A stretch of 64,000 nucleotides of DNA. Source: Desulfuribacillus stibiiarsenatis. Lineage in GTDB: Bacteria > Bacillota > Bacilli > Desulfuribacillales > Desulfuribacillaceae. Position numbers and translations under genes: made by a program. Of the stretch, positions 1-64,000 are shown piece after piece. The DNA lies in NCBI RefSeq assembly GCF_001742305.1, contig NZ_MJAT01000006.1:1-64000 (forward strand). Reading direction: 5' to 3'. How positions within the stretch are numbered: position 1 is the first letter of the stretch; every line of letters starts with the position of its first letter. The notes under the pieces were generated by a model. That model was not told the origin of the DNA and did not search any database. It saw only the letters and a program-made list of their open reading frames with translations.

Positions 1-243
1 ACTCATTGATATGAGATATGAAAAGAAAAGTACGATTTTAACAACTAATGTTGGTTTTAAATCCTGGGACGAGGTATTCCAAGATCCTAAGATAGCAAAT
101 GCAATTTTGGATCGTGTCCTCCACCATGCAACGGTAGTTAATATTATTGGTGATTCTTACCGAATTAAGGACCATCTGGAACGAGATAATTAGTAAAACT
201 GTACATTCTTAAACAGTCAAAAGTGTACATGTTTATGTTGACA
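1..243 (+). mobile_element. Right end of an IS21-family insertion sequence
   Basis: The window opens inside an istB-type gene, and the non-coding tail after its stop (194-243) looks like an IS21-family right end. The heptamer TGTACAT occurs twice (200-206 and 224-230), in keeping with the multiple terminal repeats these elements carry for transposase binding. The tail closes with TTGACA at 238-243, and IS21 elements usually end in CA. The left end and istA lie outside the window, so the boundary and target duplication cannot be verified. The sequence right after it belongs to a group II intron, so the IS probably inserted into the intron. Confidence 0.6.
2..193 (+). CDS. istB: IstB-like transposition helper ATPase (C-terminal part)
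   Basis: This is the last 63 or so codons of an IS21-family helper protein, which works with the IstA transposase as an AAA+ ATPase that prepares target DNA. The frame is open from base 2. The stretch MRYEKKSTILTTNVGF followed by W, then AILDRVLHHATVVNI and a short basic tail, is the typical IstB C-terminus after the sensor region. Walker motifs would lie upstream, outside the window. The ATG at 11 is internal, not a start. The stop is TAG at 191-193. Identification rests on family resemblance only but is clear. Confidence 0.85.
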   Translation, partial: LIDMRYEKKSTILTTNVGFKSWDEVFQDPKIANAILDRVLHHATVVNIIGDSYRIKDHLERDN

Positions 244-276
244 TTTATAATCCGGACTGCAGGACTGGTGGAAACT

Positions 277-1531
277 ATGCAAACCTCACTGCGGGGAATA
301 ACAACAAAAGCAAAACAAGATAAGAACTATCGCTTCGGTAACCTTTATGGGTTAATAGACAAAAACGCTTTGTATGAGGCATGGGGTAGCATCAATAAAA
401 AAAGCATCAGCAGGAGTAGACAAGGTAAACGCAAAACAATTCAAACAAAACCTTGACCCAAACCTCAGCGAACTCCTAGACCAACTAAAACAAAAGAAAT
501 ACAAAGCCAAACTCATAAAAAGAGTCAACATACCAAAAGAAAATGGAAAAACCAGACCCCTAGGAATACCCACAGTCAAAGATAAAATCCTACAAAAAGC
601 AGCAGCCCAAATACTAGAAGCAATCTATGACCAAGAATTTCTAACAAGCAGCTACGGGTATAGACCAGGAGTCGGACCACAAAAAGCAGTAAAAAAACTC
701 ACCAAAGAAATCCAAGGCAAATACAGCTACATAGTCGAAGCAGACATCAAAGGGTACTTCAACAACATAGACCATGAATGGCTAATGAAAATGCTACAAC
801 TGCGGATAAAAGACAAAGCATTCCTAGGACTCATAAGAAAATGGCTAAAAGCAGGCATCCTAGACACAACAGGAAAAACAATACACCCAACAACAGGCTG
901 TCCACAGGGCTCAACCATAAGTCCAATACTAGCAAACATCTACCTTCACTATGCACTAGATTTATGGTTTGAAAAAATAGTAAAACCAAGAAGCATAAGC
1001 GACGCATACCTATGTCGTTTTGCAGATGATTTCATTTGCGCGTTCAGATATAAACAAGACGCAGAGAGGTTTTACAAAGCACTTGGCAAAAGACTGGGAA
1101 AATTCAAGCTGGAATTAGCAGAAGAGAAGACAAAAGTAATAAGTTTCTCAAGATTTAGAAAGCACGAAAACACCAGCTTTGAATTTCTAGGATTTGGATA
1201 CCGATGGAAAGTCTCACAAAAAGGGAATGACATAATAACGAGACAGACCAGCCGAAAGAAACTAACCAAATCAATACAGAACTTTACCGAATGGTGCAAA
1301 GAGAAACGTAATAAAAGACTAAAGAAAATCGTAGATATGTTTAATGCCAAACTTAGAGGATACTTTAACTATTACGGAGTCATAGGAAATTATAGCAGAA
1401 TACAACAATTCTATAACATAGCCATCAAAATACTGTATAAATGGCTAAACCGCAGAAGCCAAAAGAAAAGCTTCAACTGGACCGAGTTCAACGCAAAAAT
1501 GAAATGGTATGGTTTAATGAGACAAAAATAA
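277..1531 (+). pseudogene. ltrA: Group II intron reverse transcriptase/maturase, frameshifted
   Basis: This intron-encoded protein would reverse-transcribe and help splice its intron. The N-terminal 42 residues (METSL-type opening, MQTSLRGITTKAKQDKNYRF) are read from ATG 277, and the rest from a frame one base ahead. The switch lies at a run of seven A (397-403); with six A the protein would read continuously as NKKASAGVDKV. Downstream are the RT blocks GKTRPLGIP, SSYGYRPG, EADIKGYFNNIDH, GCPQGSTISP and the catalytic FADD, then the maturase X domain (KLRGYFNYYGV). No HNH endonuclease follows. Either the gene is dead, or transcript slippage on the A run restores some full-length protein. Confidence 0.85.
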
Positions 1532-1601
1532 CCGAAGTAGCTGAAAACCAGCTAAAGTTCAAAGAATGTTTTGCTTGATTACGGAAGTGAATATATCTGA
1601 A

Positions 1602-1674
1602 GAGCCCAGTGCGGTAGTTCCGCACGCTGGAATCTGTGCGGGGGACAGCAAGTAATTGGTGTTTCTACCGTGAC
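1602..1674 (+). ncRNA. Group II intron domains V and VI
   Basis: Bases 1602-1635 match the 34-base domain V layout: GAGCC start, a TGCGG/CCGCA upper stem with a short loop, the two-base CG bulge, then CAG/CTG pairing. Domain VI follows: GGGGGACA pairs with TGTTTCTACC, leaving a bulged A at 1667 as the likely branch point. The lower stem of domain V pairs less well than usual (GC opposite AA), which may be decay or lineage variation. Confidence 0.75.
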
Positions 1675-1896
1675 GGCGACAGACTCTGCAATAACCGCGC
1701 GTCTGCGCGGAATTTAAAGAAAGTAATAGAGTTACAGCACATATGATGTGAAAGACGACACGATACTGGTGATGTTTTTCTTACTGCCATAATCTCGCAT
1801 CCTTGCTTGGGTGTTTTTGAGAAGAGCGTTGAATGATTGAGCATACCGTGTTTACATAAAAATAAATTTTTTCTTAAGAAAGGAATGGCAAATGAA
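1675..1896. other. Gap between intron and VOC gene
   Basis: No gene is visible. A perfect short hairpin (CCGCGC/GCGCGG type, 1695-1710) sits just after the intron end. A GTTGAAT at 1829-1835 fits the GTTRRRY consensus of an integron R box but has no partner I could identify. No TTAGGC boundary, which the site at 2438 would predict for the start of the VOC cassette, is found here. Confidence 0.4.
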
Positions 1897-2349
1897 ATGA
1901 TAAAAGTAAGTAAGTTTAGGCATGTTGCAATCGTTGTTAAGGATTATAAAAAAATGATAGATTTTTATTCGAAAATCTTAGGATTTGAAATTATTAGAGA
2001 AATTGAGGTTAGTAATGAGGAATTTAGAAAGGGTATCGGACTTCCAAACGCAGTTGCTAAAGGTGCACATTTGGCTATACCCGGAAACAATGTAGAAATT
2101 GAGATGTTTCAATTTGAAAAAAAGATGGATAGGTGTGATGAATTATCTATTGCAAACTATCCTGGATTTAGACATATTGCTTTAATAGTAGAAAATCTTG
2201 GGGAAGCATATGCGAGTCTTAAGTCAAAAGGGATAGAATTTGTATCTGAACCGATTTGCATGAAGGAACCACCAAGTGTAGCTGGGTTTAGATTTGTTTA
2301 TTTTAAAGATCCTGAAGGCAATATAATTGAATTAAATCAACTGCCGTAA
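1897..2349 (+). CDS. VOC-family (glyoxalase/bleomycin-resistance fold) protein
   Basis: A 150-residue vicinal-oxygen-chelate protein of unknown substrate. The opening FRHVAIVVKDYKKMIDFYS, the central PGFRHIALIVENL and the ending FKDPEGNIIELNQL form the two beta-alpha-beta-beta-beta units of the fold, with metal-ligand-type His and Glu in place (His near residue 8, His near residue 91, Glu near residue 147). The ATG at 1897 is preferred because AAGAAAGGA ends about 12 bases before it; in-frame ATGs at 1885 and 1837 are too close to or upstream of that site. The gene is intact, unlike its neighbours. Small VOC proteins are frequent integron-cassette cargo, which fits the site that follows. Confidence 0.85.
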   Translation: MIKVSKFRHVAIVVKDYKKMIDFYSKILGFEIIREIEVSNEEFRKGIGLPNAVAKGAHLAIPGNNVEIEMFQFEKKMDRCDELSIANYPGFRHIALIVENLGEAYASLKSKGIEFVSEPICMKEPPSVAGFRFVYFKDPEGNIIELNQLP

Positions 2350-2437
2350 GATGTGGTATTATTTCCTTTAGTTGACATTATGATAGTTGTTAGTCCGCAG
2401 CGTCCTTCTGCTCTTGCTATGTGGGGCAGAGTCCGCC

Positions 2438-2576
2438 GCCTAACAAGGCTCTCCACTAGGGGCAAACAAGAAGCATATTCGGTTGGAGTTATAGCATGAA
2501 GTAATCATGCCACATCCACTAGCTAAGATATGAGTTATATAAATCTAGCGGATGTTGCAGACGTCAGACGTTATTT
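2438..2576 (+). repeat. attC-like site 1, after the VOC gene
   Basis: A 139-bp imperfect palindrome in the gap between the VOC and DUF1697 genes. It starts with GCCTAAC, a perfect RYYYAAC box, and ends with GTTATTT. Inside are a 6-bp hairpin (GCATGA/TCATGC, 2494-2510) and a longer one with arms ACATCCACTAG and CTAGCGGATGT (one mismatch) around a loop containing GCTAAGATATGAGTTATA. The 3' end reads TGCAG, nine bases, then GTTAT. The loop is shared with the site at 3362. The rest of the 350-base gap (2350-2437, 2577-2700) holds nothing else I can identify except the ribosome site of the next gene. Confidence 0.5.
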
Positions 2577-2700
2577 GAAATTTCAGGTCTATGAAAGGTT
2601 ACATTTCCGCATCTAAAGATTTCTTAGATTATTATGGCACAAAGATAAGTCACAATTATAATACATTACGATTTATTTAATATTAAGGAGAATTAACAAT

Positions 2701-3257
2701 ATGAATGTTTATATAGCATTATTAACAGGTATCAACGTAGGTGGAAAAAATATAATTAAAATGGCAGATTTGAAACGAGTAATGGAATAATTGGACTTTT
2801 TGAAGTAAAAACATATATTCAAAGTGGAAATGTTCTATTCAAATCAAATGAAGTAGAGGAATCTCTGTGCAATAAAATTGAACATGAGATTGAAACAGTG
2901 TTTGGAATTCCTGTAAAGGTTGTTTTGAGGACGTCTACAGAGTTAGAAGAGATTATTTTGAATTGCCCATTCTCGGAGGATGAAGTGACACAAGCAGAGA
3001 CATTATCCGAAGTAGAGAGTCTGTATGTTGCATTATTGGCACAACATCCTTTAAAAGAAAAGATTGAGTGCATAGATGTTTACAGAAGTGAAAGTGATAA
3101 ATATCAAATTGTAGGGAGAGAGGTATATCTTTTATTCCATCATAGTATTTGGAATTCAAAACTTGCTAATAATCTTTATAAATTGAATGTACCAACAACT
3201 GTGCGTAACTGGAAAACATTAAGCAAACTTGTCCAATTAGCAAAAACTATGATATGA
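2701..3257 (+). pseudogene. DUF1697 family protein, frameshifted
   Basis: DUF1697 proteins are small cytoplasmic proteins of unknown function. The start is clear: AAGGAG, eight bases, then ATG 2701, giving MNVYIALLTGINVGGKN, the family's hallmark opening. The frame hits TAA at 2788 after 29 codons. The family sequence resumes one frame back from about 2787 (GLFEVKTYIQSGNVLF) and runs to the stop at 3255-3257 with the conserved TTVRNWKTL near the C-terminus. A single lost base at about 2786-2790 explains the break. The total length (about 185 residues) is normal for the family, so only the one indel separates this from an intact gene. Confidence 0.85.
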
Positions 3258-3361
3258 AATGTAGAGTGAGAATGTCCTGATTCGGATTTTTTTTATTGTA
3301 AACTACAAGAAAAAATTTGTGGGGTTATCTTACGCATTTAGAGTAAATGACCTGAACCATC

Positions 3362-3476
3362 AACTAACAAAACATTCCAGTTCGCTTTGTCCTGAAAAGA
3401 CGGACAAAGCCACCGCCTCAGGCTAAGATACGAGTTATCTAAGCCTGAGGCGGTGCAGGAATGCGCCACGTTATCC
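3362..3476 (+). repeat. attC-like site 2, after the DUF1697 gene
   Basis: A 115-bp strongly structured element. Outer boxes are AACTAAC (3362-3368) and GTTATCC (3470-3476), with CATTCC/GGAATG pairing just inside after spacers of 4 and 6 bases, as R and L boxes would. Inside are two hairpins: GCTTTGTCC/GGACAAAGC (9 bp, 3383-3409) and CACCGCCTCAGGCT/AGCCTGAGGCGGTG (14 bp perfect, 3410-3455). The loop of the second matches that of site 1 in 19 of 21 bases, while the stem arms differ in sequence but stay paired. The remaining gap (3258-3361, 3477-3557) has an AT-rich stretch and no gene. Confidence 0.55.
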
Positions 3477-3557
3477 ATAATATTGATGCTTAGACTATTA
3501 CCAAAAATTACGTTTCGGGTATAATGATTATAAGTATTCAATATGGAGGCGATCGAG

Positions 3558-3731
3558 ATGAGTGCAAAAGAAGAAGTTATAAAAATCATCAAAGAATTGC
3601 CTGAAACTGCTACGATAGAAGATATTATGTATAAAGTATACGCTCGTGTACAAATAAAAGCTGGATTGAAAGAACTCGATGAAGGCAAGGGGATTACTCA
3701 TAAAGAAGCTATGGAAAGAGTATCTAAATGA
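3558..3731 (+). CDS. Small antitoxin-like protein of a toxin-antitoxin pair
   Basis: A 57-residue protein (MSAKEEVIKIIKELPETATIE then a helical, charged body ending HKEAMERVSK). Such short proteins beside RelE/ParE toxins form the DNA-binding or neutralising partner. ATG 3558 is chosen because GGAGG (3545-3549) lies eight bases before it; the upstream ATG 3543 overlaps that site. Its stop overlaps the toxin start in the sequence ATGA, the usual translational coupling of such pairs. The toxin is broken, so this gene may now be a solitary antitoxin. Assignment to the antitoxin role is by context and size; the family is not certain. Confidence 0.7.
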   Translation: MSAKEEVIKIIKELPETATIEDIMYKVYARVQIKAGLKELDEGKGITHKEAMERVSK

Positions 3732-4021
3732 TTAAATTAATTTGGTCGCAAAAATCATTGAATGATTTAGAAGAAATTTATAAATATATATCGGCTAATT
3801 TCTGAATCAAATGCTAAACAGTATATCGAAAGAATAATTAAAAAAACAGAAGATATTTCAAATTTTCCCTTTATCGGTAGGGTTGTACCTGAGGCTAGTG
3901 ACAACAAAATCAGGGAAATCATATCTATCAATCATAGAATTATATATAGGATAAATCTGATTCAGTAGAAATTGCTACAATATTTCATGTTGCCAGACAA
4001 TTAAAAGAAGACAACATCTAG
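3728..4021 (+). pseudogene. RelE/ParE-type toxin, two compensating frameshifts
   Basis: The product would be a RelE/ParE-superfamily toxin. ATG 3728 opens MIKLIWSQKSLNDLEEIYKYI, typical of the family. An extra T in TTT at 3799-3801 then throws the frame into a stop. The family sequence continues in the next frame (SNAKQYIERII, FPFIGRVVPE, REIISINHRIIYRI) until about 3956, where one missing T shifts it back to the original frame for VEIATIFHVARQL and the TAG at 4019-4021. The conserved elements are therefore all present but split by one insertion and one deletion, so no complete toxin is made. Loss of an active toxin is a common fate. Confidence 0.8.
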
Positions 4022-4062
4022 ACATTTAGCATGATGTTTTTGTTAGCGATTCAGCATACTAC

Positions 4063-4128
4063 GGATAACAACGCATCACGTGTCTTGAAAGTACATACAG
4101 TGAATTCTGCAGCGTCGTCATGTTAACC
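4063..4128 (+). repeat. attC-like site 3, after the toxin-antitoxin unit
   Basis: A 66-bp element bounded by GGATAAC (4063-4069) and GTTAACC (4122-4128). Its 5' box is the exact complement of GTTATCC at 3470-3476, the boundary that opens this cargo unit. CATCACG (4074-4080) can pair with CGTCATG (4116-4122) with one mismatch. TGCAG, nine bases, then GTTA repeats the 3' layout of site 1. It lacks the shared loop of sites 1 and 2. No further cargo lies between it and comEC. Confidence 0.45.
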
Positions 4129-4251
4129 CGTAAGGGACAAGGGAGATATAGAAGAGGTCATGCGTTTGTAATTGATATTTCTGGTATAGCAAACAGGATT
4201 TAAAACGCGCAACGTCGAAAATCTCTCTATGTGAAATATGGGAGGGATTGG

Positions 4252-6711
4252 ATGCGTCGCCCTTTATTTTGGTCATTATTGATTTTTATCACGGGATTAT
4301 TCTTATCTGTAGCAATCCTAGATGCATATGCGTTTTCTAACACTAGTCTCATCATTAAAAAAATAACCCAATTGGTATTTATATTGCTCATCGTGATACT
4401 ATCATCGATTGTAGCCGTTAATCATTTCAAGCTATCAAAGCAAACCTTCATCTCAATACTACTATCTGTATTTATATTCCTGTTAGGAAGTTTCTATGGT
4501 CTAGTAACGGTGAAACAAACTTCCTCGATAGGATCAGTGTTGAAAGATCGTCAGGATATCACGATGGAAGGCATTGTGGATACCACATGGCATACACCAA
4601 CACAACAGAATATCATCATAGAAACATTAGAAAAACATCGTATACGTGTCATACTCTATAAGAATGATGAAGCAACAGAGTCTATGTCGGGCGATCCCAA
4701 GCCATCTACTAGCGTATCTATCTACCCTGGTGATTACGTACAAGTTTCTGGAGAATTCCGTAAGGTAGAACCGAAGCGCAATCCTGGAGGCTTCGATGAA
4801 CGAAGATATTACTGGCTCCACGATTGGGATGGAAAAGTCGTTAGTGATAGCAGTAATGTGAAAATCATTCAAAGAATAGATGTAAGCTCAAGCCCAACAT
4901 CGAGCCTATCGACATACTTGTTTTCCTATCTTCCTTTTAAAATGCGAGAGTTCTATCAAGGTGCGCTTCGTTCACACCTTGGCGAGAAAGAATTTATGAT
5001 CGTTAACGCCTTAATTCTAGGTGAACGAACATCGATGGATTTTGACACGAAGGAATTAATTCGCAAACTAGGATTAGCCCATTTATTTGCCATATCTGGC
5101 TTGCACGTAGGGATTATTGTGTTGGCTTTTATTGCTGTTATGGACAGACTACGAATGGTAAGAGAGCGAAGTTATTTAATATTAATTATTTTACTTCCTA
5201 TATATGCACTCTTAACAGGTGGAACATCGTCTGTAGTACGTGCTGTAATAATGATTGAAGTTGCATTGCTCGGATCTCTACTATCAAGGAAGAGCGATGT
5301 ATATACAAATATCGTGATCGCAGCATTCCTATTATCTTTTTATAACCCCAAAGTACTTTTGCAAGTAGGTTTTCAACTGACGTTTATTATTACATTGGGA
5401 ATCTTGTTATTTGAGCCCATTATTGATTATCTCCTGCTAAAATGGAATTTCACTTGGAAATGGTTGCGTAAACTATTGTCTGTTACAATAAGCGCCCAAG
5501 TTTTCTCTTTCCCTTTGCTGGTATACTATTTTCAAGAATTCTCTTGGACGGTACTTCTTTCGCAATATTTCATTCTACCAATAACAAGCGTTGTAATTTT
5601 ACCAATAGGTTTTCTATTTCTTTTAATTTCGTGGATTCATCCGATGATACCGGCACTTTTAGCAATTATTTTACAGTGGGCTTCATCGGCTATGCTTTGG
5701 ATTACTGAATTTATGTCGTTTGCAACAAAATACGTCAGCTATTTTCCTGAGCGTCACTGGTTATGGCTCGTAGGCTACTTGCTACTTGCCTTGTTCCTTG
5801 CATATCTTATGTATCAACGTAGGTATCTTAATAAACTCATCATTAGTTTGGTTTGCGCCTTACTACTCTTTGCAGGTTCTCTTTGGATTCCTAAGCTACC
5901 GACAGGAAGTTTACAAATGACTTTAATTGACGTGGGTCAAGGCGATGCAATTCATATTGAAACACCGAAAGGGAGACATATTTTAATTGATGGTGGAGGT
6001 GTACCAAGCTATAACAATAATGTCTACGATGTCGGCGAACGTATCCTTTTGCCATATTTTCGAGCAAATGGTATACGAAAGCTTGATATGGTTTTTCTGA
6101 GTCATGCAGATTGGGATCATATTCAAGGATTGTATCAAATACTTAAAGAGATACCTGTACAAAGCTTTGTATATAGCTTTGAGGATCCACGGGAAAGCTT
6201 TCTTCAGCTAAAATCAATTGCAGAACAAAAAAATATTCAAATATTTCAAGTAAGTCAAGGAAACCAAATTGTCATTGAGGATCAAATAGTGCTTGATATC
6301 TTATATCCTGATATAATAGTAGGGAGTCAAACAGATCCTAATCATTTATCTATGGTGATGCGATTGATGTATAACGAAATGGATATTCTACTCACAGGGG
6401 ACATTGATGAACTCGCTGAGGATAAGATTAGGCCATTCCTACAGAATAGCGAAATTGAACTTCTAAAGGCAGCCCATCATGGAAGTCAAACATCCAGTTC
6501 TAAAGCTTTTCTTGATACAATACAGCCAAAGGTATCGGCCATAAGTGTTGGTGCTAATAACCGGTTTGGTCATCCCAACCAATCCGTTATCGACCGTCTT
6601 GAAGAAGTAGGAAGTGCAATCTATCGAACTGATTTACACGGAGCCATCACGTTTAAATTGAATAAACAAAGGATGGCCGTAGAAACTATGATTCAATTAC
6701 AGGAACATTAA
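4252..6711 (+). CDS. comEC: ComEC/Rec2-type DNA uptake channel protein
   Basis: An 819-residue integral membrane protein that passes single-stranded DNA across the cytoplasmic membrane during transformation. It has N-terminal membrane segments (first ~85 residues), a periplasmic OB-fold region, a competence domain with many helices (about 230-530, including HLFAISGLHVG) and a C-terminal metallo-beta-lactamase domain (DVGQGDAIHIE near 560, SHADWDH near 617, AAHHGS near 740). ATG 4252 is preferred over GTG 4231 because GGGAGGG lies five bases before it. In Bacillus it follows comEA and comEB; here the accessory array sits directly upstream, so its promoter may have been altered. Confidence 0.95.
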   Translation: MRRPLFWSLLIFITGLFLSVAILDAYAFSNTSLIIKKITQLVFILLIVILSSIVAVNHFKLSKQTFISILLSVFIFLLGSFYGLVTVKQTSSIGSVLKDRQDITMEGIVDTTWHTPTQQNIIIETLEKHRIRVILYKNDEATESMSGDPKPSTSVSIYPGDYVQVSGEFRKVEPKRNPGGFDERRYYWLHDWDGKVVSDSSNVKIIQRIDVSSSPTSSLSTYLFSYLPFKMREFYQGALRSHLGEKEFMIVNALILGERTSMDFDTKELIRKLGLAHLFAISGLHVGIIVLAFIAVMDRLRMVRERSYLILIILLPIYALLTGGTSSVVRAVIMIEVALLGSLLSRKSDVYTNIVIAAFLLSFYNPKVLLQVGFQLTFIITLGILLFEPIIDYLLLKWNFTWKWLRKLLSVTISAQVFSFPLLVYYFQEFSWTVLLSQYFILPITSVVILPIGFLFLLISWIHPMIPALLAIILQWASSAMLWITEFMSFATKYVSYFPERHWLWLVGYLLLALFLAYLMYQRRYLNKLIISLVCALLLFAGSLWIPKLPTGSLQMTLIDVGQGDAIHIETPKGRHILIDGGGVPSYNNNVYDVGERILLPYFRANGIRKLDMVFLSHADWDHIQGLYQILKEIPVQSFVYSFEDPRESFLQLKSIAEQKNIQIFQVSQGNQIVIEDQIVLDILYPDIIVGSQTDPNHLSMVMRLMYNEMDILLTGDIDELAEDKIRPFLQNSEIELLKAAHHGSQTSSSKAFLDTIQPKVSAISVGANNRFGHPNQSVIDRLEEVGSAIYRTDLHGAITFKLNKQRMAVETMIQLQEH

Positions 6712-6800
6712 GATTATAATCACAGTGTTAAAGTATTAGTCAAAGGTGTAGTTACAGTACACCAAGCATATTGTGAAAGCTTAATTTAGGAGGGAAAATA

Positions 6801-7199
6801 ATGGATTCAGATATGCTAAAGATTCTTAACGAATCGAAAACAATTGCTGTAGTCGGTCTATCTGACGTTGAAACAAGACCGAGCTTTAAGGTGTCACAAT
6901 ATATGCAAAAGCATGGGTATCGTATAATTCCAGTTAACCCAAGGCTAGATCAAGTGTTGGGCGAGAAGGCAGTAGCAAGTCTGGATGAGATTCAAGAACA
7001 AGTCGATATCGTGAATATCTTCCGAAAAAGTGAGGATGTTTTGCCGTTTGTAGAAAAGGCCATTGCTATTGGAGCTAAGACAGTATGGTTGCAGATGGGC
7101 ATTTCTAATCAAGAGGCTGAAGAATTAGCTAGAAACGCTGGCTTACAAGTAGTATCTGATAAATGTATTAAAATTGAGCATCAATGCCGAATCAATTAG
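6801..7199 (+). CDS. CoA-binding domain protein (YccU-like)
   Basis: A 132-residue single Rossmann-fold protein related to the CoA-binding domain of succinyl-CoA synthetase. TIAVVGLSDVETRPSF forms the first strand and nucleotide loop, followed by GYRIIPVNPRLDQVLGEKA, VDIVNIFR, and KTVWLQMGISN near residue 95. The Cys-containing DKCIKIEH tail is typical of the YccU family. The biochemical role of the family is not settled. A GGAGGGAAAATAATG start is clear. It ends nine bases before holA and probably shares its transcript. It is an insert relative to the B. subtilis order. Confidence 0.88.
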   Translation: MDSDMLKILNESKTIAVVGLSDVETRPSFKVSQYMQKHGYRIIPVNPRLDQVLGEKAVASLDEIQEQVDIVNIFRKSEDVLPFVEKAIAIGAKTVWLQMGISNQEAEELARNAGLQVVSDKCIKIEHQCRIN

Positions 7200-7208
7200 G
7201 AGCGAGCA

Positions 7209-8183
7209 ATGTCGAACGTATATTTACTTTTTGGAAATGAAGCGATTCTTATGGAGGAATGGCTAGATACACTGATACATAATGAGCTTCCCGATGGGAA
7301 ATTAGATATGAATTATTCTTCTTTTGATTTAGAGGAAATAGCAATTCAACAAGTGTTACAATATGCTGAAACAATTCCTTTCATGGCAGATAGAAAAATT
7401 GTGATTGCAGAACGTGCTGATTTTTTTGGCACAGCCAACGGAAAGAATATTCACGATTTAGAGGCCTTAAACGACTATTTGTTAAACCCAGCACCATATA
7501 CCACAATTATTTTTAAAACAAAAGCAGACAAGCTAGACAAAAGAAAGAAGATTGCAAAGACAATTGAAAAAGCTGGAATCGTGAAAGGGTTTGTCCCTTT
7601 ACAAGGAAAAACACTGGAAGATTGGATCTTGGCAAAGGTGCGAAGTCATCAATGTACGATAGACGGCAAAGCAGTGGAGCAGTTGATTGTTGCCTGTGGT
7701 TCGGATATGAATCTAATGGCTAATGAAATTGAGAAACTGTGCTTATATGTAAATCAAGGGAACATTACTTCAGACACAGTTGCATTGTTGGTTTCAAAAA
7801 CACTTGAGCAAAATCTGTTTGCCTTTATCGATCGGATTGCACAGAGAAATATTAAACAGGGATTACAGGTGATTTATGATTTGTTGAAAAATAAAGAATC
7901 GCCGATCTTAATCTTCTTTTTATTAGCTAAGAAATTCCGCACTATGCTTGTTGGCAAAGATTTGTTAGACAAAGGATATTCACCGCAGCAGATAGCCACC
8001 CAATTAGGCCAGCATCCATATGCATTGAAGATAACCCTAGAACAAGGGGCGAAATTCTCTCCGCAGAACTTACGCAGAATGTTAATTGCTTTAGCAGAGG
8101 CAGATGAGCAGATTAAAACAGGAAAAATGTCCGATGTGGTAGCATTAGAAAGGTTCATCCTATCGATACCTACCAAATATTAA
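7209..8183 (+). CDS. holA: DNA polymerase III subunit delta
   Basis: A 324-residue clamp-loader subunit that opens the sliding clamp in the replisome. The opening NVYLLFGNEAILMEEWLDTL, the ETIPFMADRKIVIAE stretch, TTIIFKTKADKLDKRKKI, and the C-terminal collar (FIDRIAQRNIKQGLQVI, FFLLAKKFRTMLV) follow the HolA family from end to end, at normal length. A GGAGCG site lies six bases before ATG 7209. The position after comEC and before rpsT is the same as in B. subtilis (yqeN). Confidence 0.95.
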   Translation: MSNVYLLFGNEAILMEEWLDTLIHNELPDGKLDMNYSSFDLEEIAIQQVLQYAETIPFMADRKIVIAERADFFGTANGKNIHDLEALNDYLLNPAPYTTIIFKTKADKLDKRKKIAKTIEKAGIVKGFVPLQGKTLEDWILAKVRSHQCTIDGKAVEQLIVACGSDMNLMANEIEKLCLYVNQGNITSDTVALLVSKTLEQNLFAFIDRIAQRNIKQGLQVIYDLLKNKESPILIFFLLAKKFRTMLVGKDLLDKGYSPQQIATQLGQHPYALKITLEQGAKFSPQNLRRMLIALAEADEQIKTGKMSDVVALERFILSIPTKY

Positions 8184-8206
8184 AAAGCATTATGAGGATT
8201 CTTAAG

Positions 8207-8238
8207 AAAAAAACGACCTATGTAAAGGTCGTTTTTTT
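8207..8238. terminator. Bidirectional terminator between holA and rpsT
   Basis: Arms AAAAAAACGACC and GGTCGTTTTTTT enclose an 8-base loop. The run of T on one side and A on the other serves both convergent genes; the rpsT stop codon overlaps its right arm. Confidence 0.9.
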
Positions 8239-8512
8239 ATGCTTGAACAGCTTGTAATTTGTTTAAACGTAGTGCAAGGCGAGATTTTTTACGAGCAGCT
8301 AAATTCTTATGAATGATCCCTTTAGTCACAGCCTTATCAAGGGTTTTCGTTGCATTTAGGAATTCTTGCTTCGCAACATCAACATTTGTATCGATAACTG
8401 CAGTTTCAAACTTCTTAATTGCAGTTTTAAGTTTTGATTTAATTACTACGTTACGAACACGCTTCTTTTCGTTCACAGCGATACGTTTTTTAGCAGATTT
8501 AATATTAGCCAT
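8237..8512 (-). CDS. rpsT: 30S ribosomal protein S20
   Basis: A 91-residue basic, all-helical ribosomal protein that binds 16S rRNA. It begins [18 protein letters not shown] and ends with a Leu/Ala-rich helix, matching the family throughout. The start is fixed by AAGGGAGGTG seven bases before the ATG at 8512; the longer reading frame upstream is spurious. It is the only minus-strand gene in this stretch, as in Bacillus, and lies convergent to holA and divergent from gpr. Confidence 0.96.
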
Positions 8513-8570
8513 TATTTCACCTCCCTTGACAGAAAAAACTCCTGTCACACTTACAAACATAACACATAGT

Positions 8571-8599
8571 ATTCTATCATGTATAAATAAAAAAGACAA
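8571..8599 (-). promoter_or_regulatory. Sigma A-type promoter of rpsT
   Basis: On the minus strand, TTGTCT (8599-8594) and TAGAAT (8576-8571) are 17 bases apart. Between it and the gene a small inverted repeat (TGACAG/CTGTCA, about 8526-8547) could form a leader hairpin just before the ribosome site. Confidence 0.55.
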
Positions 8600-8614
8600 G
8601 ATTCTTTTTATAAT

Positions 8615-8643
8615 GCATAAAATATCTAAGTTACATCAGACTA
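8615..8643 (+). promoter_or_regulatory. Sigma F/sigma G-type forespore promoter of gpr
   Basis: GCATA (8615-8619) and CAGACTA (8637-8643) are 17 bases apart, close to forespore sigma consensus (G-M-A-T-R and CATACTA). In B. subtilis gpr is expressed in the forespore, which fits. The site is 38 bases before the start codon. Confidence 0.55.
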
Positions 8644-8680
8644 GATTATATATTTGTATTCTTGAAAGTGAGGAATTTTT

Positions 8681-9820
8681 ATGCCACATAAAGGATATCA
8701 CGATATCGATACCGTGAATTTCCCGTTTTTCTCTACAGACTTAGCAGTTGAAGCGCATCAACACGTAAGTCAAAATGGCGCAATTCCAGGTATTGATAAA
8801 GAGGTAGAAGAGATAGACAAAGTAATGATAGAACGCTTATATGTACGAGACATGCAAGCAGGACAAGCGATTAACAAAATGCCAGGAAAATATGTAACGA
8901 TTTTCGCTCCTGGATTACGTACAAAAGATACACCTTTACGGAAAACAGTTTCTAAAGTGTTTGCCAAAGAATTCTCTAAATATATTGAGGGTCTAAGTGA
9001 TCAAGCAAATATTCTCGTTGTAGGATTAGGAAATGCAAATGCCACACCAGACGCCATCGGACCTGCCGTGACAGAGAATCTTTTAATATCTAGACACTTT
9101 TTTCAAGTCATGCCTGATAAGGTAGAAAAGGGTTTTCGACCGATTAGCGCGATATCACCTGGGGTGATGGGGCAAACTGGTATTGAGACTGGTGATATTG
9201 TATTTGGCGTCGTGCAGCAAATAAAGCCAGATTTAGTGATTGTGATAGACGCTTTAGCATCAAGAAGCATTGATCGCATTAACACAACAATTCAAATTGC
9301 TGACACTGGAATTAACCCAGGAGCGGGTGTCGGGAATCAGCGTAAAGCTTTAAATAAAGAAACATTAGGCGTTCCAGTGATAGCTGTTGGAGTCCCTACG
9401 GTTGTAGATGCTGTAACGATTGTTCATGATGCTATGGAATATGTGACGAGATACATTAATGAAAAAGGGATTGCCCCAATGCAATATTCAAATGTATCTA
9501 CGAAGAACATGAGAAAACAACAAGCTGTACAAGCAACACAATCGACACCACAATCACAAGTTCCTCCACACGATGGTACTGCCGCATCTAATAATACTTC
9601 AACGAATCATGCAGTGCACAACATGTACGAGAACATGACAGAAGATCAGAAGAAACAGTTAATATTCCATGTCTTGAAGTCAGAGGGTCATCAATTTATG
9701 GTTACGCCAAAGGAAATTGATACTTACATTGAAGAGATTGCTAATATTATTGCAGGAGGTCTTAATGCTGCTCTTCATCCGAAGATAAGCATTGAAGATG
9801 CCGCGATGTACACTCACTAA
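8681..9820 (+). CDS. gpr: Germination protease GPR
   Basis: The spore protease that degrades small acid-soluble proteins when a spore germinates; made as a zymogen in the forespore. At 379 residues it is family length. Conserved stretches are ANILVVGLGNANATPDAIGP (near 110-130), SPGVMGQTGIETGDI (near 160) and DLVIVIDALASRSIDRINTT with INPGAGVGN (near 185-220). Residues about 270-320 form a Gln/Ser/Thr-rich linker that looks like a lineage-specific insert before the C-terminal helices. The start ATG 8681 follows GTGAGGA. A forespore-type promoter precedes it. Confidence 0.95.
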   Translation: MPHKGYHDIDTVNFPFFSTDLAVEAHQHVSQNGAIPGIDKEVEEIDKVMIERLYVRDMQAGQAINKMPGKYVTIFAPGLRTKDTPLRKTVSKVFAKEFSKYIEGLSDQANILVVGLGNANATPDAIGPAVTENLLISRHFFQVMPDKVEKGFRPISAISPGVMGQTGIETGDIVFGVVQQIKPDLVIVIDALASRSIDRINTTIQIADTGINPGAGVGNQRKALNKETLGVPVIAVGVPTVVDAVTIVHDAMEYVTRYINEKGIAPMQYSNVSTKNMRKQQAVQATQSTPQSQVPPHDGTAASNNTSTNHAVHNMYENMTEDQKKQLIFHVLKSEGHQFMVTPKEIDTYIEEIANIIAGGLNAALHPKISIEDAAMYTH

Positions 9821-9900
9821 AAAATATTAAACTTTATAGGAATAATTAGGCATTCGTATGCATATTGATGATTTAGGACAACCCTAAGGAGAGGATACGA

Positions 9901-11082
9901 ATGCCTATTAAACGTAGAAACTTTAGAAGTATGACGGTTAACCTTAGTGGATTTGACATTAAGAAACAAATCATAACGATAGCAATTTCTATTGTCTTCA
10001 TACTCGTACTTGTAGGTATTACATTTACAAGTGTAGAGAGCTTGACCAGTGAAGCGAATGAGCAATCAAGAGTTGAGCAATTAGTAAGCAAGATAAGAAC
10101 AGCAACGTATAAGCAAATTCTCCAACACGAGATGAAAGTTCTTAACGCAACTGAAACTTCCACACATTCTAATCGGACAACCTATGAATTCGGAGCTTTC
10201 TTATCTAAGTTGTTCACAGGCATAGAGATTTATAATTTACAAAGCATATTGCATCAGGAGGTACCAGGGTACAGCGTAATGGCAATGGAGCTAATTGGTG
10301 ATCGCAATCAACTTGATATTTATGCTCCACCGGTAGAAACACCACCGCCAGACAATTTATTTTCGAACGAAAAAGAAGATAATGAAGATCAAAAACCTGA
10401 ACCACCGAAAAAACCAAAGCAAGAACCGACTAAGCCTAAAGTTAACTACACAGAGAAACCACCAGTGCTAATCTATCACACGCATAACCGTGAAGCTTTC
10501 TTACCGGAGCTAAAAAATATTAAAAAGGCAAACGAAGCATATCATCCGACCAATAATATTACCTTAGTAGGTAAACACCTTGCAGAAAACCTTGAGAAGC
10601 TAGGTGTTCCAACAATTCTATCATCAAAAGATTACTGGGTAGATTTGCCACCAGGGGAATATTGGAAGTCATATGTGCATTCGAAGAAAGAAGTAGAGGC
10701 AATTTTAAAACAGCATAAGTATATTCCATTTATCCTTGATATTCATCGTGACTCTGCTTTAAGAGCGAGGACAACTGTTACACATAGTGGTAAAGACTAT
10801 GCAGCTGTGTGGTTTATTATTGGGCAGATTAACCCTACGTGGCAATATAACTACCAATTTGCGGCGACTATAGAGGGACGCTTAGAGGCTAAAGTACCTG
10901 GAATATCAAGAGGTATATGGGCAAAAAAGAGCGGTCAATATAATCAGGACATTTCCCATAATAGTGTTCTAATCGAGATTGGTGGAGTAGATAATAATTT
11001 CGAAGAGGCTAACAGAACAGCAGAGGTTTTAGCAAAAATAATTGCTGATCTGTATGAAGATATGGTCATTCAAGGACAATAG
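9901..11082 (+). CDS. spoIIP: Stage II sporulation protein P
   Basis: A membrane-anchored cell-wall hydrolase which, with SpoIID and SpoIIM, degrades septal peptidoglycan during engulfment. A single membrane helix lies at about residues 22-42. A Pro/Lys-rich linker (near 150-180) leads into the catalytic domain with VLIYHTHNREAF (near 190), FILDIHRDS (near 280) and SVLIEIGGVDNN (near 358). The 393-residue length is normal. AAGGAGAGG lies before ATG 9901. It follows gpr directly, as in B. subtilis. Confidence 0.95.
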   Translation: MPIKRRNFRSMTVNLSGFDIKKQIITIAISIVFILVLVGITFTSVESLTSEANEQSRVEQLVSKIRTATYKQILQHEMKVLNATETSTHSNRTTYEFGAFLSKLFTGIEIYNLQSILHQEVPGYSVMAMELIGDRNQLDIYAPPVETPPPDNLFSNEKEDNEDQKPEPPKKPKQEPTKPKVNYTEKPPVLIYHTHNREAFLPELKNIKKANEAYHPTNNITLVGKHLAENLEKLGVPTILSSKDYWVDLPPGEYWKSYVHSKKEVEAILKQHKYIPFILDIHRDSALRARTTVTHSGKDYAAVWFIIGQINPTWQYNYQFAATIEGRLEAKVPGISRGIWAKKSGQYNQDISHNSVLIEIGGVDNNFEEANRTAEVLAKIIADLYEDMVIQGQ

Positions 11083-11164
11083 TATATATTACTAGAGTTT
11101 GGAAATACTAGAGTTGAAAATGATGAATATGAAGTTGAAGTTAGGAATGAAAGGGGAGCTAATG

Positions 11165-11581
11165 ATGCAATCAATTATTAACATGAAAAAGTTTTTTGAG
11201 GAAGGCATAGTCTTAGTAATATTCTCAGCACTTATGCTCTCCTTTATTTTCTTAGGATTTATAGTGGTAGAGCGCAATGTTATTGACATTATGGGTACAT
11301 ACGAAAATCCTGGCGTCATCTACTTTCAGCAAACTCAGAGCGTACAAAATGATCTGACAGCTCAACATGCAGTGCAAGTGAAAGATGATAGCGTCGTGGA
11401 AACAACGGTTACTGTGAAAGAATCGAATCACGTAAAAAACGATATCAATGACTTAGCACACACGTTGGAACGAAAGCTAGAAAGTAAAGCAAAAGTCTTG
11501 ATAATCTGGTTTATTGAAAAATCAACTCAGGCTTTGGAATACATTATCTATATCCTCTCAAAATCATTGCAGTCATCTTAG
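11165..11581 (+). CDS. Small membrane protein at the yqxA position
   Basis: A 138-residue protein with one strong membrane helix (about residues 14-36, VLVIFSALMLSFIFLGFIVV) and a polar, predominantly helical C-terminal part. B. subtilis has yqxA (DUF3679) at the same place between spoIIP and lepA, and the layout fits, but identity is inferred from position and architecture. ATG 11165 lies six bases after GGGGAG; ATG 11162 is also possible, and a longer frame from 11099 lacks a ribosome site. No function is known. Confidence 0.65.
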   Translation: MQSIINMKKFFEEGIVLVIFSALMLSFIFLGFIVVERNVIDIMGTYENPGVIYFQQTQSVQNDLTAQHAVQVKDDSVVETTVTVKESNHVKNDINDLAHTLERKLESKAKVLIIWFIEKSTQALEYIIYILSKSLQSS

Positions 11582-11595
11582 GGAATTGCTATAAT
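11567..11595 (+). promoter_or_regulatory. Sigma A-type promoter of lepA
   Basis: TTGCAG (11567-11572), a 17-base spacer and a perfect TATAAT (11590-11595). It overlaps the end of the preceding gene and lies 38 bases before the lepA start. Confidence 0.65.
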
Positions 11596-11632
11596 GTGAA
11601 ATAGTGCATCAGCATTGGGAGGTTAATGATTC

Positions 11633-13468
11633 ATGAGTAGTAGTAATATCGATAAACAAAGTAGGATAAGGAATTTTTCAATCATAGCACATATAGATCA
11701 CGGAAAATCTACGTTAGCAGACCGAATTTTAGAATTTACGGGTGCATTATCATCTAGAGAAATGCAAGATCAAGTGCTTGATAAAATGGATTTAGAGCGT
11801 GAGCGCGGTATAACCATTAAACTGCAAGCAGTGCGATTAAATTATAAAGCAAAAGATGGCAACGAATATACATTGCATCTTATAGATACTCCTGGTCATG
11901 TCGACTTTACCTATGAGGTTTCTCGTAGTCTTGCGGCATGTGAAGGGGCTCTTTTAATTATTGATGCAGCCCAAGGGATTGAGGCGCAAACATTAGCGAA
12001 CGTTTATTTAGCGTTAGAAAATGAATTAGAAATTGTTCCAGTTATTAATAAGATTGACTTGCCAAGTGCTGAACCAGAACGTGTAAAACAAGAAGTGGAA
12101 GACGTCATTGGTCTAGATACGAGCGATGCTGTACTGGCTTCCGCTAAGGAAGGTATAGGTATTGAAGAGATATTGGAGCAAGTAATTCAAAAGATTCCAG
12201 CTCCAACTGGTGATGCCGATGCACCATTACAAGCGTTAATATTCGACTCACACTTTGATCCATATCGTGGTGTCATTGTTTATACTAGGGTTGTCAATGG
12301 AAAAATGAAGCCAGGTATGAAAATCCGTATGATGGCGACGGAAAAAGAATTTGAGATTATTGAATTAGGCACATTTACACCAAAGCCAATTAAGGTTGAC
12401 GAACTCAATGTTGGTGACGTTGGTTTTGTGATTGCAAGTATAAGGAATGTTAAAGATACTCGTGTGGGGGATACCATTACCGAGGCAAAAAGACCAGCGG
12501 CAGCAGCATTACCAGGTTATCGTAAAGTGAATCCAATGGTGTTCTGTGGAATGTATCCAGTAGAATCGTCAGAGTATGATGCTTTACGTGAAGCATTAGA
12601 GAAACTAGAGCTGAACGACGCTTCTTTACAATATGAGCCAGAAACTTCTACAGCTTTAGGGTTTGGTTTCCGTTGCGGTTTCTTAGGTCTTCTGCATATG
12701 GAAATCATTCAAGAACGTATTGAACGTGAATTTGATATTAACTTAATTACTACAGCCCCAAGCGTTGTATACCATGCATATATGAATGATAGTACGCAAT
12801 CAATGATACGGATTGATAATCCGACGAAATTGCCGTTACAAGAGAAGCTAGATCGTGTAGAAGAGCCTTATGTGAAGGCAACAATTATGGTTCCGAACGA
12901 TTATGTAGGTTCAGTCATGGAGATTTGTCAGAACAAGCGTGGCGAATACAAGGATATGAAGTATTTTGATGTGCGTCGCGTATCTTTAATATATGAAATA
13001 CCTTTATCGGAGATTGTGTACGATTTCTTTGATCAGTTGAAGTCAAGTACGAAAGGATATGCATCCTTTGATTATGAGTTAATCGGTTATAGAGCATCGA
13101 AATTGGTGAAAATGGATATTCTCTTAAATGGGGAATCCGTAGATGCACTATCTCTGATTGTACATCGCGATAAAGCATATAATCGTGGACGTTTGTTGGT
13201 TGAGAAATTAAGGAGCTTAATTCCTCGTCAGATGTTCGAGGTTCCAATTCAAGCTGCTATTGGGCAGAAGATTATTGCCAGAGAAACAATCAGCGCCATG
13301 CGCAAAAACGTATTAGCAAAATGTTATGGTGGGGACATCTCGCGTAAACGTAAACTGATCGAGAAACAAAAAGAAGGTAAAAAACGCATGAAACAGGTAG
13401 GTAGTGTAGAAGTACCTCAAGAAGCGTTTATGGCTGTTCTGCAAATGGACGAGCCTAATAAAAAATAA
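11633..13468 (+). CDS. lepA: Elongation factor 4 (LepA)
   Basis: A ribosome-bound translational GTPase of 611 residues that acts on elongation/initiation under stress. G1 is [10 protein letters not shown] (near 19-28), G2 lies in [10 protein letters not shown]3 is DTPGHVDF (near 90) and G4 is NKIDLP (near 140). The LepA-specific C-terminal domain ends with [19 protein letters not shown], whose basic residues enter the peptidyl-transferase centre. GGGAGG precedes the start; length and order are as in Bacillus. Confidence 0.97.
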
Positions 13469-13470
13469 TA

Positions 13471-13500
13471 AAACTTCAGGCATCTTGCCTGAAGTTTTCT
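13471..13500 (+). terminator. Terminator after lepA
   Basis: A 10-bp stem AACTTCAGGC/GCCTGAAGTT with a 5-base loop, followed by TTTTCT. Confidence 0.85.
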
Positions 13501-13564
13501 GCGTAATTAGATGTTTAGGAAGTTCACTTTTCAGTTTTATAAAGTAAGTTTGGAGGGAAAGATT

Positions 13565-14734
13565 ATGAAAATCAATGACGCATCTTTATATATTCATATC
13601 CCTTATTGTGTTCAGAAGTGTCAATATTGTGATTTTGCCTCCTACGTAGGAAAAAACAATACGATTAATACTTATATTCATGCTATAGAGAATGAAATAG
13701 CTGAGTTCATGCAAGTGATTGACACCGTTTCACTTCGAACGATTTTTATCGGCGGTGGGACACCGACAATATTAAGTGCGCAGCAGTTGGAGCGGTTATT
13801 TTCATCAATTCATAAACATTTTCATTTGCACCCGCTCATTGAGTTCACCGTAGAAGCAAATCCTGGTACGATTACCGATGAAAAATTAGAAGTCATGAAA
13901 CGCTATGCAGTAAACCGAATCAGTATGGGTGTTCAATCCATGCAACAACAGGAATTAAACCTTCTAGGGCGCATACATACTGTTGAGGATGTGTGCGATA
14001 CAGTGGAACGATTACATTCGTATCAATTGGATAATTGGAATATCGATTTAATGTATGGGATTCCAGGTCAAACGTTAGAAAGCTGGAAAAGCACTTTAGA
14101 ACAGGCGATAGACTTAGCGCCACAGCACATTTCAACCTATAGCTTAAAAATCGAAGAAGATACGCCATTCTACCATAAATATCATCAAGGGAAGTTACCC
14201 TTGCCAGACGAAGACGAAGTAGTTGCTATGTATCAACATGCGATAGATATGCTTCCACAATATAAATTTATGCATTATGAAATCAGCAATTTTGCTAAAG
14301 GGAACAATCAATCGCAACACAATTTACAGTATTGGAGAAACCACAATTATATTGGTCTTGGAGTCAGTGCGGCTAGTTATATTTCGAACATTCGATACAC
14401 GAACCCTGCAACGATAGATCAATATATTGAAAAGTATCAAAATAAGCCTGATTCTAATACATGGATTCAATTATTAAAAAATAAAATAGATACTCAATCC
14501 TGTAGTAAAAGTTGTCAAATGGAAGACTTCGTAATGCTGGGATTACGTACTATGGATGGTATTAGCGTATCTGATTTCTGGGAACGATATTTAGTGAAAT
14601 TTGATAATATTTTTGGGAGTGCGGTGCACAAGCTTATAACAGAAAATCTAATAGAACGCACAAAGTCAGGATATAAACTTACAAATAGAGGGATTTTATT
14701 TGCAAATGATGTAATTGAAGCTTTCTTTGAGTAA
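13565..14734 (+). CDS. hemW: Radical SAM heme chaperone HemW (HemN-like)
   Basis: A 389-residue radical SAM protein. Residues 15-22 hold the CxxxCxxC iron-sulfur motif (CVQKCQYC), preceded by SLYIHIPY; FIGGGTPTIL (near 65) and VEANPGTI (near 97) are conserved SAM and substrate elements. It lacks the N-terminal extension of true coproporphyrinogen dehydrogenase HemN, so the heme-chaperone HemW is the better assignment. ATG 13565 has GGAGGG six bases upstream; the frame continues 18 codons further upstream without a ribosome site. It follows lepA, as in Bacillus. Confidence 0.9.
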   Translation: MKINDASLYIHIPYCVQKCQYCDFASYVGKNNTINTYIHAIENEIAEFMQVIDTVSLRTIFIGGGTPTILSAQQLERLFSSIHKHFHLHPLIEFTVEANPGTITDEKLEVMKRYAVNRISMGVQSMQQQELNLLGRIHTVEDVCDTVERLHSYQLDNWNIDLMYGIPGQTLESWKSTLEQAIDLAPQHISTYSLKIEEDTPFYHKYHQGKLPLPDEDEVVAMYQHAIDMLPQYKFMHYEISNFAKGNNQSQHNLQYWRNHNYIGLGVSAASYISNIRYTNPATIDQYIEKYQNKPDSNTWIQLLKNKIDTQSCSKSCQMEDFVMLGLRTMDGISVSDFWERYLVKFDNIFGSAVHKLITENLIERTKSGYKLTNRGILFANDVIEAFFE

Positions 14735-14762
14735 TATAATCGGAATACATGAGATTAGGGTC

Positions 14763-14787
14763 AGAATTCTCGCGTATTCTTTTTTTT
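14763..14787 (+). terminator. Weak terminator after hemW
   Basis: A short stem AGAAT/ATTCT with an 8-base loop and a run of eight T. The stem is weak, but the T-tract is strong. Confidence 0.45.
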
Positions 14788-14802
14788 ACTTACTCATGAT
14801 AC

Positions 14803-14880
14803 TGATTTTCATTATATCTATTGACGTGAGAGTAATTATCATATAGATTAACATTAACCACACAGCAATAATGATTATCG
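14803..14880 (+). promoter_or_regulatory. Fur-regulated promoter of the ferric iron transporter
   Basis: Three sequences resemble the 7-1-7 Fur box TGATAATNATTATCA: 14803-14817 (10 of 14), 14827-14841 (TGAGAGTAATTATCA, 12 of 14) and 14866-14880 (CAATAATGATTATCG, 11 of 14). TTGACG at 14821-14826 can serve as the -35 element and TAGATT at 14844-14849 as the -10 (17-base spacer), so the middle box lies between them. This layout predicts repression by iron-loaded Fur. Confidence 0.7.
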
Positions 14881-14920
14881 ATTGCGTGTAGCGATATAAT
14901 TAGGGGAGGAAATACAGAGA

Positions 14921-15988
14921 ATGAAGAAATCACTAAAAGTTATGGCATTAACGATGCTAACGGCATCACTACTTGTTACAGGATGTGGCAAAACGACAAC
15001 AACACAAACACCGCCTGTAGAGGAATCTAAGAGTGCTGGAGTAGTAAATCTGTACACAAGTAGACACTACGAATCAGACCGTCAACTATATGATGCATTT
15101 ACTGAACAAACAGGTATAGTAGTAAATGTTGTGGAAGGTAAAGGAGACGAGTTACTTGAGCGTCTGAAAACGGAAGCGGATCAAACAGAAGCAGATTTAT
15201 TCTTAACGGCGGATGCTGGTAATATGCATGTTGCAAGTGAAGCTGGTCTATTTCAACCAGTGAATAATGATGTAATTTTTGCAAACATTCCTGATAAATA
15301 CCGTGCAGATAACAACGAATGGTTTGGTATAGCGAAGAGAGCACGTGTTATTGTATATGCTAAAGACCGTGTAAATCCAGCGGATTTATCCACATACGAA
15401 GCTTTAACAGAACCACAATGGAAGGGTAAAGTAGTTGCACGTACATCAACTAACATGTATAACATGTCTCTATTAGCTTCATTTATTGAAGTCAAAGGAG
15501 AGCAAGCATCGTTAGATTGGGCTAAAGGGTTAGTGGCGAATTTCGCTAGAGATCCTAAAGGTAATGACCGCGATCAAGCGAAGGCAATCGTTGCTGGAGA
15601 AGCAGATGTAACAATCATGAATACGTACTATATTGGTGCAATGTTGAACTCTAAGGATACAGAAGAAGTAAAAGTAGCCGAATCAGTGGGCATTTTCTTC
15701 CCGAACCAAGATACGACTGGTACGCATGTGAATATTAGTGGTATCGGAGTAACTAAACACGCTAAAAATGTAGAAAATGCAACTAAATTCATTGAGTTCT
15801 TATCAAGTGAGCAAGCTCAACAGCAATTTGCAAGTACTAACCACGAATATCCAGTAAACCCGAAAGTAGAGCCTAGTGATTATATTAAATCATGGGGTAC
15901 TTTTAAAGAGCAAAATATAGATTTATCTGCACTTGGTAAAAACCAACAACAAGCAATTAAATTATTTGACCAAGCAGGTTGGAAATAG
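14921..15988 (+). CDS. Ferric iron ABC transporter, substrate-binding lipoprotein
   Basis: A 355-residue lipoprotein that captures ferric iron outside the membrane (Fbp/Fut/Afu type). The signal peptide ends in LLVTGC with Cys 22 as the lipidation site. VVNLYTSRHYESDRQLYDAF is the typical opening of the mature iron-binding protein, with Tyr available as an iron ligand; a YY pair in IMNTYYIGAM matches the paired Tyr ligands of the family. It heads a three-gene operon with permease and ATPase behind Fur-like boxes. A stem-loop after it may keep its transcript in excess. Confidence 0.9.
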   Translation: MKKSLKVMALTMLTASLLVTGCGKTTTTQTPPVEESKSAGVVNLYTSRHYESDRQLYDAFTEQTGIVVNVVEGKGDELLERLKTEADQTEADLFLTADAGNMHVASEAGLFQPVNNDVIFANIPDKYRADNNEWFGIAKRARVIVYAKDRVNPADLSTYEALTEPQWKGKVVARTSTNMYNMSLLASFIEVKGEQASLDWAKGLVANFARDPKGNDRDQAKAIVAGEADVTIMNTYYIGAMLNSKDTEEVKVAESVGIFFPNQDTTGTHVNISGIGVTKHAKNVENATKFIEFLSSEQAQQQFASTNHEYPVNPKVEPSDYIKSWGTFKEQNIDLSALGKNQQQAIKLFDQAGWK

Positions 15989-16002
15989 TAAATTCAATAA
16001 GA

Positions 16003-16032
16003 GCCGTATCTCTGAAAAGTGATACGGTTTTT
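16003..16032 (+). terminator. Internal attenuating terminator between binding protein and permease
   Basis: Arms CCGTATC (16004-16010) and GATACGG (16021-16027) are followed by TTTTT. In such operons a leaky terminator here lets the binding protein be made in excess over the membrane parts. Confidence 0.65.
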
Positions 16033-16053
16033 ACTCATCAAGGATGTGAAAAA

Positions 16054-17712
16054 ATGATAGCATTGCGAAAGTTAAATCTATGGAAACGATTACGCCATCA
16101 TCTTAATATCTGGGCTGTTTTAAGTCTAATAAGTATCATTATCATCATAGTACCCAGTCTATTGATTGCGATAGAATTCTTCGCGGAGCCAAATCATAAT
16201 TGGACCCATATAAAAGAATACCTATTACAGGAGTATATCTATAATTCGATAGTTTTACTTTTGTTTACAGCATTGGCTACAATAGTCATTGGTGTCAGTT
16301 TGGCATGGTTGGTTACGATGTATAAATTTCCACTTCGGAACATATTGAAATGGGGACTCATTTTACCTTTGGCAATTCCGCCGTATATAGGCGCTTACAC
16401 ATATCATGGAATCTTCAATTATACTGGTATAGTTCAAGTAAATCTACGTAATACCTTTGAAATAACAGTGAATCAAAGCTACTTTAATATAATGACTATT
16501 CCTGGAGCAATCTTTATTTTTACGATTTTCTTATATCCTTATGTATATACCATTACAAGAAGTTTCTATCAATTCCAATCATCTTCATTGATAGAGAACG
16601 CCAGACTGCTAGGGAGCAATTCTATAGAGACTTTCTTTAGAATTGGATTGCCGATTTCACGGGTTGCAATTGTTGGCAGTGTAACACTTGTAGTCCTAGA
16701 AGTATTAAACGACTACGGTGTAGCAAGCTATTTTGGAATCCAAACGTTTAGTACTGCAATTTTTAGGACTTGGTACGGAATGCAAGACATCGATTCAGCA
16801 TTGAAACTTGCGGGAGCATTAATGTTGATTGTTATATTGATATTGATTTTGGAGAAATTTTTGCGAGGAAGAAAAAGATATAGCTTTTCATCTACTAAAG
16901 TAAGACCAATTCAACCACAGCAATTAAAGGGTTGGAAGGCATTTTTAGTATTTTTCTATTGCTTTGGGGTTTTCGTAATCGCCTGTATAATACCAATCCT
17001 ACAGCTATTACAATGGGCTTATATTACCTACGAGAAGATATACAGTAATGAGTTCATTAACCTAATCTATCAATCTATTTTAGTTGCTTCCATAGCATCT
17101 TCTATCATAGTACTTGGTTCATTGGTTATCGCGAATTATACGAGGTTATATCGAGGGGCGTTAACCAAGATAATATCAAGGGTTACTACGCTTGGATACT
17201 CAATACCTGGTGCAGCTATTGCAATTGCTGTGATTACGGTTTTTTTAGCAATTGACCGATATCTGACATCAATCTCAGATATATTGAGTGTGGATCCGAT
17301 ATTTGTATTCCGTACGAGTTTAGTGATGCTAATAGTAGCTTATATTATTCGATTTTTAGCGATTGGATATAACTCCATAGAATCAGGCTTTGAAAAGGTT
17401 GGGAATACGTTTACAGAGGCTTCTAGGATGCTTGGATATTCGACGGTAAAAACGTTCTTTAAGATAGATATACCGCTTGTACGTGGAGCAATCTTTAGTG
17501 GTTTCATTTTAGTTTTTGTAGACATATTAAAGGAATTACCATTAACATTGTTTTTACAGCCATTTAATTTTGCAACTTTGGCTACCCAAGCATTCAAATA
17601 TGCCAATGATGAGATGGTTCACGAAGCTGCGTTGGCATCCCTATTAATTATCTTCATCAGCGGAATTAGCATCTACTTCTTCCATAGAATACTAGATAAG
17701 GAGCCAAGATAA
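16054..17712 (+). CDS. Ferric iron ABC transporter, fused permease
   Basis: A 552-residue membrane protein with two homologous halves and about twelve helices that forms the channel of the importer. Each half holds an EAA-type loop that contacts the ATPase: ENARLLGSNSIETFFRIGLP (about residue 180) and EASRMLGYSTVKTFFKIDIP (about 455). ATG 16054 is chosen because AAGGATGTG lies five bases before it; the frame extends to 15979 within the preceding gene. Its stop shares one base with the ATPase start (TAATG). Fused permeases of this size are typical of FbpB-type systems. Confidence 0.9.
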   Translation: MIALRKLNLWKRLRHHLNIWAVLSLISIIIIIVPSLLIAIEFFAEPNHNWTHIKEYLLQEYIYNSIVLLLFTALATIVIGVSLAWLVTMYKFPLRNILKWGLILPLAIPPYIGAYTYHGIFNYTGIVQVNLRNTFEITVNQSYFNIMTIPGAIFIFTIFLYPYVYTITRSFYQFQSSSLIENARLLGSNSIETFFRIGLPISRVAIVGSVTLVVLEVLNDYGVASYFGIQTFSTAIFRTWYGMQDIDSALKLAGALMLIVILILILEKFLRGRKRYSFSSTKVRPIQPQQLKGWKAFLVFFYCFGVFVIACIIPILQLLQWAYITYEKIYSNEFINLIYQSILVASIASSIIVLGSLVIANYTRLYRGALTKIISRVTTLGYSIPGAAIAIAVITVFLAIDRYLTSISDILSVDPIFVFRTSLVMLIVAYIIRFLAIGYNSIESGFEKVGNTFTEASRMLGYSTVKTFFKIDIPLVRGAIFSGFILVFVDILKELPLTLFLQPFNFATLATQAFKYANDEMVHEAALASLLIIFISGISIYFFHRILDKEPR

Positions 17713-18386
17713 TGTATGTGCAAATAAAACAGGCAACTTTTCAATATGATAATGCAAAAGAAATGACAATTAAAGATTTTTCTCTAGAGATTGCCAAAGG
17801 CGAGATTATCTCTATTTTAGGTGATAGTGGCAGTGGAAAAAGCACAATGCTGAGAATTATGGCGGGCTTAGAAGTTCCTACTGGAGGCACAATGCTTGTC
17901 AATGGCAAAATTATGTTTAATGATCACCACTTCGTAGCTCCTGAAAACCGCGGGATTGGAATGGTATTTCAGGATTACGCATTGTTCCCTCATATGACGG
18001 TAGGTAAGAATATCCAATATGGATTAAGGAAGATAAGTAAAGAGCAAAAGCAACAAAGACTAAATGAAATGCTAGCGCTGGTTAATTTAACAGACTTTAG
18101 AGATCGCTATCCCTATGAATTAAGTGGTGGACAGCAACAACGAGTAGCATTAGCCAGGGCATTAGCACCATCTCCATCTTTGTTAATTTTTGATGAGCCT
18201 TTTAGTAACCTTGATGCAAAAATACAAGTTCAAATTCGTGATGATTTAAGAAAAATATTAAAGCAAACAGGTATTACATCTATTTTTGTGACTCATGATC
18301 AAAAAGATGCGAAGGCTCTTGCTGATCGAATTGTCTTCTTGAATAACGGTATTGTAGAAAGGATTATAACACCCGACAAAATATAG
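17712..18386 (+). CDS. Ferric iron ABC transporter, ATP-binding protein
   Basis: A 224-residue ATPase that drives iron import. Walker A is GDSGSGKST (37-45), the signature is LSGGQQQRVALARAL (near 137), Walker B is LLIFDEP (near 157) and the switch His lies in VTHDQ (near 193). It lacks the C-terminal regulatory domain of about 120 residues found in FbpC, so it is a minimal form. It is translationally coupled to the permease through a one-base overlap. Confidence 0.9.
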   Translation: MYVQIKQATFQYDNAKEMTIKDFSLEIAKGEIISILGDSGSGKSTMLRIMAGLEVPTGGTMLVNGKIMFNDHHFVAPENRGIGMVFQDYALFPHMTVGKNIQYGLRKISKEQKQQRLNEMLALVNLTDFRDRYPYELSGGQQQRVALARALAPSPSLLIFDEPFSNLDAKIQVQIRDDLRKILKQTGITSIFVTHDQKDAKALADRIVFLNNGIVERIITPDKI

Positions 18387-18401
18387 GTTGGGTGTTTTCT
18401 T
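18368..18401 (+). terminator. Terminator overlapping the end of the iron transporter operon
   Basis: AACACCC (18368-18374) pairs with GGGTGTT (18390-18396), followed by a T-rich tract. The left arm is inside the last codons of the ATPase gene. Confidence 0.7.
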
Positions 18402-18423
18402 TCAATTTTTTACACCTTATATG

Positions 18424-18452
18424 TTGACAAAGGTCAATTTTTTTTGTATTTT
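18424..18452 (+). promoter_or_regulatory. Sigma A-type promoter of the hrcA operon
   Basis: A consensus TTGACA (18424-18429), a 17-base spacer and TATTTT (18447-18452). It is followed directly by the CIRCE operator. Confidence 0.65.
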
Positions 18453-18464
18453 TTTATTAAAGGT

Positions 18465-18491
18465 TTAGCACTCATTAGAGGAGAGTGCTAA
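18465..18491 (+). promoter_or_regulatory. CIRCE heat-shock operator
   Basis: A perfect inverted repeat TTAGCACTC, nine bases, GAGTGCTAA. This is the binding site of the HrcA repressor, and it lies just before hrcA, so the operon autoregulates in response to GroEL availability. Confidence 0.97.
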
Positions 18492-18507
18492 CAGGAGGTA
18501 TAAAACA

Positions 18508-19548
18508 ATGCTGACAGATCGACAGAAGCTTATATTGAAAACTATCATCGATGATTATGTCCGTTCTGCAGAGCCAGTAGGTTCTCGAATCATAGCAAAA
18601 AAGGACAAAATCAATTACAGTTCAGCTACTATTCGTAATGAGATGTCCGACTTAGAAGAACTTGGATATCTTGAACAACCACATACTTCCGCGGGCAGAG
18701 TGCCATCACAAAAAGGTTATCGTTTTTATGTAGATTATCTGATTGAGCCTACTACGATGAATCACGTGGAAATTGAGAATGTTCGGGACATACTGTTCAA
18801 AAGAAAAGCAGAAGCCGAGGAAGTCATCCGTAACACAGCGAACATTTTAGCCGATCTGACGAACTATACATCCATAGTTTTAGGACCTGAAGTGTTTAAG
18901 GCGAAGTTAAGGAGTATACAGCTTATACCTATTAGTCAAGCCTCTTGTGTTGCAATTGTTGTCACGGATACTGGTCATGTCGAGAATAAAGTTGTTGCGA
19001 TACCACCTGATTTACCAATTTACGAACTAGAAAAATTGACGAAAATCTTAAATGCTAAGCTTCAAGGGGTTCCTCTATATAAGCTTTCCCAATCAATTTA
19101 TAACGAAGTGTTAGTAGAGTTAAGAAAAAACATGGAACAATTCGAACACGCGATGGAGTTTGTAGAAGGAATTGTTACACAAACCACTCATCAAAAAGAT
19201 AATCGAGATTTCTTTTTGAGAGGAACCACCCACATTTTAAACCAGCCTGAATTTAAAGATATTGACACTGTAAGGAAATTCTTTAATTTATTTGAACAAA
19301 ATGGGGTTATTGTTGATTTATTCTCCAATCAAACGAGTTCTATTGAAGTGAAAATTGGTCAGGAGAACCAAGTAGAAGACGCTAAAAATTGCACCATTAT
19401 TACAGCGAACTATGTGATAAACGGAAAGCCAATTGGATCCATCGGCGTCATAGGTCCTACTAGATTAGATTATCCGAAGCTTATTACCCTCATTGATTAT
19501 GTGGCAAAGGATTTATCCCAAGCTCTGAATCAATTGAATAAAGAATAA
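18508..19548 (+). CDS. hrcA: Heat-inducible transcription repressor HrcA
   Basis: A 346-residue repressor that binds CIRCE and needs GroEL to fold. The N-terminal winged helix (LTDRQKLILKTIIDDYVRSA, then SSATIRNEMSDLEELGYLEQ and PHTSAGRVPSQKGYRFYVD) is fully conserved. The C-terminal GAF-like domain ends with GSIGVIGPTRLDYPK. AGGAGG is placed before ATG 18508. It is the first gene of hrcA-grpE-dnaK-dnaJ. Confidence 0.97.
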   Translation: MLTDRQKLILKTIIDDYVRSAEPVGSRIIAKKDKINYSSATIRNEMSDLEELGYLEQPHTSAGRVPSQKGYRFYVDYLIEPTTMNHVEIENVRDILFKRKAEAEEVIRNTANILADLTNYTSIVLGPEVFKAKLRSIQLIPISQASCVAIVVTDTGHVENKVVAIPPDLPIYELEKLTKILNAKLQGVPLYKLSQSIYNEVLVELRKNMEQFEHAMEFVEGIVTQTTHQKDNRDFFLRGTTHILNQPEFKDIDTVRKFFNLFEQNGVIVDLFSNQTSSIEVKIGQENQVEDAKNCTIITANYVINGKPIGSIGVIGPTRLDYPKLITLIDYVAKDLSQALNQLNKE

Positions 19549-19621
19549 AAGCAGCTCCAAATGTGAATGATGTTAGAGGTTTATTATGTATGAAGACTGG
19601 CTAGTAAATGGAGGTTTACGG

Positions 19622-20188
19622 ATGAAACAAAAAAACAATGAAAGTACCAAATCAGAAGAAGTAGTAGAAGTAAGCAATCTAGAAGAAACTTGCGTTCAAG
19701 AAGAATGTGAATCATGTGTAGATGGCACACAAGATTTAGATGAAAATCAAAAGAATATTTTACAATTAGAAGAGAAGTTACAGCAGCAAGAAGATCGTTA
19801 TCTACGTCTTCAAGCAGATTTTGATAACTTCCGCAGAAGAACGCAAAAGGATCAATTACAAGTGATTACACGGGCAAATAAAGAGTTAATACTCTCAATT
19901 CTGCCAATCATAGATAATCTGGAACGTGCTATTAGCTCAAGTGAAAGCTTAGATAGCCCGTTTACTAAAGGGGTGGATATGGTTTACAAGCAGTTGCTTG
20001 AAGAATTGAAAAAACAAGGCGTCAAGGTTATAGAGGCAGTAGATAAAGAATTTGATCCGCATTTCCATCAGGCAGTAGCTCAAGAGCCTTCGGATAAACC
20101 TTCTAACATTGTTTTAGAAGAATATCAGAAAGGTTACATGCTTCATGAGGATGTTCTAAGACCTACAATGGTGAAAGTAAGTCAGTAA
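19622..20188 (+). CDS. grpE: Nucleotide exchange factor GrpE
   Basis: A 188-residue cochaperone that releases ADP from DnaK. An acidic disordered N-terminus precedes a long coiled coil (about 50-85, ILQLEEKLQQQEDRYLRLQ) and the conserved ADFDNFRRR; the beta domain holds EFDPHFHQAV and KGYMLHEDVLRPTMVKVS at the end. ATG 19622 is preferred (GGAGG seven bases before it) over ATG 19586. Confidence 0.95.
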   Translation: MKQKNNESTKSEEVVEVSNLEETCVQEECESCVDGTQDLDENQKNILQLEEKLQQQEDRYLRLQADFDNFRRRTQKDQLQVITRANKELILSILPIIDNLERAISSSESLDSPFTKGVDMVYKQLLEELKKQGVKVIEAVDKEFDPHFHQAVAQEPSDKPSNIVLEEYQKGYMLHEDVLRPTMVKVSQ

Positions 20189-20242
20189 TATAGTATCGCA
20201 AGCATATTTAAAAGAAAGAATAAAAAACTATTGAAACATTAG

Positions 20243-22096
<1,854 letters not shown>

Positions 22097-22120
22097 TTAT
22101 ATAATCTTTAAATGATTATA

Positions 22121-22150
22121 CAAAGCCAAGGTCCCCCCTTGGCTTTGTTG
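22121..22150 (+). terminator. Stem-loop between dnaK and dnaJ
   Basis: An 11-bp perfect stem CAAAGCCAAGG/CCTTGGCTTTG with a short C-rich loop. The tract after it (TTGTAATA) is poor in T, so it may act as an attenuator or an mRNA-stability element more than a full terminator. Confidence 0.6.
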
Positions 22151-22173
22151 TAATATAGAATTGAGGTGTCCTG

Positions 22174-23307
22174 ATGAGTAAAAGAGACTTTTATGAAATA
22201 CTAGGCGTTGGAAAAGAAGCTAGTGCTGATGAAATTAAAAAGGCGTATCGTCAACTTGCTAGGAAATTACATCCGGATGTAAATAAAGATGATCCTAATG
22301 CAGAAGAAAAATTTAAAGAAACTAAAGAAGCCTATGATGTTTTATCAAATCCAGACAAGAGAGCTCAATATGATCGTTTTGGTCATGCAGGAGCGCAAGG
22401 ACAAGGTTTTGGTGGTTTTGGCGGGTTTGATGAAGGTGATTTCTCAGGTGGCTTTAGCGATATTTTTGACATGTTTTTCGGAGGTGGAGGCGGTGGTGGT
22501 CAAAGGGCAAGTAACAGACCACGTCGTGGATCAGACTTACGATATGATTTAAGCATCACGTTTAAAGAGGCAATGAGTGGTAAAGAAGTTGAGTTGAAGC
22601 TTCCGAAACAAGAGAATTGTACAGCTTGTGATGGTACTGGTGCAGCCTCTAAGGATGACATAGAGACATGTAATGTATGTAAAGGCACTGGGCAAGAAGA
22701 AACAATGCAAAACACACCATTTGGTAGAATCGTGAATCGTCGTGTGTGTAGTGCGTGTCAAGGTCAAGGGAAACGTATTAAGAAGGTTTGTCCAGAATGT
22801 AAGGGACAAGGGAAGATTCGCAAAACTAAAACAATCAAGATTAATATCCCAGCGGGCGTAGATACAGGCGCTAAGATTCGTGTAGCTGGAGAAGGTGAAC
22901 CAGGAGATAATGGTGGACCACAAGGCGATTTATTTATCTTTATTACTGTAAAACCGCATGAGTTTTTTGAACGTAATGGGGATGATATATATTGTGAAGT
23001 ACCGATTACTTTTGCTCAAGCTACTTTAGGTGACGAGATAGAAGTGCCAACAATCGAAGGAAAAGTCAGATTAAAAATACCAGAAGGTACACAGACTGGC
23101 AAAATGTTCAGAATTAAAGGCAAAGGTGCTCCGAGGCTGAGGGGATATGGCAATGGCGACCAATTCGTGAAAGCTGTTGTAGTTACGCCAACCAATCTAA
23201 CGCAAAAGCAGAAAGACCTTCTTAAGGAATTTGCCGACATTGGTGGCGACGACACATATAGCCAATCAAAATCCTTTTTTCAACGTGTAAAGGATGCTTT
23301 TAAATAA
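22174..23307 (+). CDS. dnaJ: Chaperone DnaJ (Hsp40)
   Basis: A 377-residue cochaperone that delivers substrates to DnaK and stimulates its ATPase. It has a J domain with HPD near residue 33, a Gly/Phe-rich region (about 75-110), and four zinc-binding CxxCxGxG repeats ([32 protein letters not shown]; about 150-215), then the C-terminal peptide-binding domains. All elements of a type I DnaJ are present. Confidence 0.98.
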
Positions 23308-23345
23308 CAAATTTTAAATAATTTTAGTAGCGAGAGGTGTAACTG

Positions 23346-24293
23346 TTGACGAATCTATGGTCAGAAATTTGTATTCATACTAATCATGAAGCAGTAGATG
23401 CTATTACCAATCTTCTTCATGAGTTGGGCGCAGGCGGTGTGGTGATTGAAGATTCATTATTATTAAATAAGGATTGGGATACATCCCTTGGAGAAATGTA
23501 CCATTTGTCTCCAGATGATTTTCCTACAGAAGGAGTAAACGTAAAAGCGTATCTCCCTGTGAATAGTTTTCTTGTTGAGACAATTGAACAAATTCGTGAA
23601 TCCTTAAATAATTTTAATCAATACGACATCGACATTAGTCCTGGAACTTTGACTGTTGCTGAAATGAACGAGGAAGATTGGGCTTCTTCATGGAAACAGT
23701 ACTACAAGCCTGTAGCGATTACAGACAGAATCACAATTACACCTTCTTGGGAATCTTATGAAAAAAGAGAAGACGAATTAGTTATTGAGTTAGATCCTGG
23801 AATGGCTTTCGGAACTGGCACTCATCCAACTACGAGATTATGTATTACGGCTCTAGAGAAATATATGAAAGTGAATGACTTTGTATATGATGTAGGTTGT
23901 GGTTCTGGAGTATTATCTATAGTGGCAGCTAAATTAGGAGCGAGTAATGTGCTTGCCTTTGATTTAGATGAACTGGCAGTTCAAATCACCAAGGCCAATG
24001 CGGAAGTTAATCAAGTACAAGATATTGTTCAGGCAAAACAAAATAATTTACTTGATGGTATAGAGAAACCAGCAAACATCATAGTCGCGAATATTATTGC
24101 AGAGATTATTGTTCGTTTCGCCCCAGATATACCAAAACTATTAACGAGTGATGGATTCTTTATTGCTTCCGGAATTATATCGTTAAAAGAGCAAGAAGTA
24201 GTTGACGCTCTTCAATCAGTAGGCCTAGAGATTATCGAAACTATCTACGAAGGTGATTGGCTGTCCATTGTAGCCAAGCAGAGTAGCGTATAG
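23346..24293 (+). CDS. prmA: Ribosomal protein L11 methyltransferase
   Basis: A 315-residue SAM-dependent enzyme that trimethylates ribosomal protein L11. The N-terminal substrate domain begins with WSEICIHTNHEAVDA; the methyltransferase domain has PGMAFGTGTHPTTRL (near 156), DVGCGSGVLSI (near 182) and IVANIIAEII (near 240). It starts with TTG at 23346 after an AGAGGTG site. It follows dnaJ as in Bacillus, and probably continues the heat-shock transcript. Confidence 0.95.
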   Translation: MTNLWSEICIHTNHEAVDAITNLLHELGAGGVVIEDSLLLNKDWDTSLGEMYHLSPDDFPTEGVNVKAYLPVNSFLVETIEQIRESLNNFNQYDIDISPGTLTVAEMNEEDWASSWKQYYKPVAITDRITITPSWESYEKREDELVIELDPGMAFGTGTHPTTRLCITALEKYMKVNDFVYDVGCGSGVLSIVAAKLGASNVLAFDLDELAVQITKANAEVNQVQDIVQAKQNNLLDGIEKPANIIVANIIAEIIVRFAPDIPKLLTSDGFFIASGIISLKEQEVVDALQSVGLEIIETIYEGDWLSIVAKQSSV

Positions 24294-24295
24294 TT

Positions 24296-25051
24296 ATGCA
24301 AAGATATTTCATAGATCCTAGTCAAGTGCAAGGACAGTCGATTGCTATTGAAGGCGACGACGCCAAACATATCGCCAAAGTATTACGTTATCAAATTGGT
24401 GATCAAGTGATTTGTTCCGATAATACTGGAAACAATTATATATGTGAGATATCTAGAATTGATGCGAAGACGATACATCTTCGCATTATTTCTAGTCATT
24501 TACCGTGTAATGAACCAGAAATATTTGTCACCTTGTACCAAGGAATGACGAAAGCTGATAAAATGGAATGGATTATTCAAAAAGGCACGGAAATTGGCGT
24601 TTCGGCATTCGTGCCCGTAGAAATGAAACGTTCGATTGCAAAATGGGAATCTGATAGGGAATCCAAGAAGATAGACAGATGGCGAAAAATTGCCAAGGAA
24701 GCAGCGGAGCAAGCGCATCGTAGTAAGATACCAGATGTGCAAGCACCGATTCGATTCAAGGAGTTATTAAAACTATCGACTGCCGATTCATCCACATTAA
24801 CACTACTTGCATATGAGAAAAGTGAGCATAATCAAGGTTTGCTTTCTTTATTAAAAGAATATCCAGAAGTGAAGAAGATTGCATTGATTGTTGGCCCAGA
24901 AGGCGGCATCAGTGAAGAAGAATTACAAGAAGCCTTACAATGTGGAATCCAAGCTATTAATTTAGGACCGCGTGTTTTAAGGACTGAAACTGCAGGTATG
25001 GTAGCTGCTTCAGGTATCTTGTTTTTTCATCAAGAATTAGGAGAGAAGTAA
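24296..25051 (+). CDS. rsmE: 16S rRNA (uracil1498-N3)-methyltransferase
   Basis: A 251-residue SPOUT-class enzyme. The N-terminal PUA-like part opens MQRYFIDPSQ with HIAKVLRYQIGD; the knot domain has KMEWIIQKGTEIGV, ALIVGPEGGISEEEL (near 200) and LGPRVLRTETA (near 222), which form the SAM site. It starts two bases after prmA ends, so the two are coupled. Confidence 0.95.
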   Translation: MQRYFIDPSQVQGQSIAIEGDDAKHIAKVLRYQIGDQVICSDNTGNNYICEISRIDAKTIHLRIISSHLPCNEPEIFVTLYQGMTKADKMEWIIQKGTEIGVSAFVPVEMKRSIAKWESDRESKKIDRWRKIAKEAAEQAHRSKIPDVQAPIRFKELLKLSTADSSTLTLLAYEKSEHNQGLLSLLKEYPEVKKIALIVGPEGGISEEELQEALQCGIQAINLGPRVLRTETAGMVAASGILFFHQELGEK

Positions 25052-25053
25052 AG

Positions 25054-26367
25054 ATGAAAGTTGCTTTCCATACATTAGGTTGCAAAGTAAATCAATACGA
25101 AACGGCAGCCATTGAACAGATTTTTACAGATGCCAGCTATGAAATCATTGATTTTAAAGAGACTGCGGATGTATATGTTATTAACACTTGTACGGTAACG
25201 AATTTAGGACAGCGAAAATCTAGACAAATGATACGTCGGGCGATTCAAAATAATCCGAACGCGATTATTGTGGTCACTGGTTGTTATGCGCAAACAGCAC
25301 CTGGAGAGGTGTTAGAGATTTTTGGAGTGGATTTGGTAATAGGCACACAAGACAGACAAAACATCTTACAATACGTAAATCAGCTATTAGAAGAACGGAA
25401 ACCTATTAATGCTGTTTCTGATATTATGCAGCAAAAAGATTTTGAAGATATCAGTGCTCCTTTTTTTGGTGAGCGAACTAGAGCTACACTCAAAATTCAA
25501 GAAGGATGTACGGAATTTTGTTCTTACTGCATAATACCGTATGCGAGGGGATCAATACGCAGTCGTAAACTTTCTAGTATTATTGAGCAGGCAGAATTAA
25601 TAGTTCGACAAGGATACAAAGAAATTGTGCTAGCAGGAATACATTTAGGCGCCTACGGTAAAGATCAAGAGGATATACAACTGACAGATGTATTACAAGC
25701 ACTTAAGGATGTTCAGGGACTTGAGAGAATCCGAATTAGCTCAATTGAAGCCACTGAAGTCGACGACCGTCTTTTAGAAATTATGAGTAGCTCTGACAAG
25801 TTTTGCAGGCATCTTCATTTACCCCTACAAGCGGCTACTAATGAAATCCTTGGCAAAATGAATCGAAAATACTCCGTAGAGCAATATGCTAATATTGTAG
25901 CAAACATTCGAAAACGCATACCAGAAATTGCAATCACAACCGATATCATCGTCGGTTTCCCAGGTGAGACAGAAGAATTATTTGATGAAGGTATACAATG
26001 GGTAGAGAAAATTTCATTTTCTGACATGCATATCTTTAAATATTCCAAGCGAACAGGAACGCCAGCTGCGGAAATGGAGAACCAGGTACTTAATACTGAT
26101 AAAGAGAAACGTAGTCAAAGATTGAATCAGCTTGCGAAACAAATGAAACATGAATACAATCAAAAATTTCTTGGCAAATCGCTTCCTGTGATTATTGAAC
26201 AACCATGGGGTCAAAGGCAAAACGAAGCATTACAATTGTTTGAAGGGTATTCCGATAATTATATAAAAATCGTAGTAGAGGCGACCCCGCAAGAGATTGG
26301 TACAATGGTGTCTGTAAAAGTTGACGATATTGGTACAGAGTACTGTTTTGGTAAGATAGAGAAATAG
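25054..26367 (+). CDS. mtaB: tRNA (N6-threonylcarbamoyladenosine37-C2)-methylthiotransferase
   Basis: A 437-residue radical SAM enzyme that adds a methylthio group to t6A at tRNA position 37. The N-terminal UPF0004 domain has Cys in TLGCKVNQYE, NTCTVTN and VTGCYAQ (second cluster). The radical SAM motif is EGCTEFCSYCIIP (about residue 150). A TRAM domain closes the protein. The TLGCKVN opening separates MtaB from MiaB and RimO. The spacing to rsmE is two bases. Confidence 0.94.
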   Translation: MKVAFHTLGCKVNQYETAAIEQIFTDASYEIIDFKETADVYVINTCTVTNLGQRKSRQMIRRAIQNNPNAIIVVTGCYAQTAPGEVLEIFGVDLVIGTQDRQNILQYVNQLLEERKPINAVSDIMQQKDFEDISAPFFGERTRATLKIQEGCTEFCSYCIIPYARGSIRSRKLSSIIEQAELIVRQGYKEIVLAGIHLGAYGKDQEDIQLTDVLQALKDVQGLERIRISSIEATEVDDRLLEIMSSSDKFCRHLHLPLQAATNEILGKMNRKYSVEQYANIVANIRKRIPEIAITTDIIVGFPGETEELFDEGIQWVEKISFSDMHIFKYSKRTGTPAAEMENQVLNTDKEKRSQRLNQLAKQMKHEYNQKFLGKSLPVIIEQPWGQRQNEALQLFEGYSDNYIKIVVEATPQEIGTMVSVKVDDIGTEYCFGKIEK

Positions 26368-26383
26368 GAAGTAGGAAGAATTT

Positions 26384-27043
26384 ATGAATCAGTCAGCGAT
26401 TACAAATTATATAGACCATACGAAATTACATCCAACGACTTCTAGGGAAGATGTCATTCAACTATGCAAGGAAGCGATTGACCACAACTTTGCTGCGGTC
26501 TGTATTAATCCTTGCTTTGTCTCACTAGCGGCTAAAGAGCTAGGCCAGAGTATTGTTAAAGTGTGTACGGTTGTTGGGTTTCCTTTAGGGGCTAATACCT
26601 CGGAAGCCAAAGCATACGAGACTGAATTAGCAGTACAACAAGGTGCAACCGAAATTGATATGGTGATCAATATTGATGCATTAAAACAAAATGATTATGA
26701 ATATGTAAAAAAAGACATACAAGCTGTAGTAGAGGCTTCGAGAGACCATGCGATAGTGAAAGTCATCATTGAAACCTGTTATTTATCAAATGAAGAGATT
26801 GTTAAAGCCTGTGAATTAGCTTTAGAAGCTAAAGCGCATTATGTGAAGACTTCTACAGGTTTCGGTAGCGCAGGGGCTAAAGTAGAAGATATAGAGCTAA
26901 TGAGACACACTGTTGGAGACTTAATGGGTGTTAAGGCTTCTGGAGGTATTAAAGATTTAAATACTGCATTAGCAATGATTAGAGCTGGTGCAAGCAGAAT
27001 TGGCACTAGTTCTGGAATTATCATAAGTACAACACATAACTAA
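26384..27043 (+). CDS. deoC: Deoxyribose-phosphate aldolase
   Basis: A 219-residue TIM-barrel class I aldolase that splits 2-deoxyribose-5-phosphate into glyceraldehyde-3-phosphate and acetaldehyde. IDHTKLHPTTS opens it, EIDMVINIDALK is near 90, and the Schiff-base Lys lies in HYVKTSTGFGSAGA (near 152); VKASGGI carries a second conserved Lys. It starts 16 bases after mtaB and ends at a terminator, so it is the last gene of the long heat-shock/translation transcript. Confidence 0.94.
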   Translation: MNQSAITNYIDHTKLHPTTSREDVIQLCKEAIDHNFAAVCINPCFVSLAAKELGQSIVKVCTVVGFPLGANTSEAKAYETELAVQQGATEIDMVINIDALKQNDYEYVKKDIQAVVEASRDHAIVKVIIETCYLSNEEIVKACELALEAKAHYVKTSTGFGSAGAKVEDIELMRHTVGDLMGVKASGGIKDLNTALAMIRAGASRIGTSSGIIISTTHN

Positions 27044-27050
27044 ATACTAT

Positions 27051-27087
27051 AACCTTAAGGCGAATCATGGTCTTAAGGTTTTTTTTA
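27051..27087 (+). terminator. Terminator after deoC
   Basis: Arms AACCTTAAG and CTTAAGGTT with a 12-base loop, followed by a run of T. Confidence 0.85.
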
Positions 27088-27156
27088 TTAAAATATTTTA
27101 ATAACAATTAAATAGGCATTTAATTTGCATCATTCTCTTGTTAGGAATTAGAAGCA

Positions 27157-27185
27157 TTGACTGATGAACAATTAAGCAATATTAT
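27157..27185 (+). promoter_or_regulatory. Sigma A-type promoter of the ferredoxin/cytochrome b unit
   Basis: TTGACT (27157-27162), a 17-base spacer and TATTAT (27180-27185), 45 bases before the start codon. Confidence 0.6.
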
Positions 27186-27229
27186 ATACATATAGGGGTA
27201 TAAGTATAATTAAAAAGGAGAGATAAAAA

Positions 27230-28243
27230 TTGAATGCTAAAGTAAATAGAAGGACATTTCTCGATCGTTCTATAAAGGCGGTAGGTATTACATCAATTGC
27301 GATTGCGGGGTTGCCAAAAAATATAGAAGCATCAACTACCCATCAAGGAAAACAATATGGAACAATGATTGATTTAACGCTTTGTGATGGTTGCCCACAT
27401 CTGGATACACCGGCATGTGTAGCTTCTTGTCGAGATAAAAATAGCGAACATTATCCAAATCCTGTAAAGGATATACCGAACTATTGGCCAAGAAAGAATC
27501 ATGAGGATTGGTCAGGTAAAAAGGATCTAACATCTCGTTTAACACCTTACAATTGGACGTATGTGCAGAAAGTAATAGTAGAAGATCAGGGAAACCAACA
27601 CGAACTATTTATCCAGCGTCGTTGTATGCATTGTGATAACCCAGCATGTGCAAATTTGTGTCCTTTTGGTGTTCATAATAAAACTCCAGAAGGAGCAGTA
27701 GTAATTGATCGGGATTACTGTATGGGTGGTGCGAAATGTCGTGATGTTTGTCCATGGGGAATTCCTCAGCGTCAAGCAGGGGTTGGTTTATATATGAAGA
27801 TCCTACCTGATTATGCTGGTGGTGGTGTGATGTACAAATGCGATTTTTGTCACGATTTATTAAAAGAAGGAAAGCTCCCAGCATGTCAAAATGCATGTCC
27901 TAAAAATGCAATTAAAGTTGGAGAAAAAGAGGAAATGCTAATGGCTGCTAAATCTAGAGTCCAAGAAATTCATGGCTATCTTTATGGGGAGCATGAAAAT
28001 GGCGGAACCTCAACCTATTATGTATCTCCCGTCTCATTTGATAAAATCAACCATGCCTTGATTGAACAGAACGTAGTTGATGGCAAGCTTGGTGCGCCAC
28101 ATATGGAACCAGAAGTGAAGAATATGTTAGATACCACTAAGGGGTATGCAACTAGCGTGCTTGTCGCACCAATAGCAGGGATATTCGCTGCAGGAGTATT
28201 AGCCCATAAAACTATGAAAGGTGGAAATGACAATGAACAATAA
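27230..28243 (+). CDS. Four-cluster [4Fe-4S] ferredoxin subunit with twin-arginine leader and C-terminal anchor
   Basis: A 337-residue electron-transfer subunit of the formate dehydrogenase/DMSO reductase beta type. The leader holds NRRTFL (residues 6-11) followed by a hydrophobic stretch, a Tat-like signal. Four Cys clusters follow: CDGCPHLDTPACVASC, CMHCDNPACANLCPFG, CMGGAKCRDVCPWG and CDFCHDLL with CQNACP. A hydrophobic segment near 310-328 could anchor it. The start is TTG 27230 after AAAGGAGAG. It overlaps the cytochrome b gene by 11 bases. No molybdopterin catalytic subunit is encoded in the window, so the electron acceptor or donor is unknown. Confidence 0.85.
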   Translation: MNAKVNRRTFLDRSIKAVGITSIAIAGLPKNIEASTTHQGKQYGTMIDLTLCDGCPHLDTPACVASCRDKNSEHYPNPVKDIPNYWPRKNHEDWSGKKDLTSRLTPYNWTYVQKVIVEDQGNQHELFIQRRCMHCDNPACANLCPFGVHNKTPEGAVVIDRDYCMGGAKCRDVCPWGIPQRQAGVGLYMKILPDYAGGGVMYKCDFCHDLLKEGKLPACQNACPKNAIKVGEKEEMLMAAKSRVQEIHGYLYGEHENGGTSTYYVSPVSFDKINHALIEQNVVDGKLGAPHMEPEVKNMLDTTKGYATSVLVAPIAGIFAAGVLAHKTMKGGNDNEQ

Positions 28244-28919
28244 AATCCTTCGTCATAGTAATGCTGTTAGAGTCATTCATTGGTTAACGGCAATATCCAT
28301 CTTTCTTTTGATTTTCTCAGGAATCGGGCAAATGCCAATGTATAAGCGATATATGCTCAGTGAAGTAATCGGTATGGGTTGGACAGCTGACTATCAGGTC
28401 ACTCTCGTTATTCATTATATTGCCTCTGTAATTCTAGTAACTGCAGTAGCATTTCATCTCTACTATCATTTTTTGCGCAAGGAATTCAACTTGATTCCAA
28501 AGCGTGGAGATATAAGGGAGTCAATACAAATTATTAAAGCAATGTTTGGCAAAGGTGAAGAACCGCCATCTGAGAAATATCTTGCAGAACAACGCATTGC
28601 ATACTTATATATTGCTTTTAGTGTTGGTTTGCTAATTATAACTGGTTTTGTGAAAGTGATTAAGAATTTTGCGTTTTTCTCAATTTCCGAAACTACCATG
28701 ATTGTCATTACATTACTGCATAACATAGGAATGGTGTTGATTATGATAGGCATCATTGCGCATGTTGCTGCATTTGCGATTAAGGCAAATCGACCGTTAG
28801 TCAAAACAATGTTCACTGGATATGTGGATGAAGATTATGTAAAACATAGACATAGTCTCTGGTATCAACAAATGAACTCTAAACAGGATGATAAAGACCA
28901 ACAGTCTATCTCCAGTTAA
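28233..28919 (+). CDS. Cytochrome b subunit, formate dehydrogenase gamma type
   Basis: A 228-residue membrane protein with four helices and His residues placed as heme b ligands (HSNAVRVIHW near 8-17, VIHYIASV near 62, FHLYYHF near 79, LLHNIGMV near 165, IIAHVAAF near 178). Such subunits pass electrons between the quinone pool and a ferredoxin-type subunit. ATG 28233 lies nine bases after AAAGGTGG; GTG 28221 and ATG 28227 are alternatives. It is coupled to the preceding ferredoxin subunit. Its 3' end overlaps the convergent yqeW-like gene by 14 bases. Confidence 0.85.
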   Translation: MNNKILRHSNAVRVIHWLTAISIFLLIFSGIGQMPMYKRYMLSEVIGMGWTADYQVTLVIHYIASVILVTAVAFHLYYHFLRKEFNLIPKRGDIRESIQIIKAMFGKGEEPPSEKYLAEQRIAYLYIAFSVGLLIITGFVKVIKNFAFFSISETTMIVITLLHNIGMVLIMIGIIAHVAAFAIKANRPLVKTMFTGYVDEDYVKHRHSLWYQQMNSKQDDKDQQSISS

Positions 28920-29829
28920 GGCGTTCTAACCAACGTAGATTGTGATGAATCATAGGATAGAAAATTGCGATTGTTAGTAGATTAAATAATACTTGAGAAT
29001 GGGCAATTTGCTGACTTGGGCTCGAAGAAATAAGTGTGATAATGTCCGTAATAATAGCTACACAAGGTAATAATAGTACAACACTCAGAAAATTTACGAG
29101 AATATGATAAGCCATTATTTTCTTTGCATGGACAGAGGCACCTATGGCAGCGATGATTGCTGTCATACAGGTGCCTATATTACTTCCGTAGACAATCAAG
29201 ATACCAGATAGTAAAGTTATCACATTTGATTCAACTAACGACATAGCAAACGCAGTGGCGGCTGTACTACTTTGTACAATCGCTGTAAATATAATTCCAA
29301 ACATTAACGCATAAACACTATTGGAAGAATTGTGGAAAGGGACAACTAGCCAATCAAAATTGGTTATGACGGACGCATTCTGCTTCATGAAATAAAAACC
29401 TATAAATATGAGCGCGAGCCCAAAAGTTACAGTACCAAGAAGTCTATATCTAGGGATAACAAAACTACAGCATGTAAAAAGCAAACATATAAGAATCCAA
29501 GTGGTATCAGTCATTGCAATTAGTTCCAGAGTGAGGGTAGTACCAAGATTAGCACCTAATACTATCGCAATTCCATTGGCTAGAGGAAGTACACCAATGC
29601 TTACGAAATTGATGATTAACACGAGAACAACACTACTACTTTGCAAGATGGCTGTTAATAGGACCCCTAACATTAAGCCTTTGATTGGTGAATTTGAAAG
29701 CTTTGATAATAGATTTTTAGTATGGCTATGTAAAAGTAAGCACAGAGCCCATCGCATAACGAAAAGCCCACATAAGAAACAAGTCAAACCGACAAAAAGT
29801 AATATGATTCCTGCGAACATACTTGACAT
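28906..29829 (-). CDS. yqeW: Na/Pi-cotransporter-like membrane protein (YqeW type)
   Basis: A 307-residue membrane protein of the Na+/phosphate symporter II family. It shows the internal duplication and signature QSSS elements: LLTAILQSSSVVLVL (near 57) and FTAIVQSSTAATAFAM (near 185), each within a re-entrant helix pair, with GANLGTTLT and GSNIGTCMT after them. It lacks the C-terminal PhoU-like domain of longer homologues. B. subtilis carries yqeW at the same place. Whether it moves phosphate is not shown. Confidence 0.88.
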   Translation of the reverse strand: MSSMFAGIILLFVGLTCFLCGLFVMRWALCLLLHSHTKNLLSKLSNSPIKGLMLGVLLTAILQSSSVVLVLIINFVSIGVLPLANGIAIVLGANLGTTLTLELIAMTDTTWILICLLFTCCSFVIPRYRLLGTVTFGLALIFIGFYFMKQNASVITNFDWLVVPFHNSSNSVYALMFGIIFTAIVQSSTAATAFAMSLVESNVITLLSGILIVYGSNIGTCMTAIIAAIGASVHAKKIMAYHILVNFLSVVLLLPCVAIITDIITLISSSPSQQIAHSQVLFNLLTIAIFYPMIHHNLRWLERLNWR

Positions 29830-29918
29830 TTGGACACTCCTAAATTGTTATTAATGGTATTTTTTTTTTGAATATGGTACTATTACATTTAAAGCTTTAT
29901 GTGAAAAGAGGTGTACAA

Positions 29919-30266
29919 ATGTCTACGGATTGTATTTTTTGCAAGATTATAGAGGGGCAAATACCAAGTAAAAAAGTGTATGAGGATGATATGGTATACG
30001 CTTTTCATGACATATCTCCAGCTGCTCCTGTACATATTCTGTTGATTCCTAAGAAACATATAAGCTCTGCAATGGAACTAGAGCTTGCAGATATGGAATA
30101 TGTAAAGCAAATTCATCTAGCTGCACAGAAAATAGCTAAGCAATTAGGAATTGATGAGAAAGGCTTTAGAATCGTAAATAATTGCGGTAAAGATGGTGGT
30201 CAGACAGTTTCCCATCTTCATTATCACCTTTTAGGAGGACGTAATTTAAATTGGCCTCCAGGTTAA
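29919..30266 (+). CDS. HIT-family nucleotide-binding hydrolase
   Basis: A 115-residue histidine-triad protein, likely a purine nucleoside phosphoramidase or nucleotidyl hydrolase. CIFCKIIEGQIPSKKVYED opens it (two Cys of a possible zinc site), DISPAAPVHILLIPKKHI is central, and the active motif HLHYHLLGG lies near residue 101. ATG 29919 follows AGAGGTG; the frame runs 17 codons further upstream without a ribosome site. Confidence 0.93.
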   Translation: MSTDCIFCKIIEGQIPSKKVYEDDMVYAFHDISPAAPVHILLIPKKHISSAMELELADMEYVKQIHLAAQKIAKQLGIDEKGFRIVNNCGKDGGQTVSHLHYHLLGGRNLNWPPG

Positions 30267-30268
30267 TC

Positions 30269-30297
30269 TTGACCTGAAATCTCATGTATAATATAAT
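30269..30297 (+). promoter_or_regulatory. Sigma A-type promoter of rpsU
   Basis: TTGACC (30269-30274), a 17-base spacer and TATAAT (30292-30297), 53 bases before the start codon. Confidence 0.7.
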
Positions 30298-30349
30298 GAC
30301 TTTTGATGGGCTATGTTTTTGTTACAGTCATTGGAGGGAGGGAAAGTAT

Positions 30350-30523
30350 ATGTCAGAAGTAAATGTACGTAAAAATGAAACATTAGATAGTGCACTTCGA
30401 AGATTTAAACGCTCTTGCTCTAAAGACGGGGTAATCGCTGAATTGAAAAAGCGTAAGCATTACGAAAAGCCGAGTGTAAAACGTAAAAAGAAATCTGAAG
30501 CTGCTCGTAAGCGCAAATTCTAG
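30350..30523 (+). CDS. rpsU: 30S ribosomal protein S21
   Basis: A 57-residue basic protein of the small subunit platform. It opens [20 protein letters not shown], then [20 protein letters not shown], the standard S21 sequence. GGAGGGAGGG lies before ATG 30350. It forms a pair with yqeY, which starts 12 bases after its stop. Confidence 0.96.
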
Positions 30524-30534
30524 GGGGTATCGAA

Positions 30535-30978
30535 TTGAGTCTAAAAGAAAGACTTAGTGATGATATGAAACTTGCTATGAAAGAAAAAAACAAGTTTCGT
30601 CTCTCTGTAATTCGCATGGTTCGTTCAGCTATTCAAAACGTTGAGATTGACAAGAAGGCTGAATTATCGGATGACGAAGTGCTTGTAGTTCTTAATCGCG
30701 AAATTAAGCAACGCAAAGATTCCCTCCATGAGTTTACTAAAGCCAATCGAGAAGATTTAGCAACAAAAGCAGCACAGGAAATAGATATTTTAATGGAATA
30801 TATGCCAAAACAGCTCACTGAACAAGAACTTGAGCTTATAGTACAAGAGGCTGTTTCAGAAACTGGCGCTACATCAAAAAAAGATATGGGCAAAGTCATG
30901 CAATATCTTTTAAATAAAGTTCAAGGACGTGCTGATGGTAAACTTGTCAATCAGATCGTTCAGAAGCACTTAAATTAA
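30535..30978 (+). CDS. yqeY: GatB/YqeY domain protein
   Basis: A 147-residue, mostly helical protein whose C-terminal part resembles the tRNA-binding tail of GatB, which suggests a tRNA-related role; the function is not established. SLKERLSDDMKLAMK opens it and EIDILMEYMPKQLTEQEL is the signature. It starts with TTG after AGGGGG and shares the rpsU transcript, as in Bacillus. Confidence 0.93.
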   Translation: MSLKERLSDDMKLAMKEKNKFRLSVIRMVRSAIQNVEIDKKAELSDDEVLVVLNREIKQRKDSLHEFTKANREDLATKAAQEIDILMEYMPKQLTEQELELIVQEAVSETGATSKKDMGKVMQYLLNKVQGRADGKLVNQIVQKHLN

Positions 30979-30982
30979 AATC

Positions 30983-31008
30983 AAAAGTGGCCGGAAGGCC
31001 ACTTTTTT
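30983..31008 (+). terminator. Terminator after yqeY
   Basis: A 10-bp stem AAAAGTGGCC/GGCCACTTTT with a GGAA tetraloop and a T-tract. Confidence 0.92.
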
Positions 31009-31038
31009 GATTGCTTTATTTCTTAATGTTTAGTTAAT

Positions 31039-31068
31039 TTGATTTTATATAAAAATTAGTGGTAGAAT
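31039..31068 (+). promoter_or_regulatory. Sigma A-type promoter of the nfeD-floA unit
   Basis: TTGATT (31039-31044), an 18-base spacer and TAGAAT (31063-31068), 31 bases before the proposed CTG start. Confidence 0.5.
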
Positions 31069-31099
31069 TTAGTTACTATGTAGGAAGGGAGGGAAACTT

Positions 31100-32425
31100 C
31101 TGAAACGAAAATATACAACGAGAAGAATTACATTACTGATAACCTTATGCTTATTATTTACTTCTTTATGTATTTCTAGTGTAGCCGGAGAATCTGGGAA
31201 AGATATTATTTATGTCATTCCAATGGAGAGTTCCATCGAAAAGGGACTTAGCGTCTACTTGAAGCGTGCATTAGATGATGCAGTGCAACAAGGTGCTTCA
31301 GTAGTCGTTATCGAAATGAACACCCTAGGTGGCAGCGTTGACGCAGCATTAGAAATTGGAAGAGATTTACGATCCTATCAAATTCCAATTATTACATATG
31401 TCACGGGAACGGCTACTTCGGCGGGAGCTTACATTGCTCTCAATACTCCGATGATTGCAATGTCACCTGGAAGTTCTATCGGTGCGGCTGAACCGCGTAT
31501 TATTACAGGGCAAGAAACAGACCCTAAGTACGTTGCATTTTGGCGCTCAGAGATGGAGGCTGCTGCAGATGCCTTTGGAAGAGACCCGCAGATTGCTGCG
31601 GCAATGGCTGATCGCTCCATTGCCATCGATGGAATCATTAAAGAGGGAGAAATTCTTTCTTTATCTGCACAACGCGCGACAGAAATGGGTATATCAGATG
31701 GAGTGTTTGCGAACCGTAATCTAATGCTTGAGCATTATGGATATGAAGGTGTGACCATTCATAGTGAGATTACGATTGCTGAACGGTTAGCGCGATTTAT
31801 TACCCAACCTTATGCCATTCCTATCTTATTAACAATAGCGTTTGTGGGAATCGCAATAGAGTTTTTAGTCCCTGGATTTGGTCTGCCGGGCTTAGTAGGG
31901 ATATCCGCTCTGTTATTGTTCTTTTTCGGACATATTGTTGCAGGATTTGCAGGGTATGAAGTATTAATATTATTTGTCATAGGTGTCATTTTACTAAGTA
32001 TAGAATTTTTTGCTCCGGGGTTTGGCATCTTTGGAATTTCGGGTGTTGGGGCAATTATCGCTGCCATAATAATCGCGGCCCATGATACAACTCTGGGAAT
32101 CACATCATTATTTATTGCATTTGCGATTACTATTGTTATTAGTGTTATTTTAGTTCGTTTCTTTGGCTACCGCGGAGTATGGAATAAGATAATTCTAAGT
32201 GAAACCCAACAAAACGAAAGTGGCTATATTGCTCATCAAAATAGTAATCAACTGTTAGGTCAGACTGGGCTTGCTGTTACGCCTTTACGCCCAGCAGGGA
32301 CGATGGAAATAGGCGACACAAGAATTGATGTAATCAGCCAAGGGAGTTTCATAGACCGTGGCAAGACAGTAAAAATTGTCAAGATTGAAGGAACAAGGGT
32401 GATTGTAAGAGAAATACAAGATTAA
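31100..32425 (+). CDS. NfeD-family membrane serine protease (ClpP/SppA fold)
   Basis: A 441-residue membrane protease of the NfeD1b type that works with the flotillin next to it. The frame is open upstream of the first ATG (31223) back to CTG 31100, which lies six bases after GGGAGGG and encodes a perfect signal peptide (KRKYTTRRITLLITLCLLF); starting at ATG would lose this and the first strand of the protease fold. The SppA-like domain has GGSVDAALEIGRDL and the catalytic Ser in TATSAGAYIAL (near 110) with Lys in IIKEGEILSLSAQ (near 185). Five or so membrane helices and a C-terminal NfeD OB domain follow. Confidence 0.88.
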   Translation: MKRKYTTRRITLLITLCLLFTSLCISSVAGESGKDIIYVIPMESSIEKGLSVYLKRALDDAVQQGASVVVIEMNTLGGSVDAALEIGRDLRSYQIPIITYVTGTATSAGAYIALNTPMIAMSPGSSIGAAEPRIITGQETDPKYVAFWRSEMEAAADAFGRDPQIAAAMADRSIAIDGIIKEGEILSLSAQRATEMGISDGVFANRNLMLEHYGYEGVTIHSEITIAERLARFITQPYAIPILLTIAFVGIAIEFLVPGFGLPGLVGISALLLFFFGHIVAGFAGYEVLILFVIGVILLSIEFFAPGFGIFGISGVGAIIAAIIIAAHDTTLGITSLFIAFAITIVISVILVRFFGYRGVWNKIILSETQQNESGYIAHQNSNQLLGQTGLAVTPLRPAGTMEIGDTRIDVISQGSFIDRGKTVKIVKIEGTRVIVREIQD

Positions 32426-32469
32426 AATTAATATTAAATACAAGATTAAACGTAAAGGGGTGTTGAAAT

Positions 32470-33468
32470 TTGGATCCAGCAGTAATCACGATGTTAATTT
32501 TTATATTTCTATTTATCATTGGGGTGTATGTTCTACTAACGATTATTCCGGTAATGCTATGGATTTCCGCTTGGGCTTCAGGCGTGCGCGTTGGGATTAT
32601 GACATTAGTTGGTATGAGACTGAGACGTGTTACTCCAGCTCGTATTGTAAATCCACTGATTAAAGCAACAAAAGCTGGTATCGCATTAGATACGAATATG
32701 TTAGAAGGTCACTATTTAGCGGGTGGTAACGTTGACCGCGTAGTGAACGCATTGATTGCAGCTCAACGAGCTGATATTCCACTGCCGTTTGAAAGAGCTG
32801 CAGCTATTGATTTAGCTGGAAGAAATGTACTGGAAGCTGTACAGATGAGTGTTAACCCGAAGGTAATAGAGACGCCTGTAGTATCAGCTGTTGCTGCAGA
32901 TGGGATTGAAGTGAGAGTAAGGGCAAGAATTACTGTGCGTGCTAACATTGATAGACTTGTCGGTGGTGCTGGCGAAGAGACAATCATAGCACGTGTTGGT
33001 GAAGGGATTGTAACGACAGTTGGTTCAGCGAAGAATCATAAAGAAGTGTTGGAGAATCCAGACAATATCTCAAGCACTGTACTCAATCGAGGATTAGATG
33101 CAGGAACTGCCTTTGAGATTCTATCGATTGATATAGCGGACGTAGATGTAGGCAAGAACATCGGTGCAATGCTACAAACAGACCAAGCGGAAGCAGATAA
33201 GAAAATTGCTCAGGCAAAGGCTGAAGAGCGTAGGGCTATGGCTGTAGCGAGAGAGCAGGAGATGACTGCTTTTGTCGAGGAAATGCGTGCGAAGGTTGTG
33301 GAAGCAGAGGCGGAGGTGCCAAAGGCAATGGCGGAAGCTCTACGAGCAGGCAAACTAGGAGTTATGGATTACATGAACATCCAAAATATATTAGCGGATA
33401 CTGATATGCGCCAAAGCTTAGCGAAAACGGATACAGTTAAACGAGATAGCATTTCTGATAAAAAATAG
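32470..33468 (+). CDS. floA: Flotillin-like protein FloA
   Basis: A 332-residue SPFH-domain protein that organises ordered membrane patches. An N-terminal hydrophobic hairpin (about 5-35) anchors it; the SPFH domain includes [20 protein letters not shown] and [20 protein letters not shown]; the C-terminal part is a Glu/Ala-rich coiled coil ([19 protein letters not shown], about 240-290). The start is TTG 32470 after AAGGGGTG. The NfeD partner gene lies directly upstream, as in Bacillus (yqeZ-yqfA). Confidence 0.95.
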
Positions 33469-33476
33469 GTGCGAAT

Positions 33477-33980
33477 ATGGAAGGTATAATTGTTCTAATC
33501 GTCCTTTTCAGTATTGTTCAGAAAATTGCAGAGAAACTTAAAGAATATCGTGAGAATAAAACAGGAGAACAAATCCGCAGGAATCCTGTTGAGGATATTG
33601 CATATGATCATGAGCAAGCTAGACAGGGTCAACATACGAAGAGTGATAATAACACTTCGTATAATCCATACGATCCGTTTAGTAACTGGGAAGAAATATT
33701 ATTCCCACAACAACAACAAGAGACAACTCAAAATTCTATAGATTTACAGTACGTTGAACCAGTGAAAATCACGAGACCTAAGAAAAAAGAAGCTAGAGAA
33801 GTACCGATATTAGAAATTCATCGTGAGACTCCCAATGTTAATGACCGAAAGAAGAAACTGATGATGGACCAAGAATCACTCCGACAAGGAGTTCTATGGT
33901 CAGAAATTTTAGGATCTCCTAAAAGTAATCCAGCTTGGCGTCAGCGATATAATTTACAAAGAAGCAAGCAGAGAGGGTAA
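33477..33980 (+). CDS. Hypothetical protein with N-terminal membrane helix, at the yqfB position
   Basis: I do not recognise this 167-residue protein. It opens with a short hydrophobic helix (EGIIVLIVLFSIVQKIA, residues 2-18) and continues with a highly polar, Gln/Asn/Lys-rich, probably disordered region. The C-terminal SLRQGVLWSEILGSPKSNP looks folded or conserved and would lie in the cytoplasm. Its ribosome site is weak (AGGTGCGA). It starts eight bases after floA and so is probably co-transcribed with nfeD and floA; a role at flotillin patches is conceivable but untested. Confidence 0.7.
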   Translation: MEGIIVLIVLFSIVQKIAEKLKEYRENKTGEQIRRNPVEDIAYDHEQARQGQHTKSDNNTSYNPYDPFSNWEEILFPQQQQETTQNSIDLQYVEPVKITRPKKKEAREVPILEIHRETPNVNDRKKKLMMDQESLRQGVLWSEILGSPKSNPAWRQRYNLQRSKQRG

Positions 33981-34033
33981 CTTCTCTGGTTGTTTTTTTA
34001 TTTATGCATGTCAACTTTTCAATACTTTTCAAC

Positions 34034-34060
34034 ATAATGAACGTAACGATTGCATAAAGT
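34034..34060 (+). promoter_or_regulatory. Possible sigma E-type promoter of yqfC-yqfD
   Basis: ATA (34034-34036) and CATAAAGT (34053-34060) with a 16-base spacer fit the mother-cell sigma E pattern ATA and CATANNNT. yqfC and yqfD belong to the sigma E regulon in B. subtilis. The match is short. Confidence 0.35.
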
Positions 34061-34096
34061 GTAAAGATGAAATTAGCCTCCACAGGGGGAAAACCT

Positions 34097-34432
34097 ATGA
34101 TAAAAAAGAAGAGACAAAGAACAAATGTAAAAGGCATTCAATACAAACTGAAAAATCAAATAGCAAACGCATTAGACCTACCTAAGGATTTGATTTTTGA
34201 TTTACCTAGGGTCACGTTGATTGGGAATATGCAATTGTATATTGAGAATCATATTGGGCTCTTAGAATTCGGACAGAACAAAATTCGATTAAATACAAAA
34301 CAAGGTGAGATCATTGTGCATGGTAATGACTTAGTCATTCGGGGAGTTATGACGAAAGAAATTTTCATAGAAGGTGTAATTGTAGAGATTAAGTGGAAAT
34401 CGAATGATGGTAATACGGAGGGAGATTTATGA
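34097..34432 (+). CDS. yqfC: Sporulation protein YqfC
   Basis: A 111-residue protein of the YqfC/YabP-like family, made in the mother cell during sporulation. LDLPKDLIFDLPRVTLIGNM and GQNKIRLNTKQGEIIVHG and LVIRGVMTKEIFIEG follow the family, which has a small beta-rich fold. ATG 34097 lies after GGGGGAAAA; an in-frame ATG at 34067 is less suited. It overlaps yqfD by four bases (ATGA), so the two are coupled. Confidence 0.9.
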   Translation: MIKKKRQRTNVKGIQYKLKNQIANALDLPKDLIFDLPRVTLIGNMQLYIENHIGLLEFGQNKIRLNTKQGEIIVHGNDLVIRGVMTKEIFIEGVIVEIKWKSNDGNTEGDL

Positions 34433-35658
34433 TTGCGAACTGGCTTAGAAACACCTTTTATGGAGCTATAAAGGTAGAAGTTACAGGGAAATTATTATCT
34501 GTACTATTAAATCAATTAAATCGATCAGGGATTCCTTTGCTAAATGTAAAGCGTAAGTCCGTAGAGTCCATCACCTTTATTATTAATATCCAACATTTTG
34601 AAACCTTGCGAACGATGGTCAAAAATACAGAATCAAAAATTAAGATTGTAAGAAAAATTGGTATCCCATTTTATAATTGGAGATTAAAAAGAAGGTACAT
34701 GTTCACATTTGGATTTGTATTTTTTTTACTTTTTATTTGGACAATGTCTAACGTATTATGGGATATTGAAATTGTTGGGAATAATGGGAAGAGCTTACCC
34801 TATGAAAATGAAAAAATAATTCGCGAAGAGTTGGAAAACACAGGCATACGACCTGGTGTATGGAAGGGTAAGCTAGCTGAAAAAGATATGATTCAAAGTT
34901 ACATGCGCGAAACGTTACAAGATCGATATGTATGGATAGGCATGGAAATTCGCGGTACTAAGATGCTGATAATAGCTGTACCGTTTGCTAAGCCACCTTT
35001 ACAAGAAAAACTAGCACCATCGAATATCGTTGCAACGAAGCAAGCTGTAATACGGAATATATTAGTGCATGATGGTGTTGCAATGGTGAAAGCAGGAAAG
35101 AAAGTTGTTCCAGGTGAGGTACTAATATCCGGTATTGTAGGAGCAGGAAAAATTATCCCGGCAAAGGGTGTCGTAGAAGGTATTGTTTGGTATACTGTAG
35201 AAGTAAATGTCCCACTGCAACGAGAAGTAGAGACATACACTGGGGAGTCAAAGAAGAAATATAGGCTTGTTTTGGGAAACCGAGAGCTTCCATTGTACTT
35301 GCCAAGTAGTTTAGAAGTATTGCAAGCAGGTCATGATCTTAAAACGGTTATAAGAGCATTAAGTTGGAGATCCTTGCAATTTCCAATCCAATTACATGTG
35401 GATACGTATTTTGAGACAAAAACACAGATAATAAAACTAGATGAACAAGAAGCTAAGAATACAGCTCTGGCCAAGGCTAGTCAAAAAATTAAAGAACAAA
35501 CAGATTATCTAGAAGTTGTGTCAGAAACAATAATGAAATACAATATGGATAGTGAACAAGTATATCTTAAATTGTTAGCGGAAGTCGTTGAAGATATTAC
35601 AGCTAGAAAAACTATCACTGAACAGGACATTCTTGAGCATTTTCCAAAACCTGACTAA
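34429..35658 (+). CDS. yqfD: Sporulation protein YqfD
   Basis: A 409-residue protein with one central membrane helix (about residues 92-112) and a long extracellular or intermembrane part; needed for efficient sporulation in Bacillus, with unknown mechanism. GDxxE-like elements and WIGMEIRGTKMLI near 170, followed by beta-rich repeats VVPGEVLISGIVGAGKIIPA near 225-245, are typical of the family. It is coupled to yqfC by an ATGA overlap and followed after 15 bases by phoH. Confidence 0.9.
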   Translation: MIANWLRNTFYGAIKVEVTGKLLSVLLNQLNRSGIPLLNVKRKSVESITFIINIQHFETLRTMVKNTESKIKIVRKIGIPFYNWRLKRRYMFTFGFVFFLLFIWTMSNVLWDIEIVGNNGKSLPYENEKIIREELENTGIRPGVWKGKLAEKDMIQSYMRETLQDRYVWIGMEIRGTKMLIIAVPFAKPPLQEKLAPSNIVATKQAVIRNILVHDGVAMVKAGKKVVPGEVLISGIVGAGKIIPAKGVVEGIVWYTVEVNVPLQREVETYTGESKKKYRLVLGNRELPLYLPSSLEVLQAGHDLKTVIRALSWRSLQFPIQLHVDTYFETKTQIIKLDEQEAKNTALAKASQKIKEQTDYLEVVSETIMKYNMDSEQVYLKLLAEVVEDITARKTITEQDILEHFPKPD

Positions 35659-35673
35659 GGAGTGAAAGATTTT

Positions 35674-36648
35674 TTGAGTGAACATATTACGCTAAAAATC
35701 GAATTAGGTAACATAGATGAGACCAATAGCCTCTTTGGGCCAAATGATCAATTTTTAAAGGAAATTGAGAAACATTTTCCTGTGAAAATTGTTACTCGTG
35801 GTGGCGTCATTTCAATTATTGGGGAACCCGATGTAGCAAAGAAAGTACAAAGTGTAATATTAGACTTACAAGAATTAATTGCATCTAAGCATGAAGTGCA
35901 AATTCGCGATGTAATTTATACCATCCAAATGCAGAATCAAAATCAAGATGATCCTCAAAAAACAAACATTGCACAGATTTTAAATGAAGAGATTGCGAAA
36001 ACCCTTAAAGGTCGAGCAATCAAAGTGAAAACTGTTGGGCAAAAGGAATATATTCAACAAATCAAATCGAAAGATATCGTGTTTGGTGTGGGTCCGGCCG
36101 GAAGTGGAAAGACTTTTCTTGCTGTAGTAATGGCAGTAAATGCACTGAAAAACAATGAAGTAAAGAAAATTATCCTAACAAGACCTGCCGTTGAAGCTGG
36201 GGAACAATTAGGTTTTCTACCAGGTGATTTACAAGAAAAGGTTGATCCTTATTTACGTCCGTTATACGATGCTTTGACTGAAATGCTTGGTTTAGAGACT
36301 ATGCAGAAGTTTATCGAAAGAGGTACCATTGAGATTGCACCGCTTGCGTTTATGCGTGGACGAACGCTAAATGACTCTTTCGTCATATTGGACGAAGCGC
36401 AGAATTCAACAATTGAGCAAATGAAAATGTTTTTAACAAGATTGGGATTCGGTTCGAAAATGGTTGTCACGGGAGACGTTACACAGATAGACTTACCAAA
36501 AGGTAAAACATCTGGATTAAACCATGCAGTGAAAACCCTTCAACACATTCCAGACATTGGCTTCACATTCCTAAAAGAAGTAGACATAGTAAGACATCAA
36601 CTTGTTCAAAAGATTGTAAAAGCATATGAGGCACCTCCAGAGACTTAG
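35674..36648 (+). CDS. phoH: PhoH-family ATPase
   Basis: A 324-residue P-loop ATPase of the PhoH family, linked to RNA metabolism. An N-terminal KH-like domain (about 1-100) precedes Walker A GVGPAGSGKTFLA (near 143) and Walker B SFVILDEAQN (near 242); PRPAVEAGEQLGFLPGD-type sequence (LTRPAVEAGEQLGFLPGDLQ) is the family signature. The start is TTG 35674, nine bases after AAGGAGTG; GTG 35662 lies inside that site. The order phoH-pgpH-ybeY is conserved in Bacillota. Confidence 0.94.
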   Translation: MSEHITLKIELGNIDETNSLFGPNDQFLKEIEKHFPVKIVTRGGVISIIGEPDVAKKVQSVILDLQELIASKHEVQIRDVIYTIQMQNQNQDDPQKTNIAQILNEEIAKTLKGRAIKVKTVGQKEYIQQIKSKDIVFGVGPAGSGKTFLAVVMAVNALKNNEVKKIILTRPAVEAGEQLGFLPGDLQEKVDPYLRPLYDALTEMLGLETMQKFIERGTIEIAPLAFMRGRTLNDSFVILDEAQNSTIEQMKMFLTRLGFGSKMVVTGDVTQIDLPKGKTSGLNHAVKTLQHIPDIGFTFLKEVDIVRHQLVQKIVKAYEAPPET

Positions 36649-36671
36649 ATATGAGAGGATGAACACTTGGG

Positions 36672-38822
36672 ATGGGGAATTTACTCTTACGAACTTGGAA
36701 ACATAACGTTCAAAAGTACAAGCTTCAAGAGAACATCTACGTGCGTTATTTTTTATGCGCACTTTTAGTGGTTGTTCTCTTTTTTATATTGCTTAGTGGA
36801 ACATCAACGGTGTATTATGACCTGAAAGTTAACGATAGAAGCCCAGAAGACATAATTGCGAATCGTACATCAGTCGATGTAGTTGCTACAGAAAATGCTA
36901 AGAAAGATGCTCGAGAAGCAGTAGATGACATCTACCGCTTAGATCATACTATACTTGAGAAAGTGCGAATCGATATCGATCAATTGTTTTTTGATGTAAA
37001 AAGACTTGCAGGCGAAGATATCAGTCAGACGGTCAAAATTAATTCTCTTCAAGAGCGAAGTGAAGTAAACTTACCTGAGGAAGTGTATTATAAATTATTA
37101 TTGACTGAAATAGAAATTCTTGAACAGATTCGCACACATGTACGAAATATTACGATTCACGTGATGGAGAACGGTATTACACAAAATGAATTGAAAAATG
37201 CTAGAGCTTTAGCAGATGATTTAATCATTGGCTTAGACGCTAGCAAAGATGAACGTTTTATCATCCGCGAAATTGTCCAGAATTCAATTACTGCTAATAT
37301 GTTCTTTGATGAAAGGGCTACCATAGAAAAAAGGCTGAAACAGGAAGAGCTAGTATCCGATTTGATGATTCCTAAAAACACGTTAATCGTGAGGAAAGGG
37401 GATATCATCACAGATGATATTTATTCAAGGCTCAATTCTCTAAATCTTTTAGAAGAGCGTCTAAAATATGTAGATTGGGCAGGTATATTCATTTTATCGA
37501 TGTTGACATTGCTTGGTTTAATTATGTATTTGAAGGCATACAAACCTGAAATCCTTCAAGATAATTATATACTAGCTCTATTGATATTAATCTGGATAAT
37601 GACCTTAGTAGTCATCAAATGTATTCATTTTACTGTTGGAGTCATTGATTACTCTTCCGTCGGATATTTGGTGCCAGTTGCTATGAGTACTATGCTCATT
37701 ACAATATTAATTAGTTCGCGCGTTGCCGTTTTTTCGACTGTTATGTTCAGTATTTTTGTGAGTTTTGTGTTTCAGCCAGATCAAGCAGCTTTATTCGATT
37801 ATAGATTCGGTGTTGTGAGTTTAGTCTCAGGTTTTACAGGTGTATTTAGTGTTTCGAAGATGACACATCGTTCCGCGATTATGAGAGCAGGAGTTATTAT
37901 TGCAGTTACTAACGTGATTGCGATATCTTCACTGCACTTACTAACGGTTGACTTTGTACCACCGGTATTAAGTTTGAATTTGCTGTTTGGAGTTATTAAT
38001 GGCTTATTATCATCTGTATTAACAATAGGTATATTACCATTTTTAGAGAGTACGTTTGGCATCTTATCTTCTGTAAGGTTATTGGAATTATCAAATCCTA
38101 ATCATCCATTACTACGGAAGCTACTTGTGGAAGCCCCTGGAACCTATCATCACAGTGTGATAGTTGGCAATCTAGCAGAGGCAGCAGCTGAAGCAGTGGA
38201 TGGAGATCCATTACTCGCAAGAGTAGGTGCTTACTACCATGATATTGGAAAAACGAAACGCCCGTATATGTTTATTGAAAACCAAATTAACAAAGAAAAT
38301 CCTCATGATAAAATAGCACCGAGCTTAAGTACGTTAATTATTACATCACATCCTAAGGATGGATTGGAACTAGCGGAAGCTCATAACTTGCCGAAAAAAA
38401 TATGTGAGATCATATACCAGCATCATGGCACAAGTATGTTGAATTTCTTCTATAACAAAGCGAAAGAAAGTGAGAAAAGCGAAGCAAATGCTGCGGATTT
38501 TCGTTATCAATGTAAGAAGCCACAGTCTAAGGAAGCTGCGATTGTGATGGTCGCCGATGCTGTGGAGGCAGCGGTTCGCGCAATGTCCAAGCCTACACCA
38601 GTAAGAATCGAAAGTATGATTCGTAAAATAATGAAAGAAAAATTAGAAGATGGGCAATTTGATGAATGTGATTTAACATTCAAGGATTTAGATAAGATGG
38701 TATATTCGTTCTTGCATGTATTAAATGGTATATTTCATGCTCGTATAGAATATCCAACGGAAGATAAGGAGTTACCAACGAAATTAGAATCGCAAAAGGA
38801 GAGCTTTGTTCATGGCCTTTGA
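36672..38822 (+). CDS. pgpH: Cyclic-di-AMP phosphodiesterase of the 7TM-HD family
   Basis: A 716-residue membrane enzyme that hydrolyses c-di-AMP. After an N-terminal helix (about 27-46) comes an extracellular domain (about 50-270), then seven membrane helices (about 275-470) and a cytoplasmic HD domain with GTYHHSVIVGNLAEAAAEAV (near 493), YYHDIGK (near 525) and HGTSMLNFFY (near 590). HD metal ligands are present. The 3' end overlaps ybeY by 11 bases. Confidence 0.94.
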   Translation: MGNLLLRTWKHNVQKYKLQENIYVRYFLCALLVVVLFFILLSGTSTVYYDLKVNDRSPEDIIANRTSVDVVATENAKKDAREAVDDIYRLDHTILEKVRIDIDQLFFDVKRLAGEDISQTVKINSLQERSEVNLPEEVYYKLLLTEIEILEQIRTHVRNITIHVMENGITQNELKNARALADDLIIGLDASKDERFIIREIVQNSITANMFFDERATIEKRLKQEELVSDLMIPKNTLIVRKGDIITDDIYSRLNSLNLLEERLKYVDWAGIFILSMLTLLGLIMYLKAYKPEILQDNYILALLILIWIMTLVVIKCIHFTVGVIDYSSVGYLVPVAMSTMLITILISSRVAVFSTVMFSIFVSFVFQPDQAALFDYRFGVVSLVSGFTGVFSVSKMTHRSAIMRAGVIIAVTNVIAISSLHLLTVDFVPPVLSLNLLFGVINGLLSSVLTIGILPFLESTFGILSSVRLLELSNPNHPLLRKLLVEAPGTYHHSVIVGNLAEAAAEAVDGDPLLARVGAYYHDIGKTKRPYMFIENQINKENPHDKIAPSLSTLIITSHPKDGLELAEAHNLPKKICEIIYQHHGTSMLNFFYNKAKESEKSEANAADFRYQCKKPQSKEAAIVMVADAVEAAVRAMSKPTPVRIESMIRKIMKEKLEDGQFDECDLTFKDLDKMVYSFLHVLNGIFHARIEYPTEDKELPTKLESQKESFVHGL

Positions 38823-39273
38823 GTTTGAGTGGATTAACGAACATCCTACGAAAGAAGTATCGATAGAATTGCAAGATCAACTAGCTCGTTGCATATCGGC
38901 ATTAAGTGATAAATTTGAAGATAATACAGGTGAATTCAGTATTATGATTGTCGATGAGCAACGTATTCATGAAATGAATCTGGAGTATCGAGGAAAGGAC
39001 CAACCAACGGACGTAATATCTTTCGCTCTTAATGATAATATTGAAGAGACTGGTGAGGACGAGCAGTTGGCATATTACCTAGGCGATGTAGTGATATGCC
39101 TCGACATTGCAGAAAAGCAAGCGCACGAATATGGTCATTCTTTACATCGTGAATTGTGTTTTTTGGCGGTTCACGGCTTACTACATCTTCTTGGATATGA
39201 CCATGAGACGGAGGTAGAGGAAAAGGAAATGTTTGATTTGCAAGAAGAAGTTTTACAGGAGCAAGGGTTATGA
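38812..39273 (+). CDS. ybeY: Endoribonuclease YbeY
   Basis: A 153-residue zinc-dependent RNase that acts in 16S rRNA 3' maturation and ribosome quality control. The motif HGLLHLLGYDHE (near residue 121) supplies the three His zinc ligands; LNLEYRGKDQPTDVISF-type sequence (NLEYRGKDQPTDVISFAL) is central. ATG 38812 lies after AAAGGAGAG; it overlaps the end of pgpH. Confidence 0.95.
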   Translation: MAFEFEWINEHPTKEVSIELQDQLARCISALSDKFEDNTGEFSIMIVDEQRIHEMNLEYRGKDQPTDVISFALNDNIEETGEDEQLAYYLGDVVICLDIAEKQAHEYGHSLHRELCFLAVHGLLHLLGYDHETEVEEKEMFDLQEEVLQEQGL

Positions 39274-39653
39274 GAAAACAAGAATTAATCCAGGCTGCTC
39301 TAGAGGCAATGGAAAAAGCATATGCTCCATATAGTAAATTTTCGGTGGGAGCGGCAATTTTAACTGCGAAAGGCAATATTTACAAAGGGTGTAATATCGA
39401 GAATGCGTCCTATGGATTAACGAATTGTGCTGAAAGAACGGCTATATTTAAAGCGGTGTCTGAAGGTGAGCGTGAGGTCGTGGCGGTATCGGTTGCTGGA
39501 GCCACTGAAGAACCAATATCACCTTGTGGAGCATGTCGGCAGGTTTTGGTAGAGTTTTGCAAACCAGAGACTCCAGTATATTTGACGAATGTTAAAGGAG
39601 ATGTTTTAGAAACTACGGTTGCAGGATTGTTACCTTATGCTTTTAAGTTATAG
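39270..39653 (+). CDS. cdd: Cytidine deaminase
   Basis: A 127-residue homotetrameric zinc enzyme that converts cytidine and deoxycytidine to uridines in pyrimidine salvage. APYSKFSVGAAI is near the start; the zinc and proton-shuttle motifs are NCAERTAIFKAVSEGE (Cys and Glu near 52) and PCGACRQVL (near 85). It overlaps ybeY by four bases. The diacylglycerol kinase gene that sits between ybeY and cdd in B. subtilis is missing here. Confidence 0.96.
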   Translation: MRKQELIQAALEAMEKAYAPYSKFSVGAAILTAKGNIYKGCNIENASYGLTNCAERTAIFKAVSEGEREVVAVSVAGATEEPISPCGACRQVLVEFCKPETPVYLTNVKGDVLETTVAGLLPYAFKL

Positions 39654-39767
39654 TGCCATTGTTTTTTGACATTTTTCACTTCATTTATTATAGTAGGTAT
39701 GTATTCAATGCAAGGCAACGAAAGAAAAATTATGCTAAACGAGGTTTGGTTTAAAGGAGAAAGAACA

Positions 39768-40670
39768 TTGGTAAATAAGAATTTTAAATCTGGTTTTGTT
39801 TCTATTGTTGGTCGCCCGAATGTTGGTAAATCGACATTACTCAATAAAGTTATGGGCCAAAAGATTGCAATCATGTCTAATAAGCCACAAACAACAAGAA
39901 ATAAGATCCAAGGGATTTTAACAGAAGAATCGTTCCAAGCTATCTTTATTGATACACCTGGGATTCATAAACCAAAGCACAAGCTCGGTGAATATATGAA
40001 CCAACAGGCGACGAGTACTTTAAGGGAAGTAGATGCCATATTGTTTTTGGTGGAAGTGGATCAAGAGCCAGGAACAGGCGATATCTTCATAGCTAATTTA
40101 TTGAAAGACCTGAAGACACCTATAATTCTTGTATTAAATAAGATGGATTTAATCTCGAAAGAGATGCTGCTTGTCAGAATTGGACAGTACAAGGATATCG
40201 TAAACGCGATAGCATTCATCCCAATCTCTGCGATTAAGGGAGAAAATACAGAAGTTTTATTAGATGAAATCAAAAAACTACTTCCTGATGGCCCTATGTT
40301 CTTTTCGGCAGATCAAGTGACAGATCATCCAGAACGGTTTATTATTGCTGAGCTGGTTAGAGAGAAGGTTCTGCACCTCACCCATGAGGAAATTCCTCAC
40401 TCCATAGCAGTAGTTGTTGAGCACATTGCTGAGCGCGAAGGTACAGACACACTATTTATTTCTGCTGTTATCTATACAGAGCGTCCTTCGCAGAAGGGAA
40501 TACTCATTGGCAAACAAGGATTGCTCTTGAAGGAAATAGGAAAACGAGCGCGTGGCGATATCGAACGTCTATTGGGATCAAAGGTATACTTAGATTTATG
40601 GGTTAAGGTAAAAAAAGACTGGAGAAATCATGCGATAGAATTAAGAAATTTTGGATTCCAAAACGAATAG
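39768..40670 (+). CDS. era: GTPase Era
   Basis: A 300-residue GTPase that assists 30S subunit assembly by binding the 16S rRNA 3' end. G1 is GRPNVGKSTLLN (near 13), G2 TTRNKIQGI, G3 DTPGIHKPKH (near 60) and G4 NKMDL (near 121); a KH domain follows with ILIGKQGLLLKEIGKRAR (near 245). The start is TTG 39768, seven bases after AAAGGAGA, giving MVNKNFKSGFVSIVG at the normal family length; the frame extends upstream to 39666 without a ribosome site. Confidence 0.95.
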   Translation: MVNKNFKSGFVSIVGRPNVGKSTLLNKVMGQKIAIMSNKPQTTRNKIQGILTEESFQAIFIDTPGIHKPKHKLGEYMNQQATSTLREVDAILFLVEVDQEPGTGDIFIANLLKDLKTPIILVLNKMDLISKEMLLVRIGQYKDIVNAIAFIPISAIKGENTEVLLDEIKKLLPDGPMFFSADQVTDHPERFIIAELVREKVLHLTHEEIPHSIAVVVEHIAEREGTDTLFISAVIYTERPSQKGILIGKQGLLLKEIGKRARGDIERLLGSKVYLDLWVKVKKDWRNHAIELRNFGFQNE

Positions 40671-40778
40671 CATATTATACCCACCAAATATTGTACAACA
40701 TGAAAAAACGAAAGTAAGAGAAACTAACATTACAATCAAGAATTACATTACATTATGTAAGAAAGGTTTGATTAACTA

Positions 40779-40919
40779 ATGAAAAACTTTTCTTGGAATT
40801 ACTTCTCGTTGTCAGGTCAAGTGGAAAGCTATTTATTGTATAAAGGGTTAGAAGGTACGAATGGTGTTGAACAGACACTGGATTCTAATCTAGAAAAGGA
40901 TAATGTTGATGATATTTAA
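40779..40919 (+). CDS. yqzL: YqzL-family micro-protein
   Basis: A 46-residue protein starting MKNFSWNYFSLSGQVESYLL. The opening with aromatic residues followed by GQVESYLLYK is the hallmark of YqzL, a tiny protein found between era and recO in Bacillus. The start follows GAAAGG; the last bases overlap the start of recO, so the two are translationally coupled. Its function is unknown. The divergent Glu/Asp-rich tail is longer than I would expect. Confidence 0.8.
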   Translation: MKNFSWNYFSLSGQVESYLLYKGLEGTNGVEQTLDSNLEKDNVDDI

Positions 40920-41667
40920 TGCCGAAGGTCTTGTTTTAAAGGGAATTGATTATGGGGAATCCCATAAAATCGTTCACATTTTAAGTCCTTCATTAGGGAA
41001 ATTTTCTGCTATCGCTCTTGGAGCGAAAAAGACTAAAAGCAAGTTTAGCGCAACTACCCAACCTTTAATGTTGGGTTCTTTTGTGTTATTTAGAAAAGGC
41101 GATTCATTAGCGAGTCTGAATCAGAGTGAAATCATACAGTCATATCCAAAATTACGTAACGATTTATTACTCTCTACATATGCCATGTATATATTAGATG
41201 TAACGGAGCGAGTGCAAGAAGAAAACGAACCAGCTTTTGAGCTTTTTCAGATGCTTACCAGTATATTGAACAAGATGGAAGAAGGTTATGACGCAGAAAT
41301 TTTAGTCAGGATTTTTGAAATTAAGTTATTTGCACTTAAAGGCTATCGTCCATGTGTTGACCAATGTCTCCATTGTAACGCAGTTGAAGAAGGATACGCG
41401 TATCGATTTAGTGTTCGCTTGGGAGGTTTTTTGTGTCCAAGATGCACTCAACAAGATCCCAAAGCGATGCATATTACACCATCGGTGGCGAAATTAGTTC
41501 GGGTCTTTTTATATATTGACTTAGAAAGAATCGGAGAAATCTCTGTAAAGAAAGATACAAGAGCAGGCTTGGAGGAGGTATCTCAAGCGTTTATAAGGGA
41601 ACATTTGGGTCTGCAAATGAAAGGGCATACTATGATTGCACAAATTAAATCGGTATATGAATCTTAG
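40909..41667 (+). CDS. recO: DNA repair protein RecO
   Basis: A 252-residue recombination mediator that, with RecF and RecR, loads RecA. The N-terminal OB fold opens IFNAEGLVLKGIDYGESHKI; a zinc site is formed by CVDQCLHCNAVEEGYAYRF and CPRC (about residues 149-185). ATG 40909 lies eight bases after AAAAGGA and is preferred over ATG 40903 at two bases. Its start overlaps yqzL. Confidence 0.94.
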   Translation: MIFNAEGLVLKGIDYGESHKIVHILSPSLGKFSAIALGAKKTKSKFSATTQPLMLGSFVLFRKGDSLASLNQSEIIQSYPKLRNDLLLSTYAMYILDVTERVQEENEPAFELFQMLTSILNKMEEGYDAEILVRIFEIKLFALKGYRPCVDQCLHCNAVEEGYAYRFSVRLGGFLCPRCTQQDPKAMHITPSVAKLVRVFLYIDLERIGEISVKKDTRAGLEEVSQAFIREHLGLQMKGHTMIAQIKSVYES

Positions 41668-41740
41668 TGTATGAATCTCAGTGAAATTACACAAATTATT
41701 AGTAAATCAACCCATTCTTGTATTTTAGGAGGTTTACTAT

Positions 41741-42229
41741 ATGACGAACAATTACACTAATGAAATGAATGAGAAAACGCAAGAAGAGTTATTACAAGAA
41801 GTACAGACCATTTCTTCCTACACTGGGGCAAATATGAAAGAAGCTTACCAAGCATATATGCGGTGCAACAAAGATGTAATTCAGGCGATTATTGAATTAG
41901 AAGAAGTAGAAACACCAGCAATTTATGAACGTGTAATGATCCATAGTGAAGAGCTCTTCGAATTCTTACGTAACGTAGTGGCTAAGGGAAATGTCAGTAG
42001 AGTTGTGATTAAGCGAGATGATAAAGTGTTAATGTCTTTGCCAGTGACAATGGGAGCATTAGGTGTAGTTATGTTTCCTTACATGTCAATTGCTGCATTA
42101 TTAGGCTTAATGTTTGGTCAGTATGAAGTACTGATTGAGAAGAACAAAATACAGCAAAACACTACTCCTTATACACCAGAAACAGCTAGAGTAAAGAAAT
42201 TGAAACTTGCGACTGTTGACAAAATGTAA
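41741..42229 (+). CDS. DUF4342 domain protein with UBA-like N-terminus
   Basis: A 162-residue protein of unknown function. Residues about 14-58 form a UBA/TS-N-like helical domain (EEVQTISSYTGANMKEAYQAY); the C-terminal DUF4342 part (SRVVIKRDDKVLMSLPVTMG, then a hydrophobic stretch) follows at about 85-140. AGGAGG lies before ATG 41741. The end of the gene carries the -35 box of the glyQ promoter. Confidence 0.8.
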   Translation: MTNNYTNEMNEKTQEELLQEVQTISSYTGANMKEAYQAYMRCNKDVIQAIIELEEVETPAIYERVMIHSEELFEFLRNVVAKGNVSRVVIKRDDKVLMSLPVTMGALGVVMFPYMSIAALLGLMFGQYEVLIEKNKIQQNTTPYTPETARVKKLKLATVDKM

Positions 42230-42245
42230 AAAAATTTGCTATAAT
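42216..42245 (+). promoter_or_regulatory. Promoter of the glyQS T-box leader
   Basis: Perfect TTGACA (42216-42221) and perfect TATAAT (42240-42245) with an 18-base spacer. The -35 box is inside the last codons of the preceding gene. Confidence 0.85.
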
Positions 42246-42267
42246 CCAAAAAAATTCATATGTTTGC

Positions 42268-42468
42268 TACAGTGATGGAGAAAGTAATAAACAAAGGAAA
42301 TTACCAGCGAGTCGAGACAGTGAAAGTCGACATTTTGATGTTTATGAAAAGGAACTCTTGAGTAGCTATTAATAAGTTGGACTTACATAGTCAAGTAGGG
42401 TGGAACCGCGGGTAAAATCCCGTCCCTAAAGCATTTTCATTTGCTTTAGGGACGGGATTTTTTTATTT
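42268..42468 (+). ncRNA. Glycine T-box riboswitch leader
   Basis: A T-box leader that senses uncharged tRNA-Gly. GATGGAGAAAGTA (42274-42286) is the usual stem I start; the T-box AGGGTGGAACCGCG lies at 42397-42410. Its UGGA pairs with an acceptor end with discriminator U, as in tRNA-Gly. The terminator has 16-bp arms ATCCCGTCCCTAAAGC/GCTTTAGGGACGGGAT (42417-42458), a 10-base loop and a T run. GGA at 42351-42353 is a candidate specifier codon, but I could not place it firmly in the specifier loop. Confidence 0.93.
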
Positions 42469-42504
42469 TTTTCATTATCTATAATTTTTTAGGGGGAACA
42501 TTGA

Positions 42505-43368
42505 ATGAATGTACAACAGATGATTCTGACGTTACAAAATTTTTGGTCTAAACAGAACTGTGCAATTTTACAGCCTTACGATGTAGAAAAAGGTGCTGGG
42601 ACAATGAATCCGTATACTTTTTTACGAGTACTTGGTCCTGAGAAATGGAACGTAGCTTATGTAGAACCATCTAGAAGACCCGCAGATGGAAGGTACGGTG
42701 AGAATCCGAATCGTTTATATCAACATCATCAGTTTCAAGTGATTATGAAACCGTCCCCTGACAACATTCAAGAATTATATCTAGAAAGTTTGAAGGAACT
42801 GGGAATCAATCCATTAGACCATGATATCAGATTTGTAGAAGATAATTGGGAATCTCCTACTCTTGGAGCATGGGGACTAGGTTGGGAAGTTTGGCTAGAT
42901 GGCATGGAGATAACACAATTCACGTACTTCCAACAAGTTGGTGGCATTGATATGAAACCAGTGGCAGTGGAAATTACTTACGGAATTGAACGATTAGCTT
43001 CCTATATTCAAGAAAAAGAAAATGTTTACGAGTTAGAGTGGGTACAAGGAATTACCTATGGTGATATATTTAAAATGGCGGAATATGAGCATTCGAAATA
43101 TACGTTTGAGCATTCTGATAGTGCCATGCTTTTCCAACTATTCGCTACCTATGAAAAGGAAGCACAAAAGACAATTGATTTGAAATTAGTGCTGCCAGCA
43201 TATGATTATGTCCTTAAATGCTCTCACACATTTAATCTTTTGGATGCCAGGGGAGCAATTAGCGTAACAGAACGAACAGGTTACATTGCTAGGGTAAGAA
43301 ATTTAGCGCGCCGTTGTGCAGAAACATACTATCAACAAAGAGAAGAACTAGGCTTTCCATTAGCATAG
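42505..43368 (+). CDS. glyQ: Glycyl-tRNA synthetase alpha subunit
   Basis: A 287-residue class II synthetase subunit with the catalytic core. It opens [19 protein letters not shown] and holds [17 protein letters not shown], motif 2-like [19 protein letters not shown] and [20 protein letters not shown]. Family length is exact. It is governed by the T-box leader and coupled with glyS, 13 bases downstream. Confidence 0.98.
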
Positions 43369-43381
43369 GAGGTATGTATCG

Positions 43382-45460
43382 ATGAATAGAGACTTATTAT
43401 TAGAAATAGGAACAGAAGAAATCCCTGCTAGGTTTATGCCTGGGATTTTGGATGACTTAAATAAAAAAGCATGCAAATGGTTTGATGATTTACATATATC
43501 CTATCATTCAATCCAAGTGTATGGTACGCCACGAAGAATTACTTTGCTAGTGAAAGAATTATCTGAAAAGCAACAAGACCAAACAATTGAAGCAAGAGGG
43601 CCAGCAGTGAAAGCAGCTTATGATGAGCATGGCCAGCTTACAAAAGCGGGCGAAGGATTTGCTAGAGGACAGGGAGTCAGCGCGCAGGATTTACAAGTAA
43701 GAAAAACTGATGCTGGGGAGTATATATACGCCATAAAGCACATTTCTGGACAAGCTACACAAGAACTACTAGGCAACTTGGATAAATTAATCTTGAACTT
43801 GCAATTCCCGAAGAATATGCGTTGGGGTACTTATGATATACGGTTCGTACGGCCACTAAAATGGCTTCTATGTTTATATGGGAAAGAAATAATTACACTA
43901 GAAATTGCCGGACAAACGACTTCCAATATTACTTACGGGCATCGTTTTTTATACCCTCAACCAATTCATGTTAACGAACCTAGTGAATATTTAGATAAAC
44001 TAGAAAATGCATTTGTCATAGTTGAGCAGGAAAAGAGAAAGACAGCAATCCTAAAAGAAATTCAGAGAGTTGAACAAGAAAAGCAGGTAAGAGTTTTTAT
44101 TGATGAAGAATTATTAGAAGAAGTCATATATTTAGTGGAGTATCCAACTGCTTTAATGGGAAATTTCGAACAAGAATTTTTGCAAATCCCTAGCCAAGTG
44201 CTAATCACATCTATGAAAGAACACCAACGATATTTCCCAGTGAAAGATGAGCAAGATCACCTTCTCCCTCATTTCGTTACGATACGTAATGGTAATCAAA
44301 GATCATTAGAAACCGTACAAAAAGGTAATGAAAAAGTGTTGCGCGCAAGATTAGCAGATGCGAGATTTTTCTATGAAGAAGACAAGAAGGTGTCCATCGA
44401 TACGTTTAACAACAAGCTTCAATCAATTGTTTATCATGAGGAATTAGGAACCATCACTGAGAAGGTTGATCGCATTCAAGAAGTAAGTATTAAATTAGCT
44501 TCAAATTTAGGTCTGAATAATGAACAACAACAACATTTATCACGAATCACCCAGATATGCAAATTTGATTTAGTCACACAAATGGTATATGAGTTTCCAG
44601 AATTACAAGGGATTATGGGTAAGGACTACGCAAAGCTTGCCGGTGAAACTGTTGAGGTCGCTAACGGTATTTTTGAACATTATTTACCGAGATTTGCAGG
44701 CGATATATTACCGTCCAACCTAGTGAATTCGATAGCTAGTATATCTGATAAAATTGATACTATCGTCGGCTGTTTTGGGATTGGTATTGTTCCAACAGGA
44801 TCCCAAGATCCATATGCATTACGCAGACAAGCAACAGGTATTTGTCAAATCATAAAAGCCAATGAGATTGAATTACCAATCGATACGTTAATACAACTAG
44901 CGCTAGAAATTTTTGATAACAAAGGATTGTTGAAAAAGGATAAAGAAGTGCTTCAAAAAGAAATCTTTGAGTTTTTCCTACTACGTGTGAAGAACATCAT
45001 GCAAGAAGAGGGCATTCGATATGATTGTATCGACGCAACAATTACAGAGAATAGCACAAATATCAACGAAATGATTGCTAGAGGACATGCACTACAAAAA
45101 GCTCTTGAGTTTTCATGGTTGAGTGGTGTAATCGATACGTTTAATCGTGTGAAGAACATTTCGTCTAAATCATCATCTACAGAATATTCAAATCAACATT
45201 TTACAGAAGATGCAGAAATCAAGTTAGCGGAAGCGTTTTGCAACTTTGAATGCGTGGTTACGACAAAGGTCGATAACAGAGATTATATTGCTATCTTAGA
45301 ACTCATCAACGAATTAAAGCCAAACATCGACTACTATTTTGATAAGGTTATGGTTATGGATCAAAATCTTACAATTCAACAAAATAGACTAGGCTTTCTC
45401 AAGGCGCTCCACATACAAATTGCTATAGCCGGAGATTTGAGTAAAATTATCAATAAATAG
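43382..45460 (+). CDS. glyS: Glycyl-tRNA synthetase beta subunit
   Basis: A 692-residue subunit that recognises tRNA-Gly in the alpha2beta2 enzyme. LLLEIGTEEIPARFMPG opens it; LQFPKNMRWG and FVRPLKWLLCLY lie near 140-160; an HD-like core and C-terminal DALR anticodon-binding part (near 600-690) follow. AGGAGG lies before the ATG. Both subunits form a two-gene operon. Confidence 0.97.
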   Translation: MNRDLLLEIGTEEIPARFMPGILDDLNKKACKWFDDLHISYHSIQVYGTPRRITLLVKELSEKQQDQTIEARGPAVKAAYDEHGQLTKAGEGFARGQGVSAQDLQVRKTDAGEYIYAIKHISGQATQELLGNLDKLILNLQFPKNMRWGTYDIRFVRPLKWLLCLYGKEIITLEIAGQTTSNITYGHRFLYPQPIHVNEPSEYLDKLENAFVIVEQEKRKTAILKEIQRVEQEKQVRVFIDEELLEEVIYLVEYPTALMGNFEQEFLQIPSQVLITSMKEHQRYFPVKDEQDHLLPHFVTIRNGNQRSLETVQKGNEKVLRARLADARFFYEEDKKVSIDTFNNKLQSIVYHEELGTITEKVDRIQEVSIKLASNLGLNNEQQQHLSRITQICKFDLVTQMVYEFPELQGIMGKDYAKLAGETVEVANGIFEHYLPRFAGDILPSNLVNSIASISDKIDTIVGCFGIGIVPTGSQDPYALRRQATGICQIIKANEIELPIDTLIQLALEIFDNKGLLKKDKEVLQKEIFEFFLLRVKNIMQEEGIRYDCIDATITENSTNINEMIARGHALQKALEFSWLSGVIDTFNRVKNISSKSSSTEYSNQHFTEDAEIKLAEAFCNFECVVTTKVDNRDYIAILELINELKPNIDYYFDKVMVMDQNLTIQQNRLGFLKALHIQIAIAGDLSKIINK

Positions 45461-45537
45461 TACTTGTACAAGCTAACACTAATATTATATAGTGTATACT
45501 AAATAGACATATTACCTAATTAGTATAGCACATTACA

Positions 45538-46191
45538 TTGGTGGTGGTGACAATCGAGCTTAATAAAAGGCAAGAGCTTATCATTGAGATTGTAAAGTCT
45601 GATGGGCCGATTACTGGAGAACATATAGCCGATCGGTTATGTTTATCGAGGGCGGCCCTAAGACCTGATTTAGCTATACTCACAATGGCTGGATATTTAG
45701 ATGCCCGACCACGAGTTGGTTATTTCTTTTCTGGCAAACATCAAGGAGAGATTTATAGTAAAAGGTTACGATTACTCAAAGTGAAAGACTATAAATCAAT
45801 TCCTGTCGTTATTAACGAAAAGTCTACTGCCTATGATGCCATGTGTATGATGTTTATGGAAGATTTAGGTACTGTTTTTGTTACTCGCGAAGAAGAAGGT
45901 CTCATAGTATTAGTTGGGCTTGTTTCGAAGAAGGATCTATTGAAAATAGCAGTGGCTCAACAAAACATGCCAGAGATTCCAATCTCCATGGTTATGACAA
46001 GGACACCGCACATTATTACCGTTGCCCCTACAGATTCTCTGTACGAAGCAGCGCAGAAAATTGTTGAATTTCATGTGAACTGTTTACCAGTAATCAATAA
46101 ACAAAATGGTAAGAATGAGCTTGTTGGACTTATTTCTCGTACTACAATTACTAGAGTGTTTGTAGAATTAGGATCTCTAAAAACTGTTTAG
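45538..46191 (+). CDS. ccpN: CcpN-type repressor with HTH and two CBS domains
   Basis: A 217-residue regulator. [24 protein letters not shown] opens a winged helix (with [28 protein letters not shown]), followed by two CBS domains (about 75-215) that bind adenine nucleotides. In B. subtilis CcpN represses gluconeogenic genes and lies before yqfL; here it lies before ppsR and ppdK, so control of PEP/pyruvate conversion is likely. The start is unclear: TTG 45538 and three GTG codons (45541, 45544, 45547) are in frame and none has a good ribosome site. Confidence 0.9.
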
Positions 46192-46220
46192 TGCAAGTAG
46201 GATTGATTGGAGGTTTTATT

Positions 46221-47051
46221 ATTAAAGCTGAAAATATGCTCCCGATTGTTTATGTTCTATCGGACTCTGTTGGTGAAACTGGTGAATTTGTAGTTCGAGC
46301 TGTTGCTAGTCAATTTAATGGTGGCCATGTGGATATACGAAGAGTTCCTTATATTGATGATCACGAGTCAATTGTTGAGGCTTTTGAATTAGCAAAAGAG
46401 GCAAATGCTTTTATTGCGTACACATTGGTGCTTCCTAATCTACGCAATTTTGTGAAGATTAAAGCAGAGGAGTACAATATTCCTGCCGTTGACTTACTTG
46501 GAGATCTAATGGAGACCTTTTCTAATGTACATGGAAAGCAACCCAATTATTCCCCGGGCTCTATGAGACAGCTAGATGCAGATTACTTTAAAAGAGTAGA
46601 AGCAATCGAATTTGCTGTAAAGTACGATGACGGGAAAGATCCACGTGGTATATTACGAGCAGATGTAGTGTTAGTAGGGGTTTCCCGAACTTCCAAAACT
46701 CCATTATCTATGTATCTTGCACATAAAAGATTAAAAGTAGCAAACGTACCAATCGCGCCAGAAGTTACGCCTCCTGAAGAATTATTTCTAGTACCATCAA
46801 AAAAATGTATTGGATTAACGATTAATCCTGACCAATTGAATGAGATTCGACAAGAGCGGTTAAAGACGCTAGGGTTAACTCGCAATGCTAACTATGCAAA
46901 ATTCGAGAGAATTCTTGAAGAACTAGAATATGCAGAAAAAATTATCAAAAGAATTGGTTGTCCAACAATCAATGTATCGAACAAGGCCGTAGAGGAAACC
47001 GCAGGGATTATTCTCGACATATTGAAAAAGGGAGGAAAAATAAGTGGGTAA
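46221..47051 (+). CDS. ppsR: Pyruvate, phosphate dikinase regulatory protein
   Basis: A bifunctional kinase/pyrophosphorylase that switches PPDK off and on by phosphorylating its Thr. [20 protein letters not shown] opens the conserved core; the P-loop-like [15 protein letters not shown] is near 155. GGAGG (46209-46213) points to ATT 46221 as start (seven-base spacing), with no ATG, GTG or TTG at a usable distance; ATG 46236 is 22 bases away and GTG 46191 has no site. I give ATT as the start with reserve. Its 3' end overlaps ppdK. Confidence 0.85.
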
Positions 47052-49692
47052 AAAGTATGTATATCTTTTCCAAGAAGGAAATGCAGATTTGAAAAATTTG
47101 TTAGGAGGTAAGGGTGCGAACCTTGCTGAAATGACAAATGCAGGACTGCCTGTTCCTCCTGGTTTTACAATAAGTACAGAAGCGTGTAATGAATATTATA
47201 ACGCTGGCAAAGTATTCACCGATGAGATGAACAGACAAGCTATGGATGCATTAGCTGCATTAGAACAGCAAGTAGGTAAGAAATTAGGGGATATAGATAA
47301 TCCACTTTTAGTATCTGTGCGCTCAGGTTCTGTTTTCTCTATGCCGGGGATGATGGATACCGTTTTAAACTTAGGTCTTAATGATCAAACGGTAAATGGA
47401 CTTGCCAAAAAAACAAACAACCCACGTTTTGCATATGACTCCTATCGTCGTTTTATTCAAATGTTTAGTGGAGTGGTATTAAATGTCGATCATTACCACT
47501 TCGAGCATGTGATTGATCATGTGAAAGAACAAAAAGGAATCACGGAAGATACGCAAATGACAGCGGAAGATTGGCAGACTGTTATTGCTGAATATAAAGT
47601 AATTGTCAAAAAACAGACAGGTGAAGATTTCCCACAAGAGCCAATGGATCAGTTAAAAAAGGCAACAATCGCAGTATTTGATTCATGGAATAATCAACGT
47701 GCCATTATTTATAGAAGGGTACATAAGATACCTGACCACCTTGGAACAGCGGTTAACATTCAATCGATGGTTTTTGGTAACATGGGTGACGATTGTGGAA
47801 CGGGTGTAGCATTCACAAGAAACCCATCCACTGGAGAGAAACTATTGTATGGAGAATACTTGATTAATGCGCAAGGAGAAGATGTAGTCGCAGGTACTCG
47901 TACTCCGCAACCAATAGTGACTTTACAACAGGTTATGCCGGAAGTGTTTGATCAATTTGTAGCAATTTGCAACCGTCTAGAAAGTCATTATCGAGATATT
48001 CAAGATATCGAATTTACAATAGAAGGTGGCAAGTTATACATTTTACAAACGAGAAATGGTAAAAGAACTGCTCATGCAGCAGTGAAAATAGCATATGATT
48101 TCGTAATCGAAGGGATTCTTACGAAAGAAGAAGCACTATTGCGTGTTGACCCAAGTCAATTAGATCAAATATTACACCGTCGAATTGACCCGAATGCAAA
48201 GCAAGATGTGATTGCAAAAGGATTACCAGCATCTCCAGGTGCAGCATCAGGAAAGGCGATTTTTGATGCAGACCTTGCTGATAAGCTTGCTAATGAAGGG
48301 CAAAAAGTAATGCTAGTAAGACCAGAAACTACTCCTGACGATATCCATGGTATCTTGGCGGCCCAAGGAATTCTAACAAGTCGCGGTGGTATGACAAGTC
48401 ACGCTGCCGTCGTAGCTAGAGGAATGGGAAAACCAGCGATTTGTGGATGTGAAGAAATTAAAATTGATCTAAAATCGAATTCCTTTACTGTGAATGGAAT
48501 CACAGTTAAAGAAGGTGACATCATCTCCATTGATGGGGGAACAGGTAGGGTTATGCTGGGTGAAGTGAAGCTAATCGATCCAGTATTGTCAGACGAATTC
48601 GTAAAATTATTAGGATGGGCTGATGAGATACGTGATTTAGGCGTTCGTACGAATGCTGATAATCCAGAAGATTCTAAGAAGGCTAGAGAGTTCGGAGCAG
48701 AAGGAATTGGACTTTGCCGTACGGAACATATGTTTATGGCTTCCGATCGAGTACCTATCGTTCAGTCAATGATACTAGCAGAAAATGAAGAAGAGCGTTT
48801 GGTAGCACTAGAAAAACTTCTGCCTATGCAACAAGAGGATTTTGAAGGCATATTTAGAGAAATGGCTGGGTTGCCTGTTACAATTCGTCTCTTAGATCCA
48901 CCACTACATGAATTCCTTCCGCACCTTGAGGACTTAGTAGTAGAGATTACTAAACTTCAGATGAACCCTAATGCTGATGCAAGGGTGTTACATGAGAAAG
49001 AAATCTTGCTGCGCAAAGTACGCGGATTAACGGAATTTAATCCAATGCTCGGCCATCGAGGTTGCCGTTTAGGTGTGGTGTATCCAGAAATTTACGAAAT
49101 GCAAGCAAGGGCGATCTTCCAAGCAGCATGTAAGTTAGCAGCTGAAGGAATTGTCGTTATTCCTGAAGTTATGATTCCATTAGTGGGCCATGTGAATGAG
49201 TTATCATTGATGAGGAAGTTAGTGGAAGATACTGCTAAGCAAGTATTTGAAGAATTAGGCCAAGAAATTGAATATAAGGTTGGAACTATGATTGAAGTGC
49301 CAAGAGCTGCTATTACTGCAGATGAGATTGCGACAGAAGCAGATTTCTTCTCATTTGGTACGAATGACTTAACACAGACAACTTTTGGATTTAGCCGTGA
49401 TGATGCGGAAGGGAAGTTCCTGCACTACTACGTCGATAATAAAGTACTTCCAGAAAATCCATTTGCAGTACTAGATGAACAAGGGGTAGGGAAATTAGTT
49501 GACTTAGCTGTAAAACTTGGAAGAGGAACAAAGCCAGGGTTGAAGACTGGTATATGTGGAGAGCACGGTGGCGAGAAGCAATCGATCGAATTCTGCTACC
49601 GTACCGGCCTAGACTATGTTAGCTGTTCGCCATTCCGCGTTCCAATCGCTAGACTTGCCGCAGCCCATGCAACAATAAAATTCAAAAAATAG
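47044..49692 (+). CDS. ppdK: Pyruvate, phosphate dikinase
   Basis: An 882-residue enzyme that converts pyruvate, ATP and phosphate into PEP, AMP and pyrophosphate (and the reverse). The N-terminal ATP-grasp domain opens [20 protein letters not shown]; the phospho-His domain has [19 protein letters not shown] (near 450), where the His carries phosphate and the preceding Thr is the target of PpsR; the C-terminal TIM barrel ends with [20 protein letters not shown]. The start is GTG 47044 after GGGAGG. It is coupled with ppsR by an eight-base overlap. Confidence 0.97.
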
Positions 49693-49723
49693 ATTTAGAC
49701 AGATAGAAAATAAAAAAATAAAA

Positions 49724-49771
49724 CATAAAAACTGATTCTATGAGATACAAATCATGGAATCAGTTTTTATG
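49724..49771. terminator. Terminator after ppdK
   Basis: A perfect 15-bp inverted repeat CATAAAAACTGATTC/GAATCAGTTTTTATG with an 18-base loop. The T-run inside the right arm can release RNA polymerase. The symmetrical layout works in both directions. Confidence 0.8.
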
Positions 49772-49897
49772 TTTCTACTTATATCGCATGTGAAAAAAAT
49801 ATGAACTTATTTTTAAAAATTGAACACAATTCTTTGTAAGTTTCTACCTCCATACTATATAATTATCAAAAGACAACGTACAAGGAGGATAGATACT

Positions 49898-50893
49898 GTG
49901 AAACGGAACTGGGATGACATTGAAGCGATTATATTATCTCCGTATGCGTGCAAGAGTAAAGATACAAAAGGAAGACGATTTGCCGATACACGCAAAGATC
50001 TCAGAACGGAATTCCAAAGGGATCGCGATCGGATTATACATTCTAAAGCGTTTCGTCGTTTAAAGCATAAAACGCAGGTATTTATAACTCCTGAGGGGGA
50101 CCATTATAGAACGAGATTGACTCATACATTAGAGGTATCACAAATAGCCAGAACAATCGCTAGAGGTCTAGGTTTAAATGAAGATTTAACAGAATCTATA
50201 GCTTTAGGTCATGACCTTGGTCACACGCCATTTGGTCATGCGGGTGAAACAGTATTGGATAGGATACATCCAGAAGGTTTTCGGCATAACGAACAAAGTC
50301 TACGTGTTGTTGATTGGCTAGAAGATGGAAAAGGATTAAATCTGACTTGGGAAGTTCGGGATGGTATATTGAATCACACAGGTCCTAATAAACCCTTTAC
50401 ATTAGAAGGTCAAGTCGTCAAAATTGCTGACAGAATTGCATATATTAACCATGATATTGATGACGCAATACGTGGTAAGGTACTGACATATGACGATTTA
50501 CCGAAAGAATTAATGCTTATACTAGGGTCAAGCCATTCTGAGCGAATTAGTGCTATGGTTCATGACATGATACGTAATAGTGAAGGAAAAGAAGAGATTT
50601 CACTAAGTGGAGAAATAACTCAAGCAATGAACGAGCTTAGGAAATTTATGTTTCAGTATGTGTATATATCTTCAGATGCAAAGAAAGAAGAAGAAAAAGC
50701 TAAGAGAATAGTGGAAGCAGTGTATCTTCACTATTTAACTCATCCAGAGCTACTACATAAGGAGTATCATAATCAAATACAGGACAATAATATTCATAGA
50801 ACTGTATGTGACTTTGTGGCTGGAATGACTGATCGGTATATCATAACGCTGTACAAAAAGATTGTGATACCGGATCCATGGCTTATCGTATAG
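49898..50893 (+). CDS. dGTPase-like HD-domain triphosphohydrolase
   Basis: A 331-residue HD-domain protein of the deoxyguanosinetriphosphate triphosphohydrolase family. The metal site is spread over RTRLTHTLEVSQIARTIARG (near 77) and ALGHDLGHTPFGHAGE (near 104-119), with INHDIDDAIRG (near 186) as the last ligand region. GTG 49898 has AGGAGG before it; the frame runs 26 codons upstream without a site. Substrate preference cannot be read from sequence. Confidence 0.9.
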   Translation: MKRNWDDIEAIILSPYACKSKDTKGRRFADTRKDLRTEFQRDRDRIIHSKAFRRLKHKTQVFITPEGDHYRTRLTHTLEVSQIARTIARGLGLNEDLTESIALGHDLGHTPFGHAGETVLDRIHPEGFRHNEQSLRVVDWLEDGKGLNLTWEVRDGILNHTGPNKPFTLEGQVVKIADRIAYINHDIDDAIRGKVLTYDDLPKELMLILGSSHSERISAMVHDMIRNSEGKEEISLSGEITQAMNELRKFMFQYVYISSDAKKEEEKAKRIVEAVYLHYLTHPELLHKEYHNQIQDNNIHRTVCDFVAGMTDRYIITLYKKIVIPDPWLIV

Positions 50894-50912
50894 AACTTCT
50901 GGGGGTGACATT

Positions 50913-51374
50913 ATGAAAATCTATGTTGACGTAGATTCTTGTCCTGTGAAAGAAGAAATTAAGCATATTTGCCAACAGCACGAGATTCCTACATACTTTG
51001 TTTCGAATCGAAAACATTTATTTGTTGTGAAAGAACCCTTATTGCATTATCAGTGGGTAAGAGTCGAAGGCTCGGATGGGATAAAGAACTACTTGCAGAA
51101 CCATCTGTCCGAGGGAGATATCGTCATTAGCCACGATGTCAAAGTTGCTTCACAAGCGTTAGAGAAAAAAAGTGTCGTTATCACATTTCGTGGAAGAGTA
51201 ATCAGTCATCATAATATAGAATTTTTAGAGTATAAAAAGCATATTCAATTACAACAGCCGATTGCTTCACGAGATTCAAATCATACTGACATGATGCAGC
51301 AAGAAGACCGATTATTATTTTCAATAAAATTGACAGAATTGATAATTTCTTTGCAAAAAGAAGGAGATTTATAA
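50913..51374 (+). CDS. yqxD: UPF0178 family protein (YaiI/YqxD)
   Basis: A 153-residue NYN/PIN-like domain protein of unknown role. The opening MKIYVDVDSCPVKEEI carries conserved Asp residues; GDIVISHDVKVASQALEKK near 70-88 and FRGRVISHHNIEFL near 95 are family features. In B. subtilis yqxD also precedes dnaG. GGGGGTG lies before the ATG. Confidence 0.92.
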   Translation: MKIYVDVDSCPVKEEIKHICQQHEIPTYFVSNRKHLFVVKEPLLHYQWVRVEGSDGIKNYLQNHLSEGDIVISHDVKVASQALEKKSVVITFRGRVISHHNIEFLEYKKHIQLQQPIASRDSNHTDMMQQEDRLLFSIKLTELIISLQKEGDL

Positions 51375-51417
51375 TAAATGGCGAATAATTTATACCCTAG
51401 AAGAAGAGGTGTAATGT

Positions 51418-53250
51418 TTGGCTAAGGAAAGAATATCTGAAGATGTGATAGAGGATATTAGAAATCGATTTGATATTGTGGAAGTTATCAGTCGATATAT
51501 AGATTTGAAGAAAAAGGGACGCACATATTTCGGGCTGTGTCCTTTTCATTCTGAAAAGAGTCCTTCTTTCGCAGTATCTTCTGACAAACAAATATACCAT
51601 TGCTTTGGTTGTGGAGCTGGGGGCAATACACTCAGCTTTCTGATGAATATAGAAGGGTGGAGTTTTCCTGAAACTTTAAAAAATTTAGCCGAAGAGGCAG
51701 GGATTAACCTACCAGTTCAAGAAGATAATCATAATCAAGAAGATCAGCAGCAACGCACACGGCTATATACATCACACGAATTAGCGGCAAAATACTATCA
51801 TTACATACTTCTTGAAACTGACTCTGGTAAACAAGCGTTTCAATATTTAGAGAACAGAGGATTTACAAGAAAAATTATTGAAGAATTTCAAATTGGTTTT
51901 GTGCCTGATAGTTACGACACAATATTAAACTTTTTGATGAGAAGAGGTTTTCATGAAGAAGAATTAGAACTTGGTGGACTTATAACAAAAAGTACAAAAA
52001 GTAATCGATATTATGACCGTTTTAGAAACCGCATTATGTTTCCGATTTGGGATGGGCAAGGTCGAGTAATAGCGTTCGGCGGTCGAATCCTAGATCAAGG
52101 CGAGCCTAAGTATTTAAACACTAACGAAACGCCTATATTTAATAAAAGTAAAGTTCTCTATAATCTACATCGTGCTAGAATGTCTATGCATCAAAACGCC
52201 GAAGTGTATATCACAGAAGGATATATAGACGTCATCGCAGCCTATCAAAACGGTCTTTACAATACCGTAGCAACATTAGGAACTTCATTCACTCCAGAGC
52301 ATGCAAAGCTAATCCGTAGAAACGTAAATAAGGCAATCTTACTATACGATGGTGATGAAGCTGGGACTCAAGCGGCACTCAGAGGTAGTGAAATTTTAGA
52401 GAACCATTCAATTGATACTGCAATCGTGAACTTGCCAGATGGACAAGATCCGGATGATTATTTTAAGACGCAAACATTACAAGATTTTGCCCAGTTACGA
52501 AAAAATGCAATCTCTAGAGAGCAGTTACAACTTCAATTATTGAAAAGTAAATATCCGACGCAAAATGGTGAAGAAAAAGTCCATTATGCGATGGAGGCAA
52601 TTCGGGTAATTGCTGAAATTGAGAATGCCCCGAAACGTGAGTATTTTCTGTTGGAATTGAGTAAAGAAGTGAATTTATCCTTAGATTCTCTTCAAGATGA
52701 ATTAAAAAAACAGATAGAAAAACAAAAAAAAGCAAATAACATGAAGAAACACGATGGAAAATGGAATAATCGTATAAATTATGGAAAACATAGTCATAAC
52801 CAGATGAATTCTATTATTCCAGCTTTTCAAAAAGCTGAGAGAGAAATCATTTGGATTATGCTTCATGATGTAGAAAAAGGTAAAAAATTAGCGGAAAAGA
52901 TTCAAGCAGATTTCCAAATTCCTGAGCATTCTTTAATTGCTGCTAGAATATATAGCTATTATCAAGAGAATATATTACCTTCTATGTCGGAAATTCTTAA
53001 TTATTTTCATGATCAACCGAATGTTTTACGTGTGTTAACCAACATGCAATTTACTTTTGATGAGCAACTTTTTGATGATCAAAGTCATCTAGATGCCTGT
53101 ATAGAGCTAATAGAAAAACGCCAGCTAGAAAACGAATTAAAAATTTTACAAAATCAAATAGAATTAGCAAATAAAACAGGAAAACAAGATCAGCTTGTCG
53201 AATTATTAAAGAAGATGCAAGAAATCCAAAAAAGAATCAAAAAATTATAG
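51418..53250 (+). CDS. dnaG: DNA primase
   Basis: A 610-residue enzyme that makes RNA primers in replication. The CHC2 zinc domain has CPFHSEKSPSF and YHCFGCGAGGNTLSFLM (about 40-77); the Toprim core has YITEGYIDVIAAYQ (near 263) and LLYDGDEAGTQAAL (near 310), followed by the C-terminal helicase-binding domain. It starts with TTG 51418 (AKERISEDVIEDIRNRFDIV); the ATG one frame over is not in frame. It is followed by sigA as in the macromolecular-synthesis operon. Confidence 0.97.
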   Translation: MAKERISEDVIEDIRNRFDIVEVISRYIDLKKKGRTYFGLCPFHSEKSPSFAVSSDKQIYHCFGCGAGGNTLSFLMNIEGWSFPETLKNLAEEAGINLPVQEDNHNQEDQQQRTRLYTSHELAAKYYHYILLETDSGKQAFQYLENRGFTRKIIEEFQIGFVPDSYDTILNFLMRRGFHEEELELGGLITKSTKSNRYYDRFRNRIMFPIWDGQGRVIAFGGRILDQGEPKYLNTNETPIFNKSKVLYNLHRARMSMHQNAEVYITEGYIDVIAAYQNGLYNTVATLGTSFTPEHAKLIRRNVNKAILLYDGDEAGTQAALRGSEILENHSIDTAIVNLPDGQDPDDYFKTQTLQDFAQLRKNAISREQLQLQLLKSKYPTQNGEEKVHYAMEAIRVIAEIENAPKREYFLLELSKEVNLSLDSLQDELKKQIEKQKKANNMKKHDGKWNNRINYGKHSHNQMNSIIPAFQKAEREIIWIMLHDVEKGKKLAEKIQADFQIPEHSLIAARIYSYYQENILPSMSEILNYFHDQPNVLRVLTNMQFTFDEQLFDDQSHLDACIELIEKRQLENELKILQNQIELANKTGKQDQLVELLKKMQEIQKRIKKL

Positions 53251-53294
53251 CATTATTTTTGATGCAGTAACTCCAGGAAGGGGGGAGTAAGGAA

Positions 53295-54392
53295 GTGCCT
53301 AACGTAGAAAATAATAACAACGAAATGTCCCTTGAAGAAGTAAAACAGAAATTGTTAGAAGAAGGGAAAAAGCGTGGAGTATTAACATATAAAGAAATAC
53401 TAGACCGCTTATCTAATTACGATCAGGATTCCGATCAGATTGATGAGTTCTTTGATTATTTAAACGATCAAGGAATTGATATATCGAATGAAGAATCTGA
53501 GGATATTATGGTACCAAGTGATGATTATATTATAGAAGAAGATCTATCAATTCCACCGGGTATAAAGATTAATGATCCAGTGCGTATGTATTTGAAAGAA
53601 ATAGGTCGGGTACCCCTTTTATCTGCACAAGAAGAGATCGAGTTAGCAAACCGAATTGCTCAAGGTGATGAAGAAGCAAAAAAGAGATTAGCTGAAGCAA
53701 ATCTTAGATTAGTAGTTAGTATTGCGAAACGTTATGTAGGACGTGGAATGTTATTTTTAGATTTAATTCAGGAAGGTAACATGGGTCTTATCAAAGCGGT
53801 TGAGAAATTTGACTACAAAAAAGGGTTCAAATTTAGTACATATGCAACATGGTGGATTCGACAAGCGATTACCCGCGCTATCGCCGATCAAGCGAGAACG
53901 ATACGTATACCAGTACATATGGTGGAAACTATCAATAAACTTATTCGGGTTTCAAGACAATTACTGCAAGATTTAGGTCGCGAGCCATCACCTGAGGAAA
54001 TTGCAGCAGAGATGGATTTAACTCCGGATAAAGTCCGAGAAATCATGAAGATTGCTCAAGAGCCTGTTTCACTAGAAACACCTATTGGTGAAGAGGATGA
54101 TTCACATTTAGGAGACTTCATTGAGGATCAAGATGCACTAGCACCTTCAGATGCTGCAGCTTATGAATTGTTAAAAGAGCAGTTAGAAGATGTTCTTGAC
54201 ACTTTGACGGAGCGAGAAGAGAACGTGTTACGTTTGCGTTTTGGACTTGATGATGGTAGAACAAGAACTTTAGAAGAAGTAGGAAAAGTATTTGGCGTAA
54301 CTCGTGAAAGAATCCGTCAAATTGAAGCGAAAGCATTGAGAAAACTACGTCATCCAAGTCGTAGTAAACGATTAAAAGATTTCTTAGAATAA
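53295..54392 (+). CDS. sigA: RNA polymerase primary sigma factor
   Basis: A 365-residue housekeeping sigma factor (RpoD/SigA). Region 1.1 (about 10-75) is acidic and short, region 1.2 holds [17 protein letters not shown], region 2 holds [18 protein letters not shown] and [10 protein letters not shown] (-10 recognition and melting), region 3 and region 4 holds [20 protein letters not shown] with the -35 helix. The start is GTG 53295 after GGAAGGGGGGAG. It ends with a terminator. Confidence 0.98.
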
Positions 54393-54404
54393 CAGTTCCT
54401 TCGA

Positions 54405-54427
54405 AGCACTCAGACGAGTGCTTTTTC
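54405..54427 (+). terminator. Terminator after sigA
   Basis: AAGCACTC/GAGTGCTT with an AGAC loop and a T run. It closes the dnaG-sigA transcript. Confidence 0.85.
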
Positions 54428-54442
54428 CTTAGGAGGGTAAAT

Positions 54443-55303
54443 ATGAATTCCAACGAAAAAGAAAAACAAGTCATTATTCAAGAAATCAATAAATGGCGCG
54501 AGTCTAAGCTTCTACCTTCGGAGTATTGCGATTTCTTATTAAATTTATACTCTTCCGGGAGTAACGCCCCAAAAAAAGAAACAAAGAAAGATACTAAGTC
54601 GAATGGTAAAAGTAGTTTACCAAGGATATTAACAATCATAGGTTTTGTTATAGTGGTAGCAATTGGAATTTATTTTTTTTTAAATTTTACCTCTTTTCAC
54701 CCAATAATGCAAATGACGATATTGGGAATTATCACGCTAGCCTGTTATGTAGTTACATCCATTTATTATAAACATTCTAACCCATATATCCCGTTAATCA
54801 GCCACAGTATCGCTTCTGTATTATTATCAGTATTTGTTCTTCGATTTTTATTTTTATATGGTCTAGATCAAGACATCTCCTCAGTACATATTAGTTTCTT
54901 GTTTGTATTTGTGGTGTGGTTAATTATGTCTATCGCATTGCGTCATCCTATCATTTTTTCTTTTGGACTTATTGGTCTCACTGTTCTATATAATCAAGTA
55001 GTTACACAGCAAGTACCATCTGAGTCAATCATCGAACCACAGCTATACTGGGTTCCCGTAGCATTAATTACCTGCTGGTTAGGATATGCATTATACCAGC
55101 ATAAGAAGCAACACCAGTATAGCTACATTTTGTTGTTCTCTAGTTTTTTATATTTTTTCATGCCAGAGATAAACCTTGGATGGTTGTCACGAAGTTTCTC
55201 TAGTATTCAAGAGTCTTTAGCATTGAAAATTATTATATTATTTATCTTGTTTTTTATTGGGAAAAGCGTTTTGCGTTCCCAGGTAAAGCAAACGGAGGTA
55301 TAG
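54443..55303 (+). CDS. Multi-helix membrane protein, hypothetical
   Basis: A 286-residue protein. A soluble N-terminal segment (about 1-40) with EINKWRESKLLPSEYCDFLL resembles the short helical domain at the front of DUF2157-type membrane proteins; seven to eight hydrophobic helices follow from about residue 52 to the end. I do not recognise a function. AGGAGGG lies before ATG 54443. In B. subtilis the place between sigA and trmK is taken by cccA, so this is a lineage difference. Confidence 0.75.
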   Translation: MNSNEKEKQVIIQEINKWRESKLLPSEYCDFLLNLYSSGSNAPKKETKKDTKSNGKSSLPRILTIIGFVIVVAIGIYFFLNFTSFHPIMQMTILGIITLACYVVTSIYYKHSNPYIPLISHSIASVLLSVFVLRFLFLYGLDQDISSVHISFLFVFVVWLIMSIALRHPIIFSFGLIGLTVLYNQVVTQQVPSESIIEPQLYWVPVALITCWLGYALYQHKKQHQYSYILLFSSFLYFFMPEINLGWLSRSFSSIQESLALKIIILFILFFIGKSVLRSQVKQTEV

Positions 55304-55307
55304 TATC

Positions 55308-55994
55308 TTGGGCATATCGAATCGACTAATGACAATCGCAGAATATATTCCGAATCGTGCAATACTAGCTGATATCGGTTCAGATCATGCGTACCTACCA
55401 ATCTACAGTGTACAAAAAGGTATCGTTGAAAAAGCAATCGCAGGTGAAGTAAACGAGGGACCGTATCTTACTGCGAAGACAAATGTTATGGACCAAAAAC
55501 TAGCGCACCTCATTGACGTACGATTAGGCAACGGTTTGGAAGTATTGCAACCTAATGAAGTGAATTGTATTACAATTGCTGGTATGGGTGGAATCTTAAT
55601 CACAGAAATTCTAACGCAAGGGATTGATAAGCTAGAATCAGTGGGACGGTTAATTCTACAGCCGATGAATAGTGAACCTAAGTTGAGAGAGTGGCTTATA
55701 CAGCATTCTTATCAAATTTTAGAAGAACACATTATGAAAGAATACGATATTATTTATGAGATTTTGATTGCTGAGCCTGTAAAGCAGAAACTGACTCTCT
55801 CGCACCAAGACATACAATTCGGCCCTGTTCTCAGAAGAGGAAAATCGATACTCTTTGTCGAGAAATGGCAAGATGAAATCAACAAACGCGAAAAAGTAAT
55901 TCACAATATTATTAAAAATGGTTCTAATGTTGCGAACCAAGCAAAAATCCAAAAAATACAGCAAGAAATACTAGAAATTAAGGAGGTGCTATAG
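55308..55994 (+). CDS. trmK: tRNA (adenine22-N1)-methyltransferase TrmK
   Basis: A 228-residue SAM-dependent enzyme. RAILADIGSDHAYLPIYSVQ near the start is the SAM-binding loop, and ITIAGMGGILITEIL (near 84) and LILQPMNSEPKLREWL (near 124) are TrmK features. C-terminal residues form a coiled coil. It starts with TTG 55308 after CGGAGG. It is followed one base later by the Nif3-family gene, as in Bacillus (yqfN-yqfO). Confidence 0.94.
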   Translation: MGISNRLMTIAEYIPNRAILADIGSDHAYLPIYSVQKGIVEKAIAGEVNEGPYLTAKTNVMDQKLAHLIDVRLGNGLEVLQPNEVNCITIAGMGGILITEILTQGIDKLESVGRLILQPMNSEPKLREWLIQHSYQILEEHIMKEYDIIYEILIAEPVKQKLTLSHQDIQFGPVLRRGKSILFVEKWQDEINKREKVIHNIIKNGSNVANQAKIQKIQQEILEIKEVL

Positions 55995-55995
55995 G

Positions 55996-57096
55996 ATGCT
56001 TAGAAAAATTTTAGAACAAATAGCACCACCGCATTTAGCATATGATAAAGATCCGATTGGTTTACAAATAGGCTCTTGGAGTAGGAATGTTAGTAAGATT
56101 CTAGTGTCATTAGATATGAACGAGGCGATTGTAGATGAAGCGATTACTATAGGAGCAGAATTGATTGTTTGTCACCATGCGCCTTTTTACAAGCCTCTTT
56201 CTAATATTCTAGTAGATACTCCTACGGGCAAGATGATTGAAAAGTTAATTAAGAACAACATTAGTGTATATGTTGCCCACACGAATCTAGATATTGTTGA
56301 AGATGGGGTTAATGATGCATTAGCGAATGCACTTGGCATAGAAAATATAGAAATACTAGAAGTAACAAAAAAAGAAAAAATGAAAAAGCTAGTCGTGTTT
56401 GTTCCAGAAGATACCCACCAACAAGTCTTACAAGCGATTAGCGATGCGGGAGCAGGACAGATAGGGAATTATAGCCACTGTTCATTCAATATCTCAGGTA
56501 CAGGCACATTTAAGCCTTTGGCGGGCTCGAATCCTTTTATAGGTTCTCAAGGAGAGTTAGAAAAGGTTAAGGAAATTCGTATTGAAACAATAATTCCAGA
56601 AGGAATTCAAGCAAAAGTCGTTCAAAATATGCTAAATGCACATCCATATGAGGAAGTTGCCTATGATATTTATCCCCTAGAGATTGAAGGAAGTGCTAGC
56701 GGAATCGGTAGAATTGGTTCCTATGAACAAGCAATGCAGTTTTCTGAGTTTTTGGATAAAGTAAAGTTAGTTTTAAACCTATCCACTATACAAGTGGCAG
56801 GTCCATCCAATAAGTTAGTGAAAAAAGTTGCGGTATGTGGCGGTAGTGGTAGTAAATTTATAGCAAATGCAATTCAACAACAAGCAGATGTATATATCAC
56901 TGGAGATGTCACTTATCACGATGCGCAGTGGGCAGAACAACAAAACCTAACAATTCTCAACGCTGGTCACTATCCTACAGAAGCTATCATCGTTCCTAAG
57001 CTAACGGCAATGATTCAAAAGCGTTGCAATGATGAAGGATGTTCGATACAAGTCATACCTTCAATTGTTAACACGGACCCGTTTCATTATATGTAA
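55996..57096 (+). CDS. yqfO: Nif3-like dinuclear metal centre protein (YqfO)
   Basis: A 366-residue protein of the Nif3/DUF34 family, forming a hexamer with two metals per subunit. PIGLQIGS near the start, CHHAPFYKPL (near 60) and AHTNLDIVEDGVND (near 95), and the C-terminal ITGDVTYHDAQWAEQ and NAGHYPTEAI supply His, Asp and Glu metal ligands. The middle PII-like insertion domain (about 125-240) is present, as in B. subtilis YqfO. Its biochemical role is not settled. Confidence 0.93.
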   Translation: MLRKILEQIAPPHLAYDKDPIGLQIGSWSRNVSKILVSLDMNEAIVDEAITIGAELIVCHHAPFYKPLSNILVDTPTGKMIEKLIKNNISVYVAHTNLDIVEDGVNDALANALGIENIEILEVTKKEKMKKLVVFVPEDTHQQVLQAISDAGAGQIGNYSHCSFNISGTGTFKPLAGSNPFIGSQGELEKVKEIRIETIIPEGIQAKVVQNMLNAHPYEEVAYDIYPLEIEGSASGIGRIGSYEQAMQFSEFLDKVKLVLNLSTIQVAGPSNKLVKKVAVCGGSGSKFIANAIQQQADVYITGDVTYHDAQWAEQQNLTILNAGHYPTEAIIVPKLTAMIQKRCNDEGCSIQVIPSIVNTDPFHYM

Positions 57097-57103
57097 TATT
57101 CAT

Positions 57104-57143
57104 AAGCACCCTCTCATAATGTAAATTAAGGGGGTGCTTTTTT
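57104..57143 (+). terminator. Terminator that also carries the ribosome site of the next gene
   Basis: AAGCACCCTC pairs with GGGGGTGCTT (57130-57139), with a T-run ending one base before ATG 57144. GGGGGTG in the right arm is also the only ribosome-binding sequence for that ATG. Confidence 0.75.
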
Positions 57144-57353
57144 ATGGATACAACTAGAATATTATTAGCATTCGTTGTCTCAAGTTTCTTTTTCTTTTAT
57201 TTTTATGTCGTAGCAGCATTAATATCAACACACACGAAATGCCCCGATTGTGGAAAGATAATGCATAGCTCCCGCTTCAAGAAAGATGCGCTAGAAGGAG
57301 AATATGTGTGCAATTTTTGTCAACAGCACAAGAAAGATGTAAGCACCTTATAA
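57144..57353 (+). CDS. Small membrane protein with a CxxC/CxxC zinc ribbon
   Basis: A 69-residue protein with one membrane helix (about residues 6-28, LLAFVVSSFFFFYFYVVAAL) and a short cytoplasmic zinc ribbon (CPDCGK and CNFCQQ, residues 34-58). I do not recognise the family. It sits between two terminators with near-identical AAGCACC stems. Its ribosome site is in the first of these, and its stop codon lies in the loop of the second, so expression may depend on RNA folding. Confidence 0.7.
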   Translation: MDTTRILLAFVVSSFFFFYFYVVAALISTHTKCPDCGKIMHSSRFKKDALEGEYVCNFCQQHKKDVSTL

Positions 57354-57365
57354 AGGTGCTTTTTT
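57341..57365 (+). terminator. Terminator after the zinc-ribbon gene
   Basis: AAGCACCTT/AAGGTGCTT with a 2-3-base loop and a T-run. The stop TAA (57351-57353) lies in the loop. Confidence 0.88.
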
Positions 57366-57392
57366 GGCTACTTAATTAGAGGGGGAATAATA

Positions 57393-58733
57393 TTGGGAAA
57401 AATCTATGTCCTTGATACGAATGTATTACTTCAAGATCCTGGAGCCCTTTTTTCATTTCAAGAACATGAGGTAGTCATACCAGCAGTTGTAATAGAAGAA
57501 GTTGACGGCAAAAAAAGACTACAAGACGAACTTGGGAGAAGTGCTCGGCAAGTATCTAGACAATTAGATCGATTACGTGAACAAGGTTCTTTAATAGAAG
57601 GGGTCAAGCTTCCGCATGGAGGAACGATAAGAGTTGAGTTAAATCACAAGAATATCGATAAAGTAAAAGATTTATTTTTAGAAATAAACAATGATAATCG
57701 AATTCTTGCTGTTGCACTTAATTTATTGCTAGAGGAGTCCTGTAACGCATCTCCTAAATCAGTCATTCTAGTAAGTATGGATGCTATAGTACGAATTAAA
57801 GCTGACGTGTTAGGGCTTAAAGCGGAAGACTATAAAAATGAAAAAGTAGTAGACTATCATTTACTTTACCCGGGATTCTCCGAGTTTGTGATTTCTAATG
57901 AATGCTTAAATAAATATTATACAGAAAAAAAACTAGTTAAATCTGAGTTAGAAGAAGACATGGGGGAATCAGAGGTAGCGCTTTTTCCTAACCAAATGGT
58001 AATTCTAAAAAATGCCCTGTTACCGAATCAATCAGCCATCGTGAAATACAATGCCACCAAACAATCTCTTGAACCGTTTCAACTGTTGAGAGAACATGTG
58101 TGGGGAATATATCCGAGAAATGCTCAACAAAAGATGGCATTGGAACTTTTGTTAGATGATAACATTTCCTTAGTTACAATCACAGGTAAGGCAGGAACAG
58201 GGAAGACATTAATATCATTAGCAGCTGGATTATACAAGACGGAAGATGAGCGAAAATATAATAAAGTGTTGGTAGCAAGACCGATTATTCCGTTTGGCAA
58301 AGACATCGGGTTTTTACCAGGAGAGAAACAGGATAAGCTAAGGCCGTGGATGCAGCCAATTTTTGATAACCTTGAGCTGCTTTTTAATAAAAGGCAGAAG
58401 GATATAGAAGACATTGTTGCCAGTATTAATATCGAAGTGGAAGCGCTTACCTATATTCGCGGAAGAAGCATACCGAATCAATATATCATAATAGATGAAG
58501 CCCAAAACTTATCAAAGCACGAAGTCAAAACTATTATTACACGTGTTGGAGCCAACAGCAAAATTATTCTACTTGGTGATCCAGAACAAATTGATAACCC
58601 ATACTTAGATTCAACAAACAATGGACTTACATATGTTGTAGAAAAATTTAAATACGAGCACATCTCTGGCCACATATCCTTATTAAAAGGGGAACGTTCA
58701 GAGTTAGCGCGCTTAGCATCACATTTATTATAG
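57393..58733 (+). CDS. PIN domain-PhoH ATPase fusion (YlaK-like)
   Basis: A 446-residue protein joining an N-terminal PIN nuclease domain (KIYVLDTNVLLQDPGALFSF; Asp ligands near 7, 41 and 130) with a C-terminal PhoH ATPase domain (TGKAGTGKTLISLAAGLY near 264, PFGKDIGFLPGEKQDKL near 307, YIIIDEAQNL near 365). Such PhoH2-type proteins act as RNA helicase/nuclease in other bacteria. It is the second PhoH-family protein in the window, distinct in its PIN part from that at 35674. TTG 57393 follows AGAGGGGG. Confidence 0.92.
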   Translation: MGKIYVLDTNVLLQDPGALFSFQEHEVVIPAVVIEEVDGKKRLQDELGRSARQVSRQLDRLREQGSLIEGVKLPHGGTIRVELNHKNIDKVKDLFLEINNDNRILAVALNLLLEESCNASPKSVILVSMDAIVRIKADVLGLKAEDYKNEKVVDYHLLYPGFSEFVISNECLNKYYTEKKLVKSELEEDMGESEVALFPNQMVILKNALLPNQSAIVKYNATKQSLEPFQLLREHVWGIYPRNAQQKMALELLLDDNISLVTITGKAGTGKTLISLAAGLYKTEDERKYNKVLVARPIIPFGKDIGFLPGEKQDKLRPWMQPIFDNLELLFNKRQKDIEDIVASINIEVEALTYIRGRSIPNQYIIIDEAQNLSKHEVKTIITRVGANSKIILLGDPEQIDNPYLDSTNNGLTYVVEKFKYEHISGHISLLKGERSELARLASHLL

Positions 58734-58746
58734 ATACAATCCATGA

Positions 58747-58782
58747 TAAAACCTTGGCATCTTAATGATGGCCAAGGTTTTG
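58747..58782. terminator. Bidirectional terminator between convergent genes
   Basis: AAAACCTTGGC (58748-58758) pairs with GCCAAGGTTTT (58771-58781). T-runs on both strands serve the PIN-PhoH gene and the hydrogenase gene. Confidence 0.85.
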
Positions 58783-58792
58783 TTAGATCAAA

Positions 58793-60001
58793 TTACTTCT
58801 TTTCAGTCAAAAAAGTACGTGTGAAAATTGGATTTGGTTCCAGTAAGCTTTCAAACGAGTGAAACCCTAAACGCTTTAATAATGCAATCACGTAAGGATT
58901 ATCAACGGGTGTTTTATAGGTAGCTTCATCGCCGTATGTATTGACATATTTAGTCGCTCGGTCTTTATCAACTAATGCCTTTCCTCCTCCAACGCATCCG
59001 CCAACACATCCCATTCCTTCTAAGAAGTTAGCTTTAATATTTCCAGTTTGAATGTCTTTTAGGAGGGATTTACATTCCATGATTCCATTGGCTTGGAAAG
59101 AGCGCAACGGAATCGAACGATCAGGATTTAAACGGTTTAAAGTATTCTGAACCGCCTCACTTACTCCACCTGTTCTTGCGTATTTTCGTCCAGCAGTCGA
59201 AGAATGGTCTTTTAAATCTTCTTCTAGCTCTTCTGGTTTGATTTCTACTGCCTCAAAGACTTCTTGAATCTCTTGGAAAGTTAGTACGTAATCGACCGCA
59301 TCCTTGACATCTGGTTCTTTTGCTTCTGCCCTTTTTGCAATGCATGGCCCGATAAATACAGTTTTCGCATTCGGGATTAGTTTTTTAATAGCGCGGCCAC
59401 TTGCTACCATTGGTGAAACAGAGGGAGGCATATGAGGAACTAATTCTCCATACACTTTCTTAATCATACCTATCCACATTGGGCAACAGCAACTTGTTAA
59501 TAAGAAGTCATCTTCATTCTTGATGTGATGGTCAAACTCTATCGCTTCCTTTAATGTTAGAATATCAGCAAACAAAGAAACTTCAACCATACCTGCAAAG
59601 CCTAATTTTTTGAATGCACTCCTTAACTTACCTTGTGTCATAGCGTCACTAAACTGACTGACGAATGCTGGTGCAATCATCGCATATACAGGATCATCTG
59701 TATTATTGATAAGTTCGAAGATTGGTAAAACTTCCTTTTTCCCAATCAGATTTTTACTTTTGCAGTCTCCTACACAATCATGACAGCCTGTACAGCAATT
59801 TTCATGAATGGCAACATTTCCGTATTCATCACGTGATAATGCTTCAAAAAAGCAAACCTTATCACAAACTTTACGCATTTCATCGGAACATGAACACTCT
59901 GCTAAACGCAAAACCGGTTTTTGTTTATCAGGATTTAGCAAACAATCAAGATGGGACTCATCAATTTCAACATCAAATAAAGAATTATCATAAGATTTCA
60001 T
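58793..60001 (-). CDS. [FeFe]-hydrogenase-like protein with TSCCCPMW motif
   Basis: A 402-residue homologue of the catalytic [FeFe]-hydrogenase subunit. N-terminal Cys (36, 38, 46, 50 and 69, 70, 73, 76, 80) can hold two iron-sulfur clusters. All three H-cluster motifs are kept: TSCCCPMW (169-176, with an extra Cys), GPCIAKRAEA (218-227) and LEGMGCVGGCVGGG (327-340), so active-site ligation is possible. The triple-Cys motif recalls group B hydrogenases, from memory, more than the classic TSCCPxW of group A. GGAGGGG precedes the start. HydE/F/G maturases are not in the window. It is divergent from an ABC transporter operon. Catalysis or a sensing role is open. Confidence 0.85.
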   Translation of the reverse strand: MKSYDNSLFDVEIDESHLDCLLNPDKQKPVLRLAECSCSDEMRKVCDKVCFFEALSRDEYGNVAIHENCCTGCHDCVGDCKSKNLIGKKEVLPIFELINNTDDPVYAMIAPAFVSQFSDAMTQGKLRSAFKKLGFAGMVEVSLFADILTLKEAIEFDHHIKNEDDFLLTSCCCPMWIGMIKKVYGELVPHMPPSVSPMVASGRAIKKLIPNAKTVFIGPCIAKRAEAKEPDVKDAVDYVLTFQEIQEVFEAVEIKPEELEEDLKDHSSTAGRKYARTGGVSEAVQNTLNRLNPDRSIPLRSFQANGIMECKSLLKDIQTGNIKANFLEGMGCVGGCVGGGKALVDKDRATKYVNTYGDEATYKTPVDNPYVIALLKRLGFHSFESLLEPNPIFTRTFLTEKK

Positions 60002-60249
60002 AGTACCCCTCCTATACCTTTTCTTTTAAAATATATTTACAACTACAATAAAAAAGCTTAGAATTTAATTTAGAATTATTATAAAGCAGCAATTGTATCA
60101 TAACGAAAGATATCAGAATTGACAAGAAGAAATTACCTATGAATATATTAACCATTTATTTCAATGATTATAGATATCTTCCATGATATGATATTAACAT
60201 ATAGCTTCAACTTTTTAAAATATACATAAAGATGAATGGAGAGAGAAAA
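60002..60249. other. Divergent intergenic region between hydrogenase and ABC operon
   Basis: This AT-rich gap must hold both promoters. TTGACA at 60119-60124 with TATATT at 60144-60149 (19-base spacer) is a candidate for the plus-strand operon. I find no clear regulator palindrome. Confidence 0.4.
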
Positions 60250-61245
60250 TTGAAAATCACAAAACAAATCTTGTCTTTAGCACTAATTATGTTTCTTACA
60301 ATGGTACTGATTGCTTGTGAAATTGAAGAAAAGCCGGTTTCTCAAAGCGAGGATAAACAAATTCTTCGAATTGCTACCTTAAAAGGACCCACTGGAATGG
60401 GGATGGTACAGCTTATCGAGAATAATCTACATGGGAAAACACAGTTACATTATGACATTACTTTATATGATAGTCCCGACGCAATGATTGGAAAGATAGT
60501 TAACGGTGAAGTTGATATAGCAGCAGTACCGTCGAATGTAGCATTGCTTTTATATAATCGTACAAATGGTGCTGTGCAACTGGCAGGCGTGAACACACTA
60601 GGGGTATTATATGTACTTGAGAATGGTCAAAAGATTCAAACAGTAGAAGACTTGAAAGGCAATCAAATCGGTATTAGTGGGAAAGGAGCAACTCCCGATT
60701 TCATCACTCGTTATATACTAGAGCAAAATGGAATAAAACCTGATGAGGATGTACAATTAGAGTTCAAATTAGAGCATGCGGATTTAGCAACGGCTATGGC
60801 AGCTGGTGATGTGAAGATCGCTGTATTGCCGCAACCGCATGTTACAACGGCGATAGCTAAAAATCCTCAAATTCGCGTTGCATTAGATTTAAATCAACAA
60901 TGGTCGTCATCTACAGGAGGAAATATCTTACCAATGGGTAGTATAGTAGTCCAAAAATCTATCGCTCAGTCGAATCCCGAGCTAATTCATACATTCTTAG
61001 AAGAATATAACCAGTCTGTGACTTTTGTTAACGAGCAAATGGATTTAGCTGCAGAATGGATGGAAAAGCATAACATCCTCCCAAAGAAAGAAATAGCACG
61101 TAAGGCGATTCCTGATTCTAATATTGTTTTAATGAAAGCAGTTGATGCAAAACCATATCTGGAACACTATTATCAAACGCTTTTTGACTATGAACCTAAG
61201 TCCGTAGGAGGAAAATTAGCAGATGAGGGTTTCTACTTCCAATAG
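60250..61245 (+). CDS. NitT/TauT-type ABC transporter substrate-binding lipoprotein
   Basis: A 331-residue periplasmic-type binding lipoprotein. The signal peptide ends in VLIAC with Cys 23 as the lipid site. LRIATLKGPTGMGMVQLIEN opens the mature domain, and VDIAAVPSNVALLLYNR and NQIGISGKGATPDFITRYIL are typical of the SsuA/TauA/ThiY-like family. The ligand cannot be told from sequence; sulfonates, nitrate, bicarbonate or pyrimidines are usual. TTG 60250 is preferred (GGAGAG six bases before); ATG 60232 lies upstream of that site. It overlaps the permease by 23 bases. Confidence 0.85.
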   Translation: MKITKQILSLALIMFLTMVLIACEIEEKPVSQSEDKQILRIATLKGPTGMGMVQLIENNLHGKTQLHYDITLYDSPDAMIGKIVNGEVDIAAVPSNVALLLYNRTNGAVQLAGVNTLGVLYVLENGQKIQTVEDLKGNQIGISGKGATPDFITRYILEQNGIKPDEDVQLEFKLEHADLATAMAAGDVKIAVLPQPHVTTAIAKNPQIRVALDLNQQWSSSTGGNILPMGSIVVQKSIAQSNPELIHTFLEEYNQSVTFVNEQMDLAAEWMEKHNILPKKEIARKAIPDSNIVLMKAVDAKPYLEHYYQTLFDYEPKSVGGKLADEGFYFQ

Positions 61246-62008
61246 CAGATCGAAATATTCTCGATTCTTATATATTACGAGCATTGGAATGTTCTGGATA
61301 TCCCTCTGGTATCTATTACACGTATATATACAGAAGGAATTATACTTACCTGCACCAATTGATGTAATAATTAGAATAACAGATCTTATTGTAAAACAAT
61401 CTTTCTGGATTTCAATAGGCTCTACCATGTTTCGGGTCCTTGTTGGCATTTTACTTTCTTTGACGGTCGGAACAGCATTTGGTATTATCGCTAGCTTTAA
61501 TCGAGTATTTTACGACTTATTGTTTCCATTTGTTTCAGCGATTAAATCAACACCTGTAATGTCGTTTATAATCCTAGCGTTGCTTTGGTTTTCATCGTCG
61601 AATGTACCAATTTTCATATGCTTTTTAATGTGTTTTCCAATTGTTTATTCAAATGTGATTGAGGGCATTCGCAATACAGACCGTACTCTAGTGGAAATGG
61701 CTAAGGTTTATGGAGTAACAAAGAAGAAAATATTGTCTAAGATATTTCTACCTTCCATACGACCATATATTTTAGCTGCTGTTTCCACTACCTTAGGACT
61801 TGGCTGGAAAGTCAGTGTTGCAGCAGAAGTTCTCAGTCATCCAAGGTTCGGAATCGGTTCTAACATTTTTAATGCAAAAGTATATCTTGACTCAGTAGAA
61901 TTGTTCGCATGGACTTTCGTTGTCATTATTCTTAGCGTATGCTTAGAAAGTCTATTTCAAAAAGTAATGAAAGTAAAATACCTAAGGGGTAACGATAATA
62001 TTGTATGA
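61223..62008 (+). CDS. NitT/TauT-type ABC transporter permease
   Basis: A 261-residue permease with about six helices. LPAPIDVIIRITDLI near 45 is the usual post-first-helix stretch of SsuC-type permeases; the EAA-like loop VEMAKVYGVTKKKILSKIFL is near 155-175, and ISVAAEVLS-like KVSVAAEVLSHPRFGIGSNI follows. TAGGAGG is before ATG 61223. The order binding protein, permease, ATPase forms a complete importer. Confidence 0.9.
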   Translation: MRVSTSNSRSKYSRFLYITSIGMFWISLWYLLHVYIQKELYLPAPIDVIIRITDLIVKQSFWISIGSTMFRVLVGILLSLTVGTAFGIIASFNRVFYDLLFPFVSAIKSTPVMSFIILALLWFSSSNVPIFICFLMCFPIVYSNVIEGIRNTDRTLVEMAKVYGVTKKKILSKIFLPSIRPYILAAVSTTLGLGWKVSVAAEVLSHPRFGIGSNIFNAKVYLDSVELFAWTFVVIILSVCLESLFQKVMKVKYLRGNDNIV

Positions 62009-62026
62009 GAGGGCTCCTAAAAGAAT

Positions 62027-62692
62027 ATGAATAATCAATCGCAGTTATCATTAGAGAGTAAAGATAGAACATTGAACATCGTCTTGTCCAAAAAAACATA
62101 CAATCATGTGAGTGTAATCGAAGAAACTTCGGTTTCGCTTCCATTTGGTTATACACATTGTTTTTTTGGCCCATCAGGATGCGGCAAGACAACATTTCTA
62201 CTTGAAATTGTACAGTATCTAAAGAACCCCAAAAATAATCGTATAGAATTAAAGACTCCAACTATATCGTGTATTTTTCAAGAGGACCGCTTACTACCGT
62301 GGCTTACGCTTTTAGAAAATATCTTATTTGTTACTGATAAATCTAACAGTAAACCTGCCTGTGTACCAGTGGATTTTATCTTAGATATTGTTGGCTTACT
62401 GGAATTTAAGCATTACTATCCCAATCAACTAAGTGGAGGAATGAAACGAAGGGTAGCAATTGCTAGGGCATTAGCATATGACGGTGAAATATTTATCATG
62501 GATGAGCCGTTTAAAGGACTTGATCAAGGGATTAAAACTCAAATTATAAACTACATGAAAGAAACCTTTACTTCTCAAGGAAAAACTGTGCTGTTTGTAA
62601 CCCATGATGACCTTGAAGTAAAGGATTTTGCAGATTATCAGTATATTTGTGAGGGACCTCCATTTAGAATTATAGAGACGAAGAAAATTTGA
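62027..62692 (+). CDS. NitT/TauT-type ABC transporter ATP-binding protein
   Basis: A 221-residue ATPase of the importer. Walker A is GPSGCGKTT (near 47), the signature is LSGGMKRRVAIARAL (near 133), Walker B is IFIMDEP (near 155) and the switch His lies in VTHDD (near 188). The Q-loop is CIFQEDRLLPW, typical of SsuB/TauB. It is shorter than average at the N-terminus. It starts 18 bases after the permease. Confidence 0.9.
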   Translation: MNNQSQLSLESKDRTLNIVLSKKTYNHVSVIEETSVSLPFGYTHCFFGPSGCGKTTFLLEIVQYLKNPKNNRIELKTPTISCIFQEDRLLPWLTLLENILFVTDKSNSKPACVPVDFILDIVGLLEFKHYYPNQLSGGMKRRVAIARALAYDGEIFIMDEPFKGLDQGIKTQIINYMKETFTSQGKTVLFVTHDDLEVKDFADYQYICEGPPFRIIETKKI

Positions 62693-62721
62693 GAATTTAA
62701 GGTGAATACTTCTCATTAGAG

Positions 62722-62750
62722 TTGCTCAAACTATGATAAGGCAATACATT
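62722..62750 (+). promoter_or_regulatory. Possible promoter of the ferredoxin gene
   Basis: TTGCTC (62722-62727), a 17-base spacer and TACATT (62745-62750). The match is modest; the gene starts 38 bases downstream. Confidence 0.35.
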
Positions 62751-62788
62751 GAATATATTGTCAACTTATTTGGAAGGGGATTATTTAA

Positions 62789-62983
62789 ATGGCAATGAAA
62801 GCAACTGTAGATCAAGATTTATGTATTAGTTGTGGTGCGTGCATTGATATTTGTTCCGAAGTGTTTGATTGGAATGATGACGGTAAAGCGCATGTAAAAT
62901 CTAATGAAATATCTTCAGATTTAGAAGACAGTGTTCGTGAAGCTTCGGAATCCTGTCCTACTGACGCGATTCCTATTAGTTAA
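62789..62983 (+). CDS. Single-cluster [4Fe-4S] ferredoxin
   Basis: A 64-residue acidic electron carrier. CISCGACIDIC (residues 12-22) supplies three ligands and the remote Cys in SCPTDAIPI (near residue 56) the fourth, so one cluster is bound; the family is the Bacillus-type Fer. GGAAGGGG lies before the ATG. It lies 97 bases after the ABC operon, with its own terminator. It may serve the hydrogenase, though that is only inferred from proximity. Confidence 0.94.
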   Translation: MAMKATVDQDLCISCGACIDICSEVFDWNDDGKAHVKSNEISSDLEDSVREASESCPTDAIPIS

Positions 62984-63020
62984 TCAATTGTTTAGATGGA
63001 ATATATGAGCAGTATTTGAA

Positions 63021-63059
63021 AAAGAGATCATTTGGAAATTTCATTTGATCTCTTTTTTT
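63021..63059 (+). terminator. Terminator after the ferredoxin gene
   Basis: AAAGAGATCA (63021-63030) pairs with TGATCTCTTT (63046-63055), followed by T's. Confidence 0.9.
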
Positions 63060-63144
63060 CATTTCAGGTACGTGTCCATTAGAAGTACGTTTCTTGCAGT
63101 TATATATGTTATACTTTATGAAAAACTCATAGGAGCGTGTCGAA

Positions 63145-63684
63145 ATGCTATCTACGCAAGATACAGTATTGGTAGTGATTGATATTCAAGAAAAGTTAGT
63201 AAAAGCAATGAAAGATCAAGAGCTACTTATTCAAAATGTACAGAAAATGATTCAAGGAGCACAGGTATTAGAAATACCTATTATTGCGTTAGAGCAATAC
63301 CCAGAAGGGATAGGTGCAACAGTACCGGAAATTACTGCTTTAGTTCCAGATTGGTCGGCAATATCGAAGAACTGTTTTAACTGTGGGGCTAGCGAGGAAT
63401 TTATAAATACATTAACTGCTTATAATAGAAAACAAGTATTATTAGTTGGCATAGAAGCTCATATATGTGTGTATCAGACGGCATTGGACTTAAAACAACG
63501 GGGATATGACGTAGAAGTAGTAATTGATGCTATTTCATCAAGGACTGAACTAAATTTAGAGCTAGCAATTGATAAATTAAGTAACAAGGGAATAGGGGTT
63601 ACAAGCGTAGAAATGTCATTGTTTGAGTTGTTAGGTAAAGCCGAAGGAGAACAGTTTAAAAAGATTCTAAAAATTATAAAATAA
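63145..63684 (+). CDS. Isochorismatase-family cysteine hydrolase
   Basis: A 179-residue hydrolase of the isochorismatase/nicotinamidase superfamily. The catalytic Asp lies in VVIDIQEKLVKAM (near residue 12), the Lys in ISKNCFNCGA (near residue 76) and the nucleophile Cys in VGIEAHICVYQTALDL (near residue 111), all in the usual spacing. The DIQEKL and GIEAHICVYQT motifs are those of the YcaC-like subgroup. The substrate is unknown. AGGAGCG lies before ATG 63145. Confidence 0.9.
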   Translation: MLSTQDTVLVVIDIQEKLVKAMKDQELLIQNVQKMIQGAQVLEIPIIALEQYPEGIGATVPEITALVPDWSAISKNCFNCGASEEFINTLTAYNRKQVLLVGIEAHICVYQTALDLKQRGYDVEVVIDAISSRTELNLELAIDKLSNKGIGVTSVEMSLFELLGKAEGEQFKKILKIIK

Positions 63685-64000
63685 TCAGGCCATCTGACCT
63701 ATATTAATTGATTGGCCTAGGAAAATAGTTACGGAAAAAACTGTAAATTTAAATGGTATAATCTTGGTTATATCTTGCGATTTGAGCAAAAAGGAATTAT
63801 ACCTATGACGTATTTCTGAAATATAGAATTATATTTCAGAAATACGTTTTTTATTAGGACTTTTGATATTTGTTATAAGCGTTAAGACATAGAATTCTAT
63901 TTCTTATAATCGCGAAATATGATGGATGCTTATCTTGGTGGTTGTAAGTATAATAAAGACATAACAAAGATTCATCGATTAAACATCGCTGAATCTCGAT
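63685..64000. other. Gene-poor window end
   Basis: Besides the short transcription unit, a 6-bp stem AGGCCA/TGGCCT (63687-63718) follows the hydrolase gene. A frame from ATG 63919 is open to the window edge, but no ribosome site precedes it and I cannot assign it. Confidence 0.4.
63754..63853 (+). ncRNA. Candidate small RNA: extended -10 promoter to strong terminator
   Basis: TGGTATAAT (63754-63762) is an extended -10 element. About 45 bases later a perfect 18-bp hairpin (63808-63825 and 63830-63847, loop GAAT) is followed by TTTTTT. The predicted transcript is about 85 bases with no gene longer than four codons (ATGACGTATTTCTGA after AAAAGGA). It could be a small RNA or an attenuator leader of a gene beyond the window. 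Confidence 0.4.

Follow-up and report, generated by a model that had tools for sequence, protein, structure and literature searches.

Integrons have been regarded as nearly absent from Bacillota, and a single complete case, that of Limnochorda pilosa, has been described (PMC9024848). The defining character of integron integrases is stated to be an IntI-specific domain around patch III (PMC9668308). This domain, I2, is held to be both essential and unique to them, its deletion abolishing IntI1, and missing intermediates have been named as an obstacle to understanding how integron integrases originated (PMC7790495). IntegronFinder is described as needing both PF00589 and a profile of the IntI-specific domain. 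The stretch of DNA analyzed here, the first 64,000 nucleotides of a Desulfuribacillus stibiiarsenatis contig (C6; hereafter the window), looks on its own like a CALIN, with decayed cassettes and no neighboring integrase; it differs from one in that the parent system has an integrase that IntegronFinder, by its described two-profile rule, should miss. Very probably, the window holds the distal end of a decayed cassette array of a lineage whose integrase is of the Xer/IntI type, lacks I2, and carries an N-terminal HARP-like domain. Rather than being merely canonical attC sites without their IntI, the window sites belong to this I2-less integrase lineage. No prior description of such a lineage was found in a literature search whose scope left out preprints and most subscription journals.

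Cassettes, sites and introns of the window

All features of the window array lie on the plus strand. The window opens inside an IS21-type element, itself within a group II intron: the C-terminal end of an IstB-like ORF occupies positions 1–193 (an IstA-like ORF is found at the end of L026, on contig C36), and the 3′ part of a class C-like intron occupies 251–1674, with its reverse transcriptase at 374–1531 (RVT_1, E 1.1e-39; GIIM). Working left to right, cassette 1 (1675–2440) encodes a VOC/glyoxalase-fold protein (ORF 1897–2349; PF00903, E 1.3e-18). Cassette 2 (2570–3364) encodes a DUF1697 protein (ORF 2701–3257), frameshifted near 2787 with both halves matching PF08002, and cassette 3 (3470–4066) encodes an antitoxin (3543–3731) and a RelE-type toxin pseudogene (3728 to ~4020) frameshifted near 3800. 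These assignments bear out the preliminary description, which had listed VOC, DUF1697, and antitoxin plus RelE-type units, all on the plus strand. The window cassettes were judged to be decaying because the DUF1697 and toxin genes are frameshifted. Cassette 3 has a second copy in the array on contig C38 (L025:11121-11776, 86% identity over 660 bp).

Three structured palindromes with TAAC/GTTA boxes had been claimed, with bottom-strand folding as a proposed check; two of the three folded beyond shuffles. Site A (2437–2577) folds as bottom-strand DNA with z −4.1 (0/200 dinucleotide shuffles as good) and retains its TAAC/GTTA boxes and a strong distal hairpin; its L box is broken, the left and right arms now being mismatched. 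It resembles L026:8651-8820 and L003:690-763. Site B (3363–3477; z −8.9, 0/200 dinucleotide shuffles as good) has the R″/R′ and L″/L′ boxes and imperfect hairpin of a canonical attC, with R boxes TAAC/GTTA, L box CATTCC/GGAATG, and a distal hairpin of 14 bp. Site C (4063–4128, 66 bp) lacks this architecture and showed no fold (z +0.6, 143/200 shuffles as good), and the absent fold and the intron identity of its right part rule it out as an attC. Its left part (4063–4079) is the left half (R″-L″) of an attC, GGATAACAACGCATCAC, whose right half is lost; fused to it is what remains of the 5′ part of another group II intron (4080–4140). This remnant has an internal deletion and matches L032:10514-10555 and 10689-10736. 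Window positions 4093–4140 are 96% identical to the latter segment, which lies inside an intron sitting in an attC of a related genome. The loop TAAGATAYGAGTTATMTAA, common to A and B, was found again in the same register on C1, C36, and C38 of the same genome, so that the further copies for which a genome search had been proposed do exist. An Rfam search over the window returned nothing at gathering scores, and a permissive search gave only chance miRNA matches at hairpin A. Throughout, attC-type sites were called with a home-made finder calibrated on flanks, which degenerate sites escape; because it passed neither A nor B, the window calls rest on folding and on the copies elsewhere. A and B, though degenerate, appear to be genuine attC-type cassette sites.

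The array begins outside the window, most likely on C36. The 5′ part of the intron lies at the end of C36 directly after an attC R′ box (GTTA|GTGCGCC, L026:9790), and the site of the window intron is this box (GTTA) of the last C36 attC. C36 and C6 most likely form a single locus because both ends match, back to back, one intron of a Peptococcaceae MAG (L087) that has no interruption: L026:9784-10287 corresponds to L087:13705-14208 and window positions 251–1389 to L087:14205-15342, with a 4-bp overlap, indicating intron continuity across the IS copy. The contig break between C36 and C6 is caused by the IS. When joined, the order is most likely a NUDIX gene, a 131-bp fragment of comEC, five sites of the attC type, the intron plus IS, the window cassettes, and an intact comEC. 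The comEC start in the window (4192–4322) has a diverged 131-bp copy at the other end (L026:6202-6332, 88% identity), and the array thus lies between the comEC fragment and the intact comEC, as if it had entered by flank duplication. In G001, a sister-genus genome, comEC has no adjoining array.

The window intron resembles group IIC-attC introns in occupying the R′ box of an attC; the differences are that its host attC is of the I2-less lineage and that a second group II intron is found inside an attC stem. An intact second intron, in L032 (G001), is flanked by GCATCAC and AAGGGTGCGG of an attC. In two unrelated Bacillota genomes (L026:9790 and L087:13716), class C-like group II introns occupy the identical attC R′ position (GTTA|GTGCGCC).

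An integrase lineage without I2

The genome of D. stibiiarsenatis has attC-type sites on C1, C36, C38, and C6. The C38 array comprises eight cassettes (L025:6340-13990) and is preceded by a 5′-truncated tyrosine recombinase gene, whose remaining C-terminal half keeps the catalytic R, K, H, R, and Y. The preliminary description of an integrase-less attC cluster was thus correct within the window but not for the genome. An intact integrase was found in the same-family genome G001 (373 aa from TTG, although the start is likely GTG, giving 361 aa), and an array of the C38 kind comes after it. With more arrays in the genome, an integrase relic, and intact relatives, the earlier view that the palindromes are cassette recombination sites appears to hold. 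Canonical IntI (TIGR02249) was absent over the cut-off in the own genome and 60 relatives, including the array bearers G001, G019, G027, and G031, which rules it out as the driver of the window array across these 61 genomes.

Matches to the integrase at E ≤ 1e-55 occurred in 22/399 genomes of the class, with arrays downstream in nearly all fetched loci. A GTDB genome scan gave 216 integrase matches, of which 80 loci were kept; these are mostly from Clostridia and Paenibacillus, with single loci from Deltaproteobacteria, Latescibacterota, Dehalococcoidia, Ignavibacteriota, and Flavobacterium. The integrase-attI-array unit was seen in Paenibacillus, Vulcanibacillus, many Clostridia, a few Bacteroidota (plasmids included), Ignavibacteriota, and Latescibacterota. 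In a phylum sample of 398 genomes, the new type was full-length in 17 and canonical IntI was over the cut-off in two; overall, about 4–5% of sampled Bacillota genomes have I2-less integrases with cassette arrays. Draft contigs often stop a few hundred bases past the integrase stop codon (L081-L160, e.g., L081, L084, L091, L126, and L128), and therefore attI/attC repeats probably break assemblies, leaving arrays under-represented in drafts.

Plasmids of Chryseobacterium and Rufibacter carry the new integrase, with small plus-strand genes and palindromes resembling attC after it (L166:7923-13800, L168:9638-14100, and L170:9923-11596). These arrays were read by eye, the home-made finder having picked few of their sites, and they appear to be plasmid-borne integrons of the I2-less lineage. 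Plasmid and phage homologues of the integrase share at most 43% identity, and most have no N-terminal domain; no array accompanies integrase-like genes without this domain in G085 and G178. Close relatives without the N-terminal domain occur in L167, L170:13054-13833, L185, and L186. Those in L170, L185, and L186 adjoin IS91-family (HUH, single-strand) transposase genes, and that in L167 lies near other IS genes; it is possible that these relatives are an ancestor pool acting on single-stranded DNA.

The new integrases resemble IntI in being tyrosine recombinases with a C-terminal YTHV...SPLD motif and with attI and attC cassette arrays alongside, and catalytic R-K-H-R-(H/W)-Y are invariant columns of their alignment. 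IntI4 (2a3v) is the nearest solved structure both by sequence (phmmer 2.3e-37) and by Foldseek E-value. However, the roughly 40-residue I2/patch III insertion of IntI is missing: the interval from the catalytic-lysine block to HxLRH is 62–65 residues in 66/66 new integrases but 103–105 in five IntI, and the absence of I2 is evident in two-block alignments to TIGR02249 and IntI4. Three intact integrases scored 202–239 bits against TIGR02249, whose cut-off is 265 bits. They further differ from IntI in having an extra N-terminal HARP-like domain and in gene direction: the integrase gene points at the array, and attI lies 3′ of it. The core is equal in length to that of XerA, XerC, and XerD, which likewise are without I2 (mostly 61–69 residues over the same interval in Xer-like recombinases), and by fold, they are about as near to the new integrase as IntI4 is (VIA-align Z 21–22 for XerA types and 18 for IntI4). 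Xer, though, acts at a single dif site, whereas an integrase-linked attI, many attC sites, and cassette turnover are found here. IntI formed a separate clade (support 100/100) with no new integrase inside. Free trees disagreed on how IntI and the new clade group, with neither grouping rejected (AU p 0.74 and 0.82). By the published definition, the new integrase is not an IntI, and IntegronFinder should not call it because the described rule needs the I2 profile.

The N-terminal domain of ~70 residues is absent from IntI and was predicted with pLDDT 90. Its profile has its best PDB sequence match, a weak one, in 4o66, the HARP of SMARCAL1 (E 0.0056), and Pfam HARP (PF07443) gave weak matches in 20/61 members (best E 4e-4; the bits shown are 16.7 and 17.6 against a cut-off of 25). 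In fold, it resembles the N-terminal domains of UvsW (Z 7.6, 2.3 Å, 62 residues) and XPB (Z about 6). All of these matches are weak, and SMARCAL1, UvsW, and XPB are helicases, whereas here the domain is fused to a tyrosine recombinase. HARP and UvsW/XPB-type N-terminal domains are found in enzymes acting on branched DNA or on single/double-strand junctions. We hypothesize, with about as much expectation for as against, that the HARP-like domain replaces I2.

Array structure and cassette turnover

Across the 80 loci, 201 plus-strand and 16 minus-strand sites were called in 381 kb downstream of the integrase, compared with 41 and 36 in 730 kb upstream; the enrichment is about tenfold and confined to the downstream side and the strand of the integrase gene. 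At least two sites were present in 37 of the 43 loci having at least 2.5 kb downstream. Cassettes usually consist of one gene and one attC-type site, all in one orientation, and 114/143 have their longest ORF in the plus orientation. Recurring cargo includes GNAT acetyltransferases, NUDIX, methyltransferases, VOC proteins, and a few defense-related families, the same families that recur in known integrons. The product of one C38 cassette (L025:7995-8375) is of the retropepsin-like aspartic protease type (LIDTGSSNTIID motif). A mini-cassette without an obvious ORF (GATAGGCAGGACAT...CGTTA) is repeated in three arrays (L025:13290-13410, L026:8840-9012, and L003:2310-2492) and its attC-like site, long and GC-rich, differs from the rest.

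The R″ box of an integron cassette pairs with the 5′ end of that cassette and not with its linear neighbor. In the new arrays, R″ and the own cassette 5′ end matched fully over the first four variable positions in 122/213 pairs, versus 14/213 for the same linear site; the mean own-cassette complementarity was 3.12 matches versus 1.93 ± 0.05 after shuffling. The rule holds approximately for the three cassettes of the window. With the intron bridged, the 5′ end of cassette 1 reads GTTA|GGCGAC, in agreement with its own R″ box (GTTAGGCGAC/GCCGCCTAAC); cassette 2 has 5′ end GTTATTTGAA and own R″ ATCAACTAAC, and for cassette 3 the pair is GTTATCC/GGATAAC. The same rule makes the first cassette, and hence the attI junction, locatable, and a putative junction was placed in 54/66 loci. 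The predicted attI lies about 70–140 nt downstream of the integrase gene and carries a TTTACGAAGTWCGTAAAT-type motif twice, as in Paenibacillus, where the junction is 126–128 nt past the stop codon in one large group.

Three sister Paenibacillus loci (L146, L150, and L152) are 93–94% identical over ~8–10 kb through the integrase up to the GTTA of attI. Between attI and the last attC their cassettes are unrelated, with no whole cassette in common by the search used, and identity returns, at 94–98%, starting at the TAAC of the last attC. This pattern and the own-cassette complementarity support the cassette as the probable unit of movement, its turnover taking place between attI and the last attC.

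Recognition of attC and competing explanations

The integrase would recombine attI with a folded attC, the joint falling at G|TT in the R′ box; cassettes would thereby be inserted next to attI and excised as circles. In the own genome, decay is seen in the lost 5′ half of the integrase gene (C38), in frameshifted cassette genes, and in attC sites invaded by introns and the IS; the arrays of this genome are stranded. Sites chosen without an L-box criterion still have pairing L boxes, most clearly outside Paenibacillus, where the mean pairing score was 21.4 for true partners, 13.6 when partners were swapped inside an array, and 8.3 at random; in L136, the L box differs at almost every site and yet still pairs. 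The L boxes pair while their sequence varies, and recognition of a folded single strand of attC is therefore favored, as in integrons. It is possible, though we think it unlikely, that recombination is instead double-stranded and Xer-like, the hairpins being by-products or terminators. The integrase of course lacks I2, the domain conferring folded-single-strand recombination in IntI (PMC7790495), and Paenibacillus L boxes are almost invariant in sequence, both of which suit such a reaction. Against it are the pairing values outside Paenibacillus, the differing but still pairing L boxes of L136, and the uniform polarity of cassettes, as in bottom-strand recombination.

An ordinary CALIN, i.e., a canonical IntI integron with a lost intI and an unremarkable integrase, is most improbable: neither the C38 relic beside its array nor any intact integrase of the 66 relatives has I2, and the phylum sample contained canonical IntI far more rarely than the new type (2 and 17 of 398 genomes). 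This is despite the resemblance to canonical attC of the RYYYAAC-like/GTTRRRY-like boxes, L boxes, and gene orientation, and despite a few CALINs being known from Firmicutes (PMC9024848). Chance, or ordinary intergenic repeats (REP, MITE, or terminators) between unrelated genes, is scarcely credible. Short palindromes are common, and site C proved to be no attC, but coincidence does not predict ~tenfold enrichment confined to the downstream side and strand of the integrase, complementarity within the own cassette, or turnover that stays between attI and the last attC.

The reading we prefer, a decayed array of the I2-less lineage, has a broader form on which we are evenly divided: a second integron route may exist, in which a Xer-type recombinase would act on folded attC without I2, using HARP-like recognition; it could be independent of IntI or an I2-less precursor stage, and would be the prevailing type in Bacillota. 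Judged from sequence comparisons, the window appears to be a fossil of an overlooked integron lineage that is widespread in Bacillota. Standard integron software, going by its described rule, should overlook the I2-less type, and the lineage points to a large unannotated pool of mobile cassettes. Natural I2-less integrases make the origin of integron integrases testable.

Follow-up and report, generated by a model that had tools for sequence, protein, structure and literature searches.

The [FeFe]-hydrogenases of group B are little characterised (PMC8924675). Enzymes of this group (B2), CpIII of Clostridium pasteurianum among them, are marked by the first H-cluster motif TSCCCPxW (PMC5506873, PMC12138974). 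For CpIII, the first of the three consecutive cysteines is described as supernumerary, the second as the proton-transfer residue and the third as a predicted [4Fe-4S] ligand, and changing the motif to TSCCP is stated there, citing another group's result, to cost 97% of the activity (PMC12138974). The same paper places F266 and G268 of CpIII where CpI has T351 and M353, and A162 where CpI has S232 (PMC12138974). Group B enzymes of gut Bacteroides have been reported from lysates, which gave H2 once artificially activated with [2Fe]adt (PMC12578642). As to maturation, the [4Fe-4S] part of the H-cluster is supplied by ordinary Fe-S assembly; HydE and HydF were found, and HydG not detected, in five of the eight acetogenic clostridia of the same report, which also cites about 1% in vitro activation without HydG (PMC9431212). 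[FeFe]-hydrogenase genes without maturases have already been mentioned in print, in a passage that names neither species nor group (PMC3226654), and phrase searches of the open-access literature for maturase-free hydrogenases found nothing.

The protein considered here is encoded in a window of 64,000 nucleotides (the whole stretch of DNA that was analysed) from Desulfuribacillus stibiiarsenatis, the host. What stands out is the conserved orphan state of a group B protein in one family of Bacilli; the triple-cysteine motif itself is a known signature of the group, not an oddity.

Motifs, phylogeny and fold of the protein

The gene occupies positions 58793-60001 on the minus strand, an open reading frame of 402 amino acids counted from ATG and apparently a single-gene unit, and is assigned to a group B-type [FeFe]-hydrogenase protein on its PF02906 domain, its place in a tree, and a structural model with its fold match. 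Its coordinates and the motif TSCCCPMW, both given in an earlier note on this DNA, were read directly in the sequence. Just 5' of the frame lies the ribosome-binding sequence AGGAGGGG (60006-60013, minus strand), likewise read directly. Further upstream, the promoter-like site TTGTCA-17-TATGAT (60097-60125, minus strand) agrees with the consensus at 10 of 12 positions, but it is weak evidence, since promoter-like sites are no commoner in the scanned region than in shuffled sequences (6 against 6.1). In a Pfam profile search the PF02906 domain scored 222.9 bits over residues 104-340 (cut-off 22.1), and this is the only PF02906 protein of the host genome, which measures 3.12 Mb and is rated 99.86% complete.

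All three H-cluster motifs were read on the minus strand and compared across 29 of the 33 proteins of the clade to which the protein belongs (L124, L125, L133 and L141 were omitted from the residue counts). The first, TSCCCPMW (residues 169-176, 59474-59497), has its cysteines C171-C173 in 29/29 clade rows and in all four CpIII-like rows. The second, GPCIAKRAE (residues 218-226, 59324-59350), carries G in place of the M of the usual MPCxxKxxE, while F216, P219, C220 and K223 each occur in 29/29 clade rows. The third, MGCVGGCVGG (residues 330-339, 58985-59014), holds the last two [4Fe-4S]H ligands, C332 and C336. The H-cluster ligands and the proton-transfer cysteine are thus present as C172, C173, C220, C332 and C336, all of them in 29/29 clade rows, and the earlier claim that the second and third motifs are kept stands for the ligands, though not for every residue. 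F216, G218 and A112, the equivalents of CpIII F266, G268 and A162, are likewise found in 29/29 clade rows each. Also unchanged are all the checked candidates for [2Fe] contact, namely C172 (proton transfer), P111, A112, F216, G218, P219, K223 and M330, and the likely proton-path residues E152, E155 and S196; the roles of these residues are carried over from CpIII and CpI.

The N-terminal Fe-S region (residues 36-80, 59762-59896, minus strand) contains eight cysteines in the arrangement CxCx7CxxxC ... CxxCxxCxxxC, recognised from the conservation of these cysteines. In full the host pattern reads C36-x-C38-x7-C46-x3-C50, then C69-C70-x2-C73-x2-C76-x3-C80, in agreement with the spacing described before. 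Seven of the eight are conserved with at most one exception among the clade rows that have a letter at the position, and C38 is found in 20 of 25, whereas C69 is seen in just 2 of 26 such rows, those of the host and of its relative in the family. The eight cysteines are predicted to bind two [4Fe-4S] clusters.

In a tree of 56 rows the host protein falls inside a clade of proteins of roughly 400-430 amino acids (support 97/95); this clade and the CpIII-like rows are sisters (100/99), with group A rows apart (99/97). Within the clade the tree resolves only the pairing of the protein with that of its family relative (95/56). Here too 29 of the 33 clade proteins were used, L125, L133, L134 and L140 having been dropped by eye as near-duplicates, and L118, the same gene as L021, was counted once. 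CpIII is represented by the stand-ins L020 and L145-L147, and the group labels of the other rows were set by motifs and length, not by HydDB. The AlphaFold model (pLDDT 83.8, pTM 0.81) is less certain over the N-terminal 90 residues, and over the Fe-S region there it is only moderately confident (block pLDDT about 56-73). Against solved [FeFe]-hydrogenases it reaches Z scores up to 36.7 over 360 residues, at an rmsd of 4.4. A motif or fold pointing away from hydrogenases was looked for and ruled out by the PF02906 and structure matches.

The TSCCCPxW motif, the CpIII-type outer sphere and the grouping with CpIII-like proteins together assign the protein to group B by sequence. Judged by sequence, then, the host protein is an ordinary member of group B in an unusual cell, so that the earlier suggestion of a less studied hydrogenase group was right, and the phylogeny which that suggestion called for sets the protein apart from groups A, C and D. 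A non-catalytic Fe-S assembly protein like Nar1 or NARF would have the PF02906 domain in common and could also occur in a genome from which the maturases are absent. Such an identity is nevertheless very improbable: the proton-transfer cysteine, the CN-contact lysine and proline and the proton path are kept, the protein groups with CpIII-like enzymes (in a tree without Nar1 rows), and its best structural matches, among listed chains that included no Nar1 entry, are catalytic hydrogenases.

Distribution, neighbourhood and selection

A scan of named genomes gave six relatives, five of them 54-62% identical to the host protein and one, CpIII-like, at 45%. The same gene, with 72% identity, is carried by a member of the host's family from another genus (G018), and hence by both family genomes examined (2/2). 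Of 299 sampled genomes of the host's class, 15 had any match, and this type was found only in the host (926.6 bits) and G018 (655.5 bits), which supports the earlier remark that relatives mostly lack such enzymes. Nine of the others gave H-domain matches of 57.9-72.2 bits to group A-like proteins of 584-607 amino acids, and the last four matches were weak, at about 20-22 bits. Among 391 genomes of the class of one of the relatives, 71 had a match at E <= 1e-100 when up to four best candidates were scored per genome, in a survey for which genome completeness was not given. These matches form two sets. In 27 genomes the score exceeds 500 bits and the alignment nearly always begins at the first profile columns; the other 44 score 409-463 bits, mostly with longer CpIII-like proteins aligned from about column 45. 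Truncated matches in G315 and G518, both genomes without detected HydF, were counted in the 44 and not the 27, and probably belong to the first, strong-scoring set. Because most clade members sit in Clostridia, gain by transfer into the host's family would be the simplest reading, which the tree does not prove; an intact group B-type protein of this mainly clostridial sister clade of CpIII-like enzymes was probably acquired by an ancestor of the small Bacilli family of the host.

The surroundings of the gene vary. A conserved neighbour that might reveal the role of the protein was sought and rejected, there being no shared neighbour across loci L016-L021, L094 and L095. NMT1/SsuA-type ABC transporter genes lie near the gene in the window, L094 and L095, with proteins 24-40% identical and arrangements that differ. 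In the window this transporter set (60232-62692), which comprises an NMT1/phosphonate-type binding protein, a permease and an ATPase, is divergent from the hydrogenase gene and has a 230-base intergenic region in common with it. In G018 a PAS-SpoIIE phosphatase gene precedes the hydrogenase gene on the same strand, at a distance of 229 bases, a signalling setting which, in that genome only, fits a role in signalling. G018 also encodes a second H-domain protein (L037, 334-2283), with N-terminal ferredoxin clusters, a putative Fe-S segment (PF04060) and a fused GGDEF domain. Its first motif has degenerated to AQPCP, the proton-transfer cysteine being gone, and the protein, encoded in a genome without maturases, is a putative cyclic-di-GMP redox sensor. 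Neither the PAS-SpoIIE neighbour nor the GGDEF-fused H-domain protein is conserved in the host window.

Between the host gene and that of G018, dN is 0.23 while fourfold sites, 74 of 104 of which differ, are saturated, and the protein is therefore held by purifying selection. This bears on whether the protein is a relic, that is, an acquired or formerly active hydrogenase which lost its maturases recently and is now decaying. Departures at strongly conserved columns number 6 of 123 in the host protein, among the higher rates of the clade, against 3 of 121 in G018; the clade median is 1 (range 0 to 15), most clostridial members have 0-3, and higher counts are seen in L142, L143 and L144 (5-15) and in L123 (5). 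The tip branch of the host protein is also longer than that of its relative (0.30 vs 0.16). Decay is all the same unlikely, since the frame is open in both genera, synonymous sites are saturated at a dN of 0.23, and the six changes (F4Y, A142S, L154I, C201S, K224R and P340G) are mild, none falling on an H-cluster ligand or checked active-site residue. The pattern of changes leans towards a retained site, with too few changes to prove a [2Fe] subsite: the test of residue retention is weak because only nine changes (at about 120 columns in the two proteins) are involved, and the chance that none of them would meet the 19 listed residues is estimated at about 0.2.

Maturases and the cofactor of the protein

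To our knowledge HydE, HydF and HydG are the only makers of the [2Fe] subsite, and we know of no alternative pathway. That no maturation genes are adjacent to the hydrogenase gene had been noted earlier; in addition, none of the three was found anywhere in the host genome. The best HydF score was 105.5 bits (cut-off 325.6), from a GTPase domain only, with all 25 candidates scored; the best HydG score was 192.4 bits (cut-off 312.2), from a protein that is ThiH (480 bits against a ThiH cut-off of 380); and the best HydE score, on the same ThiH protein, was 56.9 bits (cut-off 254.6). In G018, whose assembly is rated 100% complete, HydE, HydF and HydG were likewise all not found. Elsewhere the searches detect their targets: of 17 genomes, 9 had HydE above cut-off, and these 9 include five large genomes of Bacilli that carry group A hydrogenases; HydF exceeded its cut-off in 56 of 78 and HydG in 2 of 10. 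The earlier note had held that absence of all maturation genes, combined with a Nar1-like placement, would refute its reading of the protein: the first was found by this search, whereas the placement is CpIII-like, in a tree without Nar1, and the active site is kept.

The first eight carriers had suggested that the whole clade is maturase-free, an idea that was rejected when 23 of the 27 clostridial carriers with strong scores proved to have HydF, which was also detected in 31 of the 44 genomes of the other set. Up to 20 best candidates per genome were scored in this survey, and all of them for the host, G018 and G300-G302. HydF was therefore undetected in 17 of the 71 genomes from Clostridia in which a group B-type protein was matched, and some of these 17 may be incomplete. 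The scan of named genomes had given five close relatives: HydF is present in G299 and G304, and G300, G301 and G302, which are metagenome assemblies, lack all three maturases. The orphan state thus belongs to the host's family and some other genomes. A possible second orphan, in a good assembly, is G472 (genome 5.1 Mb), where contig C1, at least 2.9 Mb long, encodes a hydrogenase of group B type and HydF was not found.

Without HydE, HydF and HydG the host cell could not make the [2Fe] subsite, and because these three maturases are absent, the protein would hold only [4Fe-4S] clusters, two in the N-terminal region and one in the H-domain. A protein with three such clusters could plausibly carry electrons or sense redox state. 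That the protein serves the host in electron transfer or redox sensing, and does not convert H2, is the reading we prefer, with a probability of about 50%. All three maturases are undetected in both family genomes although the searches work elsewhere, and the PAS-SpoIIE neighbour and the GGDEF-fused H-domain protein, both in G018 only, are in keeping with it. Against it, every checked [2Fe]-contact residue is unchanged, when some loss of contacts might be expected in a protein that is always without [2Fe], and in the loci read no sensor partner is conserved beside the gene.

The protein might instead be an ordinary group B hydrogenase whose maturase genes were missed, through an assembly gap, a lost plasmid or the stretches that read as N in these genomes. 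The host assembly is a draft of 39 contigs, and hydE, hydF and hydG need not lie close to the hydrogenase gene; this is nevertheless rather unlikely, as all three genes would have to be missing twice, from assemblies rated 99.86% and 100% complete. An active hydrogenase matured without HydEFG, in which [2Fe] or a simpler diiron substitute is provided by an undescribed route and H2 is made or used, is quite improbable, for HydF and HydE are missing here too, no alternative pathway is known to us, and the frequency of HydF among the strong-scoring clostridial carriers indicates a clade built around normal maturation. In its favour, the checked active-site and proton-path residues are all kept in two maturase-free genera, and partial sets without HydG have been published (PMC9431212) and are also seen in Sedimentibacter acidaminivorans (G304), which has HydE and HydF with HydG below cut-off.

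In that genome hydE and hydF are adjacent and directly behind an ABC transporter operon (L094, 12900-15214), and six PF02906 matches occur with no HydG over the cut-off. Separately, group A-like [FeFe]-hydrogenases with TSCSPGW, a serine at the position of the proton-transfer cysteine, were seen in L024 (G260), L057 (G300), L058 and L065 (G302), L056 (G304) and L060 (G299); four of the six are in genomes without HydE, HydF and HydG and one is in a genome without HydG only. L026 (G004) is a counter-example, with TSCCPGW although HydE, HydF and HydG were not found. TSCSPGW has been noted in Melainabacteria (PMC3787301).

Comparison with known systems

Since group B identity and absent maturation coincide here, the name hydrogenase may describe the ancestry of the protein and not its activity. 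The genomes without detected HydF are also a warning that counts of hydrogenase genes overstate H2 metabolism. A group B protein that is short and intact, in a genome both near-complete and maturase-free, raises the question of whether the fold can serve a cell without [2Fe], and the same system asks whether an [FeFe]-hydrogenase can obtain [2Fe] in another way.

Among curated families, the best NCBIfam match of the host protein is to TIGR04105 (FeFe_hydrog_B1, monomeric [FeFe]-hydrogenase), at 307.1 bits over profile positions 162-460, which lies below the curated cut-off of 450 and so does not make it a B1 member; the CpIII-like L020 is likewise under that cut-off, at 326.7 bits. With the putative sensory [FeFe]-hydrogenases of groups C and D the likeness is the sensor-type PAS-SpoIIE neighbour of the gene in G018, whereas the host protein has no fused PAS or output domain, carries other motifs and sits on a separate branch of the tree. 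For the published maturase-free [FeFe]-hydrogenases no species or group is named in the passage cited, whereas the orphan here is of group B and occurs in two genera of one family. With CpIII the host protein shares TSCCCP, the F/G pair at the second motif and A for S near the cyanide ligand (PMC12138974), as well as the sister position in the tree. It is shorter than the CpIII-like proteins, lacking their N-terminal extension (402 amino acids against frames of mostly 450-490), and differs from CpIII in belonging to another clade and in residing in a genome without HydE, HydF and HydG.
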